Notes under the pieces: generated by a model
Told to the model about the DNA's origin: nothing
The model's database searches: none
The model's input: only the letters and a program-made list of their open reading frames with translations
Made by a program: the position numbers and the translations under genes
NCBI GenBank assembly: GCA_027051195.1
Contig: JALUAB010000123.1
Span: 1-47,194 of the forward strand
DNA from: Hyphomicrobiales bacterium
GTDB lineage: Bacteria > Pseudomonadota > Alphaproteobacteria > Rhizobiales > Aestuariivirgaceae
Length of the DNA: 47,194 nucleotides
Direction of reading: 5' to 3'
Part shown: one piece after another, positions 1-47,194 of the stretch
How positions within the stretch are numbered: the first letter of the stretch is position 1
Layout: the number at the start of each line of letters is the position of its first letter

Positions 1-90
1 GCGCAGAACCGCCACGAGAAGCGATATACGCACTGCCGCAGGGAATTGCAAAGACCGCGCGGCACCCCGTTTCACCCGGCGGCGGCCGGA

Positions 91-142
91 TTCAATTCGA
101 TTGAAATGCGGCGCTTCTGCTGAAAGGACCGTTAACCTTTCA
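91..142. repeat. Two adjacent inverted repeats
   Basis: TTCAAT-TCG-ATTGAA (91-105) is a perfect 6-bp inverted repeat with a 3-base centre. TGAAAGG at 121-127 and CCTTTCA at 136-142 form a perfect 7-bp inverted repeat with an 8-base centre that contains GTTAA. Neither is followed by a T-run, so they look more like protein-binding operators than terminators. What they control is not known. Confidence 0.5.
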
Positions 143-186
143 TCAAGAAAATGGCCCGCGCGGGCGGCGCAAGACCCTGCCGAAAC

Positions 187-215
187 TTTAACGGAAGGTT
201 AAAGTGTGATATAAG
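187..215 (+). promoter_or_regulatory. CtrA-type box overlapping a possible promoter
   Basis: TTAA (188-191), seven bases, TTAA (199-202) matches the TTAA-N7-TTAA consensus of the alphaproteobacterial response regulator CtrA. The same stretch is a perfect 8-bp inverted repeat (185-205). A promoter-like pair overlaps it: TTTAAC (187-192), 17 bases, TATAAG (210-215), which would start transcription near base 222. CtrA boxes commonly overlap the -35 of the promoters they control. The match is seen; regulation is inferred. Confidence 0.5.
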
Positions 216-221
216 GAGGGT

Positions 222-273
222 GTATGGCGGTCGCGACAGCCATCCGGGCTTCCTGCTGAAGCCCGGTTTCTTT
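222..273 (+). ncRNA. Candidate micro-transcript or attenuated leader
   Basis: Starting about seven bases after the TATAAG element, the DNA encodes two back-to-back hairpins. The first is 224-243, a near-perfect palindrome around CGCG with one mismatched pair (229/238). The second is a terminator: CCGGGCTT at 244-251, a 7-base loop, AAGCCCGG at 259-266, then TTTCTTT. The whole unit would be about 50 nt. It might be a small RNA or an early-terminated leader of carD. An 11-codon frame (ATG 224 to TGA 257-259) lies inside, but its Shine-Dalgarno-like AAGGAGG (213-219) would fall within the promoter. No known RNA family is recognised. Confidence 0.35.
244..273 (+). terminator. Rho-independent terminator
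   Basis: Perfect 8-bp stem CCGGGCTT/AAGCCCGG with a 7-base loop, followed by TTTCTTT. It lies 110 bases before carD, so it would stop transcripts coming from the left or from the CtrA-box promoter. Confidence 0.7.
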
Positions 274-383
274 GCGCGCTGCCGCCTGACACGGAAAGCA
301 TAACGGTTGTTTCGACAATTGCAAGCGGTATTCGCCGGCACGGCGTTTGCCGGTCACGAAAAACGAACCGAGGGCGCAACGAC

Positions 384-929
384 ATGGCCAGCAAGAAGAA
401 CGGCAAGAAGAAGCTCGCGTTCAAGCCCGGCGAGTTCATCGTCTATCCGGCCCACGGCGTGGGCAAGATCGTGGCGGTGGAGGAGGAAGAGATCGCCGGC
501 GTGAAGCTGGAGCTTTACGTCATTGACTTCGAGAAGGAGAAGATGCGCCTGCGCGTGCCCACCAACAAGTGCGAGCAGATCGGCATGCGCAAGCTTTCCG
601 GCAAGGACATCGTGGGCGAGGCCATGAAGGTGCTGCGCGGCAAGCCCCGCATCAGGCGCACCATGTGGTCGCGCCGGGCGCAGGAATACGAGGCCAAGAT
701 CAACTCCGGCGACATCATCCAGTGCGCCGAGGTGGTGCGCGACCTCTTCCGCGCCGAGGATCAGCCCGAGCAGTCCTATTCCGAGCGCCAGTTGTTCGAG
801 GCGGCGCTGGACAGGCTGGCCCGCGAGGTGGCCGCCGTCCGCAGGATCACCGAGGCCCAGGCCACGGACGAGATCCGCGAGGTGCTCAACAGCGCATCGC
901 GCAGCCGCACCGCCGGCAAGGCCGCGTAA
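384..929 (+). CDS. carD: CarD family transcriptional regulator
   Basis: CarD proteins bind RNA polymerase beta through an N-terminal Tudor-like RNA polymerase interaction domain and stabilise the open promoter complex. The 181-residue product starts with a lysine-rich tail. The RID follows: GEFIVYPAHGVGKI at about residues 13-26, then the long strand region to about 70. An all-helical DNA-contacting C-terminal domain runs from about 75 to 170. The length is typical of the proteobacterial branch. ATG 384 is preceded by GAGGG about ten bases upstream. The gene stands alone, separated by the 244-273 terminator on the left and converging with a minus-strand gene on the right. It is probably a broad growth/stress regulator acting on rRNA and housekeeping promoters; the exact regulon cannot be read here. 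Confidence 0.93.
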   Translation: MASKKNGKKKLAFKPGEFIVYPAHGVGKIVAVEEEEIAGVKLELYVIDFEKEKMRLRVPTNKCEQIGMRKLSGKDIVGEAMKVLRGKPRIRRTMWSRRAQEYEAKINSGDIIQCAEVVRDLFRAEDQPEQSYSERQLFEAALDRLAREVAAVRRITEAQATDEIREVLNSASRSRTAGKAA

Positions 930-1107
930 GGCGCATCGTTCTATCCACTCGGGAAAGGTTTGACGGGAACCGTCCCCGGCCGGTCGTGCAAGGGCATGGC
1001 CGGCCATTTCCGCGTTTCCGGCCAGAAAATGCGGCCGGGACGCGCCATACCGCTCACAGGCACGGGTTACCGTTCCCTGTCCGGCTGGAAGACGGATTCC
1101 GTAGCGC

Positions 1108-1467
1108 TCAGTCCACCAGCACGCTCACGCGGGCGTCCGGCATGCCGCGTTCGGCCAGGATCTGCGCGATCTTCTGCTCCAGCTCCGGCGCCGTCATGCC
1201 GGCGGCTTTCACGGAGCCCAGCTGCCCCATGTCGATGGTGCCGTCGGCATTCACCCTGTAGGTGCCGGAAAGCGCATCCGAACCGAAGACCACCACCCTC
1301 AGTTCCTTGCCGCTGGCGAGCATCGGCTCCGCCGGCGTCATGAAGGAAGCCGTGTCAGGTATCTCCGGCGTTTCGTAGGAAGACGCACACCCGGAAAGCG
1401 CAACCGCACCCGCCACCAGGGCGAGCGCCACCCACACCGATTTGTTGTTCTTTTTCTTCCTGGCCAT
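1108..1467 (-). CDS. Small lipoprotein with a lone polysaccharide-export domain
   Basis: This 119-residue protein has a Lys/Arg/Asn-rich start, a hydrophobic stretch (about 11-25) and a lipobox ending LSGC, with Cys27 as the predicted lipidation site. From about residue 53 the sequence resembles the Poly_export domain found at the N-terminus of Wza/KpsD-type outer-membrane exporters (DALSGTYRVNADGTIDMGQLG followed by a helix and ARVSV strand). Full exporters continue with SLBB repeats and are over 300 residues; here the protein stops right after the first domain. No capsule or exopolysaccharide genes are nearby. It may be a periplasmic adaptor or a relic. A GC-rich Shine-Dalgarno (GGGGGCGG) precedes the ATG, next to a 6-bp hairpin. 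Confidence 0.7.
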   Translation of the reverse strand: MARKKKNNKSVWVALALVAGAVALSGCASSYETPEIPDTASFMTPAEPMLASGKELRVVVFGSDALSGTYRVNADGTIDMGQLGSVKAAGMTAPELEQKIAQILAERGMPDARVSVLVD

Positions 1468-1476
1468 ATCCGCCCC

Positions 1477-1536
1477 CTGAAGTTCCCCCCTTCAGAAAAG
1501 CGCCTGCATTATGCCCGCCCACGCAGGCCCGCGCAA
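1477..1536 (-). promoter_or_regulatory. Sigma-70-type promoter and leader hairpin of the lipoprotein gene
   Basis: Read on the minus strand there is TTGCGC (1531-1536), a 17-base spacer and CATAAT (1508-1513), giving a start near 1501. The short leader contains a perfect 6-bp inverted repeat CTGAAG-N7-CTTCAG (1477-1495) directly before the GGGGGCGG ribosome binding site. The stem does not hide that site. Confidence 0.55.
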
Positions 1537-1601
1537 GAGGGGTTCGCGGATACCATAGGTCGAAAATCTTGCCGAAAGGTTTATCGGCCACCACCACCGC
1601 C

Positions 1602-2714
1602 TCAGCCTTCCTCGTGGGCGGAAAAGGCCATAGGGTCCACCGCCAGATAGCGAGCGCCCCAGGTGCCCGGCCGCTCCTCGAACACACCGGCGCACAGCGT
1701 GGCGCAGTTGGGGCACTTGCCCGCGTCCATCATGTTCCAGTCGGTGATGGTATAACCTCGCCGGCCGATGAGCAGCTGACCGCAATTGTGGCAATAGGTA
1801 TTCTGCCCATCGCCGTCGCGGATATTGCCGGTATAGACGTATTGCAGCCCCGTCTCCATCGCCAGCTTGCGGGCACGCTTCACCGTCTCCGGTGGCGTCG
1901 GCGGCGTGTCAGCCATGCGCCAGTCCGGGTGGAAGGCGGAGAAGTGCAGCGGCACGTCCGGCCCCAGGTGCTCCACGATCCAGCGCGCCATGGCCGAAAT
2001 CTCCTCGTCCGAGTCGTTCCAGCCCGGAATCAGCAGCGTGGTGATCTCCAGCCACGTGTCCGTCTCGTGATAGACATAGCGCAGGGTATCCAGCACCGGC
2101 TCCAGATGACCGGAGGCCAGCTTGCGGTAGAACTTCTCGGTAAAGCCTTTCAGGTCGATGTTCGCCGCATCCATGTGGGCGAAGAACTCCTTGCGGGCCT
2201 CGGGATTGATGTAGCCCGCCGTCACCGCGATGGTCCTGATGCCCGCCTCGTGGCAGGCCTTCGCCACGTCCACCGCGTATTCCAGGAAGATGACCGGATC
2301 GTTGTAGGTGAACGCCACGGAGCGCGATCCCGTCGCTTGCGCCATGCGCACGATGGTGGCCGGCGTGGCGGGCTTTTGCAGAATGTCGTCGCGGCTGGCC
2401 TTGGACATGTGCCAGTTCTGGCAGAACTTGCAGGTGAGGTTGCACCCCGCCGTGCCGAAGGAGAGCACCGGTGTGCCGGGCAGGAAATGAAACAGCGGCT
2501 TCTTTTCCACCGGATCGATCACGAAGCCGGAAGAGCGACCCCAGGTGGTCAGCACCAGCTCGCCCCTGTCCGTGGCGCCACGCACATAGCACAGGCCGCG
2601 CTGGCCGGGGCGGAGCCTGCACTCGCGCGGGCATAGCTCGCACACCACGCGCCCGTCTTCCAGCCTCTTCCAGTAGCGCGCCGGAACTCCCTCGATCCTC
2701 TCCTTTTTCGTCAT
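1602..2714 (-). CDS. amrS: AmmeMemoRadiSam system radical SAM enzyme
   Basis: This is a 370-residue radical SAM protein related to pyruvate-formate-lyase activases. The cluster-binding motif CNLTCKFC is at residues 91-98 (Cys91, Cys95, Cys98). An N-terminal set of four cysteines (25, 28, 32, 42) and a C-terminal ribbon with two pairs (CHNC and CPNC, in the last ~60 residues) are the hallmark of the AmrS branch and suggest extra metal sites. A possible upstream extension to 2816 has no typical family sequence, so ATG 2714 was chosen. It is divergent from amrB with 124 bases between the start codons, which fits the AmmeMemoRadiSam pairing with a Memo-like protein. The third usual partner, an AMMECR1 protein, is not in the window. 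The substrate is unknown. Confidence 0.9.
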   Translation of the reverse strand: MTKKERIEGVPARYWKRLEDGRVVCELCPRECRLRPGQRGLCYVRGATDRGELVLTTWGRSSGFVIDPVEKKPLFHFLPGTPVLSFGTAGCNLTCKFCQNWHMSKASRDDILQKPATPATIVRMAQATGSRSVAFTYNDPVIFLEYAVDVAKACHEAGIRTIAVTAGYINPEARKEFFAHMDAANIDLKGFTEKFYRKLASGHLEPVLDTLRYVYHETDTWLEITTLLIPGWNDSDEEISAMARWIVEHLGPDVPLHFSAFHPDWRMADTPPTPPETVKRARKLAMETGLQYVYTGNIRDGDGQNTYCHNCGQLLIGRRGYTITDWNMMDAGKCPNCATLCAGVFEERPGTWGARYLAVDPMAFSAHEEG

Positions 2715-2838
2715 GGCGCCACCCTGCCTTTTCCGGGAAACTTCCTTGCCCATATATGGGATTGAACAGCCATGATTGCATGTTGCCCAATACGGGTGAT
2801 TCATGCAATAATGCAATCACTGGTTATGGAGGGTGTCC

Positions 2839-3642
2839 ATGAGCGCCATTCGCCCGCCGGCCATGGCCGGCATGTTCTATCCCGCCGAACCGGCGCGACT
2901 GGAGGAATACGTGCGCGCCGCGCTGTCCGCGGCCGCGCGCGAGGTGCCGCAACTTCCGGAGGTGGAAGCGGTGGTGGCCCCCCACGCGGGCTACCGATAT
3001 TCCGGGCCGATTGCCGCGCATTCCTTCGCCGCGCTGGCGGGGCGCGGGCCCGTGCGCCGCATCCTGCTCATGGGCCCGGCGCACACGGTGCCATTGCGTG
3101 GCATCGCCGCGCCGGCATGGGACGGCTTCGCCACTCCGCTGGGCGTGGTGCCGGTGGACACGGAGGCGCGCGAGGCCATCTCCATGCTGCCGCAGGTCAT
3201 CATCGACAACGTGCCACACGCGAAGGAGCATGCACTGGAGGTGGAGCTGCCCTTCATCCAGGTGCTCTACCCGGACGTGCCGGTGCTGCCGCTGGTGGTG
3301 GGTGAGACGACGCCGGAGGAGGTGGCCGAAGTCATCGAGACGGTGACGGGGCCGGACGAGGACACCGCCATCGTGATCTCCTCCGACCTGTCGCACTACG
3401 AACCCTACGATCAGGCGCGGATGCACGATTCCATCACGGCGCGGCGCATCGAGGCGCTGGATTACGCGCACATCGGCCCGCATGACGCCTGCGGTGCCCG
3501 GCCGCTCTCCGGCCTGCTCTACGAGGCCCGCAGGCGGCACTGGCGGCCGGTGCGGCTGGACTTGCGCAATTCCGGCGACACCGCGGGCGACAGGAGCCGC
3601 GTGGTGGGCTATGGCTCCTGGGCTTTCGTGAAGGCGGCCTGA
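2839..3642 (+). CDS. amrB: AmmeMemoRadiSam system protein B (Memo-like)
   Basis: The 267-residue protein belongs to the Memo family, which has the fold of class III extradiol dioxygenases and binds metal through histidines. Conserved signatures are RPPAMAGMFYP at the N-terminus, APHAGYRYSGPIAAHSF near residue 50, GPAHT near 80, and the SSDLSHYEP block near 180. GTG 2833 is in frame upstream, but ATG 2839 has GGAGGG (2828-2833) at ideal spacing, so 2839 is used. Human MEMO1 acts in signalling and copper/iron handling; the bacterial role is not established. Divergence from the radical SAM gene implies they work together, perhaps in modifying a cofactor or protein. Confidence 0.9.
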   Translation: MSAIRPPAMAGMFYPAEPARLEEYVRAALSAAAREVPQLPEVEAVVAPHAGYRYSGPIAAHSFAALAGRGPVRRILLMGPAHTVPLRGIAAPAWDGFATPLGVVPVDTEAREAISMLPQVIIDNVPHAKEHALEVELPFIQVLYPDVPVLPLVVGETTPEEVAEVIETVTGPDEDTAIVISSDLSHYEPYDQARMHDSITARRIEALDYAHIGPHDACGARPLSGLLYEARRRHWRPVRLDLRNSGDTAGDRSRVVGYGSWAFVKAA

Positions 3643-3700
3643 TCCTGCCCTCCGCCCGAAAAGCGGATGATGAAAAATGAAGTTTGGCTGAGAGAAACGT

Positions 3701-3722
3701 CAATGGCGTCTTTTCGCCATTG
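3701..3722. repeat. 8-bp hairpin between convergent genes
   Basis: CAATGGCG (3701-3708) and CGCCATTG (3715-3722) form a perfect stem with a 6-base loop in the space between amrB and the DUF4175 gene, which converge here. There is only a weak T-rich stretch on either side, so it may be a factor-assisted or weak bidirectional terminator. Confidence 0.45.
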
Positions 3723-3848
3723 GTGCTTCCTCTCCATTCTTTCACGACGCCCCGGCTGTCAGGGATGGCCGTCCGGGCCACCGCGAAGCGGCTCCGTCCT
3801 TGATGGCCGGGGTGTCATGAAACACCAACCGTTGGCCTCGTGCGCCCT

Positions 3849-6389
3849 TCAATACAGCCCGCGCAGAAGCCGGTCGAAGTAGTTGCGCTCCACCGGCGGA
3901 CGCGTGCGATCTTCCGCCCGCCTGCGCAGATATTCGAGAATGCGCCGCGCCCGCTCCATGGCGTTTTCGTCCGGCACCAGCGGGTTGCCCGGGCCGGGAT
4001 CCATGAACTGCCCGCGCCGTGGTCTTCCCAACGGGTCGTATTGCGGACGCATGCCGGCCATGCCCATGCCGCCCTGTCCCTGCATCCGCCGCGCCATTTG
4101 CCGCACGCCCTTGCGCAGCGCCTGCAGCGCCTGCATCTGCTGGCGCAACGCCCTTTCCGCCTGCCCCTTGCCCAGCGCCCGCGCCGCGCCGCGCATGGCC
4201 CGCTCCGCTTCCGACAACGCCCGGGCCGGATCGTCTCCGCTGCCGTCGGGGCGCGCCTGCCGTCCCTGCGCCTGCCCGCCCGGCCCCAGCTTGCGCATCA
4301 TCTCGCGCAGCGCGTCCGCCAACCCCCGTTGACGCTGCTCCAGCCCCTGCATCTCGCCGTCACCCCGCTGTTCGCCGGGGTTGCCGCCACCTTCACCCTG
4401 GGCCTCTGGCATGCGCGACAACCCGCGCCCCTGCCGCCGCATCTCCTGACCCTTGCGAAAGGTATCGTTCATCAGCCGCTGCTGTTCACGCATCAGTTTC
4501 TGCATGTCGCGCATGGCCTGCTGTTCTGGCCCGGTCTGCATGCCCGCCATCGGCGCCGTCTGCAAATTCTGCAGAATGCTGTCCAGCTGCGAAAGCAGCC
4601 GTTCCGCCGCCTGACGCGATCCACTGCGCGCCAGCTTCTCCATCTGCTCCAGCATGCGCTGCAAGTCCTGCGGCCGGATCATCCGCGCCTGCCCGTTCTG
4701 CGCCATGCGCGGCCGGCCCTGCTGCATCTGCTGCTGCGCCAATTCGGAGAGATAACGATTCAGTGCCTGCTTCAGCTCCGCCATGCGCCGCGCGATCTCC
4801 TCTTCCGACGCGCCATTGCGCAACGCCTCGCGCAATGCCCGCTGCGCCGCTTCCACCTGGCGCCTGAGATCGGCCAGCGTGCCGTCCTCGATATCCTCGG
4901 CGATGCGCCACAGCAGCGCCACCACGGATTTCAGCCGCTCCCGGTCGCCATCGGCCCGGTGCAGCATGAACGCCGCCTGCCTCAGCCCCAGATAGGCGCC
5001 GCTGGACTCCAGCAGCTCCACCGGCCAGGCCAGGAACGCCGCCAGCATTTCCGCCACCTCTTCCGCCCGTTCCGGATGCAGCACCAGTGCGCGCCGCTGC
5101 TCGATGATGGCCTGTGCCAGCGGCTTTCCGAATTTCCGCTCCGGCAGGATCATGCGCAGGCTCCTGGAACGCCCTTCCTGCCCGGCCACATCCGTGGCCA
5201 CCAGCGTGATGCGCACCGGCAGCCCGGCCCACGGGTGCCCCGCCAGCTTGAGCAGATCCCGCCCCTTCGCCTGCCTGCCGCGCACGCCGCGCAGCAGCGC
5301 CTTCGGGGGCTCAAAAGACAGCATGCCCTTCACCGGCTCCGCCAGTGCGATCTCCACCCGCGCCGCTTTAAGCCCGTGGTCGTCGCTGGCCTGCCACGCC
5401 ACCCGCAGAGCACCGCTCGCCATGCCCGCCGGCGGCCGGACGAAGGAAATGGCCGGCGGCATGTCCGCTTTCACGTCCAGACGCCATTCGGCGGAGGCGC
5501 CGCCACCGGAGATGCGCACCACCACCGGCCGCCGCAGCTTCATGGTCATGCGCCATGCATCCTTTTCCACCGCCACCACCTCCGGCGGCGGCAGACGTTC
5601 GCCCATGCCCCGCGTCGCCGGGTCGAATGCGAACACCCGCACCGTGGGTGCGTTTTCCGCACCCGCCAGCCGCACCACCAGCCGGCTCTCCTGATGCACC
5701 TGCACCACATCATCCGCATGCAGCACCTTGCCGGCGGTGGCCAGCGCCAGCGGCGGCTGCCGCACGTAGGGCGGCGGGTCGATCCATGCATCGATCTGCG
5801 CCGTTCCCATGAGCCCGCCCAGCGATGGCAGGCGCAGCGTTTCGCCCAGCCGCTGGCCGAAGCGCTCTCCCTGCAGCGCGAAGGCGGCCACCAGCGCCAA
5901 CGCCAGCGCGAAGCGCAGGGCATACGGATCCCGCCGCGGCGCATCCGATCGCGGCGCCCCCACGCGCAGCGCCCGCAGCCGCTCCTTCAGCCGCCGCGCA
6001 TGCGCCCGCCACAACGTCCGCGCCACCGCGTCCTCTTCGGGGGCCGCCACCGTGTCCGCCAGCGTGCGCAACGGCTGATGCGCCAGGCCCGAGGCCCGCT
6101 CCACCCGCGCCATCGCCTCCGCCCGCGCGGGCGGGCGCAGCCGCCACACGCCCCGCAGCGACAGGACGAACGCCACCGCCAGCGCCCACAGCACAAAAAG
6201 CCGCGGCCAGCCCGGCAGCGCCGGCAGCAGCCCCGTGACCACCAGCAAAGCGAACAGCCCCGCCACCATCAGCGGCCACAGCAGTGCCCGCCACAGCCGC
6301 TCCCACGACAGGGCCAGCCATGCCAGCGCCAGCTTGCGCTCCAGCCGCCCTTCCGGGCCGGAAGAGAGAAATTTTCGCCAACCGCTCAT
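3849..6389 (-). CDS. TIGR02302/DUF4175 family membrane protein
   Basis: 846 residues. The N-terminus carries hydrophobic segments at about 38-55, 62-78 and 155-172, consistent with an inner-membrane anchor. The middle (about 190-430) has a beta-rich periplasmic-looking region with an immunoglobulin-like feel (repeated VRV/LRV strands and proline turns). The last 350 residues are Gln/Arg/Met-rich, low-complexity and helical, ending in LLRGLY. This arrangement is that of TIGR02302, an alphaproteobacterial family of unknown function often found near lysine/diaminopimelate genes. No catalytic motif is visible. The start is the first ATG after the divergent intergenic region. Base composition matches the surroundings, so there is no sign of transfer. 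Confidence 0.8.
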   Translation of the reverse strand: MSGWRKFLSSGPEGRLERKLALAWLALSWERLWRALLWPLMVAGLFALLVVTGLLPALPGWPRLFVLWALAVAFVLSLRGVWRLRPPARAEAMARVERASGLAHQPLRTLADTVAAPEEDAVARTLWRAHARRLKERLRALRVGAPRSDAPRRDPYALRFALALALVAAFALQGERFGQRLGETLRLPSLGGLMGTAQIDAWIDPPPYVRQPPLALATAGKVLHADDVVQVHQESRLVVRLAGAENAPTVRVFAFDPATRGMGERLPPPEVVAVEKDAWRMTMKLRRPVVVRISGGGASAEWRLDVKADMPPAISFVRPPAGMASGALRVAWQASDDHGLKAARVEIALAEPVKGMLSFEPPKALLRGVRGRQAKGRDLLKLAGHPWAGLPVRITLVATDVAGQEGRSRSLRMILPERKFGKPLAQAIIEQRRALVLHPERAEEVAEMLAAFLAWPVELLESSGAYLGLRQAAFMLHRADGDRERLKSVVALLWRIAEDIEDGTLADLRRQVEAAQRALREALRNGASEEEIARRMAELKQALNRYLSELAQQQMQQGRPRMAQNGQARMIRPQDLQRMLEQMEKLARSGSRQAAERLLSQLDSILQNLQTAPMAGMQTGPEQQAMRDMQKLMREQQRLMNDTFRKGQEMRRQGRGLSRMPEAQGEGGGNPGEQRGDGEMQGLEQRQRGLADALREMMRKLGPGGQAQGRQARPDGSGDDPARALSEAERAMRGAARALGKGQAERALRQQMQALQALRKGVRQMARRMQGQGGMGMAGMRPQYDPLGRPRRGQFMDPGPGNPLVPDENAMERARRILEYLRRRAEDRTRPPVERNYFDRLLRGLY

Positions 6390-6568
6390 GCGCCCATCCT
6401 AGCAGCCCGAATCGACCGCGGGATCAATTTTTTGCAAGATTCCACGCCATGACCGCAGCATGACGGTATGGCCAATTCATGATCGGACCCGTGCCAGACG
6501 CGCCTCTTGCCGAAATCCCGCGCTTGTGGCCTCTTGCCGGCAACTGCAAGGCAACGCGAGGACACGGC

Positions 6569-7423
6569 ATGCACATAGGCGAATTCTGGCAGAACCGCAC
6601 GGCGGATATCATCCGCTGGCCGGAACCCGAAAAGGAGGAGCAGAAGGACGGCGAGGCCGAAGCACCGGTGGAGCGCCGCACCCTTTCCGGCGATCACATG
6701 CTGCGCATGATCCGCCGCATGGCCCGTGCCCTGGCGCGGCTGGGCGCGCGAACGGGCGATACCGCCTGCTTGCCATCACTGCGCGCGCCGGAACATCTGG
6801 CGCTGTGGATGGCCTGCCTCGCCGGCGGCGTGCGGCCGGTGCTGACGCCGGGGCCGGATGCGCTCTCGCCGGGGGACGTGCCGGAGGACGTGAAGGCCAT
6901 CATCGCCCTGCCGGAGCACAAGGCCGCCTTCGCCCCGCTGGCGCAGCGGCATGGGGCCCGGCTCACCACTCTTGGCGGGCACTGGACGGGTTCCTTCTTC
7001 ATGTTGCAGATGGTGCAGCCGGAAACACCCGCCCCGGCCGAAGAGGCGCAAACGCCTCCTGAAACCGTCTTCATCAACGCGGAAGGAACGCACGCGCTCT
7101 CCCTGGCGCAAATGTTGGAGGGGGCGCGCACCTTCCAAAAGCGGCACGCCGCCGCGCTGTCGCATTCTCCGGCCCTGCTGCTGGCCCCGCCGCAAGAAAC
7201 CGCGCCTGCCACCATCACCGCCCTGCTGGCCGCGCTGATGGAAGACAGGCCTCTCTACTGGCTGACACCCGGAGAGGAGAAACGCGCCTGCAAAGAGGTG
7301 CGACGATTGCCCCGGGAAACGCTGGCGCTGACGACAGAGAATGCGGATATTCCCTTTCGGGACGCCGCACGACTGCGGTGGATCACCATTCCCGGTGGCG
7401 CCCGAGGCGCGCCTACTTCATGA
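6569..7423 (+). CDS. Decayed N-terminal half of an ANL-superfamily (acyl-CoA synthetase-like) protein
   Basis: The 284-residue protein looks like the N-terminal subdomain of AMP-forming acyl/aryl-CoA ligases. The stretch from [21 protein letters not shown] through GDTACL and the helix ending [12 protein letters not shown] matches the family pattern 'A-x-x-L-x-x-x-G-v-x-x-G-D-x-V', and HWTGSFF onwards follows the usual linker. The phosphate-binding loop that should read like YTSGTTGxPKG is replaced by [14 protein letters not shown], without the Ser/Thr/Gly/Lys residues. The protein ends before the motifs that bind adenine and before the C-terminal lid. It therefore cannot adenylate a substrate in the normal way. 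ATG 6569 (after GAGGAC) is preferred to 6479. Its last 11 bases overlap the convergent YbjQ gene. Confidence 0.6.
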
Positions 7424-7736
7424 TCACCACCGCGGTACCGGACACGGTGACCATGAGCATGCTGCCACCCTGGCCCACAGCCTCGTAATCGAAATCCACC
7501 CCCACCACGGCGTTCGCGCCCAGCTCTCTCGCCTTCTGTTTCATTTCCTGCAAGGCTTCCTCGCGCGCGCTCTGCAGCACCTTTTCATAGGCGCCGCTGC
7601 GCCCGCCCACTAAATCGCGAATGCTGGCGAACAGATCGCGGAATACGTTCGCGCCCATGATGGCCTCACCGGCGACAATGCCCAGATATTCGGTGACGCG
7701 ATACCCCTCCACGAAGGGCGTGGTGGTAACCAGCAT
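7413..7736 (-). CDS. YbjQ/UPF0145 family protein
   Basis: A 107-residue protein of the DUF74/YbjQ family. It opens with [30 protein letters not shown]-type sequence, continues with an amphipathic helix rich in Glu/Lys/Gln (about 45-72), and ends in the family strands [13 protein letters not shown] and VSGTAVVI. Members form pentameric rings and are often annotated as heavy-metal binding, but the biochemical role is unproven. The length is normal. It overlaps the ANL remnant by 11 bases at the 3' ends and lies downstream of moeA on the same strand (66 bases away). Confidence 0.88.
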
Positions 7737-7801
7737 GAACCCCTCCGACCATGCTCGTGCCTTGGCATTACGGCCACAGGATAGCGGAAGAAACTTGCGA
7801 T

Positions 7802-9085
7802 TTACTTAGCCCCGATGCCGAAGGCGCCGAAGGGTATGAACCGCACCGTATCGCCCGGCATGATGGAGGCGGGCTCTTCCGTGATCTCGATGATCCCCGT
7901 CGCGGCGACGGCGGAGGAAATGAGTCCCGAACCGTCCTTTGGAAAGCGCCGCACTACCGTGCAGCCGCTCTCGTCCGTCTCCAGCCAGCCGCGCAGGAAC
8001 TCGCGCCGGCCCGTCTTGCGCTTCTTCATCTCGAAACCGGCCGGCAGCGTGATGCGTTCCGGCTCTTTCCAGTCGTGCCCCGCCAGGCCGGAGAGCAGTG
8101 GCCAGCCATAGATCAGGAACGTGACGAACGCCGCCACCGGGTTGCCCGGCAGGCCGAGATACACCGTATCGCCGATCTGCCCGAAGGCGATGGGCTTGCC
8201 CGGCTTGATGGCCAGTCGCCAGGCGTGCAATTGCCCCAGTTTGCGCACGGTTTCGGCCATGTAGTCGGCCTCGCCGGTGGAGATGCCGGCAGAGGTGATG
8301 ATCACGTCGCATTCCGCCGCCGCCCGCCTGAAGGCCTCCTCCACCGCCGCGCGCTCGTCCGCGAGAATTCCGTAGTCCACCACCTCCACCGGCAGCGTGG
8401 CCAGCGTCCCGCGCAGGAAGAAGTGGTTGGCGTCATAGATTTTCCCCTCCGAGAACGGCATGCCCGGGCGGATGATCTCATCGCCGGTGGACATCAGCGC
8501 CACCTTCAGCCGCCGGTACACCGTCACCCGCCCCGTGCCAGTGGAGGCGATGGCCGCCAGCTCCGGCGGGCGCAGACGCTCGCCGGCACGCGCCACCGGC
8601 GCTCCTGCGCGCTGATCCTCCCCCGCCGGGCGCACGTTTATACCCTTCGGAATCCCGGCGGGAAAGCGTGCGACGCCTGCCGCCTCGTCATATTCCACGT
8701 CCTCCTGCATCACGCAGGTGTCCGCCCCTTCCGGCATCGGCGCCCCGGTAAAGATGCGCGCCGCCGCCCCCTCGGGCAGCGGCTGCGGCACGTCGCCGGC
8801 GAACACCCGCATGACCACCGGCAGTTCCGTTTCATCCTCCGGGTTCAGGTCGGTGTGGCGCACAGCGAAACCGTCCATGGCGGCGTTGGCGAAAGCCGGA
8901 ATGTTACGCGGCGCGATCACGTCCTCGGCCAGCACCCGGCCCAGTGCATCCGCCAGCGCCACCTCCTCCGTGCCCACCACCGGCGCGATGCGCTCCTTCA
9001 GCAGGCGCATGGCCTCCTCGTGCGGCATCAGCTTGTCCAGCGCCGCGAAACAGTCATTGGCCAGCCTGCGCGGTGTCATGCTCAT
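7802..9085 (-). CDS. moeA: Molybdopterin molybdenumtransferase MoeA
   Basis: MoeA inserts molybdate into adenylylated molybdopterin to give molybdenum cofactor. The 427-residue sequence shows the MoeA signatures in order: [28 protein letters not shown] (early), the [19 protein letters not shown] block, LMSTGDEI near the middle, the MogA-like domain with [14 protein letters not shown], and KPGKPIAFG plus [13 protein letters not shown] before the C-terminal beta domain. The start ATG 9085 overlaps the mobB stop as ATGA, so translation is coupled to mobB and both form a small molybdenum-cofactor operon. No molybdate transporter or molybdoenzyme is nearby. Confidence 0.95.
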
Positions 9086-9609
9086 GGTTGCGGCAGCTCC
9101 AGGAAATCACGGATGAAGGCAGCGATGCCCGCCACGTCGTCCCGATGAAACACCGGCACCCGCGGGTGCGTCAACGGCCCGCTGGCGGCGATGGCCACGA
9201 TGCGCTTGTCCGCGCCCGCCAGCAACGGCCGCTCCGCCGCCACGTCCCGCACCTCGATCTTCGGATAATCGCCCTGCTTGTTGCTTTCCACCAGCACCAG
9301 ATCGGCTGGCCCCAGCGCGGCCACCACCGCCTCGATGGATGGCACCGGAGAAACCTCGTCCACCTCGTGCACGACGGCCCAGCGGTAGGGGCTGACCAGC
9401 GCCACCGAACGCGCGCCCGCCCGCCGGTGACGAAAGCTGTCGCGTCCCTCGTGGTCGATCTCCACGTCACAGTGGGCGAATTTCACCGTCGCCACGCGCA
9501 GGCCCGCGGCGGCGAAATGCTCCACCAGCCGGCAGACCAGCGTCGTCTTGCCAGCGTTCTTGTAGCCACACAGGCCGATGATGGGGTATCCGGCGATGCG
9601 GGTGCGCAT
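9082..9609 (-). CDS. mobB: Molybdopterin-guanine dinucleotide biosynthesis adaptor MobB
   Basis: MobB is a P-loop GTPase-like protein that helps MobA attach GMP to molybdenum cofactor. The 175-residue product has the Walker A motif GYKNAGKTTL near residues 12-21, VATVKFAHCDVEIDHEGRDSFRHRRAGA with the family histidines, and a DLVLVESNKQGDYPKIEV block typical of MobB. An upstream extension to 9666 has no family sequence, so ATG 9609 is used. The gene is the first of the mobB-moeA pair. No mobA is present here. Confidence 0.92.
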   Translation of the reverse strand: MRTRIAGYPIIGLCGYKNAGKTTLVCRLVEHFAAAGLRVATVKFAHCDVEIDHEGRDSFRHRRAGARSVALVSPYRWAVVHEVDEVSPVPSIEAVVAALGPADLVLVESNKQGDYPKIEVRDVAAERPLLAGADKRIVAIAASGPLTHPRVPVFHRDDVAGIAAFIRDFLELPQP

Positions 9610-9713
9610 GACGGCTCCGGCGTTGCTGCGGCCACCGTGACGTGGCGGTGGCCCGGCAGCCTGCATGCGACGGCACCCGCACCGCTGTCAAGCCCGCGCG
9701 GGCGTCCGCGGCG

Positions 9714-11864
9714 TCACGAGGCGGCGACGCCTTCCCCGCCGCCGGCGCCGGCTTCTCGCCGCATGTCGGCGGGCGTCGTCGTTTGCGCCTTGCCGCGCAT
9801 GGCCACCAGCATCTTGCGCAGCTCCTGCAAATCGGCCTCCAGCTCGCGCATCAGCGCGCCCACCTTGTCGCCGGCGGGCGACGCCGGACCATTGGCCGCC
9901 TCCGGCTCTTCGCCCCCGGCACGGGCCCGGGCCGTTTCCTCCGCGACATGCTCATCGTCGGCCACGGCCTCCGCCACCGGCTCGGGGGCGGGCCCCACCT
10001 CCGACTCGCCCTCGGGAACGGAAACAGCCTCCGCCTCCGCGGCGGGCGCCAACCCGGACGCGGGCCGCGCGCTTTCCATCACATCCGCCTCATCGGCCCC
10101 GGCATCCGCGCCGGCATCCGCCGCGGCGGCCCCGTCTTCCTCCGCCTCCGTGACCAGCACCGGACGCTCCGCCGCCGCGTCGGCCTCGTCCATGCACAAC
10201 ACCGGCTGCCGCCAGTTGTCCTCGCCGCCCTGCCCCGGCTCACCGAACAGGTATCCCTGCATGGCGTGCACGCCCCATTGGCGCAGCAACGTCGCATCCT
10301 CCTCCTTTTCCACCCATTCAGCCACGATCTCGATATTCGTGCGGCTGGCCAGTTCGATGAGAGAACGCACGAAATGCTGGTTGTCCTCGTTCCTGCTCAG
10401 GTTTTCGCAGAAGGCGCCATCCAGCTTCACGATGTCGAAGTCCATGTCGCGCAGGTTGCGGAAGGAAGTGTAACCGGCCCCGAAATCGTCCAGCGCCACC
10501 TGGCAGCCCAGCGCGTGCGCCTGGGCGATGAAGCTGTTAACGCGGTCGGCCTCGCCCAGCATGGCCGATTCGGTGATTTCCAGAATCAGCCGGCCGCGCA
10601 CGTGCCGTTCGTTCTCCGAGAGCCTGTCCAGAAACGCCCGGCCGTCCATCACCGTGGTGGCGGAAATGTTGATGCCCAGCCGCCCTTCCGGCTGCATGCG
10701 CAATGCCTCCAGCGCCAGATCCAGCACCTCCAGATCCAGCAGGCGGATTAGACCCAGCTCCTCCGCCACCGAAATGAGATGGCTGGCCGGCGCCGTTTCG
10801 TCTCCCTTCAGCAGACGCAGCAGTGCCTCATGATAGATGGGTGCGCCGTCCTGTGCCCTTACCACCGGCTGAAAGGCCAGGGTGAAACGCCGGCGCTTGA
10901 GGGCATCGAAGATCTCGTTGGCGAACCGGGCCTTCATGGCGCGGCGCGAGATGCGATTCTGCGACGGCACGAAGGTGATGGCACTGCTGGACGGACGCGC
11001 TTCCGCCTCCGCAAGCGCTTCCTCGGCGCAGGATATGGCCTCGGTGATGGTCTGGGCGTGCTGCGGAAGCAGCACCGCACCGATGGAGAGCATCGGCCAA
11101 ACAGGCCCCTGCGGCGTTTCGACGGGTTCGCTCATCGGCGTGTGCAGAAAACGCCTGAGCGCCGGCTCGAGATCATCTTCCATGCAGTCGTGAATCAGCA
11201 GCGCGATGCGGTTGTCGCCATAGCGGGCGATGATGTCGCCGGCGCGCAGCACCCGGTTGAGCCGCCGCGCCACTTCCGAATAGGCCGCATCCGCCGCCTC
11301 GAATCCGTAGGCATCGAAAATGATGGAATAATTGCTCACCGAAAGGATGAGCAGCGCCGCGTATTCCTCCTGCGGCGCCCGGTGATCGAGAAACTCTTCC
11401 AGCCGCTTGAAGAAATAGCTGCGGCAGAACAGGCCGGAGGTGGGATCCATCTGCATCGGCAGGTTTGTCGGCAGGCATTCACCACTGGTGATGCAGCTCA
11501 TACGGCGGATGCTGCCGAACACGTGAGCCGGTTCACCGTTGGCGTTCGGCAGCCAGCGCCCCTGCTCCAGCACCATGAATCCCCGTTCGTCCTCGCGACC
11601 CTGCGGCATGAAGCGGTAGCTCACCACGTATTCGTTGCGCCCCTTCTCGAACGCCTCGCGAATGGCCTCGTGCCGCAAATCGGCGTGCGGTGTGTCTATG
11701 TGCAGCACCCACGCCCGCGTGCTGTCCAGCCGCGCCGGGTCTTCCACCTGCAACACGGTGCCGGCCGCCCCTCCCCAGTGCAGCCTGTCCTCGGCGATGT
11801 TCCAGTGAAAAAGCGCCTCTTCGTTCACACACGAATCCTCTCTCTCCACACCGATCTGCCGCAT
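9714..11864 (-). CDS. PAS-GGDEF(degenerate)-EAL cyclic-di-GMP phosphodiesterase
   Basis: 716 residues. About 18-122 reads as a PAS_3-type sensor fold. About 140-300 is a GGDEF fold in which the active-site motif is RYGDNR (214-219), so diguanylate cyclase activity is unlikely. About 315-550 is an EAL domain with the residues needed for hydrolysis: E346-A-L-L-R350, Asn399, E429-I-T-E432, D459-D460-F-G-A-G, Lys480, Glu516 and Q536-G-Y-L-F. It is therefore probably an active c-di-GMP phosphodiesterase, perhaps tuned by GTP or the PAS ligand. From about 560 to 716 an Ala/Glu/Pro-rich acidic tail ends in a short coiled coil (ELEADLQELRKML). GTG 11898-11900 is in frame but ATG 11864 is chosen. The gene appears to be single. 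Confidence 0.88.
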   Translation of the reverse strand: MRQIGVEREDSCVNEEALFHWNIAEDRLHWGGAAGTVLQVEDPARLDSTRAWVLHIDTPHADLRHEAIREAFEKGRNEYVVSYRFMPQGREDERGFMVLEQGRWLPNANGEPAHVFGSIRRMSCITSGECLPTNLPMQMDPTSGLFCRSYFFKRLEEFLDHRAPQEEYAALLILSVSNYSIIFDAYGFEAADAAYSEVARRLNRVLRAGDIIARYGDNRIALLIHDCMEDDLEPALRRFLHTPMSEPVETPQGPVWPMLSIGAVLLPQHAQTITEAISCAEEALAEAEARPSSSAITFVPSQNRISRRAMKARFANEIFDALKRRRFTLAFQPVVRAQDGAPIYHEALLRLLKGDETAPASHLISVAEELGLIRLLDLEVLDLALEALRMQPEGRLGINISATTVMDGRAFLDRLSENERHVRGRLILEITESAMLGEADRVNSFIAQAHALGCQVALDDFGAGYTSFRNLRDMDFDIVKLDGAFCENLSRNEDNQHFVRSLIELASRTNIEIVAEWVEKEEDATLLRQWGVHAMQGYLFGEPGQGGEDNWRQPVLCMDEADAAAERPVLVTEAEEDGAAAADAGADAGADEADVMESARPASGLAPAAEAEAVSVPEGESEVGPAPEPVAEAVADDEHVAEETARARAGGEEPEAANGPASPAGDKVGALMRELEADLQELRKMLVAMRGKAQTTTPADMRREAGAGGGEGVAAS

Positions 11865-12054
11865 GACCCGTTCCCGTTTTTTCTTGTAGCCCCACCACAC
11901 AGGCGCGCGAACTCACATCGAGACCCCCGATTCGCGCAGGCGTGCCCGCTTCCACTTATGACGATCAAAGGAAAAGAAAATGTGAACGAACTTTACCACT
12001 TTCAGGCAAGGTCATGGCGAAACGCCACCGGTGGTAAGGCGTTCTCGTGCGCCT

Positions 12055-13302
12055 TCATCTCGCGCCGCCCGGCTGCCGGCGCCCCCAGCGGCGGCGCACG
12101 TAGTCTTCCACCATGCCACGGAACTGATCGGCTATGTCCCCGCCGCGCAGGGTGGCCACCTTCTCGCCATCCATGAACACCGGCGCCGCCGGCGCCTCGC
12201 CGGTGCCGGGCAGCGAAATGCCGATGTCCGCGTGTCTGGACTCGCCGGGGCCGTTGACGATGCAGCCCATCACCGCCACCTGCAATGCCTCCGCTCCCGG
12301 ATATTCGCGCCGCCATTCCGGCATTTTCCGCTCCAGCCACTGCGCGATATCCCGCGCCAGCTCCTGAAACCGAGTGGACGTGGTGCGCCCGCAGCCCGGG
12401 CAGGCGATCACGTCCGGCGCGAAGGCACGCAGCCCCAGCGCTTGCAGCACCTGCTGCGCCACCCGCACCTCGCGCGTGCGCGGGCTGCCCGGCTCCGGCG
12501 TGATGGAAACGCGGATGGTATCGCCGATGCCCTCCTGCAACAGGATGGCAAGCCCGGCGGTGGAGGCGATGACGCCGGCATCACCCATGCCCGCCTCCGT
12601 CAGCCCCAGGTGCAGGGCGTAACGGCCGCGCGCCGCCAGCCGGCGGTACACCGCGACGAGATCCTGCACCTCCGAAACCTTGGCGGAAAGAATGATGCGC
12701 TCCTTCGGCATGCCCAGTTCTTCCGCCCGCGCCGCCGAGCGCAGGCAGGATTCCACCAGCGTTTCGTGCATCACCTCGCGCGCATCCTTAGGCGCACCGG
12801 ACTGCGCGTTCCTCTCCATCAGTTCGGAGAGCAGCGCCCTGTCCATGGAACCCCAATTGGCGCCGATGCGCACAGGTTTTTCGTGCTTCAGCGCAATCTC
12901 GATGATGGCGGCGAAGTTCCTGTCCTGCTTGGCGCCGAAGCCAACGTTGCCAGGGTTGATGCGATACTTGTCCAGCGCCTCCGCGCAGGCCGGATGATCG
13001 CGCAGCAGGATGTGGCCGATGTAGTGAAAATCACCGATGAGCGGCGTCTCGCAGCCCCGCGCCAGCAGCCGTTCGCGGATATGCGGCACCGCGCGCGCCG
13101 CCTCCTCCCGGTCCACGGTGATGCGCACCAGCTCGGAACCGGCCTCCGCCAGCGCCATGACCTGCGCCACGGTGGCTTCCACGTCCGCCGTGTCGGTGTT
13201 GGTCATGGACTGCACGCGCACCGGCGCCGCGCCGCCGATGGTCACGTTCCCCACCCGCACGGCGTGCGTTTCATGCCGTGGATGCCGCGCCGAATAACTC
13301 AT
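12055..13302 (-). CDS. ispG: 4-hydroxy-3-methylbut-2-enyl diphosphate synthase IspG
   Basis: IspG (GcpE) converts methylerythritol cyclodiphosphate to HMBPP in the MEP isoprenoid pathway using a [4Fe-4S] cluster. The 415-residue protein has [15 protein letters not shown] at the N-terminus, the TIM-barrel region through GLTEAGMG, and the cluster-binding CPGCGRT and GCIVNGPGE segments in the C-terminal reductase-like domain, along with ADIGIS. The length is typical of the bacterial enzyme without the insertion seen in plants. It lies downstream of clpB but behind a strong terminator (13360-13388), so it should have its own promoter in the 57 bases before ATG 13302. Confidence 0.96.
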
Positions 13303-13359
13303 GCCCGCTATATCGCGCCGCGGCCGCGCCGTGGCAAGGCCCGCCTTGCCGGCGCGAGG

Positions 13360-13388
13360 AAAAAGGCGACGCCCGATTGGGCGTCGCC
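13360..13388 (-). terminator. clpB terminator
   Basis: Perfect 10-bp stem GGCGACGCCC (13365-13374) and GGGCGTCGCC (13379-13388) with a 4-base loop. On the minus strand it is followed by TTTTT (13360-13364). It starts 28 bases after the clpB stop codon. Confidence 0.9.
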
Positions 13389-13416
13389 TCTCCTGTCCGT
13401 CCCGCGGCTGGTCCCC

Positions 13417-16023
<2,607 letters not shown>

Positions 16024-16147
16024 GCCCTTGTCTCCTCGTTCTGCAGCCTGCCCGCCGCGCCCATGCATCGCGGCACGCGAAGGGCAGCTGGTGAATTCCT
16101 TCCCCCCGCGACGGAAAGTCTGGCGGGAAAATGCCGTTCATCAACGG

Positions 16148-16175
16148 ATATAGGGGCGCGCCCCGACGGCACAAG
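16148..16175 (-). promoter_or_regulatory. Heat-shock (sigma-32) promoter of clpB
   Basis: On the minus strand, CTTGTG (16170-16175), 13 bases, then CCCCTATAT (16148-16156). This matches the RpoH pattern CTTGAA-N13/15-CCCCATnT, with transcription expected to start near 16141 and a leader of about 117 bases before clpB. ClpB is a classic RpoH target, which supports the call. Confidence 0.75.
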
Positions 16176-16314
16176 GCGCTTCGGCATGAAATTTTTCCGC
16201 GCCGCGTTGGTGCCGCCCGCCACCTTTTCGCCACCGGCTGTTCACTTTGCCGCCACGAGGGGTTAGCATTCTGCCCACGGGCCGCATGCGGGAAGGGGAA
16301 AGAGGGGAGCTGCC

Positions 16315-16971
16315 ATGCGGGAGGGTTCGTTCGGTTCGACACGCACCGGGTGGCTGCGCGTATGGAGCACGTTCGCTGGGCTTCTGCTGCTCACCACGCT
16401 GATTGCCTACTGGCTCTGGCAACCGGCCGGCCCGGAGGCGCCGCGGGCCAGCATGGCCGGCATGACGCTAGCCGCGCCGGCCGGCTCTACCTCCACCTCC
16501 GCATCCGTGGTTCCGGCTGGCTTCATGCGCGCGCCCAGCGGCCACCTGCTGCCGCGTTTCGTCTCGCTGACGAGGGCCAACGCGGCGGTGCGCACAGGCC
16601 CCGGCGACGACTATCCCGTCGCATGGGTCATCAGGCTGGCGGGCATGCCGCTGGAGGTTCTCGCCGAGGCCGGCGATTACTGGCGCGTGCGCGATGCGGA
16701 AGGATCCGAGGGCTGGATCCATCGCCATGCCCTGGCGGACGAACGCACGGCGCTGGTTTCACCCTGGAACCCGGAAAGCCGGCACCCCCTGCGCACCCGG
16801 CCGGATGACGCCGCCCCACTGCGCGCGTGGCTGACCAGCGGTGTGCTGGCCCGCGTGACGACCTGCGACGGGCGGTGGTGCGCCATCACCGTCACCGGCG
16901 CGCGGGGCTGGGTGCGCCAGGAGCAGCTCTGGGGGATCTATGCCGGAGAAAGCATCGCACCGGCGCGCTGA
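16315..16971 (+). CDS. Membrane-anchored bacterial SH3-domain protein
   Basis: 218 residues. A short basic N-terminus is followed by one hydrophobic segment (about 17-36, ending LIAYWLWQ), giving a signal anchor or uncleaved signal. An Ala/Ser/Thr-rich linker leads to two SH3-like modules. The first, about 82-140, has the family pattern SLTRANAAVRTGPGDDYPV...GDYWRVRD..GSEGWIH. The second, about 160-205, reads RAWLTSGVLARVTTCDGRWCAITV..RGWVRQEQLWG. Such proteins usually face the periplasm and may bind peptidoglycan. The pattern is that of the alphaproteobacterial SH3 domain protein family of unknown function. ATG 16315 follows AGAGGGGAG. It converges with efp. Confidence 0.85.
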   Translation: MREGSFGSTRTGWLRVWSTFAGLLLLTTLIAYWLWQPAGPEAPRASMAGMTLAAPAGSTSTSASVVPAGFMRAPSGHLLPRFVSLTRANAAVRTGPGDDYPVAWVIRLAGMPLEVLAEAGDYWRVRDAEGSEGWIHRHALADERTALVSPWNPESRHPLRTRPDDAAPLRAWLTSGVLARVTTCDGRWCAITVTGARGWVRQEQLWGIYAGESIAPAR

Positions 16972-16988
16972 GGCCCGGCCATGAACGC

Positions 16989-17555
16989 TCAGCCTTCGGC
17001 ACGCTTCACGTAGGTCAGATCCTCGGTGTTCACCACGATCTTCTCGCCGGCGGAGATGAACGGCGGCACCATCACCCTGAGGCCGTTCTCCAACACCGCC
17101 GGCTTGTAGGAGCTGGCCGCCGTCTGGCCCTTCACCACCGGCTCGGCTTCCACCACCTCCAGCGTCACGTGCAGCGGCAGCTTCACGCCCAGCGGCTTGC
17201 CCTCGTGGCTTTCCACCGTCACCGTCATGCCGTCCTGCAGGAAGGCCGCGCGCTCGCCCAGAAAGTCCTTCGGCAGCTCGATCTGGTCATAGGTTTCCAT
17301 GTCCATGAACACCAGCATATCGTCCTGCTCGTAGAGGAACTGGTAGTCCCGCTCCTCCAGCCGCACCCGCTCCACGCTCTCGGTGGCGCGGAAACGCTCG
17401 TTCAGCTTGGTGCCGCCGACGACGGACTTCATCTCCACCTGCGCAAACGCCCCGCCCTTGCCGGGCTTCACATGCTCGGTCTTGGTCACCACCCAAAGCT
17501 CGCCCTTGTGCTGCAGCACCATGCCGGGGCGGATCTCGTTACCCTGTATCTTCAT
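16989..17555 (-). CDS. efp: Translation elongation factor P
   Basis: EF-P relieves ribosome stalling at polyproline stretches. The 188-residue protein has the three-domain layout: [18 protein letters not shown], the loop [10 protein letters not shown] with the modifiable lysine at 33 (equivalent to Lys34 of E. coli), the OB domain with [14 protein letters not shown], and the C-terminal [22 protein letters not shown] signature. A GTG six bases upstream (17559-17561) is possible but the family starts at the ATG used. The PGKGG loop suggests lysine-type modification, although no epmA/epmB is in the window. Confidence 0.97.
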
Positions 17556-17635
17556 TGCCACGTATCCCGTATCGGTTGCCGGAGTCGCCGCCGCGCAAGG
17601 GGCTTGCCGCCGGCGGCTCGCGTGCCGGAACGAAA

Positions 17636-17670
17636 GACGCGCCTTCCCGTCATCGCCGGAAAGGCGCGCC
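17636..17670 (-). terminator. rpsU terminator
   Basis: Arms GACGCGCCTT (17636-17645) and AAGGCGCGCC (17661-17670) pair over 10 bp with one G-U, and on the minus strand the stem is followed by CTTTCGTT. It lies about 54 bases past the rpsU stop and before efp. Confidence 0.7.
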
Positions 17671-17723
17671 CGTTCATGAATGGAGCGTTCGCGCCCGCGG
17701 CCAGGCCCCGGCGCGAAAAGGCA

Positions 17724-17951
17724 TCACTTCTTGCCGCCCTTGGGCAGCAGGCCTTCGCGCTGCAGCTTCTTGCGCAGCAGCTTGCGTGCGCGGCGCAGCG
17801 CCTCCGCCTTCTCGCGCTTGCGGCGCTCGGAGGGCTTCTCGTAATAGGCGCGCAGCTTCATCTCGCGGAAGATGCCCTCGCGCTGCATCTTCTTCTTCAG
17901 CGCCTTCAGCGCCTGGTCGATGTTGTTTTCGCGAACGACGACCTGAACCAC
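17724..17951 (-). CDS. rpsU: 30S ribosomal protein S21
   Basis: A 75-residue, strongly basic protein matching S21: [17 protein letters not shown] at the N-terminus, [29 protein letters not shown] in the middle and an Arg/Lys-rich helical tail ending LPKGGKK. The frame extends upstream to 18152, but the S21 family begins at VVQVVVREN. That position is a GTG (17949-17951) with AAGGA placed a few bases before it, so a GTG start is chosen. S21 binds the platform of the 30S subunit near the anti-Shine-Dalgarno. It is followed by its own terminator. Confidence 0.94.
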
Positions 17952-18175
17952 TTTTCCTTCACCGTCCTTTCGTCTGGATGATTGTCGTTTCCCGCCGTCA
18001 GAAACGGCGATGGGAGCCACCCGAAACGGGCGCGAACAAACCCGTTCAGGGAAAGGCTCCCTGCCAGCCGTGCACCGCTTTATCAGAAATCCCCGCCCCT
18101 GTCGAGGGCTCCCATCCATGATTTCCGGCGCCAGGACACCCGACCGCTGCACTCCGGGGAGCGCGTGGCGGAGAA

Positions 18176-18197
18176 CGGTTGCGACTCAACGCAACCG
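18176..18197 (-). terminator. Hairpin over the purK stop codon
   Basis: CGGTTGCG (18176-18183) and CGCAACCG (18190-18197) form a perfect 8-bp stem whose 6-base loop includes the purK stop. On the minus strand TTCTC follows. The U-run is short, so termination strength is uncertain. Confidence 0.5.
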
Positions 18198-19274
18198 TGT
18201 GACATGCCCCATCTTGCGCCCCGGTTTCGCGGCGCGCTTGCCATACAGGTGCAGAACGGCGTTGTCCTCCGCCGCCAGCGCCGGCCAGTCGTTCACCTCA
18301 TCGCCCAGGATGTTGGTCATGGTGCAATCATGATGCCGCGCCGGTTTGGGCAGCGGCCAGCCGGCGATGGCCCGCACGTGCGCCTCGAACTGCGAAACCA
18401 CGCACGCCGCCTCCGTCCAGTGCCCGGAATTGTGCACCCGTGGCGCCATTTCGTTGAACACGAGCCGCTCCGCGCCATCCGCATCACGCACCACGAACAG
18501 CTCCACCGCCAGCACCCCGACATAATCCAGCGCCCCGGCCAGCCTGCGCGCGATGTCCTGCGCCGCGCGCTCCGTTTCCGCCGCCAGCCCGGAAGGCACG
18601 TGCGAATGGCGCAGGATGTGATGCTCATGCTCGTTGCGCGGCACGTCGAAGGCGATCGTCGCGCCCTCCGCCCCGCGCACCAGAAGCGCCGACGCCTCGC
18701 AGACGAAATCCACGAACCCCTCCAGCAGGCAGGGCGCGCGCCCCAGCGCCTCCCACGCCGCCGCCAGATCATCACCGGGGCGCAGTATCACCTGCCCCTT
18801 GCCGTCATAACCGAAGCGCCGCGTCTTCAGCACCGCCGGCAACGCCACCCGCTCCGCCGCGGCGGCGAGATCATCCGCCGTCTCGATGTTCGCGAACGGC
18901 GGCGTGGCGATGCCCAGCTCCGCCGCGAAGCGCTTCTCGTTCCACCGATCCTGCGCGATCTCCAGCGCCCGCGGCCCCGGCCGCACCGGTTTTCGCTCGG
19001 CCAGAAAGGCGGCGGTGGCGAGCGGCACGTTCTCGAACTCGTAAGTGATGACGTCCACCGCCCCGGCGAATGCCGCCAGCGCTGCCTCGTCGTCCCACGC
19101 CGCGGCGGTATGCGCATGCGAAACATCAAAGGCCGGATTATCCCCTTCCGGCGCGTAGATGTGCGCCCGCAGCCCCAGCCGTGCCGCCGCCAGAGCCAGC
19201 ATGCGCCCCAGCTGGCCACCCCCCAGAATGCCGACGATGCTTCCCGGCGGCAGTGCCGAAGCCCGTACGCTCAT
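18186..19274 (-). CDS. purK: 5-(carboxyamino)imidazole ribonucleotide synthase PurK
   Basis: PurK uses ATP and bicarbonate to carboxylate AIR on its exocyclic amine in purine synthesis. The 362-residue ATP-grasp protein shows [22 protein letters not shown] at the start, [14 protein letters not shown], the ATP-grasp lysine segment [21 protein letters not shown], and the metal-binding [19 protein letters not shown] longer open frame runs to 19913 but its first 200 residues are out-of-frame purE and are not PurK. The start ATG 19274 overlaps the purE stop as ATGA, giving tight coupling. Confidence 0.96.
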
Positions 19275-19774
19275 ACCGTATCCTCGTCCACCGGAAATTC
19301 GGCCACGGAGGCCGTCTGCCGTGCCCGCCATTCCAGCAGCCGTTCTTCCAGCGTCGGGTCGGAAAGGGCCAGCACCGCCGCCGCCAGCAGCGCCGCGTTG
19401 ATGGCTCCGCCCCGGCCGATGGCCAGCGTGCCCACCGGCACCCCGCCCGGCATCTGCACGATGGAGAGCAGGCTGTCCTGCCCCGAAAGCGCCTTCGTCG
19501 GAATCGGCACGCCGAACACCGGCAGGTGCGTCATCGCCGCCGTCATGCCCGGCAGATGCGCCGCCCCGCCGGCGCCGGCGATGATAACGCGAAAGCCCTC
19601 CTCGCGCGCGCCGCGGGCGAAGGCGTAGAGCCGCTCCGGCGTGCGATGGGCGGAAACGATGCGCGCCTCGTAGGCTATGTCCAGCTCGTCCAGCGTGTCG
19701 CAGGCATGGCGCATGATGGGCCAGTCGGACTGACTGCCCATGATCACCGCCACCTGCGGGGTCTGCTCGGTCAT
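19271..19774 (-). CDS. purE: N5-CAIR mutase PurE
   Basis: PurE (class I) moves the carboxyl of N5-CAIR to carbon to give CAIR, using the PurK product. The 167-residue sequence shows [14 protein letters not shown] at the start, the [10 protein letters not shown] motif with the catalytic His, and [28 protein letters not shown]. It is the first gene of the purE-purK pair. The 137 bases upstream, shared with the divergent GGDEF-like gene, should hold its promoter, but no strong -10/-35 stands out. Confidence 0.97.
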
Positions 19775-19911
19775 GGCGAGATGCTCCCGGCGTTGGCGCT
19801 CCCGGCGGTTGCACTTGCCTGCTCATAACCCGCCCGCCGCCCCTTGGCAACGGCGCGCCCGTCGCGGTAGAAATCGATTCGGGGCAGGGGCAGGAGGATG
19901 CGGGGCCCGGC

Positions 19912-20475
19912 ATGACGAACAGCCATCACGCCGACATGGAACGCATGCGTGCCGCTCGCCGCCGTCTGGCGCAGGTGCGCCAGCGCGTGCGCCGCCTTTC
20001 GTGGATGGCGCGCGATCCGGAAGAGCTGGACACGGAAGTACCCCTGCTTTCCCGCAACGCCTTCGTGCGGGCGCTGGCCCGCTTCCAGACCATCCGCCTG
20101 CGCCGCGAAAAGGCGGCGTTGCTGGCCTTTCGCCTGCCCGCCGATGACACGGACCTGCGCCGCGCCGTGGCCATGCACCTCATCGAGAATACCCGCAACT
20201 GCGATTCCCTGGGGTGCGCCGACGAACAGACCTTTCTCGTGCTGTTGAAGGGTGCCGACGACACCGGCGCGCACACCGCCTGCCGCCGCCTGCAGGCGGA
20301 TCTGCGCCAGCTCGCCGCCCGTCATCTGCACATGCTGCCCGTGGTGGAAGGCGCCTGCCTGCCGCTGCCGCCGGAAGTGGACGCCGCCGCGGCGTTGCAG
20401 GGTGTCCTCGTCCGCCTGCCGGGGGAAGCGGTATCACGCCCGCCGAAATTCTCCGCCACCGGCAAACGGGCCTGA
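19912..20475 (+). CDS. Degenerate GGDEF-like protein
   Basis: 187 residues, not assigned to a named family. The N-terminal 35 residues are basic and helical. From about 45 to 145 the layout follows a GGDEF domain: LLSRNAFVRALARFQ resembles the D-x-L-T-x-L-x-N-R-x-x-F helix, KAALLAFRL the first strand, then a helix, CADEQTFLVLL where R-Y-G-G-D-E-F-A-V-L-L is expected, and a final helix ACRRLQADLRQL. The Gly-Gly-Asp/Glu-Glu-Phe signature and the metal and GTP ligands are absent, so no cyclase activity is expected; it could be a c-di-GMP or protein-binding relic. AGGAGG lies 14 bases before ATG 19912, which is longer than usual. Only 7 bases separate it from the next gene, so both are likely co-transcribed. 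Confidence 0.65.
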   Translation: MTNSHHADMERMRAARRRLAQVRQRVRRLSWMARDPEELDTEVPLLSRNAFVRALARFQTIRLRREKAALLAFRLPADDTDLRRAVAMHLIENTRNCDSLGCADEQTFLVLLKGADDTGAHTACRRLQADLRQLAARHLHMLPVVEGACLPLPPEVDAAAALQGVLVRLPGEAVSRPPKFSATGKRA

Positions 20476-20482
20476 CCCGGCC

Positions 20483-21796
20483 ATGACGGAATCGTTCATG
20501 GAAAACTGGCCACTCATCCTCAGTGTCGTCATCCTGCTGCTGCTTTCGGCCTTCTTTTCAGGTTCCGAAACGGCGCTCACCGCCGCCTCGCGCGCACGCA
20601 TCGCCCATCTCGCCCGGCAGGGAGACGCCCGCGCGCTCATCCTCAAGGCCCTGCTGGACATGCCCGAGCGCCTCATCGGCGCCATCCTGCTGGGCAACAA
20701 CCTCGTCAACATTCTCGCCTCCGCCCTGGCCACCAGCCTGTTTCTCAAGCTGTTCGGCCCCACCGGCGTGGTCTGGGCCACCTTCGTCATGACCGCGCTG
20801 GTGCTCGTCTTCGGCGAGGTGCTGCCCAAGACCTACGCCATTCTGAACGCGGAGAAAATGGCGCTGCGCGTGGCCCCGGTCATCCGCTGGGTGGTGCGAC
20901 TGCTGGCGCCGGTGGTGATGGTGGTGGAGGCGCTGGTACGCCAGATGCTGAAGACCCTGGGCGCGGACGTGACCCGCGCGCACAACGTCCTCTCCTTCCG
21001 CGAAGAGGTACGCGGCGCCATAGAGATGCACCGCGAGCAGACGACGCAGCCGGCGCGCGACGTCTTCATGCTGGACGGCGTGCTGGATCTGCGTGAACTC
21101 ACCGTCGGCGACGTGATGGTGCACCGCACGCGCATGAAGAGCATCGACATCTCCCGTCCGCCGCAGGACATCCTGGAATACGTGCTGGCCCACGGCTTCA
21201 CCCGCTACCCGGCCTGGGAAAACAGCCCGGAGAACATCATCGGCGTGCTGCACGCGCGTGACCTTCTCTCGGCGCTGGCCGGAGCGCAGGGAGACATCTC
21301 GAAGATCGATGTGCGCGCCCTCCTGCTGCCGCCGTGGTTCGTGCCGGAGCACACCCCGCTGCTGGACCAGCTCACCGCCTTCCTGCGACGCAAGACCCAC
21401 TTCGCCATCGTCGTGGACGAGTACGGCGAGGTGCAGGGACTGGTGACGCTGGAGGACATCATGGAGGAGATCGTCGGCGACATCGCCGACGAGCACGACC
21501 GCGCGGGCCACACCGTGCGCCGCGAGGGCACGGCCTACATCGTCGATGGCGCCATGCCGGTGCGCGACTTCAACCGCGCCTATGGCTGGAGCCTGCCGGA
21601 GGATCTCGCCACCACCATCGCCGGCCTCGTCATCCACGAGGCGCAGACTATTCCTGAAGTGGGGCAGGTGTTCACCTTTCACGGCTTCCGCTTCGAGATC
21701 CTGGCCCGCGAGCGCCACCGTATCACCCGCATCCGCATGCAGCCGGTGGATGCCCGGAAGGCGCGGGCGGACGAGCCCGCCCCGGAAGACGCATGA
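20483..21796 (+). CDS. CNNM/CorC (HlyC) family membrane protein
   Basis: 437 residues with the standard layout of the family. DUF21/CNNM transmembrane domain is at about 1-185, starting with ILSVVILLLLSAFFSGSETALTAAS, containing GNNLVNILASALAT and ending near VMVVEALVRQM. Two CBS domains follow at about 210-330 (VMVHRTRMKSIDI, YPAWENSPENIIGVLHARDLL, IVVDEYGEVQGLVTLEDIMEEIVGDI). A CorC_HlyC transporter-associated domain comes last at about 345-425 (VDGAMPVRDFNRAYGW, TIAGLVIH). Such proteins are linked to Mg2+/Co2+ efflux or divalent metal homeostasis; direct transport is debated. An alternative start at 20498 is possible. It sits directly downstream of the GGDEF-like gene. Confidence 0.9.
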   Translation: MTESFMENWPLILSVVILLLLSAFFSGSETALTAASRARIAHLARQGDARALILKALLDMPERLIGAILLGNNLVNILASALATSLFLKLFGPTGVVWATFVMTALVLVFGEVLPKTYAILNAEKMALRVAPVIRWVVRLLAPVVMVVEALVRQMLKTLGADVTRAHNVLSFREEVRGAIEMHREQTTQPARDVFMLDGVLDLRELTVGDVMVHRTRMKSIDISRPPQDILEYVLAHGFTRYPAWENSPENIIGVLHARDLLSALAGAQGDISKIDVRALLLPPWFVPEHTPLLDQLTAFLRRKTHFAIVVDEYGEVQGLVTLEDIMEEIVGDIADEHDRAGHTVRREGTAYIVDGAMPVRDFNRAYGWSLPEDLATTIAGLVIHEAQTIPEVGQVFTFHGFRFEILARERHRITRIRMQPVDARKARADEPAPEDA

Positions 21797-21957
21797 GTGC
21801 CCGCACATGACCGGATTGTGAACAGCGAATGACACTCCGCCCGCTGCCACGACCTTGACACCGCCCGCCAAACGCGAAACGCTCGCATCTGTAGCCATCC
21901 GCCCTGCCATCCGCCGTTTCGGCCGGAGGCGATGCAGAACAATCGTGGAGTGTGCCC

Positions 21958-22644
21958 ATGAGCACGCAAAAGACCATCCTCGTCGTGGATGACGACCCGC
22001 TGCTGCGCGAGATGCTGCGGGAACAGTTCGCGCTTCATGACGAATTCCGCATTCTCGACGTGGAAAAGGCCGGCGAGGCCATCGAAACCCTCAGGCGGGA
22101 ACTGTGCGACCTGGTGCTGCTGGACGTGGGCCTGCCGGACATGGACGGCCGCGAGGCCTGCCGCATCATGCGCCGCAACGGCTTCGCCGGGCCCATCATT
22201 CTGCTCACCGCGCACGATTCGGAAGCCGACACCATCCTCGGGCTGGAATCCGGTGCCAACGACTACGTGACCAAACCTTTCCGCTTCGCCGTGCTGCTGG
22301 CGCGCATCCGCGCGCACCTGCGCCAGTACGAGCAGAGCGAGGGCGCCACCTTCCGCATCGGCCCCTACACTTTCCGCCCGGCGCAGAAGCTGCTCATTGA
22401 CGAGCAAGGGCGCAAGATCCACCTCACCGAAAAGGAGGTGGCGATCCTGAAGTTCCTCTACCGCGCCGGCGAACAGCCGGTCAGCCGCGACGTGCTGCTC
22501 TCCGAGGTCTGGGGCTACAACACCGGCGTCACCACCCACACGGTGGAAACGCACATCTACCGCCTGCGCCAGAAGATGGAACCCGACCCCTCGCAGGCCA
22601 CCATCCTGCGCACCGAGCCGGGCGGCTACCGGCTGGTGCCCTGA
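21958..22644 (+). CDS. OmpR-family response regulator
   Basis: 228 residues: a receiver domain (1-118) with the acidic pocket D11-D12, phospho-acceptor Asp56 (LLDVGLPDMDG), Thr84 (LLTAHD) and Lys106 (YVTKPF), then a winged-helix Trans_reg_C domain (about 130-226) with the recognition helix region VSRDVLLSEVWGYN and THTVETHIYRLRQKM. It should act as a phosphorylation-controlled DNA-binding regulator. No sensor kinase is adjacent, so its partner and regulon are unknown. GGAG (21947-21950) sits at good spacing before ATG 21958. A GTG start at 21952 is less likely. Confidence 0.92.
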   Translation: MSTQKTILVVDDDPLLREMLREQFALHDEFRILDVEKAGEAIETLRRELCDLVLLDVGLPDMDGREACRIMRRNGFAGPIILLTAHDSEADTILGLESGANDYVTKPFRFAVLLARIRAHLRQYEQSEGATFRIGPYTFRPAQKLLIDEQGRKIHLTEKEVAILKFLYRAGEQPVSRDVLLSEVWGYNTGVTTHTVETHIYRLRQKMEPDPSQATILRTEPGGYRLVP

Positions 22645-22667
22645 CCACTCACAGAAGTGGGGACATG

Positions 22668-22735
22668 CGCCCCGCGCCACCGCCCAGCCGCTCATGCCTT
22701 GCACACTATCGGGTGGTTGGGCGGGGCGCGGGGCG
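22668..22735. repeat. Long GC-rich inverted repeat between convergent genes
   Basis: Left arm 22668-22686 and right arm 22718-22735 pair over 18 bp with a single bulged A (22679), across a 31-base loop. The arms are almost wholly G and C. It lies between the response regulator stop (22644) and the ftsX stop (22752), which converge, so a bidirectional terminator or transcription-collision barrier is plausible. There is no U-run. Confidence 0.7.
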
Positions 22736-22751
22736 GCAGGCGGTTTGGAAA

Positions 22752-23714
22752 TCAGGCCCGGAACATGGCGGTGAGGATGCGCATGGCAGCCAGGCGCGCC
22801 GTCACCAGGGAAATGAGCGTGGCCAGCACCACGATGAGCAGCCACGAGACGTAGACCAGCAACGTGTGCCGCCCGCCGGCGAACAGCAACAGCCGGATAC
22901 TCTCGCCGATGCCCGCCGCCGGCGCCAGCAGCGAGAACAGCGCGAACGCCGCGAACGCCGCGAACGCGCCGGCGAAGGCGGCCAGAAACGCAGCCCGGAA
23001 GAAATGCAGCTCCACCTGCCGCGCGATGAAGCGGTCGTTGGCGCCGATGAGATGCAGCACCTCGATGGTGGAACGGTTGGCCTCCAGCGCCGCCCGCGCC
23101 GCGTGCACCACCAGCACTACCAGCGCCACCACCAGCAACGCCAGCACACCCACGCCCAGCCACAGCGCCGTTTCTGCCAGGTTGGACAATTCACGTACCC
23201 ATCGCCCGTGGGCATCCACTTGCACGTCGCCCATCTTCGCCTCGGTCAGTGCCCGCCGCAGATTCTCTGCCCGTGCCGGCCGTTGCCTGTCCAGCTCCAC
23301 GGCCACCAGCACCGGAATCGGCAGCTCCCCCACCGTGCCGGCATCGCCCAGCCACGGCTGCAGAAGCGCCCGGCTTTCCTTCACCCCCAGCACACGCACC
23401 GAACGCACGCCGCGCTGGCGCCGCAGGATGGCCGCCGCCTGGCGCGCCCGTTCCTCGACCTTGGACGGGGGCTCGTTTTCCCGTGGCAGCACCTGCGCCG
23501 TCATCTCGGAAACAACGCCGGCCGTCCATTCCGCCACCGCCACCCGCGTCAGCAGCACCCCGCCGGCGGCCAGCGCCGCCAGAAACACCATCACCGCCAC
23601 CGCCACCATGAAGGCGCGCATGGGCGCATGCATGCGCGGCAGCAGATTGCGCCGCATGCGCGAGGCGGCGGGCAGCTGCGGCTGCGCCGTCATTGGTGTT
23701 TCCCCGGAGCTCAT
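22752..23714 (-). CDS. ftsX: Cell division protein FtsX
   Basis: FtsX is the membrane subunit of the FtsEX complex that controls septal peptidoglycan hydrolases. The 320-residue protein has a basic cytoplasmic N-terminus, a first transmembrane segment (about 35-56, FMVAVAVMVFLAALAAGGVLL), a periplasmic domain (about 57-175), then three more transmembrane helices in the C-terminal half, including VLALLVVALVVLVVHAARAA and the end LLVYVSWLLIVVLATLISLV. The EANRSTIEVLHLIGANDRFIARQ loop is the FtsX signature. ATG 23714 overlaps the ftsE stop as ATGA, so translation is coupled and equal subunit amounts are expected. Confidence 0.93.
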   Translation of the reverse strand: MSSGETPMTAQPQLPAASRMRRNLLPRMHAPMRAFMVAVAVMVFLAALAAGGVLLTRVAVAEWTAGVVSEMTAQVLPRENEPPSKVEERARQAAAILRRQRGVRSVRVLGVKESRALLQPWLGDAGTVGELPIPVLVAVELDRQRPARAENLRRALTEAKMGDVQVDAHGRWVRELSNLAETALWLGVGVLALLVVALVVLVVHAARAALEANRSTIEVLHLIGANDRFIARQVELHFFRAAFLAAFAGAFAAFAAFALFSLLAPAAGIGESIRLLLFAGGRHTLLVYVSWLLIVVLATLISLVTARLAAMRILTAMFRA

Positions 23715-24448
23715 GGCACCTCCTGTTCCGCCATCGCCGCTTCGGCCCATGTCTGCGATGCGTGGATGGAAAGCCGCCCATCCCGCAAATGCAGCACCTG
23801 CGCCCCCGGCGTGGCGCGGATCAGCACCGGGTCATGGGTGGCTATGACCACCGTCGTGCCCATGCGGTTCAGCTCCACGAACAGCCGCAACAGACGCTTC
23901 GCCAGTGCCGGGTCCACATTGCCCGTGGGCTCGTCCGCCAGCAGGATCTCGGGACGCGAGACGATGGCTCGCGCGATCGCCGCGCGCTGCTGCTCGCCGC
24001 CGGACAGCACGCTGGGCCGCGCCTGCACGCGTTCGCCCAGCCCCACCCATTGCAACAGCTCCAGCACATCCTGCCGGTAGCGCGAGAGCTTCTCGCCCCG
24101 CACCAGCAGCGGCAGCGCCACGTTCTCGAAGGTGGAGAGATGCTCCAGCAGCCGGAAGTCCTGAAACACCACGCCGATACGTCGCCTGAGATCGGAAAGG
24201 GCGTTGCGCGGCAACGCGGCCGTGTCCTGCCCGAACAGTTCGATGGCCCCGCGGCTGGGCGCCAGCGCCAGATACATCAGGCGCAGCAGACTGCTCTTGC
24301 CGGCACCGGAAGGCCCGGTGAGAAAGACCATGTCGCCCGCGTTCAGCGCAAAGCTGACATCGCGCAGCACCTCCGGCCCGGTACCATAGCGCAGCCCCAC
24401 GTTCTCGAAGCGGATGATAGGCGCCGCCTGCGCCTCCATTTCCAGCAT
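23711..24448 (-). CDS. ftsE: Cell division ATP-binding protein FtsE
   Basis: The 245-residue ABC ATPase partner of FtsX. Walker A GPSGAGKS is at 45-52, Q-loop GVVFQDFRLLEHLSTFENVALPL, signature LSGGEQQRAAIARA, Walker B ILLADEPTGNVD and the H-loop VVIATHD. The FtsE-specific FENVGLRYGTGPEVLRDVSF start and HLSTFENVALPL stretch distinguish it from other ABC subunits. GGGGGC lies just before ATG 24448. A near-perfect CtrA box (24459-24473) starts only 10 bases upstream of the start, suggesting cell-cycle control of the operon. Confidence 0.95.
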   Translation of the reverse strand: MLEMEAQAAPIIRFENVGLRYGTGPEVLRDVSFALNAGDMVFLTGPSGAGKSSLLRLMYLALAPSRGAIELFGQDTAALPRNALSDLRRRIGVVFQDFRLLEHLSTFENVALPLLVRGEKLSRYRQDVLELLQWVGLGERVQARPSVLSGGEQQRAAIARAIVSRPEILLADEPTGNVDPALAKRLLRLFVELNRMGTTVVIATHDPVLIRATPGAQVLHLRDGRLSIHASQTWAEAAMAEQEVP

Positions 24449-24458
24449 GCCGCCCCCT

Positions 24459-24473
24459 TTTACGGCACATTAA
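24459..24473. promoter_or_regulatory. Near-perfect CtrA-type box between ftsE and the DUF3426-like gene
   Basis: TTTA (24459-24462), seven bases, TTAA (24470-24473) followed by CC. This differs from TTAA-N7-TTAA at one position and has the extended TTAACC right half seen at many CtrA sites. It overlaps the region before the ftsE ribosome binding site, where a bound protein would probably block ftsE transcription from upstream, and is 95 bases before the divergent gene. Confidence 0.45.
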
Positions 24474-24567
24474 CCATGATCGCGTTTCATGAACGCAACG
24501 AACGCACCGGCGGCACGGCGAAGGGCCGCCCTCGCACGAATCAGGTCTGTAGCACGGACACGGTGTC

Positions 24568-25236
24568 ATGATAGAGCAAACCGGCAGCGCCCTGAACCTC
24601 TCCGCCAGCGCCCTGCGGAAACCGCGACCGGTGCCACCCGCCACCCCTGCCGCCTCCAATGCCAGGGTGCCGGCAATCGCTTTTCCGGCACCGGCCAACG
24701 AAAACGCGAATGGCGTGGACGACGCCGCCCGCCTGGCGGCCGAGGCGCTGGCCCGGGAGAAGGCCCGCGCCGAACGCCACGCCCGCCGCCGGCGCGAACG
24801 CCGCCGATGGCTGCAACTGCTGATGTTCGTCGTGATCGTGTTCGCCGCGCTGCGCGTGTTCGCCGCACAGGTGGTGCAGGTGCTGCCGGGCATGGCCCAC
24901 CTCTACAAGACTGCCGGCATCACCGTGCAGGTTCCCGGTTTCGCCGTGCGCGGTCTGCGCATGCACTGGGTGCCGGGCGCCGATGGCACGCAGGAGCTGG
25001 CCATTGGCGGCCACCTCTACAACGATTCCCGCCGTCCCCTTCCCATGCCGCAGATCACGCTGGCACTGCTGGACGACATGGGTCGCGAGGTTTACCAGTG
25101 GCGCATTCCGCAGGGCGGCGCTGACACTCTCCCGGCGGGCGGTCGCGCGCGCTTCCACACCCGCATCGCCGATGTGCCGCCGGCCGCCATTTCCATGCGC
25201 CTGCGCATCCTGCCACGCAAGAGCACCACGCGCTGA
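24568..25236 (+). CDS. DUF3426-like membrane protein lacking the usual zinc ribbon
   Basis: 222 residues. A low-complexity Ala/Pro-rich start, a basic stretch (about 61-80, mostly Arg/Glu/Ala), a transmembrane helix (82-99) and then a C-terminal domain resembling the periplasmic DUF3426 region of MJ0042-type zinc-ribbon proteins: FAAQVVQVLPGMAHLYKTAGI, VRGLRMHWV, ELAIGGHLYNDSRRPLPMPQITLALLDDMGREVYQW, LPAGGRARFHTRI. In related bacteria the same gene next to ftsE/ftsX begins with a CxxC-type zinc ribbon. No cysteine is present here. It may have lost it, or the true start may differ. Function unknown. Confidence 0.65.
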   Translation: MIEQTGSALNLSASALRKPRPVPPATPAASNARVPAIAFPAPANENANGVDDAARLAAEALAREKARAERHARRRRERRRWLQLLMFVVIVFAALRVFAAQVVQVLPGMAHLYKTAGITVQVPGFAVRGLRMHWVPGADGTQELAIGGHLYNDSRRPLPMPQITLALLDDMGREVYQWRIPQGGADTLPAGGRARFHTRIADVPPAAISMRLRILPRKSTTR

Positions 25237-25323
25237 TTTCCCCTTTCCATCTCTTGCCATCGCCGCCGTTCGCGGGCATTGGAATAGCCATTCCGCACAC
25301 CCGTCAACGGCAGGATCACCGCC

Positions 25324-25929
25324 ATGACCACCCCGCATGCCAGCCCCGCCCGGGGCGAGATCGTCCGCCTCGACGGCGAACGCATCCGCGTCATCCACGA
25401 CGAACGCACCATCGCCGAGCGCGTGCTTGAGCTGGCGCGCGCGGTGGCGGCCAGCGAACCGGTGAACCTGTTGGTGGTGCCTGTGCTCAAGGGCAGCTTC
25501 ATCTTCGCCGCCGACCTCTTGCGCGCCTTCTACCGCGTCGGGCTGCTCACGGAGGTGGATTTCATGATCCTCGCCAGCTACGGCGCCGGCACCACCTCCT
25601 CCGGCACGGTGAACGTGCTGCGCGACATCGAGACGGACGTGGCCGGCCGCGACGTGCTGCTGGTGGAGGACATCCTGGAAACCGGCCGCACGCTGGCCGC
25701 CGCCCGCGACCTGCTGCGCGAGCGCGGCGCCCGCCGCGTCATGACCGCCGTGCTGCTGGACAAGCAGGTGGAGCGCGCCGCCGACGTGGCCGCCGACTTC
25801 GCCGGCTTCACCTGCCCGGACGTGTTCGTGGTCGGCTACGGCATGGACAAGGCGCACGCCTACCGCGAGCTGCCCTTCATCGGCGAGGTGCTGCCCAACG
25901 ACGATGATTCGGGAAGGACAGAAAGCTGA
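25324..25929 (+). CDS. hpt: Hypoxanthine phosphoribosyltransferase
   Basis: 201 residues of the PRTase fold. Hpt makes IMP (and GMP) from hypoxanthine/guanine and PRPP in purine salvage. Visible features are the VVPVLKGSFIFAADLL strand-loop, the flexible SYGAGTTSSGTV loop, the PRPP motif LLVEDILETGRTL, and the base-binding lysine/valine region DKQVERAADVAADFAGFTCPDVFVVGYGMDK. The conserved FTCPDVFVVGYGMD matches Hpt rather than adenine or uracil enzymes. Its place near ftsE/ftsX is common in alphaproteobacteria. It converges with the next gene, 7 bases away. Confidence 0.93.
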   Translation: MTTPHASPARGEIVRLDGERIRVIHDERTIAERVLELARAVAASEPVNLLVVPVLKGSFIFAADLLRAFYRVGLLTEVDFMILASYGAGTTSSGTVNVLRDIETDVAGRDVLLVEDILETGRTLAAARDLLRERGARRVMTAVLLDKQVERAADVAADFAGFTCPDVFVVGYGMDKAHAYRELPFIGEVLPNDDDSGRTES

Positions 25930-25936
25930 GGCCCGC

Positions 25937-26446
25937 TCAGGTCACGTCACAGATGATAGGCTCGTGCCCCGTGGCCCTCAAGAATCGCAGGAAGTCCTCG
26001 CGCCTGATGCTGGTGGTGGCGGTGTTGACGAGCGGGTGAAAGTTCAGCACGTCGTGTTCCATCATCCGCGTGTCCAGCACCACCGTCACCCGGCCCTCCG
26101 CATCGTTCATCAGGGCGAACGGCGTCACCGAACCAGGCTTCACCCCCAGAACTTCTTCCAGCAGTTCCGCCCGGCCGAAGGAAAGCCGCGCCGCGCCGAT
26201 GCGCTTGTGCAGTGCCTTCAGGTTCACCGGCGTATCCTCCAGCGCCACCACCAGCCACAGCCGTCCCTTTTTGTCCTTCAGGAACAGGTTCTTCGTGTGC
26301 CCGCCGGGAATGCGCCCGCGCAACGCCTTTGCATCCTCCACGGTGAAGGCCGGCGGATGCGTGACCGTGGTCGTGGAAATTCCCAGTTTCCCCAGAAAGT
26401 CAATCAGTTTTGCAGCCTCTTCTGGTGCTCGCGCAGGCCCGCTCAT
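25937..26446 (-). CDS. proX: Prolyl-tRNA editing protein ProX (YbaK/ProXp-ala family)
   Basis: 169 residues of the YbaK fold that hydrolyses Ala-tRNA-Pro made by mistake. Signatures are VTHPPAFTVEDAKALRGRIPGGHTKNLFLKDKKGRLWLVV with the catalytic lysine region GGHTKNL, KRIGAARLSFGRAELLEEVLGVKPGSVTPFAL, and the HPLVNTATTSI block near the C-terminus that is typical of ProXp-ala. The longer frame to 26548 has no family sequence, so ATG 26446 is used. It sits next to, but divergent from, the tRNA-Gly gene. Confidence 0.88.
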   Translation of the reverse strand: MSGPARAPEEAAKLIDFLGKLGISTTTVTHPPAFTVEDAKALRGRIPGGHTKNLFLKDKKGRLWLVVALEDTPVNLKALHKRIGAARLSFGRAELLEEVLGVKPGSVTPFALMNDAEGRVTVVLDTRMMEHDVLNFHPLVNTATTSIRREDFLRFLRATGHEPIICDVT

Positions 26447-26463
26447 GATCGTGCAAAACCCTC

Positions 26464-26492
26464 TTGAAATTCTCCTCGGCTTGCGCCATATA
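26464..26492 (+). promoter_or_regulatory. Sigma-70-type promoter of tRNA-Gly
   Basis: TTGAAA (26464-26469), a 17-base spacer and CATATA (26487-26492), 56 bases before the mature 5' end of the tRNA. Transcription would start near 26499. No other gene on the plus strand lies close behind it. Confidence 0.65.
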
Positions 26493-26548
26493 TCAGGGCG
26501 CCAGCGGGAAGGCCAGCGCGAGCAAGGCCCGACGGCTGGCAATTTCAT

Positions 26549-26623
26549 GCGGGCGTAGCTCAGGGGTAGAGCACAACCTTGCCAAGGTTGGGGTCGTGAG
26601 TTCGAATCTCATCGCCCGCTCCA
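26549..26623 (+). tRNA. tRNA-Gly (GCC)
   Basis: 75 bases including the encoded CCA. The acceptor GCGGGCG (26549-26555) pairs with CGCCCGC (26613-26619), followed by discriminator T and CCA (26621-26623). The D-arm reads AGCTCAGGGGTAGAGC, the anticodon stem is CAACC/GGTTG with loop TTGCCAA so the anticodon is GCC (26581-26583), and the T-loop is GTTCGAATC. It reads glycine codons GGC/GGT. A terminator follows at 26642. Confidence 0.98.
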
Positions 26624-26641
26624 TTCATTGAGATCCACTCG

Positions 26642-26668
26642 GCGCCGGAGCCATTCCGGCGCTTTTTT
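26642..26668 (+). terminator. Terminator of tRNA-Gly
   Basis: Perfect 8-bp stem GCGCCGGA/TCCGGCGC (26642-26649 and 26655-26662), 5-base loop, then TTTTTT. It closes the monocistronic tRNA unit. Confidence 0.95.
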
Positions 26669-26706
26669 CATGTGCGCGCCACATTCGTCTGTGCCAGAAT
26701 GGGCTC

Positions 26707-27279
26707 ATGCTGAAGACCCTGTTCGCATCCATCGCCCTCAGCGCCCTGCTGTTGAACGCCACGCTGGCACATTCGGGCAATGCCATGGCCTCGCTCCAAG
26801 GGCGCGGCGAGGCCGACCGCCTGCTGGACCGGCTGCGGACGGAGAAAGACCCGCGGGCGGCGAAGGCCCTGCGCGAGAAGCTCATAGAGGCGTGGCTGGC
26901 CGAAGGCCCGGTAAGCGCGCAGGTGCTGCTGAAGGAGGCCGCCCGTGCCCAGGCCGACGGGCTGGTGGAAACGGCGCAAAGGCTGCTCGACCTCGCCGTG
27001 CGCCGTTGGCCGGACTACGCCGAAGCCCGTTTTCGCCGTGCCTTCCTGCTCTGGCAGCGCGGCCGGGAAACCCAGGCTCTGGCAGAGCTGGACGCTCTGC
27101 TGGCCCGCCAGCGCATGCACTTTCCGGCCCTCACGCTGAAGGTGCGCATCCTGCTTTCTGCCGAACGCGTGAAAGAAGCCGCCGCCGCCTGTGAGAAGGT
27201 CGCGCGGACCTTCCCCCACTGGCAGGAGATGAAGCGCCGCTGCCAGCGCCTGCGATGGCGGCTGGAGCAGGAAACCTGA
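26707..27279 (+). CDS. Secreted TPR-like helical-repeat protein
   Basis: 190 residues. A signal peptide is likely (MLKTLFASIALSALLLNATLAHSG, cleavage near residue 22). The rest is helical, with two recognisable tetratricopeptide-like units: about 80-110 (AQADGLVETAQRLLDLAVRRWPDYAEARFRRAFLLWQRG) and about 111-145 (RETQALAELDALLARQRMHFPALTLKVRILLSAE), plus a final unit ending with FPHWQEMKRRC. It probably acts in the periplasm as a protein-protein scaffold. No partner gene is evident. It converges with the ABC1 kinase gene, 6 bases away. Confidence 0.75.
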   Translation: MLKTLFASIALSALLLNATLAHSGNAMASLQGRGEADRLLDRLRTEKDPRAAKALREKLIEAWLAEGPVSAQVLLKEAARAQADGLVETAQRLLDLAVRRWPDYAEARFRRAFLLWQRGRETQALAELDALLARQRMHFPALTLKVRILLSAERVKEAAAACEKVARTFPHWQEMKRRCQRLRWRLEQET

Positions 27280-27285
27280 TTCGCC

Positions 27286-28662
27286 TCAACGCTCCCTGCC
27301 ATCGCCTGGCGGAATCAGCCCCGCCTTTTGCAATGCCGCCCGCTGCCGCGCGTCCAGTTCCTCCCGCGGGTGCCGCTCCATGGCGGAAACGAACAGCCGG
27401 TGGAAGTTGAGTCTCGCGCCCAGGTGTATGAACACCGCGCCCAGCCCGATGGCGGCGCGATCCATGAACACGAATTCCCGCGGGATGGTCACCGGCCCCT
27501 TTTCGCGCAGCAGCCGGTGCACGCGAAAGGCCTCCCGCCGCCCGTATTGCACCGGATCGATACCATCGGCCATGGTGCGCTCGCGGTCTTCCAGAACGGG
27601 GCCGTAGATGAACCGGGCCCAGATATTGAGGATCTCGATCAGCTCCCGGTTCAGGCCGCGAAAGCCCCACATCTCGTAGGCCGCCGCGGTGCGCTCGAAA
27701 TCCTCCTCCCGCAGCCCGTGCCAAAGCTCCACCACGCCGGCGACGAACCGCGCCGGAAAGATGCGCACGCAACCGAAGTCGATGAGGTTGATGCCCGCCG
27801 GCTCGCCGCCTTCCTCCCACGCCGAATAGTTGCCCAGGTGCGGATCGCCATGAATGATGCCGTAGGAATAGAACGGCTCCCACCAGGCGCGAAACAGCCA
27901 CGTCGCCAGCCGGTTGCGCACCTCCTGCGGCGCCTCCTTGTAGTGCAGCATGCCCTTGCCGGAAAGCCATGTCATGGTCAGCAGCCGCCGCGTGGAAAGC
28001 GCCGGCAGCGGCTCCGGCACCCGCACCTGCGGCTGATCCTTCAGCAGCTCGCGGTAGAGCAGGATGTGCCTCAGCTCACGCCCGTAATCCAGCTCTTCCG
28101 CCAGCCGTTCGGAAAGCTCGCGGAAGATCTCGCTCGTGTCGATGGCCGGATCCAGCCGCCGGTGCACGGCAAGGATCAGTTTCAGCTGCTTGAGATCCGC
28201 CGCCACCGCCGATTCCATGTCGGGATATTGCAGCTTCACCGCAAGCCGTCGTCCGTCATGCGCCGCCGCCCGGTGCACCTGCCCCAATGATGCCGCGGCC
28301 GCCGCCTTCATCTCGAATTCGGCGTATTTCTCGCGCCAGTTGGGCCCCAGCTCGGCGGCCATGCGGCGGCGCACGAAGGCCGGGCCCATGGGCGGCGCGT
28401 TCGTCTGCAACTTTATCAGCTCCGCGGCGTATTCCGGCGGCAGCGCGTCCGGCACCGTGGCCAGCATCTGCGCCACCTTGATGAGCGGGCCCTTCAGCCG
28501 CCCCAGTGCCTCGCGCAGAATCACCGCCTCGCGCGTCCGGCCGTCATCACCGGCCAGCCTGGCCGCGCCCATGCGCACCGCCGCGCCGGAAAGCGCTGCC
28601 CCCACCCGGGCGTACCGGCGCACCCGCCGGGTGAGACGATTCCGTTCATCCTGCCCGCTCAT
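27286..28662 (-). CDS. ABC1/AarF (UbiB) family atypical kinase
   Basis: 458 residues of the UbiB-like kinase family, members of which support ubiquinone synthesis or lipid homeostasis. Motifs: PLIKVAQMLATVPDALP, where the KxGQ motif reads K-V-A-Q; the Ala-rich nucleotide loop AAAAASLGQVHRA; the LAVKLQYP lysine; ELDYGRELRH; MTWLSGKGMLHY; the catalytic HGDPHLGN; and the metal-binding DFGC in place of DFG. A C-terminal helical half follows. The ATG at 28662 was chosen over 28740 because the earlier residues are not family-like. No ubi genes are adjacent, so the specific role is unknown. The upstream region is shared with the TacA-like gene. Confidence 0.87.
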   Translation of the reverse strand: MSGQDERNRLTRRVRRYARVGAALSGAAVRMGAARLAGDDGRTREAVILREALGRLKGPLIKVAQMLATVPDALPPEYAAELIKLQTNAPPMGPAFVRRRMAAELGPNWREKYAEFEMKAAAAASLGQVHRAAAHDGRRLAVKLQYPDMESAVAADLKQLKLILAVHRRLDPAIDTSEIFRELSERLAEELDYGRELRHILLYRELLKDQPQVRVPEPLPALSTRRLLTMTWLSGKGMLHYKEAPQEVRNRLATWLFRAWWEPFYSYGIIHGDPHLGNYSAWEEGGEPAGINLIDFGCVRIFPARFVAGVVELWHGLREEDFERTAAAYEMWGFRGLNRELIEILNIWARFIYGPVLEDRERTMADGIDPVQYGRREAFRVHRLLREKGPVTIPREFVFMDRAAIGLGAVFIHLGARLNFHRLFVSAMERHPREELDARQRAALQKAGLIPPGDGRER

Positions 28663-28774
28663 GCCCTGGCCAATCCTTGCCGTATCCCGCCACCACCGCC
28701 GGCGCCGACCCACCAAAAAAGAGGTTGCAACACACCACAACCCACGAAAAAACGGCCCATTCCGGCCGCTCCAT

Positions 28775-28791
28775 TTAACACGGCCTTAACC
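28775..28791. promoter_or_regulatory. Perfect CtrA-type box upstream of the TacA-like gene
   Basis: TTAA (28775-28778), seven bases, TTAACC (28786-28791). This is an exact TTAA-N7-TTAAC match. It lies 71 bases before the TacA-like start and about 110 bases before the divergent ABC1 kinase start, so either gene could respond. In Caulobacter tacA is a known CtrA target, which favours the plus-strand gene. Confidence 0.7.
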
Positions 28792-28862
28792 ATGAACGTG
28801 CCATGTTCCGCCCAGTGGCGGCAACCGAACGGCACAATCATAACAACGACGGAATAGCATAC

Positions 28863-30347
<1,485 letters not shown>

Positions 30348-30374
30348 ACCGCCTCTGCGCTGGAAAAAACGAAA

Positions 30375-30405
30375 GGCCCGCCGTCCATTGCGGCGGGCCT
30401 TCTTC
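30375..30405. terminator. Bidirectional terminator between the TacA-like gene and infC
   Basis: GGCCCGCCG (30375-30383) and CGGCGGGCC (30391-30399) form a 9-bp stem with a 7-base loop. On the plus strand TTCTTC follows; on the minus strand TTTCGTTTTTT follows. It can therefore end both converging genes. Confidence 0.88.
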
Positions 30406-30433
30406 ATGGTTCCGTCCGGCGAATGCCCCGCGC

Positions 30434-30976
30434 TCACTTCTCCGGCGCCAGGATCATGACCATCTGCCGCCCTTCCATCTTCGGCATCAGCTCCACCTTC
30501 ACGTCCTCGCCGGCGTCGGCCAGCACGCGCTCCATCAGCTCGCGCCCCAGCTCGGTGTGCGCCAGCTCGCGGCCGCGAAAACGGATGGTCACCTTCACCT
30601 TGTCGCCCTTGGAGAGGAACTTGCGCAGATTGCGCATCTTCACCTCGTAGTCGTGGGTGTCGATGGTGGGGCGCATCTTCACTTCCTTGACCTCTATGGT
30701 CTTCTGCTTCTTGCGCGCCTCCGCCGCGCGCTTCTGCGCCTGGTACTTGTATTTGCCGTAGTCGAGAACCTTGCACACCGGCGGCTCGGCGTTGGGCGCG
30801 ACCTCCACCAGATCAAGGCCCGCCTGCTCTGCCAGCGCCAGCGCCTCCTCGATGGGCAGCACGCCGCGTTTTTCACCGTTCTCGTCGATGACCAGGACTT
30901 CCCGCGCCCGGATCTTCTCGTTCACCCGCGGCCCCTCGTCACGCGGCTTGTTGGGGCTTCTGTGTGGCCTGCGAAT
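30434..30976 (-). CDS. infC: Translation initiation factor IF-3 (ATT start)
   Basis: 180 residues if started at ATT 30974-30976. IF-3 keeps 30S subunits free and checks start codons. N-domain: [62 protein letters not shown]. After a lysine-rich linker, the C-domain has [32 protein letters not shown] and ends MILAPEK. A GTG at 30925 gives a 163-residue form with its own GAGGGG six bases before. But ATT is 17 codons earlier in frame, reads I-R-R-P like the M-R-R-P start of other alphaproteobacterial IF-3 proteins, and has GGGAGG seven bases upstream. No ATG exists in the frame there. E. coli infC also uses AUU and autoregulates through it. Confidence 0.9.
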
Positions 30977-31048
30977 GGTCGTGCCTCCCTTGTCTGCCTT
31001 GCCATGATGCGGAGAATGCGCCCCGCCCCCTCAAGGAGCGTCTGGCCT

Positions 31049-31078
31049 TATAGATTCGCAAGGTGTATGGCAAGTCAA
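31049..31078 (-). promoter_or_regulatory. Sigma-70-type promoter of infC
   Basis: On the minus strand TTGACT (31073-31078), 18 bases, TCTATA (31049-31054). Transcription should start near 31042, giving a leader of about 66 bases to the ATT codon. Confidence 0.65.
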
Positions 31079-31125
31079 GCATTCTGGCAACCATGGAGCC
31101 GAAAAAGCGCGGGAGATCGACGACC

Positions 31126-31965
31126 ATGAGCGAAAACGGGCCGAATTTCATGAAAAGTCCCGCCGGCGAGGACATCGCCTGGGTCAACGATGGCGCGTCG
31201 CCGGACAGGGCGGAAAAATGCGGCTTCTTCTGGCTGGGCGGCTTCATGTCGGACATGCGCGGCACCAAGGCCACGGCGCTGGGCCAGCTGGCAGCGCGGC
31301 GCGAGCGCTCCTCCGTGCGCTTCGACTATTCCGGCCACGGGTCGAGCTCCGGCAGGCTGGAGGATGGCACCATCGGCAAGTGGCTCGACGAGGCCATGAT
31401 GATCTTCCGCGAGGTGGCGAAGGGCCCGCGCGTTCTCATCGGCTCTTCCATGGGGGGCTGGATCACGCTGCTGCTTTATCGCAGGCTGGCGCAGGAAGCG
31501 CCCGAAGAGGCGGCCCGCATAAGGGGGATGGTGCTGCTGGCCCCGGCCGCGGACATGACCGAGGAGCTGATGTGGAAGGAATTCCCGGAGGAGGCGAGGA
31601 AGGCGCTGATGGAGCAGGGGCGCATCGAGATCCCCAGCCAGTATGGCGATGCGCCCTACATCATCACCCGCGAACTCATTGAGGAGGGCCGCCAGCACCT
31701 GTTGCTGGAGAAGGGCTTGGAGGTGGCCTGCCCGGTGCGCATCCTGCAGGGCGATGCCGATGCGGACGTGCCGTGGGAGCACGCGCTGAAGACCTGCAAT
31801 GCCCTGCGCGGAACGGACGTCACCTTCACCCTCGTCAAGGGGGCGGATCACCGCCTTTCCGACCCCAATGCGCTGATGCTGCTGGGCGAGACGGTGGAGT
31901 CGCTGTGCGTGCGGGCTGACGCGCAGGCCAGGGGCGCGCCCATGCAGGCCCAGACGATGCATTGA
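31126..31965 (+). CDS. Alpha/beta hydrolase
   Basis: 279 residues. The nucleophile elbow GSSMGG sits near residue 108, the acidic member is probably in DADADVPW near 226 and the histidine in GADHRLS near 248, which completes a Ser-Asp-His triad. HGSSSG-type turn and FFWLGGFMSDMRGTKA near 35-50 make the oxyanion region. The pattern resembles the ABHD10/BD-FAE-like serine hydrolases that act on thioesters or short esters, but the substrate is not evident. ATG 31126 is preferred; ATG 31093 is also possible. It diverges from infC, with intergenic space shared. Confidence 0.8.
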   Translation: MSENGPNFMKSPAGEDIAWVNDGASPDRAEKCGFFWLGGFMSDMRGTKATALGQLAARRERSSVRFDYSGHGSSSGRLEDGTIGKWLDEAMMIFREVAKGPRVLIGSSMGGWITLLLYRRLAQEAPEEAARIRGMVLLAPAADMTEELMWKEFPEEARKALMEQGRIEIPSQYGDAPYIITRELIEEGRQHLLLEKGLEVACPVRILQGDADADVPWEHALKTCNALRGTDVTFTLVKGADHRLSDPNALMLLGETVESLCVRADAQARGAPMQAQTMH

Positions 31966-31988
31966 GGCGTTTCGGCCACCGCAACGGA

Positions 31989-32015
31989 AAGGGCGGCCCC
32001 CGAAAGGCCGCCCTT
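31989..32015. terminator. Hairpin between convergent genes
   Basis: AAGGGCGGCC (31989-31998) and GGCCGCCCTT (32006-32015) form a perfect 10-bp stem with a 7-base loop, lying between the hydrolase stop and the DUF971 stop. On the plus strand only GTTCGTC follows, so it is a stable but U-poor terminator. Confidence 0.6.
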
Positions 32016-32040
32016 GTTCGTCCGCACCGTTTTCTGTGCC

Positions 32041-32430
32041 TCACTCCACCGGGTCGCGCGAGAGGCCCTCGCGGCGCATGCGCTCCAGGTAATCGGCCCA
32101 GAGCTTCTCCATGTTGCGCCCGGTTTCCAGGAAATAGTCCCAGGTAAAGATACCGGTGTCGTGCCCGTCGTCGAAAATCAGACGCACGGCGTAATTGCCC
32201 GCCGGCTCGATCTTGGTGATCTTCACGTGCCGCTTGCCGGGCACCGTCTTGCGCTGGGAGGGATGATGCCCCTGCACTTCCGCCGACGGGCTGGTGACCC
32301 GCAGGAACTCGGAAGTGAAGATGAACTGCTCGCCGTTCTCGAAGGTCACGATGAGCTCGCGCCCCTCGTCGGTGAGGCGGATTTCCTCCGGCACCAGGTC
32401 GAGATCGTCGTTGTTCTCCCGCGTGCTCAT
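32041..32430 (-). CDS. DUF971 protein
   Basis: 129 residues. The fold is that of the small N-terminal domain of gamma-butyrobetaine hydroxylases: IRLTDEGRELIVTFENGEQFIFTSEFLRVTSPSAEVQGH, then VKITKIEPAGNYAVRLIFDDGHDTGIFTWDYFLETGRNMEKLWADYLERM. The domain alone (no dioxygenase) is common in proteobacteria and is often linked to Fe-S proteins, but its function is not proven. ATG 32430 follows GGGAG; a longer frame to 32631 is not family sequence. It is the last gene in a minus-strand run starting at trxC. Confidence 0.85.
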   Translation of the reverse strand: MSTRENNDDLDLVPEEIRLTDEGRELIVTFENGEQFIFTSEFLRVTSPSAEVQGHHPSQRKTVPGKRHVKITKIEPAGNYAVRLIFDDGHDTGIFTWDYFLETGRNMEKLWADYLERMRREGLSRDPVE

Positions 32431-32474
32431 GACTTCAAACTCCCTGTTCCGTGGACACGGCCGCGCCGCGGCGC

Positions 32475-32693
32475 TCACGGCCGGCGCAGCTCCTCTTCCG
32501 TCAGTTCCCGCGCCTCTTCTACCAGCATGATGGGAATGCCGTCGCGGATGGGATAGGCCAGTTTCGCGGCGCGGGAAATCAGCTCGTTGCGCTTCGGATC
32601 GTATTCCAGCGGCGCGTGCGTCTTCGGGCACACCAGCAGCTCCAACAGCTTCGGATCCGGCTTTTCGCCCGGCGCTTCCACCTTGTCCGTCAT
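32475..32693 (-). CDS. Trm112-like (UPF0434) small protein
   Basis: 72 residues. It has the Trm112/YcaR pattern: [50 protein letters not shown]. Eukaryotic Trm112 is a zinc-binding partner of methyltransferases; bacterial versions are of uncertain function. Only one of the two usual cysteine pairs' positions is partly kept (CPKT), as in many bacterial members. ATG 32693 gives the family start. It is 44 bases upstream of DUF971. Confidence 0.87.
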
Positions 32694-32793
32694 CGCGGCT
32701 CTCCGTGCAAGTTTGCGATCGCCTTCCCGCACATTACACGACACCAGATGAATTTCCACTCGCCACTCCGGCCGGAAAGCGGAAGCGCCCTTC

Positions 32794-33819
32794 TCACGAG
32801 AAGAGGATGGCCGAGAGCTTCTTGCGGCCTTCCACCGTCATCGGATCATTGGGCCCCCAGGCCTCGAAGAACTTCAGAAGCTCCTTGCGCGCCGCCTCGT
32901 CGTTCCAGCTCCTGTCTCTCCGGATGATGTAAAGCAGCTGCTCCATCGCCTCCTCGCGCTGGCCCGCGGCGTTGAGTTTTTCCGCCAACTGCATGCGCGC
33001 CTCGAAGTCGTCAGGATTGGCCTCCACCTTCTGTTTCAGCTCGGCGATCTCGCCCTCGTCCACCGGCGTTTCCGCCAGCTCGAGCGCGGCGATGGCCGAC
33101 TTCACCTCATCCGTCTCTTTCATCTCGTCGGAGAGCTGCTCCAGCACCGCCTTTGCGCCCGCAATGTCACCCATGTTCACCTGCGTGCGGATGAGGCCGG
33201 CGATGATGGCCGGGTTTTCCGGATCCATCTGCACCGCCTGCGCATACAGCCCCAGCGCATCCTGCCACTTCTTTTCCGCCGCCGCTTCCTCGGCCATCTT
33301 AACGAACTCTTCGGCCGCCTTGCCCGGGCCGCCCAGCTTGATGACCTTCTCAATGAAGGCGCGCACCTGACTTTCCGGCAACGCGCCGGCGAAACCGTCC
33401 ACCGGCTGGCCGTTGACGAAGGCATAGACCATCGGCACGGACTGGATGCGCAGCTGCTGGGCCAACGCCTGGTTCTGATCCACGTCGATCTTCACCAGCC
33501 GCACCTTGCCGCCGTATTCGTTCACCACCTTCTCCAGCACCGGCCCCAGCTGGCGGCACGGCCCGCACCAGGTGGCCCAGAAGTCCACCAGCACCGGCAC
33601 CTCGCGCGAGGCCTCGATCACGTCCTCGATGAAGTGCTGCGTGTCGGAATCCTTGATGACGGCGCCCTTCGGCGGCCGCGCGCCATCCATGCCGCCGGGC
33701 GCGCCGGCGCCGCCCATGCCGCCCATCCCGCCGGCGGCGCTGTCTCCGCCGCCAAGGCTGCCGCCCATGGAAAAGCTCATGCCCTGGCCGTTGCCCTTGC
33801 CGTCAGCCCCGTTGGTCAT
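32794..33819 (-). CDS. cnoX: Thioredoxin-TPR co-chaperone (CnoX/YbbN family)
   Basis: 341 residues. A Gly/Met/Ala-rich N-terminal extension (about 1-50) is unusual. The thioredoxin domain (about 52-160) carries the active site WCGPC at 84-88, [32 protein letters not shown] and the cis-Pro region SVPM. A TPR-like C-terminal half (about 170-341) includes [28 protein letters not shown] and [23 protein letters not shown]. CnoX transfers chlorine-oxidised clients to chaperonin; the full CxxC here suggests real redox activity, unlike the SxxC of E. coli. It is 72 bases downstream of the DUF1674 gene. Confidence 0.88.
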
Positions 33820-33891
33820 GTCCGTGTTCCTCTCGCAGATTCCGTTTCATTCCGTTTCTGGCGCATTCCGCCTCCCGGCACAATGGGCCAC

Positions 33892-34092
33892 TCAGAAATC
33901 GGAGACGATGCCCTTGCGCTCCCAGTCGCCATAGCGGGTCGGCTCCGGGCCTTCCGGCCCGCCGATCTCCCGCGGGCATTCCGCCTTCCCGGCCCGCGCC
34001 CGCTTGCGGCGTTCCTCCGCCTCCTTCAATGCGCGCCGGGCCGCCTCGCGGATGCGCCGTTCGTATTCTGCCCTGTCGATTTGTGCGTTCAT
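33892..34092 (-). CDS. DUF1674/SDHAF4-like protein
   Basis: 66 residues. The C-terminal GPEPTRYGDWERKGIVSDF is the DUF1674 signature shared with eukaryotic SDHAF4, which assembles flavinylated SdhA into succinate dehydrogenase. The rest is a Glu/Arg/Ala-rich helix. No sdh genes are in the window. Start is ATG 34092; a TTG six bases upstream is possible. It follows trxC by 13 bases and precedes cnoX by 72, so these three probably form an operon. Confidence 0.85.
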   Translation of the reverse strand: MNAQIDRAEYERRIREAARRALKEAEERRKRARAGKAECPREIGGPEGPEPTRYGDWERKGIVSDF

Positions 34093-34105
34093 TCGCAATG
34101 AGCCA

Positions 34106-34540
34106 TCAAATACTGCTCTTCACCCACTGGACAATCTGCGATGCCGGCATGGCCCCCGCCTGTTGCGCGATCACCTTGCCCTCGCGAAAGATCATCAGCG
34201 TCGGAATGGAGCGGATGCCGAACTGCATGGCCGCCACCTGGTTGCGCTCCGTGTCCAGCTTGGCGAACTTCACTTGCGGCTCCAGCTCTTCCGCCGCCTT
34301 GGCGAACTCCGGTGCCATCATCTTGCATGGCCCGCACCATTCGGCCCAGAAGTCCACCACCACCGGAATGCTGGTGCGGGTGACGAATTTCTGGAAGATG
34401 GCGTCGTTCAGCTCCACCGGTCTGCCGGTGAACAGCTTGGCGCCGCAGCGGCCGCACTTGGCCTCCTTCGCCGGCTTGCCGGCGGGAATGCGGTTCACCG
34501 CTCCGCAGGCGGCGCACACGATCTGGATGGCATCGCTCAT
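34106..34540 (-). CDS. trxC: Thioredoxin 2 (TrxC)
   Basis: 144 residues. An N-terminal zinc finger has Cys9, Cys12, Cys29 and Cys32, followed by a thioredoxin domain with active site WCGPC at 68-72 and the PTLMIF cis-Pro strand. The zinc site and length identify TrxC rather than TrxA. It reduces disulfides in the cytoplasm and is often induced by oxidative stress. It is the first gene of the trxC/DUF1674/cnoX run and diverges from the dihydrolipoyl dehydrogenase gene, with 168 bases between start codons. Confidence 0.95.
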   Translation of the reverse strand: MSDAIQIVCAACGAVNRIPAGKPAKEAKCGRCGAKLFTGRPVELNDAIFQKFVTRTSIPVVVDFWAEWCGPCKMMAPEFAKAAEELEPQVKFAKLDTERNQVAAMQFGIRSIPTLMIFREGKVIAQQAGAMPASQIVQWVKSSI

Positions 34541-34708
34541 GACGGTCTGATCTCCGCGCTAGGGAATCCGGTTTCCTTGTGCTAACAGTCGCGATGAAAA
34601 ATCACCATACCGCCATATAGGGCAGGCAGTGCGCGAGTCCAACCGCAAGTGCGGCGCCGCCCGGCGGAATTTTGGCCAAGACGCCAGCAAGAGGGGAGCT
34701 TACAGGCC

Positions 34709-36157
34709 ATGACGCGCAAGGTGGAAGTGTGCATTCTGGGCGCCGGTTCGGCGGGACTCTACGCCACGGGGCAGGTGGCGCGCCGCACGAAGGATTTCCT
34801 CATCATCGACCCGGGCCCGCTGGGCACCACCTGCGCACGGGTGGGCTGCATGCCCTCCAAGGTGCTCATCCAGGCCGCCGATGACATCTACCGCGCCCGC
34901 CACGCCTTCGGCCGGGAAGGCATCCACGGCGCCGAGCACCTGCATGCCTCCATTCCGGAGGTGCTGGCATACGTGCGCAAGATGCGCGACGACTTCGCCT
35001 CCGGCCCGGCGCGCAAGGCCGAACAGCTGGAAAAACACGGCCACCTGATCCGGGGAGCGGCGAAGTTCGTGGCGGCGAACGCCGTGGAGGTGAACGGCGA
35101 GCGCATCGAGGCGAAGGCCTTTGTCATCGCCACCGGCTCGCGCCCGGTGGTGCCAGCCGCGTGGCGGGAGAAGTTCGGCGAGAAGATCATCACCACCGAC
35201 ACCCTGTTCGAGCAGGAAGACCTTCCCGAGAGCGTCGCCGTGCTGGGCATGGGCGTCATCGGGCTGGAGATGGGCCAGGCCATCTCCCGGCTGGGTGTGG
35301 ACATCGTCGGCGTGGACATGGCCGACACCGTCGCCGGGCTAACCGACGACGGCGTGAGCTACCCGGCCATCGCCGCCTTCCGCGAGGAGTTCCCCATCTG
35401 GCTGGGCGCGCCGGCTGAGCTGGAAGAGGCCGGGGACGGCCGCATCCGCGTGAAGGCGGGCGACAACGAGAAGGTGGTGGACAAGGTGCTGGTGGCGCTG
35501 GGCCGCAGGCCCAATCTCGACGGCCTGAACCTCTCCGCTGCCGGCATCGAGGTGGACGAGCACGGCATTCCCGCCTTCGACACCGCCACCCAGCGCATCG
35601 GGGAGTCGCACATCTTCATCGCCGGTGACGCCGACGGCTACCGGCAGATTTTGCACGAGGCGGCAGATGACGGCCGCATCGCCGGCTTCAACGCCGCGGC
35701 GCTGGCGAAGGGTGAGGACATTCGCTGGTTCAAGCGCAAGGTGCCGCTGGCCATCGTCTTCTCCGATCCGAACATCGCCATGGTCGGTGAGACCTTCCAG
35801 CATCTCGACGCCACGCTGGTGGAGGACGAGGGCTTCGTCGTCGGCGAGCGTGACTTCTCCAGCCAGGCCCGCGCCCGTGTGATGCAGGAAAACAAGGGCG
35901 TGCTGCACATCTACGCCCGCATGGAGGACGGCAGGATCCTCGGCGCGGAAATGTGCATCCCCAGGGCCGAGCACATCGCGCACGAACTGGCATGGGCCAT
36001 CGACCGGGGCCTCACCGTGGCGGACATGCTCGCCATGCCCTTCTATCATCCGGTGGTAGAGGAGGGCCTGCAAAACGCCCTGCACGATGCCTATTCACAA
36101 CTGCCCGATTCGGCGAAGGTGCGGGGCATTCCGGACGTGCCGTTTGCCGGGGATTGA
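34709..36157 (+). CDS. Dihydrolipoyl dehydrogenase-like flavoenzyme
   Basis: 482 residues of the pyridine nucleotide-disulfide reductase family. FAD binding: CILGAGSAGLYATGQVARR; redox pair in GTTCARVGCMPSK, spaced CxxxxC, differing from the usual GGTCLNVGCIPSK at three positions; second FAD motif HIFIAGDADGYRQILHEA; NAD motif VLGMGVIGLEMGQ; dimer domain ends FYHPVVEEGLQNAL with the catalytic His-Glu pair. It should oxidise dihydrolipoamide or a related dithiol. No E1/E2 or glycine-cleavage genes are adjacent, and divergence from thioredoxin genes leaves other disulfide substrates open. ATG 34709 has GGGGAG ten bases before. Confidence 0.85.
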   Translation: MTRKVEVCILGAGSAGLYATGQVARRTKDFLIIDPGPLGTTCARVGCMPSKVLIQAADDIYRARHAFGREGIHGAEHLHASIPEVLAYVRKMRDDFASGPARKAEQLEKHGHLIRGAAKFVAANAVEVNGERIEAKAFVIATGSRPVVPAAWREKFGEKIITTDTLFEQEDLPESVAVLGMGVIGLEMGQAISRLGVDIVGVDMADTVAGLTDDGVSYPAIAAFREEFPIWLGAPAELEEAGDGRIRVKAGDNEKVVDKVLVALGRRPNLDGLNLSAAGIEVDEHGIPAFDTATQRIGESHIFIAGDADGYRQILHEAADDGRIAGFNAAALAKGEDIRWFKRKVPLAIVFSDPNIAMVGETFQHLDATLVEDEGFVVGERDFSSQARARVMQENKGVLHIYARMEDGRILGAEMCIPRAEHIAHELAWAIDRGLTVADMLAMPFYHPVVEEGLQNALHDAYSQLPDSAKVRGIPDVPFAGD

Positions 36158-36189
36158 GCGCGGGGGCGCCCGGCACGCATCGCGGGGCG

Positions 36190-37155
36190 TCAGCCCAGCG
36201 TGCGGCCGATGGCCAGAAACTTGTCGCGCCGCTGCTTGCGCACGGTTTCTCCATCCATGCCATCGTATTCGGAAAGCGCCTGCGTGATGGCCTCGCCCAC
36301 CCGTTCGATGGTGGCCTTGGGGTCGCGGTGCGCACCGCCCAGCGGCTCCTCGATGATCTCGTCGATGACGCCCAGCTCCTTCAGATCGTGCGCCGTGAGC
36401 TTCAACGCCTTCGCCGCCGTCTGCGCCTTCGTCGAATCCCGCCACAGGATGGAGGCCGCGCCCTCGGGCGAGATCACCGAATAGACGGAGTGCTCCAGCA
36501 TCAGCACCTTGTTGGCAGTGGCCAGCGCCACCGCGCCGCCGGAGCCGCCTTCGCCGATGACGGTGGCCACCAGCGGCGTCTTCAGCAACAGGCAACGTTC
36601 CGTGGAGCGGGCGATGGCCTCCGCCTGCCCGCGTTCTTCCGCGCCGATGCCAGGGTAGGCGCCGGCCGTGTCCACGAAAGTGAGCACCGGCATGGAGAAA
36701 CGTTCGGCCATGTCCATCAGCCGCACCGCCTTGCGGTAGCCCTCCGGCCGCGCCATGCCGAAGTTGTGCTTCACCCGGCTTTCGGTATCGTGCCCCTTCT
36801 CCTGGCCGATGACCATCACCGGCCGCCCGCGGAACCAGCCCGGCCCGCCGACGATGGCGTGATCCTCTCCGAAGCAGCGATCGCCCGCCAGCGGCATGAA
36901 ACCCTCGATGAGCGCGCTGATGTAGTCCATGGCGTGCGGCCGCTCCGGGTGACGCGCCACCTGCGTCTTCTGCCACGGATCGAGTTTGTGGTAGAGATCG
37001 GCCAGCGCCTTTTCCACCTTCGCCTGAAGCTGCGCCACTTCCTCATCGATGTTGATGCCGCCCTCTTCCGCCTCCTCGGCGGAGATGGAGCGCAGCTCGG
37101 CGATCTTGCCTTCCAGCTCGGCGATCTTCGTTTCGAATTCGAGATAGGTTTTCAT
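36190..37155 (-). CDS. accA: Acetyl-CoA carboxylase carboxyltransferase subunit alpha
   Basis: 321 residues. AccA with AccD transfers carboxyl from biotin carrier protein to acetyl-CoA in the first step of fatty-acid synthesis. Signatures: [18 protein letters not shown] at the N-terminus, the [14 protein letters not shown] stretch, [89 protein letters not shown] and a C-terminal [11 protein letters not shown] 37155 gives the family start. It lies downstream of xerD with a large inverted repeat in the gap. Confidence 0.97.
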
Positions 37156-37200
37156 GCGCACGGCCTGCGATAAGCGTTGCCCCCGGACATCGGGCGAGCG

Positions 37201-37252
37201 GGCTTGCCGCCACGCTGCCTCGTTCCGCCGCATTGCTTGATGGCGGCAAGCC
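37201..37252. repeat. 12-bp inverted repeat between xerD and accA
   Basis: GGCTTGCCGCCA (37201-37212) and TGGCGGCAAGCC (37241-37252) are perfect complements with 28 bases between. It lies 45 bases before the accA start and 17 bases after the xerD stop. No U-run follows, so it is either a poor terminator or a leader structure of accA. Confidence 0.65.
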
Positions 37253-37269
37253 GGGGGCTTGTCAATGCG

Positions 37270-38235
37270 TCAGGATTCCTCCGCCGCCAGCGGATGATGC
37301 CGCACCACCGCCTGGCGCAACCGCTGCATGTCCACGTGCGTGTAGATCTGCGTGGTGGCGATGTCGGCATGGCCCAGCATCAGCTGCACCGCGCGCAGAT
37401 CGGCCCCGTTCTGCAACAGGTGCGTGGCGAAGGCATGCCGCAGCACGTGCGGGGAAAGCCGCGCCGGATCCAGCCCCGCTCGCGCTGCCAGGGCTTTCAG
37501 CTCCTGCGCGAAGCGCTGGCGTGTCACGTGCCCCTGCCCGCCGCGCGAGGGGAAAAGGAACCCGGCGCTCTCCAGCCGCCCCTTTTTGGCACCACTCGCG
37601 CAGGCCGCGCGATACTCCGCCAGCGCCGCCAGCGCCGCAGGCGAGACGGGCACCAGGCGCTCCTTGCCACCCTTGCCCCACACGCGGATCAGCTCCGCCT
37701 GCTCGTCCACGTCGCCCGCCCGCAGCGACACCAGCTCGGACACGCGCAGGCCCGTGGCGTAGAGCAGCTCCAGCATGGCCAGCAGCCGCAGCGCCCGGCA
37801 GCGCGCCTTTTCCGTCCTCGCCGCCGCCACGTCGGCGCGAACCCTGGCGAACAGCCGCTCCACCTCCTCCGCGCCCAGCACTTTCGGCAACGCACGCGCC
37901 TTGCGCGGGCTTTCCACGTGCTGCGCCGGATTGGCCGCGCTCAGGCCCTCGCCATAGAGAAAGGCGTGCAACTGGCGCACGGCGGAAAGCCGCCTGGCCT
38001 GCGTGGAGCGCGCCAGCCCGAGGTCGGCCAGCGATGCGACAAAGGCGGAAACGTCCTCTTCCGTGGCCTCATCCACCGCGCGCCCGCGCAGGGCGACGAA
38101 CCCGGCGTAGTCCTCGAGATCGCGGGCATAGGCGGCAAGCGTGTTGGGCGAGGCGTTGCGCTCCGCCGCCATCATCTCCAGAAAGCGTTCGACGAGAAAC
38201 AGGCTCTGCTCACGGCAGGTCGCGCAACGGGGCAT
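37270..38235 (-). CDS. xerD: Site-specific tyrosine recombinase XerD
   Basis: 321 residues. The N-terminal SAM-like DNA-binding domain (about 10-105) is followed by the catalytic domain. The tyrosine-recombinase residues are Arg164 (ATGLRVSEL), Lys188 (GKGGK), His263 and Arg266 (HVLRHAFATHLL), His289 (MLGHADIATTQIYTHV) and nucleophile Tyr298. The order and length fit XerD, which resolves chromosome dimers at dif together with XerC. ATG 38235 has AAGGA upstream and starts 26 bases inside the small membrane gene's 3' end. The longer frame to 38313 is not family sequence. Confidence 0.93.
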   Translation of the reverse strand: MPRCATCREQSLFLVERFLEMMAAERNASPNTLAAYARDLEDYAGFVALRGRAVDEATEEDVSAFVASLADLGLARSTQARRLSAVRQLHAFLYGEGLSAANPAQHVESPRKARALPKVLGAEEVERLFARVRADVAAARTEKARCRALRLLAMLELLYATGLRVSELVSLRAGDVDEQAELIRVWGKGGKERLVPVSPAALAALAEYRAACASGAKKGRLESAGFLFPSRGGQGHVTRQRFAQELKALAARAGLDPARLSPHVLRHAFATHLLQNGADLRAVQLMLGHADIATTQIYTHVDMQRLRQAVVRHHPLAAEES

Positions 38236-38359
38236 TGGAAAGTTCCTTCGTCGTCTCCACCGGCTGTGGCGGCATGTTGGCCAGCACCCATGCCGCGCCA
38301 TAGACGACTCCAATCAACCCTCCAATGATTAACAAGAAGCGTAAGGAATCCGGCATCAT
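38210..38359 (-). CDS. Small single-pass membrane protein upstream of xerD
   Basis: 49 residues: two Met at the start, one transmembrane helix (about 4-27, ending VYGAAWVLANMPP) and a short polar tail PVETTKELSNAPLRDL. AGAGGG lies nine bases before ATG 38359. The last 26 bases overlap the xerD start region in another frame, so translation of xerD is likely coupled to it. A similar tiny protein sits at this place in other alphaproteobacteria as I recall it, but I cannot name a family or function. Confidence 0.6.
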   Translation of the reverse strand: MMPDSLRFLLIIGGLIGVVYGAAWVLANMPPQPVETTKELSNAPLRDLP

Positions 38360-38407
38360 GGCGAAAAGCCCTCTGAAATCCCGCGGTTCGGCCCCGTTTG
38401 CGCGCGG

Positions 38408-38464
38408 TTTTGACCGCATGCCCTCGGCGCGCTATGCAAGGCCGCACCAGCTCCTGCATAGCGC
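38408..38464 (+). promoter_or_regulatory. aroK promoter with a 12-bp inverted repeat on its -10
   Basis: TTGACC (38408-38413), 17 bases, TATGCA (38431-38436) form a good sigma-70 promoter. The -10 lies in the left arm of a perfect 12-bp inverted repeat (38425-38436 and 38453-38464; 16-base loop). The arms would be a regulator-binding site or an RNA hairpin at the very start of the transcript. Confidence 0.6.
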
Positions 38465-38504
38465 GGGGCGAGCGAATGAACAAGGTGGAGCGACGAGCCT
38501 TTCC

Positions 38505-39089
38505 ATGCCGGAAGCAAACCTGAAGGACTGCGTGCAGACCATCCACGCCCTGCTGGGCGCGCGCTCCATCGTGCTCGTCGGCCTCATGGGCGCGGGCAAG
38601 ACCACCGTCGGCCGGCGGCTGGCGCAACGGCTGGATTTGCCCTTCGTGGATGCCGATCACGAGATCGAGCGCGCCGCGGGAAAAAGCATCCCGGAAATCT
38701 TCGCCGAGGACGGCGAGGAATTCTTCCGCAACGGCGAGGAGCGCGTCATCGCCCGGCTGCTGGAGAACGGTCCGCAGGTGCTGGCCACCGGCGGTGGCGC
38801 CTGGATGCGCGAGGCCACGCGCGAGCGGGTGCGAAAGAAGGGTGTTTCCGTGTGGCTGAAGGCGGACATCGACGTGCTCATGGAGCGCGTCTCTCGCCGC
38901 CCCGGCCGCCCGTTGCTGGAAGCGGAAAACCCGCGCGCGGTGATGGAGAGGCTCATAGACGAGCGATATCCCGTCTATGCGCAGGCGGACATCAAGGTGG
39001 AAAGCCACGATGCGCCGCACCACGTGATGGTGGCGCGCATCATCCGCGAGCTGGCAGAATGGCTGGAAACGCACGGACGGAACGGCTGA
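38505..39089 (+). CDS. aroK: Shikimate kinase
   Basis: 194 residues. AroK phosphorylates shikimate at O3 in the chorismate pathway. The P-loop GLMGAGKTTVG is near residue 30, DADHEIE near 50 gives the shikimate/Mg contacts (Asp, Glu), FFRNGEERVI and ATGGGAWM follow, then the lid ERVSRRPGRPLL with the conserved arginines. The frame is open upstream to 38325 but the first 60 residues lack family features. ATG 38505 is chosen. The gene overlaps aroB by one base. Confidence 0.94.
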   Translation: MPEANLKDCVQTIHALLGARSIVLVGLMGAGKTTVGRRLAQRLDLPFVDADHEIERAAGKSIPEIFAEDGEEFFRNGEERVIARLLENGPQVLATGGGAWMREATRERVRKKGVSVWLKADIDVLMERVSRRPGRPLLEAENPRAVMERLIDERYPVYAQADIKVESHDAPHHVMVARIIRELAEWLETHGRNG

Positions 39090-40243
39090 TGGCAAACACG
39101 GACACGAACACGAACACGGCGACGACGGCGGTGGAGACGGTGCGCGTGCACCCCGCCGGCTGGCCGGAATACGACATACACATCGGCCCCGGCCTGCTGC
39201 GGCGCGCGGGCGAAGTGATCGCGCCGCTGCTGACACGCCCGCGCACACTGGTGGTGACGGACGAAAACGTGGCGCGCCATCACCTCTCCACCCTGCACGA
39301 GAGCCTGCACACCGCCGGCATCGAACATGATGTGATCACGCTGCCGCCCGGCGAGGCCACCAAGAGCTGGCGGCGACTGGAAGAGCTGGTGGAATCCATC
39401 CTCGCCCACAAGCTGGAGCGCAACGATCACATCATAGCCTTCGGCGGCGGTGTCATCGGCGATCTCGCGGGCTTCGCCGCCGCCATCGCCCGGCGCGGCA
39501 TGCCCTTCATCCAGATCCCCACGACATTGCTGGCGCAGGTGGACAGCTCCGTCGGCGGCAAGACCGGCATCAACTCCTCGCAAGGCCACGGCAAGAATCT
39601 CATCGGCGCCTTCCACCAGCCCTCCATTGTCATCGCCGACACCGGCGTGCTTGCCACCCTGCCGCGGCGCGAGCTGCTGGCGGGCTATGCCGAGGTGGTG
39701 AAATACGGCCTTTTGGGCGATGCCGCCTTCTTCGCCTGCCTGGAGGAGCATGGCGCGGATGTGCTGGCGCTGAAGCCGGAAGCCGTCATGCACGCGGTGG
39801 CCACCTCCTGCCGCGCCAAGGCCGCCATCGTCACGGAAGACGCGCGCGAGAAGGGCAAACGGGCGCTGCTGAACCTCGGCCACACCTTCGGCCATGCGCT
39901 GGAGGCGACGCTGGGCTACGACGGCACGCTGCTGCACGGCGAGGCGGTGGCCATCGGCATGGCGCAGGCCTTCCGTTTCTCCGAGCGGCTGGGGCTGTGC
40001 CCGCCGGGCCGGGCGGCGCGCGTGGCGAAGCACCTGTCCGCCGCCGGGCTGCCCACGGATACGCGCGCCATTCACAACCGCCTCCCGGCGGCTGAAGACC
40101 TGCTGGAGCTGATGCGACAGGACAAGAAGGCGCAGGCCGGCAAGCTGGTGTTCGTGCTGGTGCGCGAGATCGGCGAGGCCTTCATCGCGCGGGATGTGGA
40201 CGAGGCCGCCGTGCTCGACTTCCTGCGCGAGGAGCTGGCCTGA
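39089..40243 (+). CDS. aroB: 3-dehydroquinate synthase
   Basis: 384 residues. AroB converts DAHP to 3-dehydroquinate using NAD and a divalent metal. The sequence shows LVVTDENVARHHL, FGGGVIGDLAGFAAAIARRG, IPTTLLAQVDSSVGGKTGIN, the ELLAGYAEVVKYGLL segment with the metal-binding Glu, and LLNLGHTFGHALE with two metal histidines, plus LHGEAVAIGMA. The first 20 residues are Thr/Asn-rich and not family-like. Its ATG overlaps the aroK TGA (TGATG), which couples translation. Confidence 0.96.
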   Translation: MANTDTNTNTATTAVETVRVHPAGWPEYDIHIGPGLLRRAGEVIAPLLTRPRTLVVTDENVARHHLSTLHESLHTAGIEHDVITLPPGEATKSWRRLEELVESILAHKLERNDHIIAFGGGVIGDLAGFAAAIARRGMPFIQIPTTLLAQVDSSVGGKTGINSSQGHGKNLIGAFHQPSIVIADTGVLATLPRRELLAGYAEVVKYGLLGDAAFFACLEEHGADVLALKPEAVMHAVATSCRAKAAIVTEDAREKGKRALLNLGHTFGHALEATLGYDGTLLHGEAVAIGMAQAFRFSERLGLCPPGRAARVAKHLSAAGLPTDTRAIHNRLPAAEDLLELMRQDKKAQAGKLVFVLVREIGEAFIARDVDEAAVLDFLREELA

Positions 40244-40249
40244 CCCAGT

Positions 40250-40897
40250 TCAGGAGAGCAACCCTGCCCCCTTCAACCCCGTCAGCACGAACTGCACCGC
40301 CAGCGCCGCCAGGATGATGCCCAGCAGCCGCGAGATGGCCCGCACTGCCGTCTCGCTCAGGAATCGTTCCGCGTGGCTCACCGTGAAGAACAGCATCCAC
40401 GTCAGCGCCAGCACCGCCAGCAGCACCGCCACCACCGCCGCCTGCGCCACGCCGTCATCCGCATGCTTGCCCATCAGCAGGATCACCGAGGTGATGGCCC
40501 CCGGCCCGGCGATGAGCGGAATGCCCAGCGGAAACACCCACACGTCGTCCACCGCCCGGTATTCATGCGGCGGTTCCTTGTGCGAAGCGGCCTTGCGCCG
40601 TCGCTCCGCCCGCTTCTCGAACAGCATTTCCGCCGCGATCATGAACAGCAGGATGCCGCCGGCGATGCGGAACGCCGGAATGGTGATGCCGAACAGTTTC
40701 AGGATGGCCTCGCCGAAGAAACCAAACAGCAGCAGCACGCCCGCTGCCAGCAGCACCGCGTTGCGCCCCGCCCGCCGCCGCGCCGCCACGGACTGCCCCC
40801 GCGTCAACGCCACGAAGATGGGCGTGAGCCCCAGCGGATCGATAATGACGAAGAAGGTGGCAAACGCCGGCAACACCACGTCCGTCCACAGAGTCAT
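40250..40897 (-). CDS. MarC family membrane protein
   Basis: 215 residues with six hydrophobic segments, beginning VVLPAFATFFVIIDPLGLTPIFVALTRG, then NAVLLAAGVLLLFGFFGEAILKLFGI, IAGGILLFMIAAEMLF, a loop with Lys/Arg/Glu, PLGIPLIAGPGAITSVILLM, ALTWMLFFTVSHA and a final helix. The PLGLTP and PLIAGPGA motifs are those of MarC/UPF0056. The name comes from an old link to multiple antibiotic resistance, which was later withdrawn; the substrate is unknown. GGGAG lies before ATG 40897. It converges with aroB. Confidence 0.9.
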   Translation of the reverse strand: MTLWTDVVLPAFATFFVIIDPLGLTPIFVALTRGQSVAARRRAGRNAVLLAAGVLLLFGFFGEAILKLFGITIPAFRIAGGILLFMIAAEMLFEKRAERRRKAASHKEPPHEYRAVDDVWVFPLGIPLIAGPGAITSVILLMGKHADDGVAQAAVVAVLLAVLALTWMLFFTVSHAERFLSETAVRAISRLLGIILAALAVQFVLTGLKGAGLLS

Positions 40898-40927
40898 CAC
40901 ACCCGCTCCCCGCGCCTGCGGCCCACC

Positions 40928-41365
40928 TCACGGCAACAGCGTCTGCAGCGCCGACATGACGGTGGCCATGCGCCGCGCGTAGTTGGCCATCACCAGCTTT
41001 CCCATCTCCGGAAACTCCTCGCACACGTGCAGGAACAGCTCGCGCGGAATGCGCAGCACGCGCAGCTCTTCCAGCGCCTGCACGTGCATGCGGTGTGGCA
41101 ACCCGGCGATCATCGCGCCATCGCCGATGAAAGCCCCGCGCGAGATGTGCAGCCGTGTGGAGGGATCCTCCTCCATGTATGCCTCTGCCGTGCCGCTGCG
41201 CACGAGGAAACCGGCCGGCAGATTCTGCCCCTGCCGCACCAGCCAGTCGCCCGCCGGCACCGTGGCCTGCTCCGCCGCATAGGCGATCACGCGCAGATGC
41301 GCCTCGTCGATACCTTCGAACAGCGGCGTCTGCGCCAGCAATTGCACGTCCTCGTCCACCGACAT
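40928..41365 (-). CDS. Cyclic-nucleotide-binding-fold protein
   Basis: 145 residues. It is a single cNMP-binding beta-roll: LLAQTPLFEGIDEAHLRVIAYAAEQATVPAGDWLVRQGQ, GFLVRSGTAEAYM, then ISRGAFIGDGAMIAGLPHRMHVQALEELRVLRIPRELFLHVC. The phosphate-binding cassette normally reads FGE...RxA; here it reads FIGDG...PHRMHV, so binding of cAMP or cGMP is doubtful. No DNA-binding domain is attached. It lies 30 bases from marC on the same strand and may be co-transcribed with it. Confidence 0.8.
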   Translation of the reverse strand: MSVDEDVQLLAQTPLFEGIDEAHLRVIAYAAEQATVPAGDWLVRQGQNLPAGFLVRSGTAEAYMEEDPSTRLHISRGAFIGDGAMIAGLPHRMHVQALEELRVLRIPRELFLHVCEEFPEMGKLVMANYARRMATVMSALQTLLP

Positions 41366-41496
41366 CAGGCAAGCCCCTCAGACCCCGATTGCGCAACACC
41401 CTAGCCCGACGCCGGTCACAATTCCAGTCGCACCCCGCCCCGCGCAGTGCTATCGCTGTGGCGCAAGAGAAAACCCCGACCGCACGCGAGAACGCC

Positions 41497-42804
41497 ATGA
41501 CCGGCCACGCCACACGCCGCGCCGCGCTGAACATGCTCACCGCCATTCTCTGCAACCACCGCCTGCTGCATGAGGCGGAGGCGGCGGAGCAACAGACGCT
41601 GGAACGGCTCACCACCGCCGACCGTGCTCTGACCACCCAGCTGGTGCGCACCGTGCTGCGCCGCCACGGGCAACTGCAACATCTGCTCGACCGGTTGCTG
41701 CACAAGCCGCTGCCGAAGCGCGCCTGCCGCGCACGGGCCGCGCTCATGCTCGGCGCGGCGCAGCTCCTGTTTCTGCGCACACCGGCCCATGCTGCCATCC
41801 ATACCACCGTGGAGCTGCTGAAAGCGCACCCCCGCACCCGCCCGCTGGCCGGGCTGGCCAACGCCGTATTGCGCCGCCTGCAACGCGAGGGCGACGCCCT
41901 GTTGCGACAGGCGCCACCCACATTGAATTTCCCGGACTGGCTGCGCCGGCGCTGGCGGGAGCAATGGGGCGAGGAGGCCGTGCAAGCCATGGCGGAGGAA
42001 CTGCTGCGCGAGCCGCCGCTGGACATCACCGTGAAACGCCCCGGAGAGGCTCCGGTGTGGGCCGAAAGGCTGGACGGACTGCCGCTGCCCACCGGCACCG
42101 TGCGCATCGAGAAACCAGCCCGCCCCGTCGCCTCCCTGCCCGGCCATGCCGAGGGCGCCTGGTGGGTGCAGGATGCCGCCGCCACCCTGCCTGCGCGACT
42201 GGCCGGAAACGTGACGGACCGCATGGTGGCGGACCTCTGCGCCGCGCCGGGCGGCAAGACCATGCAGCTCGCCGCCGCCGGCGCGCAGGTCACGGCGGTG
42301 GACATCTCCGCCCCGCGGCTGGCGCGCCTGCGCGAAAATCTGACCCGCACGGGTCTTACCGCAGAAATCGTGCAATCGGACGTGCTGAACTACACCCCCG
42401 TGGCACCCTTCGACGTGGTGCTGCTGGACGCTCCCTGCACCGCCACCGGCACCTTCCGCCGCCACCCGGATGTGCTGTTGAACAAGACGCCGGAGCAGGC
42501 GCACGAGCTGGTGGCGTTGCAGGAACGCATGCTGGAGCACGTCCGCCACCTCGTCGCCCCCGGCGGTCTGCTGATCTATTGCGTCTGCTCCCTTCTGCCG
42601 GAGGAGGGCGAGGAACAGGTGGCCCGCTTCCTTGCCCGCCACGGCGACGCCTTCGCCCGCGACCCGGTGCGATTGGAAGAGAACGGTGGCCTGCGCGAGG
42701 TCATCACGCAAGAAGGTGACGTGCGCACCCTGCCGCATTTTTCCATTGGCGAAACGCGCGGGCTGGACGGTTTCTTCATCGCCCGTCTGCGCCGCATTTC
42801 CTGA
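41497..42804 (+). CDS. rsmB: 16S rRNA m5C967 methyltransferase RsmB
   Basis: 435 residues. An N-terminal NusB-like RNA-binding domain (about 1-130; RAALNMLTAIL, RAALMLGAAQLLFLRTPAHAAIHTTVELLK) is joined to a SAM-dependent methyltransferase. The latter has LCAAPGGKTMQLAAAGAQVTAVDIS as SAM site, LLDAPCTATGTFRRHPD with the first catalytic Cys, and YCVCSLLPEEGEEQ with the second. It adds methyl to C967 of 16S rRNA. ATG 41497 is used; GTG 41458 is in frame and possible. It runs toward serC, 181 bases away. Confidence 0.92.
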   Translation: MTGHATRRAALNMLTAILCNHRLLHEAEAAEQQTLERLTTADRALTTQLVRTVLRRHGQLQHLLDRLLHKPLPKRACRARAALMLGAAQLLFLRTPAHAAIHTTVELLKAHPRTRPLAGLANAVLRRLQREGDALLRQAPPTLNFPDWLRRRWREQWGEEAVQAMAEELLREPPLDITVKRPGEAPVWAERLDGLPLPTGTVRIEKPARPVASLPGHAEGAWWVQDAAATLPARLAGNVTDRMVADLCAAPGGKTMQLAAAGAQVTAVDISAPRLARLRENLTRTGLTAEIVQSDVLNYTPVAPFDVVLLDAPCTATGTFRRHPDVLLNKTPEQAHELVALQERMLEHVRHLVAPGGLLIYCVCSLLPEEGEEQVARFLARHGDAFARDPVRLEENGGLREVITQEGDVRTLPHFSIGETRGLDGFFIARLRRIS

Positions 42805-42900
42805 AATGCGAGCCATTCATCCACGATGCGCAACAACCGGCGCACGGGAGATGACAAACCGTCACAGAGTTCACAAGCAACCATCGCCCGTGATCTGTGC

Positions 42901-42934
42901 TTGACTTCGGCCCCGTTCGCGGCCTATGGCGAAC
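42901..42934 (+). promoter_or_regulatory. serC promoter with flanking palindrome
   Basis: TTGACT (42901-42906), 17 bases, CTATGG (42924-42929) is a plausible promoter, with transcription starting near 42936. GTTCGC (42915-42920) and GCGAAC (42929-42934) form a 6-bp inverted repeat bracketing the -10. That spacing is typical of a repressor site, though no regulator is known. Confidence 0.55.
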
Positions 42935-42935
42935 G

Positions 42936-42985
42936 CGGGCCACCCCTCCCCAACGAGGGGCGAACATCTGGAAGGATGTATTGAC
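42936..42985 (+). promoter_or_regulatory. serC leader RNA
   Basis: Two hairpins in the 50-base leader: CCCCTC (42943-42948) with GAGGGG (42955-42960), and ACATC (42964-42968) with GATGT (42975-42979). The Shine-Dalgarno GGAAGGA (42970-42976) sits in the loop and 3' arm of the second hairpin. This matches the serC motif described for alphaproteobacteria, in which the last stem overlaps the serC ribosome binding site. It should control serC translation; the signal is not known. Confidence 0.78.
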
Positions 42986-44152
42986 ATGACCAGTATCGAA
43001 AAGCCGGCCACCAAACCGGCCAATCCCCGTTTCTCCCCCGGCCCCACCACCAAGTTCAAGGGCTGGGATTTCTCTCTCCTCAAGAACGCCCTGCTGGGCC
43101 GATCGCACCGCAGCAAGGAATCCATCGCCCGCATGCAGGAGCTCATCGCGCTCACCCGCGAGGTCTTGCAGGTGCCCGATGACTATCTCGTCGGCATCGT
43201 GCCCGGTTCGGATACCGGTGCGGTGGAAATGGCCATGTGGAACCTGCTGGGCCCGCGCCCGGTGGACGTGCTGGCCTGGGAGAGCTTCGGCAAGATGTGG
43301 GTCACCGACATCTGCGACCAGCTGACGGTGGAATCCCGCGCCATGGTCGCCGATTTCGGCGAACTGCCGGACCTCTCCGCGGTGGACTTCACCCACGACG
43401 TGGTGTTCACCTGGAACGGCACCACCTCCGGCGCGCGGGTGCCCAACGGCGACTGGATTCCCGCCGACCGTGAGGGGCTGACCATCTGCGACGCCACCTC
43501 CGCCGCCTTCGCCCAGGAGCTGCCCTATGAAAAGCTGGATGTCACCACCTATTCCTGGCAGAAGGTGATGGGTGGCGAGGCGCAGCACGGCATCATCATC
43601 CTCTCGCCGCGCGCGGTGGAACGGCTGGAAAGCCACACGCCGCCCTGGCCGGTGCCAAAGCTGTTGCGCCTGACCAAGAACGGCAAGCTCATCCGCGAGA
43701 TCTTCGATGGCATGACCATCAACACCGTCTCCATGATGGCGGTGGAGGATCACATCGTGGCGCTGAAGTGGGCGAAGGAGCTGGGCGGCCTGCCGGCACT
43801 CATCGCCAAGGCCAACGAGAACGCGCAGACCGTCTGGGACTGGGAGGCGAACACCGACTGGGTGGAGAACCTGGTGGCTGACCCGGCGATTCGCTCCAAC
43901 ACCTCCGTGTGCATGCGCCTGTCGGAGAAGGGCAAGGAAGGTCTGACGGAAGAGCAGGCCAGACAGCTGCCCACCCGCATGCTGCAGCTGCTGGCGGAGG
44001 AAGGCGCCGGCTACGATCTCGCCGCCTACCGCACGGCGCCGCCGGGCTTCCGCATCTGGTGCGGCGGCACGGTGGAGAAGAGCGACATCGAGGCGCTGCT
44101 GCCCTGGCTCGACTGGGCCTATGCCACGGCGAAGGCCGAACTGACGGGCTGA
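42986..44152 (+). CDS. serC: Phosphoserine aminotransferase
   Basis: 388 residues of the class-V aminotransferase fold, in the branch seen in alphaproteobacteria (TIGR01365). SerC makes phosphoserine from phosphohydroxypyruvate and glutamate. Visible: PRFSPGPTTKFKGW at the start, VPGSDTGAVEMAMWNLLGPRPVDV, TWNGTTSGARVPNG, CDATSAAFAQ with the PLP-contacting Asp, and the Schiff-base lysine in TYSWQKVMGGEAQHG. The end RIWCGGTVEKSDIEALLPWLDWAY is typical. ATG 42986 follows the leader RNA. A terminator separates it from serA. Confidence 0.95.
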   Translation: MTSIEKPATKPANPRFSPGPTTKFKGWDFSLLKNALLGRSHRSKESIARMQELIALTREVLQVPDDYLVGIVPGSDTGAVEMAMWNLLGPRPVDVLAWESFGKMWVTDICDQLTVESRAMVADFGELPDLSAVDFTHDVVFTWNGTTSGARVPNGDWIPADREGLTICDATSAAFAQELPYEKLDVTTYSWQKVMGGEAQHGIIILSPRAVERLESHTPPWPVPKLLRLTKNGKLIREIFDGMTINTVSMMAVEDHIVALKWAKELGGLPALIAKANENAQTVWDWEANTDWVENLVADPAIRSNTSVCMRLSEKGKEGLTEEQARQLPTRMLQLLAEEGAGYDLAAYRTAPPGFRIWCGGTVEKSDIEALLPWLDWAYATAKAELTG

Positions 44153-44172
44153 ACCGACGCAACACGCACAGG

Positions 44173-44206
44173 GGCGGGGCCGCAAAGCCCCGCCTTCCTC
44201 TTTTTT
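44173..44206 (+). terminator. serC terminator
   Basis: GGCGGGGC (44173-44180) and GCCCCGCC (44187-44194) form a perfect 8-bp stem with a 6-base loop, followed by TTCCTCTTTTTT. It lies 20 bases after the serC stop and 60 bases before serA, so serA needs read-through or its own promoter. Confidence 0.9.
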
Positions 44207-44265
44207 GTCACCGGCGTTCACGGTCAATCACGGATCATCACGGGCAAGAAAAGGAGGCTGCCACC

Positions 44266-45855
44266 ATGGCGCCGAAGGTTCTCATTTCCGACAAGCTTTC
44301 CGAAACCGCGGTGAAAATCCTCGAGGCGCGTGGCATCGACGTCGCCTACGAACCGGATCTCGGCAAGGACAGGGACGCGCTGATAGCGCGCATCCCCGAG
44401 TTCGACGGGCTGGCGGTGCGCTCCGCCACCAAGGTGACCTCCAAGGTCATCGAGGCGGCGAAGAATCTCAAGGTCATCGGCCGCGCCGGCATCGGCGTGG
44501 ACAACATCGACGTGCCCGCCGCCACCGCCCGCGGCATCATCGTCATGAACACCCCGCTCGGCAACGCCGTGACCACCGCCGAGCACGCCATCGCCATGAT
44601 GCTGGCGCTGGCCCGCAAGATCCCGCAGGCCAACGAATCCACCAGGGCCGGCAAGTGGGAGAAGAACCGGTTCATGGGCGTGGAGGTCTATCGCAAGACG
44701 CTGGGCCTCATCGGCTGCGGCAACATCGGCTCCATCGTCGCCAACCGCGCGCAGGGGCTGCACATGCGCGTCATCGCCTATGACCCGTATCTGACGGAGG
44801 AGCGCGCCCGCGAGATCGGCGTGGAGAAGGTGGACTTCGACGAACTGCTGGCCCGCGCCGACTTCCTCTCCCTGCACACCCCGCTCACCGACAAGACGAA
44901 GCACATCATCGACGCGAAGGCGCTTTCGAAGATGAAGAAGGGCGCGCGCGTCATCAACTGTGCCCGCGGCGGCCTCATCGTGGAGCCGGATCTGTATGAG
45001 GCCATCAAGTCCGGCCACATCGCCGGCGCCGCGCTGGACGTGTTCGAGGAAGAGCCGGCGCGGGAGAATCCGCTGTTCGAGCTGGAGGAAGTCATCTGCA
45101 CCCCGCACCTTGGCGCCTCCACCACCGAGGCGCAGGAGAACGTGGCCGTGCAGATCGCCGAGCAGATTGCTGATTATCTGCTCTCCGGCGCCGTTTCCAA
45201 CGCGCTCAACATGCCCTCCATCACGGCCGAAGAGGCGCCGGTGCTCAAGCCCTACATCGAGCTGGCGGAGAAGCTGGGCCTGTTCATCGGCCAGATCATC
45301 GGCTCGGCCATCGAGGACGTGACCATCGAATACGCCGGTAACGTCGGCGAGCTGAACATTGGCGCACTCTCCTCCGCCCTGCTGGCGGGGCTGCTCAGGC
45401 CCACCCTGGGCGAGGACATCAACATGGTCTCCGCCCCCGTGGTGGCGAAGGAGCGCGGCATGACCATCAACGAGGTGCGCCAGACCCAGCGCGGCGTCTA
45501 TGAAGGCTACATCCGGCTGGAGGTGGCCACGGAAAACTCGAAGCGTTCCGTCGCCGGCACGGTGTTCGCCGACGGCAAGCCGCGCATCATCCAGGCCAAG
45601 GGCATCAACATGGAGGCCGAGTTCGGCCCGCACATGCTCTACGTCATCAACGAGGACCGGCCCGGCTTCCTCGGCGCCCTGGGCACCATCCTGGGCGAGG
45701 AGAAGGTGAACATCGCCGCCTTCAACCTGGGGCGCACGGAACCGGGCGGCGAGGCCGTGGCACTGGTGGAGGTGGACGAACCGGTGCCCGCTTCCGTGCT
45801 GGAGAAGGTCCGGGCACTGCCGCAGGTGAAATGGGTATCGGCGCTGGAGTTCTGA
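44266..45855 (+). CDS. serA: D-3-phosphoglycerate dehydrogenase
   Basis: 529 residues, the long form with an intervening domain and a C-terminal ACT domain. SerA oxidises 3-phosphoglycerate to phosphohydroxypyruvate in serine synthesis. Visible are the NAD fold GLIGCGNIGSIVANRA, SLHTPLTDKTKHIID, INCARGGLIVEPDLYEAIKSGHIAGAALDVFEEEP with the catalytic Arg, Glu pair, and CTPHLGASTTEAQENVAVQIAEQ with the catalytic His. The last 75 residues (YVINEDRPGFLGALGTILGEEKVNIAAFNLGR) are ACT, the site of serine feedback in related enzymes. AAGGAGG sits eight bases before ATG 44266. Confidence 0.97.
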   Translation: MAPKVLISDKLSETAVKILEARGIDVAYEPDLGKDRDALIARIPEFDGLAVRSATKVTSKVIEAAKNLKVIGRAGIGVDNIDVPAATARGIIVMNTPLGNAVTTAEHAIAMMLALARKIPQANESTRAGKWEKNRFMGVEVYRKTLGLIGCGNIGSIVANRAQGLHMRVIAYDPYLTEERAREIGVEKVDFDELLARADFLSLHTPLTDKTKHIIDAKALSKMKKGARVINCARGGLIVEPDLYEAIKSGHIAGAALDVFEEEPARENPLFELEEVICTPHLGASTTEAQENVAVQIAEQIADYLLSGAVSNALNMPSITAEEAPVLKPYIELAEKLGLFIGQIIGSAIEDVTIEYAGNVGELNIGALSSALLAGLLRPTLGEDINMVSAPVVAKERGMTINEVRQTQRGVYEGYIRLEVATENSKRSVAGTVFADGKPRIIQAKGINMEAEFGPHMLYVINEDRPGFLGALGTILGEEKVNIAAFNLGRTEPGGEAVALVEVDEPVPASVLEKVRALPQVKWVSALEF

Positions 45856-45878
45856 GCGCGTTTGCTATACAAGAAAAC

Positions 45879-45904
45879 ACGGCCCCGCGGCGTTGCGGGG
45901 CCGT
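45879..45904 (+). terminator. serA hairpin
   Basis: ACGGCCCCGC (45879-45888) and GCGGGGCCGT (45895-45904) make a perfect 10-bp stem with a 6-base loop, 23 bases past the serA stop. There is no U-run, so termination may need Rho. Confidence 0.6.
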
Positions 45905-45954
45905 TCGCGTGTCCTGAAAGGAAGGGGTTTTTCCGGCAGCGGGGAGCGGAAGTC

Positions 45955-47194
45955 ATGACGAACGTGGTGGTCATCGGCGCCCAGTGGGGCGATGAGGGCA
46001 AGGGCAAGATCGTGGACTGGCTCTCCGAGCGCGCGGACGTGGTCATCCGCTTTCAGGGTGGCGCCAACGCCGGGCACACGCTGGTCATCGATGGCGTCAC
46101 CTACAAGCTCTCGCTGTTGCCTTCAGGCATCGTGCGCCCCGGCAAGCTCGCCGTCATAGGCAACGGCGTGGTCATGGACCCGTGGAAGCTGGCGGAAGAG
46201 ATCGAGGGCATCCGCCGGCAGGGCGTCGAGATCAGCCGCGACAATCTGCGGATCGCGGAGAACACCACCCTCATTCTGCCGCTGCACCGCGAACTGGACG
46301 GGCTGCGCGAGCAGCTGGCCGGCAGGGGAAAGATCGGCACCACCGGCCGCGGCATCGGCCCGGCCTACGAGGACAAGGTGGGCCGCCGCGCCATCCGCGC
46401 CGGCGACCTGGCCAACCCGGACACCCTGCCGAAGAAGATCGAACGCCTGCTGGCCCACCACAACCCGCTGCGCCGCGGCCTGGGCGTGGACGAGATCGAC
46501 GGCCGGAAGCTGCTGGACGATCTGATGGGCATCCGCGACGCCATCCTGCCCTACGTGGACAGCGTCTGGGCGCTGCTGGACGCCCAGAAACGCGCCGGCA
46601 GGCGGCTGCTGTTCGAGGGCGCGCAGGGCACGTATCTCGACATCGACCACGGCACCTATCCGTTCGTCACCAGCTCCAACACCGTCGCCGGCAACGCCGC
46701 CACCGGCGCCGGCGTCGGCCCTTCCACGCTTCAATTCGTGCTCGGCATCGCCAAGGCCTACACCACGCGCGTCGGCGCCGGGCCGTTCCCTACCGAGCTG
46801 TTCGACGAGACGGGCAAGACCATCGCCGAGCGCGGCCACGAGTTCGGCACCGTCACCGGCCGCGCCCGCCGCTGTGGCTGGTTCGACGCGGTGCTGGTGC
46901 GCCAGGCGGTAAAGGTCTCCGGCATGGACGGCATCGCGCTCACCAAGCTCGACGTCCTTGACGGCTTTGACGAGGTGAAGGTGTGCGTCGGCTACGAGCT
47001 GGACGGCGAGCGCATCGACCGCCTGCCCGCCGGGCAGGGCGCGCAGGAGCGCGTGAAGCCCATCTACGAGACCATGCCGGGCTGGAAGGAGAGCACCTAT
47101 GGCGCCCGCTCGTGGAACGACCTGCCGGCGCAGGCGGTGAAATACATCCGCCACATCGAGGAGCTCATCGAGTGCCCCATCACGCTGGTTTCCA
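45955..47194 (+). CDS. purA: Adenylosuccinate synthetase (3' end beyond the window)
   Basis: 413 codons are visible and the gene runs past base 47194; bacterial PurA is about 430 residues, so only some 15 are missing. PurA joins IMP and aspartate using GTP, the first step to AMP. Motifs: the start [20 protein letters not shown] with catalytic Asp/GTP loop, [12 protein letters not shown] with the catalytic His, [60 protein letters not shown] and [20 protein letters not shown] 45955 follows GGGGAGCGGAAG. Together with purE, purK and hpt the window holds a good part of purine metabolism, though not in one operon. Confidence 0.97.

Follow-up and report, generated by a model that had tools for sequence, protein, structure and literature searches.

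In the window, as we call the whole 47,194-nt stretch of a Hyphomicrobiales metagenome-assembled genome (MAG) analysed here, a promoter (P1) upstream of carD is followed almost at once by an intrinsic terminator. The question raised by this arrangement is whether the short unit makes a small RNA of its own or stands in the leader of carD. The initial annotation proposed a CtrA-box promoter driving a two-hairpin micro-RNA, with an attenuated carD leader as its alternative. Our preferred reading, to which we assign a probability of about 0.6 on sequence comparison, is that the module is a CtrA-type promoter with an attenuated carD leader. CarD/CdnL binds RNA polymerase and promotes transcription of rRNA; in Caulobacter, the amount of tagged protein changes in the course of the cell cycle (PMC5324124; papers are cited here by PMC number).

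Sequence analysis of the window places the carD control region at positions 131-383 (Table 1). Since the window begins at a contig edge, the gene upstream of the module is not visible here. The promoter-like pair TTTAAC/TATAAG pointed out initially is present, together with a TG that extends the -10 element, and was missed by the scan that reports the terminator. Both of the hairpins described after the -10 can also be found: the predicted RNA (222-273) folds as two hairpins at -23.1 kcal/mol (z -2.62), and the fold of the segment with its flanks (215-280) is unremarkable (z -0.97). This RNA had been described as having no ribosome binding site. A GGAGG does exist at 215-219, 4 nt ahead of an ATG at 224, but it lies 5' of the predicted start, so that a P1 transcript would lack it. 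The ATG has a counterpart in 4 of the 11 genomes of the window's genus, where the ORFs are unrelated. An SD-led small protein encoded by ORF 224-259 (MAVATAIRASC) was rejected, because GGAGG precedes the predicted start and the ORF is not conserved. Nor does the module look like a trp-type attenuator, for which a conserved leader ORF overlapping the terminator would be expected: no equivalent of ORF 224-259 is conserved among the genomes of the genus.

Table 1. Features of the carD control region and carD, in window coordinates.
Feature	Position	Strand	Remarks
Upstream element GTTAACCTT	131..139	+	Resembles second CtrA half-site class
Promoter P1	186..215	+	-35 TTTAAC 187-192; TG 207-208 (extended -10); -10 TATAAG 210-215
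Perfect CtrA-type box TTAA-N7-TTAA, TTAACGGAAGGTTAA	188..202	+	Overlaps P1 -35
Predicted terminated leader RNA, ~52 nt	222..273	+	Start predicted 7 nt past the -10, +/-2
Hairpin 1	224..243	+	Present in fold; not conserved
Intrinsic terminator CCGGGCTTC-CTGCT-GAAGCCCGG + TTTCTTT	244..273	+	Terminator scan
Terminator hairpin (9 pairs); T-run TTTCTTT	244..266; 267..273	+	Read from sequence
Remaining carD leader	274..383	+	Promoter signal not above shuffles
carD, CdnL-type CarD, 181 aa	384..929	+	PF02559 and PF21095 above cut-off

To follow the module beyond the window, carD was searched in 60 genomes, including the window's own, with a match in 57, and the upstream regions of the returned loci were read. 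As a plain DNA query, positions 120-300 matched only their own genome and one relative among the same 60. Because a plain match is nearly absent, it is a pattern that has been kept rather than a sequence. A model, R1, was built from 28 aligned promoter-to-terminator stretches (27 from the family and one from another family), and includes the promoter. R1 gave one match each in 67 of the 69 family genomes, 40 of these 67 lying outside the training set. One of the two misses, G030, is a genome in which carD was also not found, and the other, G068, is 74% complete. Of the 67 matches, 64 are followed by carD in the same orientation, and the other three end at contig edges. In the four genomes of the window's genus covered by a check of the upstream neighbour (G002, G005, G007 and G009), this is a TPR-repeat gene and not fdxA, and the module is still found ahead of carD. 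When R1 was run over 82 loci (80 named loci plus L012 and L024), it had 14 matches up to E = 1, and the best five were family members. Over 249 genomes of the order, E <= 0.01 was reached in 19, comprising 10 of this family and three each of families f5, f36 and f38. carD was downstream in all eight of the nine non-family matches that were fetched; the ninth is L023, which had been found via carD.

A hairpin with a T-rich tail follows P1 in 67 of 67 family matches. For two of them, G005 and G009, the stem chosen by the hairpin routine is wrong or poor, and a better one is visible by eye. Each of the five stem pairs of the model is a standard pair in 66 or 67 of 67 sequences, and at four of these positions the sequences use two or more types of standard pair; for example, the fourth is G-U in 42, G-C in 13 and A-U in 12. 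These counts come from the alignment fitted to R1, with the reverse-strand rows L133 and L139 dropped. Within the genus (nine genomes, G003 and G009 left out), identity is 0.727 for the promoter against 0.576 for shuffled sequence, and 0.651 against 0.546 for the hairpin. Hairpin 1 has no such record: of the two hairpins described initially, only the terminator is conserved. Loss of the box and of both hairpins in close relatives had been named as one observation that would speak against the initial proposal; in these relatives the box and the terminator are kept, and hairpin 1 alone is lost. Judged from these alignments, what is conserved is predicted termination at a set distance, not RNA sequence. 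The folds of 15 terminated RNAs ranged in z from -0.06 to -3.51, and no antiterminator or alternative fold was apparent in them.

The perfect TTAA-N7-TTAA reported on the -35 is confirmed in the sequence, and occurs in 11 of 11 promoters of the window's genus. In all 67 family matches the -35 reads CTTTAA, at a fixed spacing to the TGnTA of the -10. Among the 56 family genomes outside the window's genus, TTAA-N7-TTAA is found in none, TTAA-N6-TTAA in 34 and TTAA-N7-TAAA in 50. A 6-nt spacing is known from one of five verified CtrA sites in Sinorhizobium meliloti (PMC3616915) and from two divergent CtrA sites in the Caulobacter pilA promoter (PMC11264516). Full CtrA motifs near the -35 mark activated promoters in Caulobacter (PMC4287350), and the 5' base of the present box, 34 nt before the predicted start at 222, agrees with this rule. 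The genome encodes a CtrA ortholog (L153 1063-1791, + strand; NF045991, 395.6 bits against a cut-off of 350). Four of its six other boxes precede genes for a flagellin, FtsZ, a PilZ protein and a sigma54-type response regulator, and the ORFs tested beside the remaining two had no Pfam match. The initial claim of a CtrA-box promoter finds support: the conservation in the genus, the ortholog and the gene context of the four boxes favour P1 as a CtrA-type full-motif promoter, with CtrA binding predicted. A chpT-like gene adjoins ctrA on the opposite strand (L153 1858-2550, - strand; NF046018, 239.6 bits, just below the cut-off of 240). The response regulator box is the second box of the window (28775-28789), upstream of the gene at 28803-30344 (PF00158, PF00072).

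A further element lies upstream of P1. In the window, TTAACC stands 54 nt before the first base of P1, and it resembles TTAACCAT, a sequence that has been treated as a second CtrA motif class (PMC11527210). Among the 67 family genomes, 62 carry an exact TTAACC in the 150 nt ahead of P1, at distances of 42 nt (one genome), 53-55 nt (22) and 62-67 nt (39); none of the 62 has it at 43-52 or 56-61 nt. The other five carry one-letter variants at 52-66 nt, one of them also at 75. Eight loci of other families have TTAAC at 55, 63, 63, 63, 64, 64, 44 and 32 nt. In a further 11 non-family loci, five have the half-site at 53, 63, 64, 64 and 66 nt; L023 shows it at both 32 and 106 nt, a variant lies at 116 nt in L112, and none was found upstream of P1 in L024, L067, L079 or L116. 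A period scan of the spacings peaks broadly near 11, a result to be read with the fact that spacing is shared among related genomes. Since the distances differ by roughly a turn of the helix, they suggest a protein bound on one face of the DNA.

Is P1 the promoter of carD itself? In other Hyphomicrobiales, among them Rhizobium, Sinorhizobium, Agrobacterium, Mesorhizobium, Bradyrhizobium and others, a TTGATT-type -35 with TGTGnTA is found at the same place upstream of carD, mostly without a terminator. A scan of the named loci returned a promoter candidate in 73 of 82, of which some with low scores, L023's among them, are surely wrong; a terminator-like hairpin accompanied 18 of the 73, and five of these 18 are family members. 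Between the terminator and carD, no second promoter was found in 64 genomes, the best sigma-70 score being 6.56 against 6.50 in shuffled sequence. This score is crude, P1 itself reaching only 7-10, so that it could overlook an additional carD promoter of low strength. With the carD start set by rule at the most upstream ATG, the gap from the terminator is shorter than 80 nt in 23 of the 64. One motif suspected by eye to be a second carD promoter, GCATAAGG, was set aside because the gap-wide promoter score, in which the motif is not scored alone, equals that of the shuffles. carD could also be transcribed from upstream genes. With P1 the only promoter visible for carD, the terminator would stand in the carD leader. 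The attenuated leader offered as an alternative in the initial annotation therefore fits better than its first proposal, since P1 matches the carD promoter of the order and a second one was not found.

The initial proposal amounts to an independent trans-acting small RNA, in which CtrA drives a self-terminated RNA of ~52 nt and carD uses another promoter. A unit with its own promoter and terminator, whose RNA has a nearly constant length and a U-rich 3' end, would suit such an RNA. However, in the same genus comparison its 5' tail has an identity of 0.549 against 0.509 shuffled, much like the post-terminator spacer (0.553 against 0.540). At this background level there is no conserved seed, and a conserved trans-acting seed was accordingly rejected for the genus. 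The micro-RNA is thus the weaker half of the initial claim, the tail being at background, and, with P1 matching the order's carD promoter and no other having been detected, we favour the attenuated leader and regard a trans-acting RNA as unlikely. The ~52-nt RNA may well accumulate under either reading. It is also conceivable that the hairpin is the terminator of the upstream gene, ending its transcripts before carD, as it sits between fdxA and carD in many family genomes and would stop upstream transcripts too. The distances argue otherwise. From the first base of P1 to the terminator end there are 86.5 nt on average (SD 3.2, range 74-95, n = 67), whereas the distance from the fdxA stop to the terminator has an SD of 76.5 (n = 54 of 67, by a loose stop-motif regular expression), and that from the terminator to the start of carD homology an SD of 147.6 (n = 64). 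Being fixed to P1 and to neither neighbouring gene, the terminator belongs to P1. In addition, the hairpin is kept where the upstream neighbour is the TPR gene, and any hairpin downstream of P1 necessarily acts on P1 transcripts. Identity as the fdxA terminator was rejected on the variable fdxA distance and the fixed P1 distance, and we consider the upstream-gene reading in general very improbable.

A different doubt concerns the box, which might belong to another regulator with a similar palindrome or be a by-product of an A+T-rich -35. It lies within a longer perfect inverted repeat, ACTTTAAC-N5-GTTAAAGT (185-205), and its -35 half is invariant for promoter reasons. Its frequency says little: the two occurrences of TTAA-N7-TTAA in the window compare with none in 100 shuffles, but the genome as a whole has seven against six for the reversed control pattern. 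The count is no higher than chance and was dropped as evidence for CtrA, leaving the location and conservation of the box to carry the weight. Against the doubt, the second TTAA does not change at any of its four positions in the genus (11/11) while the N7 spacer drifts, and the 30 nt preceding P1 come close to shuffled identity (0.60 against 0.564, in nine of the 11 genus genomes). The outer arm bases of the inverted repeat vary within the genus, and the genes behind four of the six other boxes are those named above. A box unconnected with CtrA is, in our judgement, quite improbable.

Under the preferred reading of an attenuated carD leader, the CtrA-type promoter, with its upstream half-site, its box on the -35 and its extended -10, would start transcription near 222. 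RNA polymerase would meet the intrinsic terminator at once, and much of the transcription would end at about 273, giving the ~52-nt RNA, with carD expressed by the share of polymerases that pass the terminator. Initiation would be governed by CtrA or by another factor recognising the site, and carD output would be limited or gated at the terminator. We infer from the sequence the start site, the binding of CtrA and its sign, the efficiency of termination, the origin of carD mRNA in read-through, and any signal that alters read-through. If this is true, the promoter and attenuator before carD would couple the making of ribosomes to the cell cycle through RNA, and a housekeeping promoter would have been rewired by a change of TTGA to TTAA plus an added second half-site.

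The sister genera show a further feature of the leader. Among the 56 leaders from outside the window's genus, 54 have an ATG at alignment columns 35-44, at the predicted RNA start (column 37 expected), and in 50 of these 54 a stop follows within two further codons, immediately in 26. Only 12 of 127 flanking ATGs are followed this closely by a stop (Fisher p 3e-28, relatedness not taken into account); counted by genus, start-stop is found in seven of eight (p 5e-7, one split genus left out). The ORF ends before the hairpin in 53 of the 54 leaders. The stops differ between close relatives (TAG, TAA and TGA), and ATGTGG was not seen in the 56 leaders. On one CarD tree with partly supported branches we count by eye about seven stop-to-stop switches against three losses, which gives p 0.02 if chance alone preserved a stop in one third of changes; the tree tool itself reports 18 changes among four labels, of which the "sense" label also includes ATG-X-stop leaders. 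In the window's genus an ATG is found there in 4 of 11 genomes, with a stop within two codons in none of the four. Two readings offer themselves: the stop may prevent leaderless ribosomes from running into the terminator, or the control may itself involve a parked ribosome. The boldest extension would make the carD leader an unrecognised class of translation-coupled attenuator, in which a 70S ribosome on a leaderless AUG-stop ORF of near-zero length ahead of the terminator (a "ribosome parking site") reports initiation or release capacity by its occupancy to carD, whose product tunes rRNA promoters, and CtrA ties P1 to the cell cycle; the genus of the window would then be derived, its start-stop lost and its CtrA box made perfect. 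We offer this as a speculation with the odds well against it.

With the full-motif CtrA promoters of Caulobacter and other alphaproteobacteria, P1 shares the box spacing, the place over the -35 and an upstream TTAACC resembling the second class of half-site; unlike theirs, its transcript would be terminated within ~50 nt, and CtrA binding is here a prediction. carD was not found as a CtrA target in the available parts of the CtrA and CarD literature searched. With intrinsic-terminator attenuators the module shares a promoter, a short leader, a hairpin with a T-run and a downstream gene for which no second promoter was found, whereas an antiterminator fold, leader peptide or ligand site was not identified in the window's genome. 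An Rfam scan of the window had no match at the module. In L032, one of 20 relatives scanned, the model of SorX (RF02784), a 75-nt RNA of Rhodobacter sphaeroides, matches at 1107-1181, exactly over the module; the match is weak, and membership was rejected, since its 23.7 bits fall below the gathering score of 46.6 and SorX comes from a different gene and locus. The AUG and immediate stop in the leaders of the sister genera recall the eukaryotic AUG-stop uORFs of Arabidopsis NIP5;1. There, however, eukaryotic reinitiation is involved (PMC5972666), whereas the sister-genus ORFs are leaderless, bacterial and ahead of a terminator, and the window's genus lacks the feature. The AUGUGA/GUGUGA sites of E. 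coli, as in narQ, likewise have a bacterial start codon directly before a stop, but there the start codons overlap within the initiation site of the gene itself, with termination-reinitiation (PMC9841429); the start-stop of the sister genera lies at the predicted 5' end of the leader, before the terminator and far from the gene start. In the open-licence papers searched, we found no description of a carD leader with a promoter-terminator module, nor of a leaderless start-stop ORF ahead of a terminator.

Some minor observations were made on the same loci. In L075, L078, L079 and L103 (Xanthobacteraceae and unplaced Rhizobiales), an ORF of 15-30 codons, for example MKNAPRYGAPLYLEPFCL, begins with an ATG close to where the RNA is predicted to start and appears to enter the terminator hairpin, the opposite of the start-stop leaders. 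By eye, CarD of several sister genera and of Devosia, Hyphomicrobium, Bradyrhizobium and Tepidicaulis loci has a long Lys/Ala/Pro-rich, histone-H1-like N-terminal extension before its RNAP-interaction domain (L026-L032 and L034; also L041, L043, L071, L072, L091 and L095). The extension is absent from the CarD of the window. Elsewhere in the window, a serC leader RNA (RF00517, 65.9 bits) is found at 42933-42984 and a tRNA at 26549-26620.
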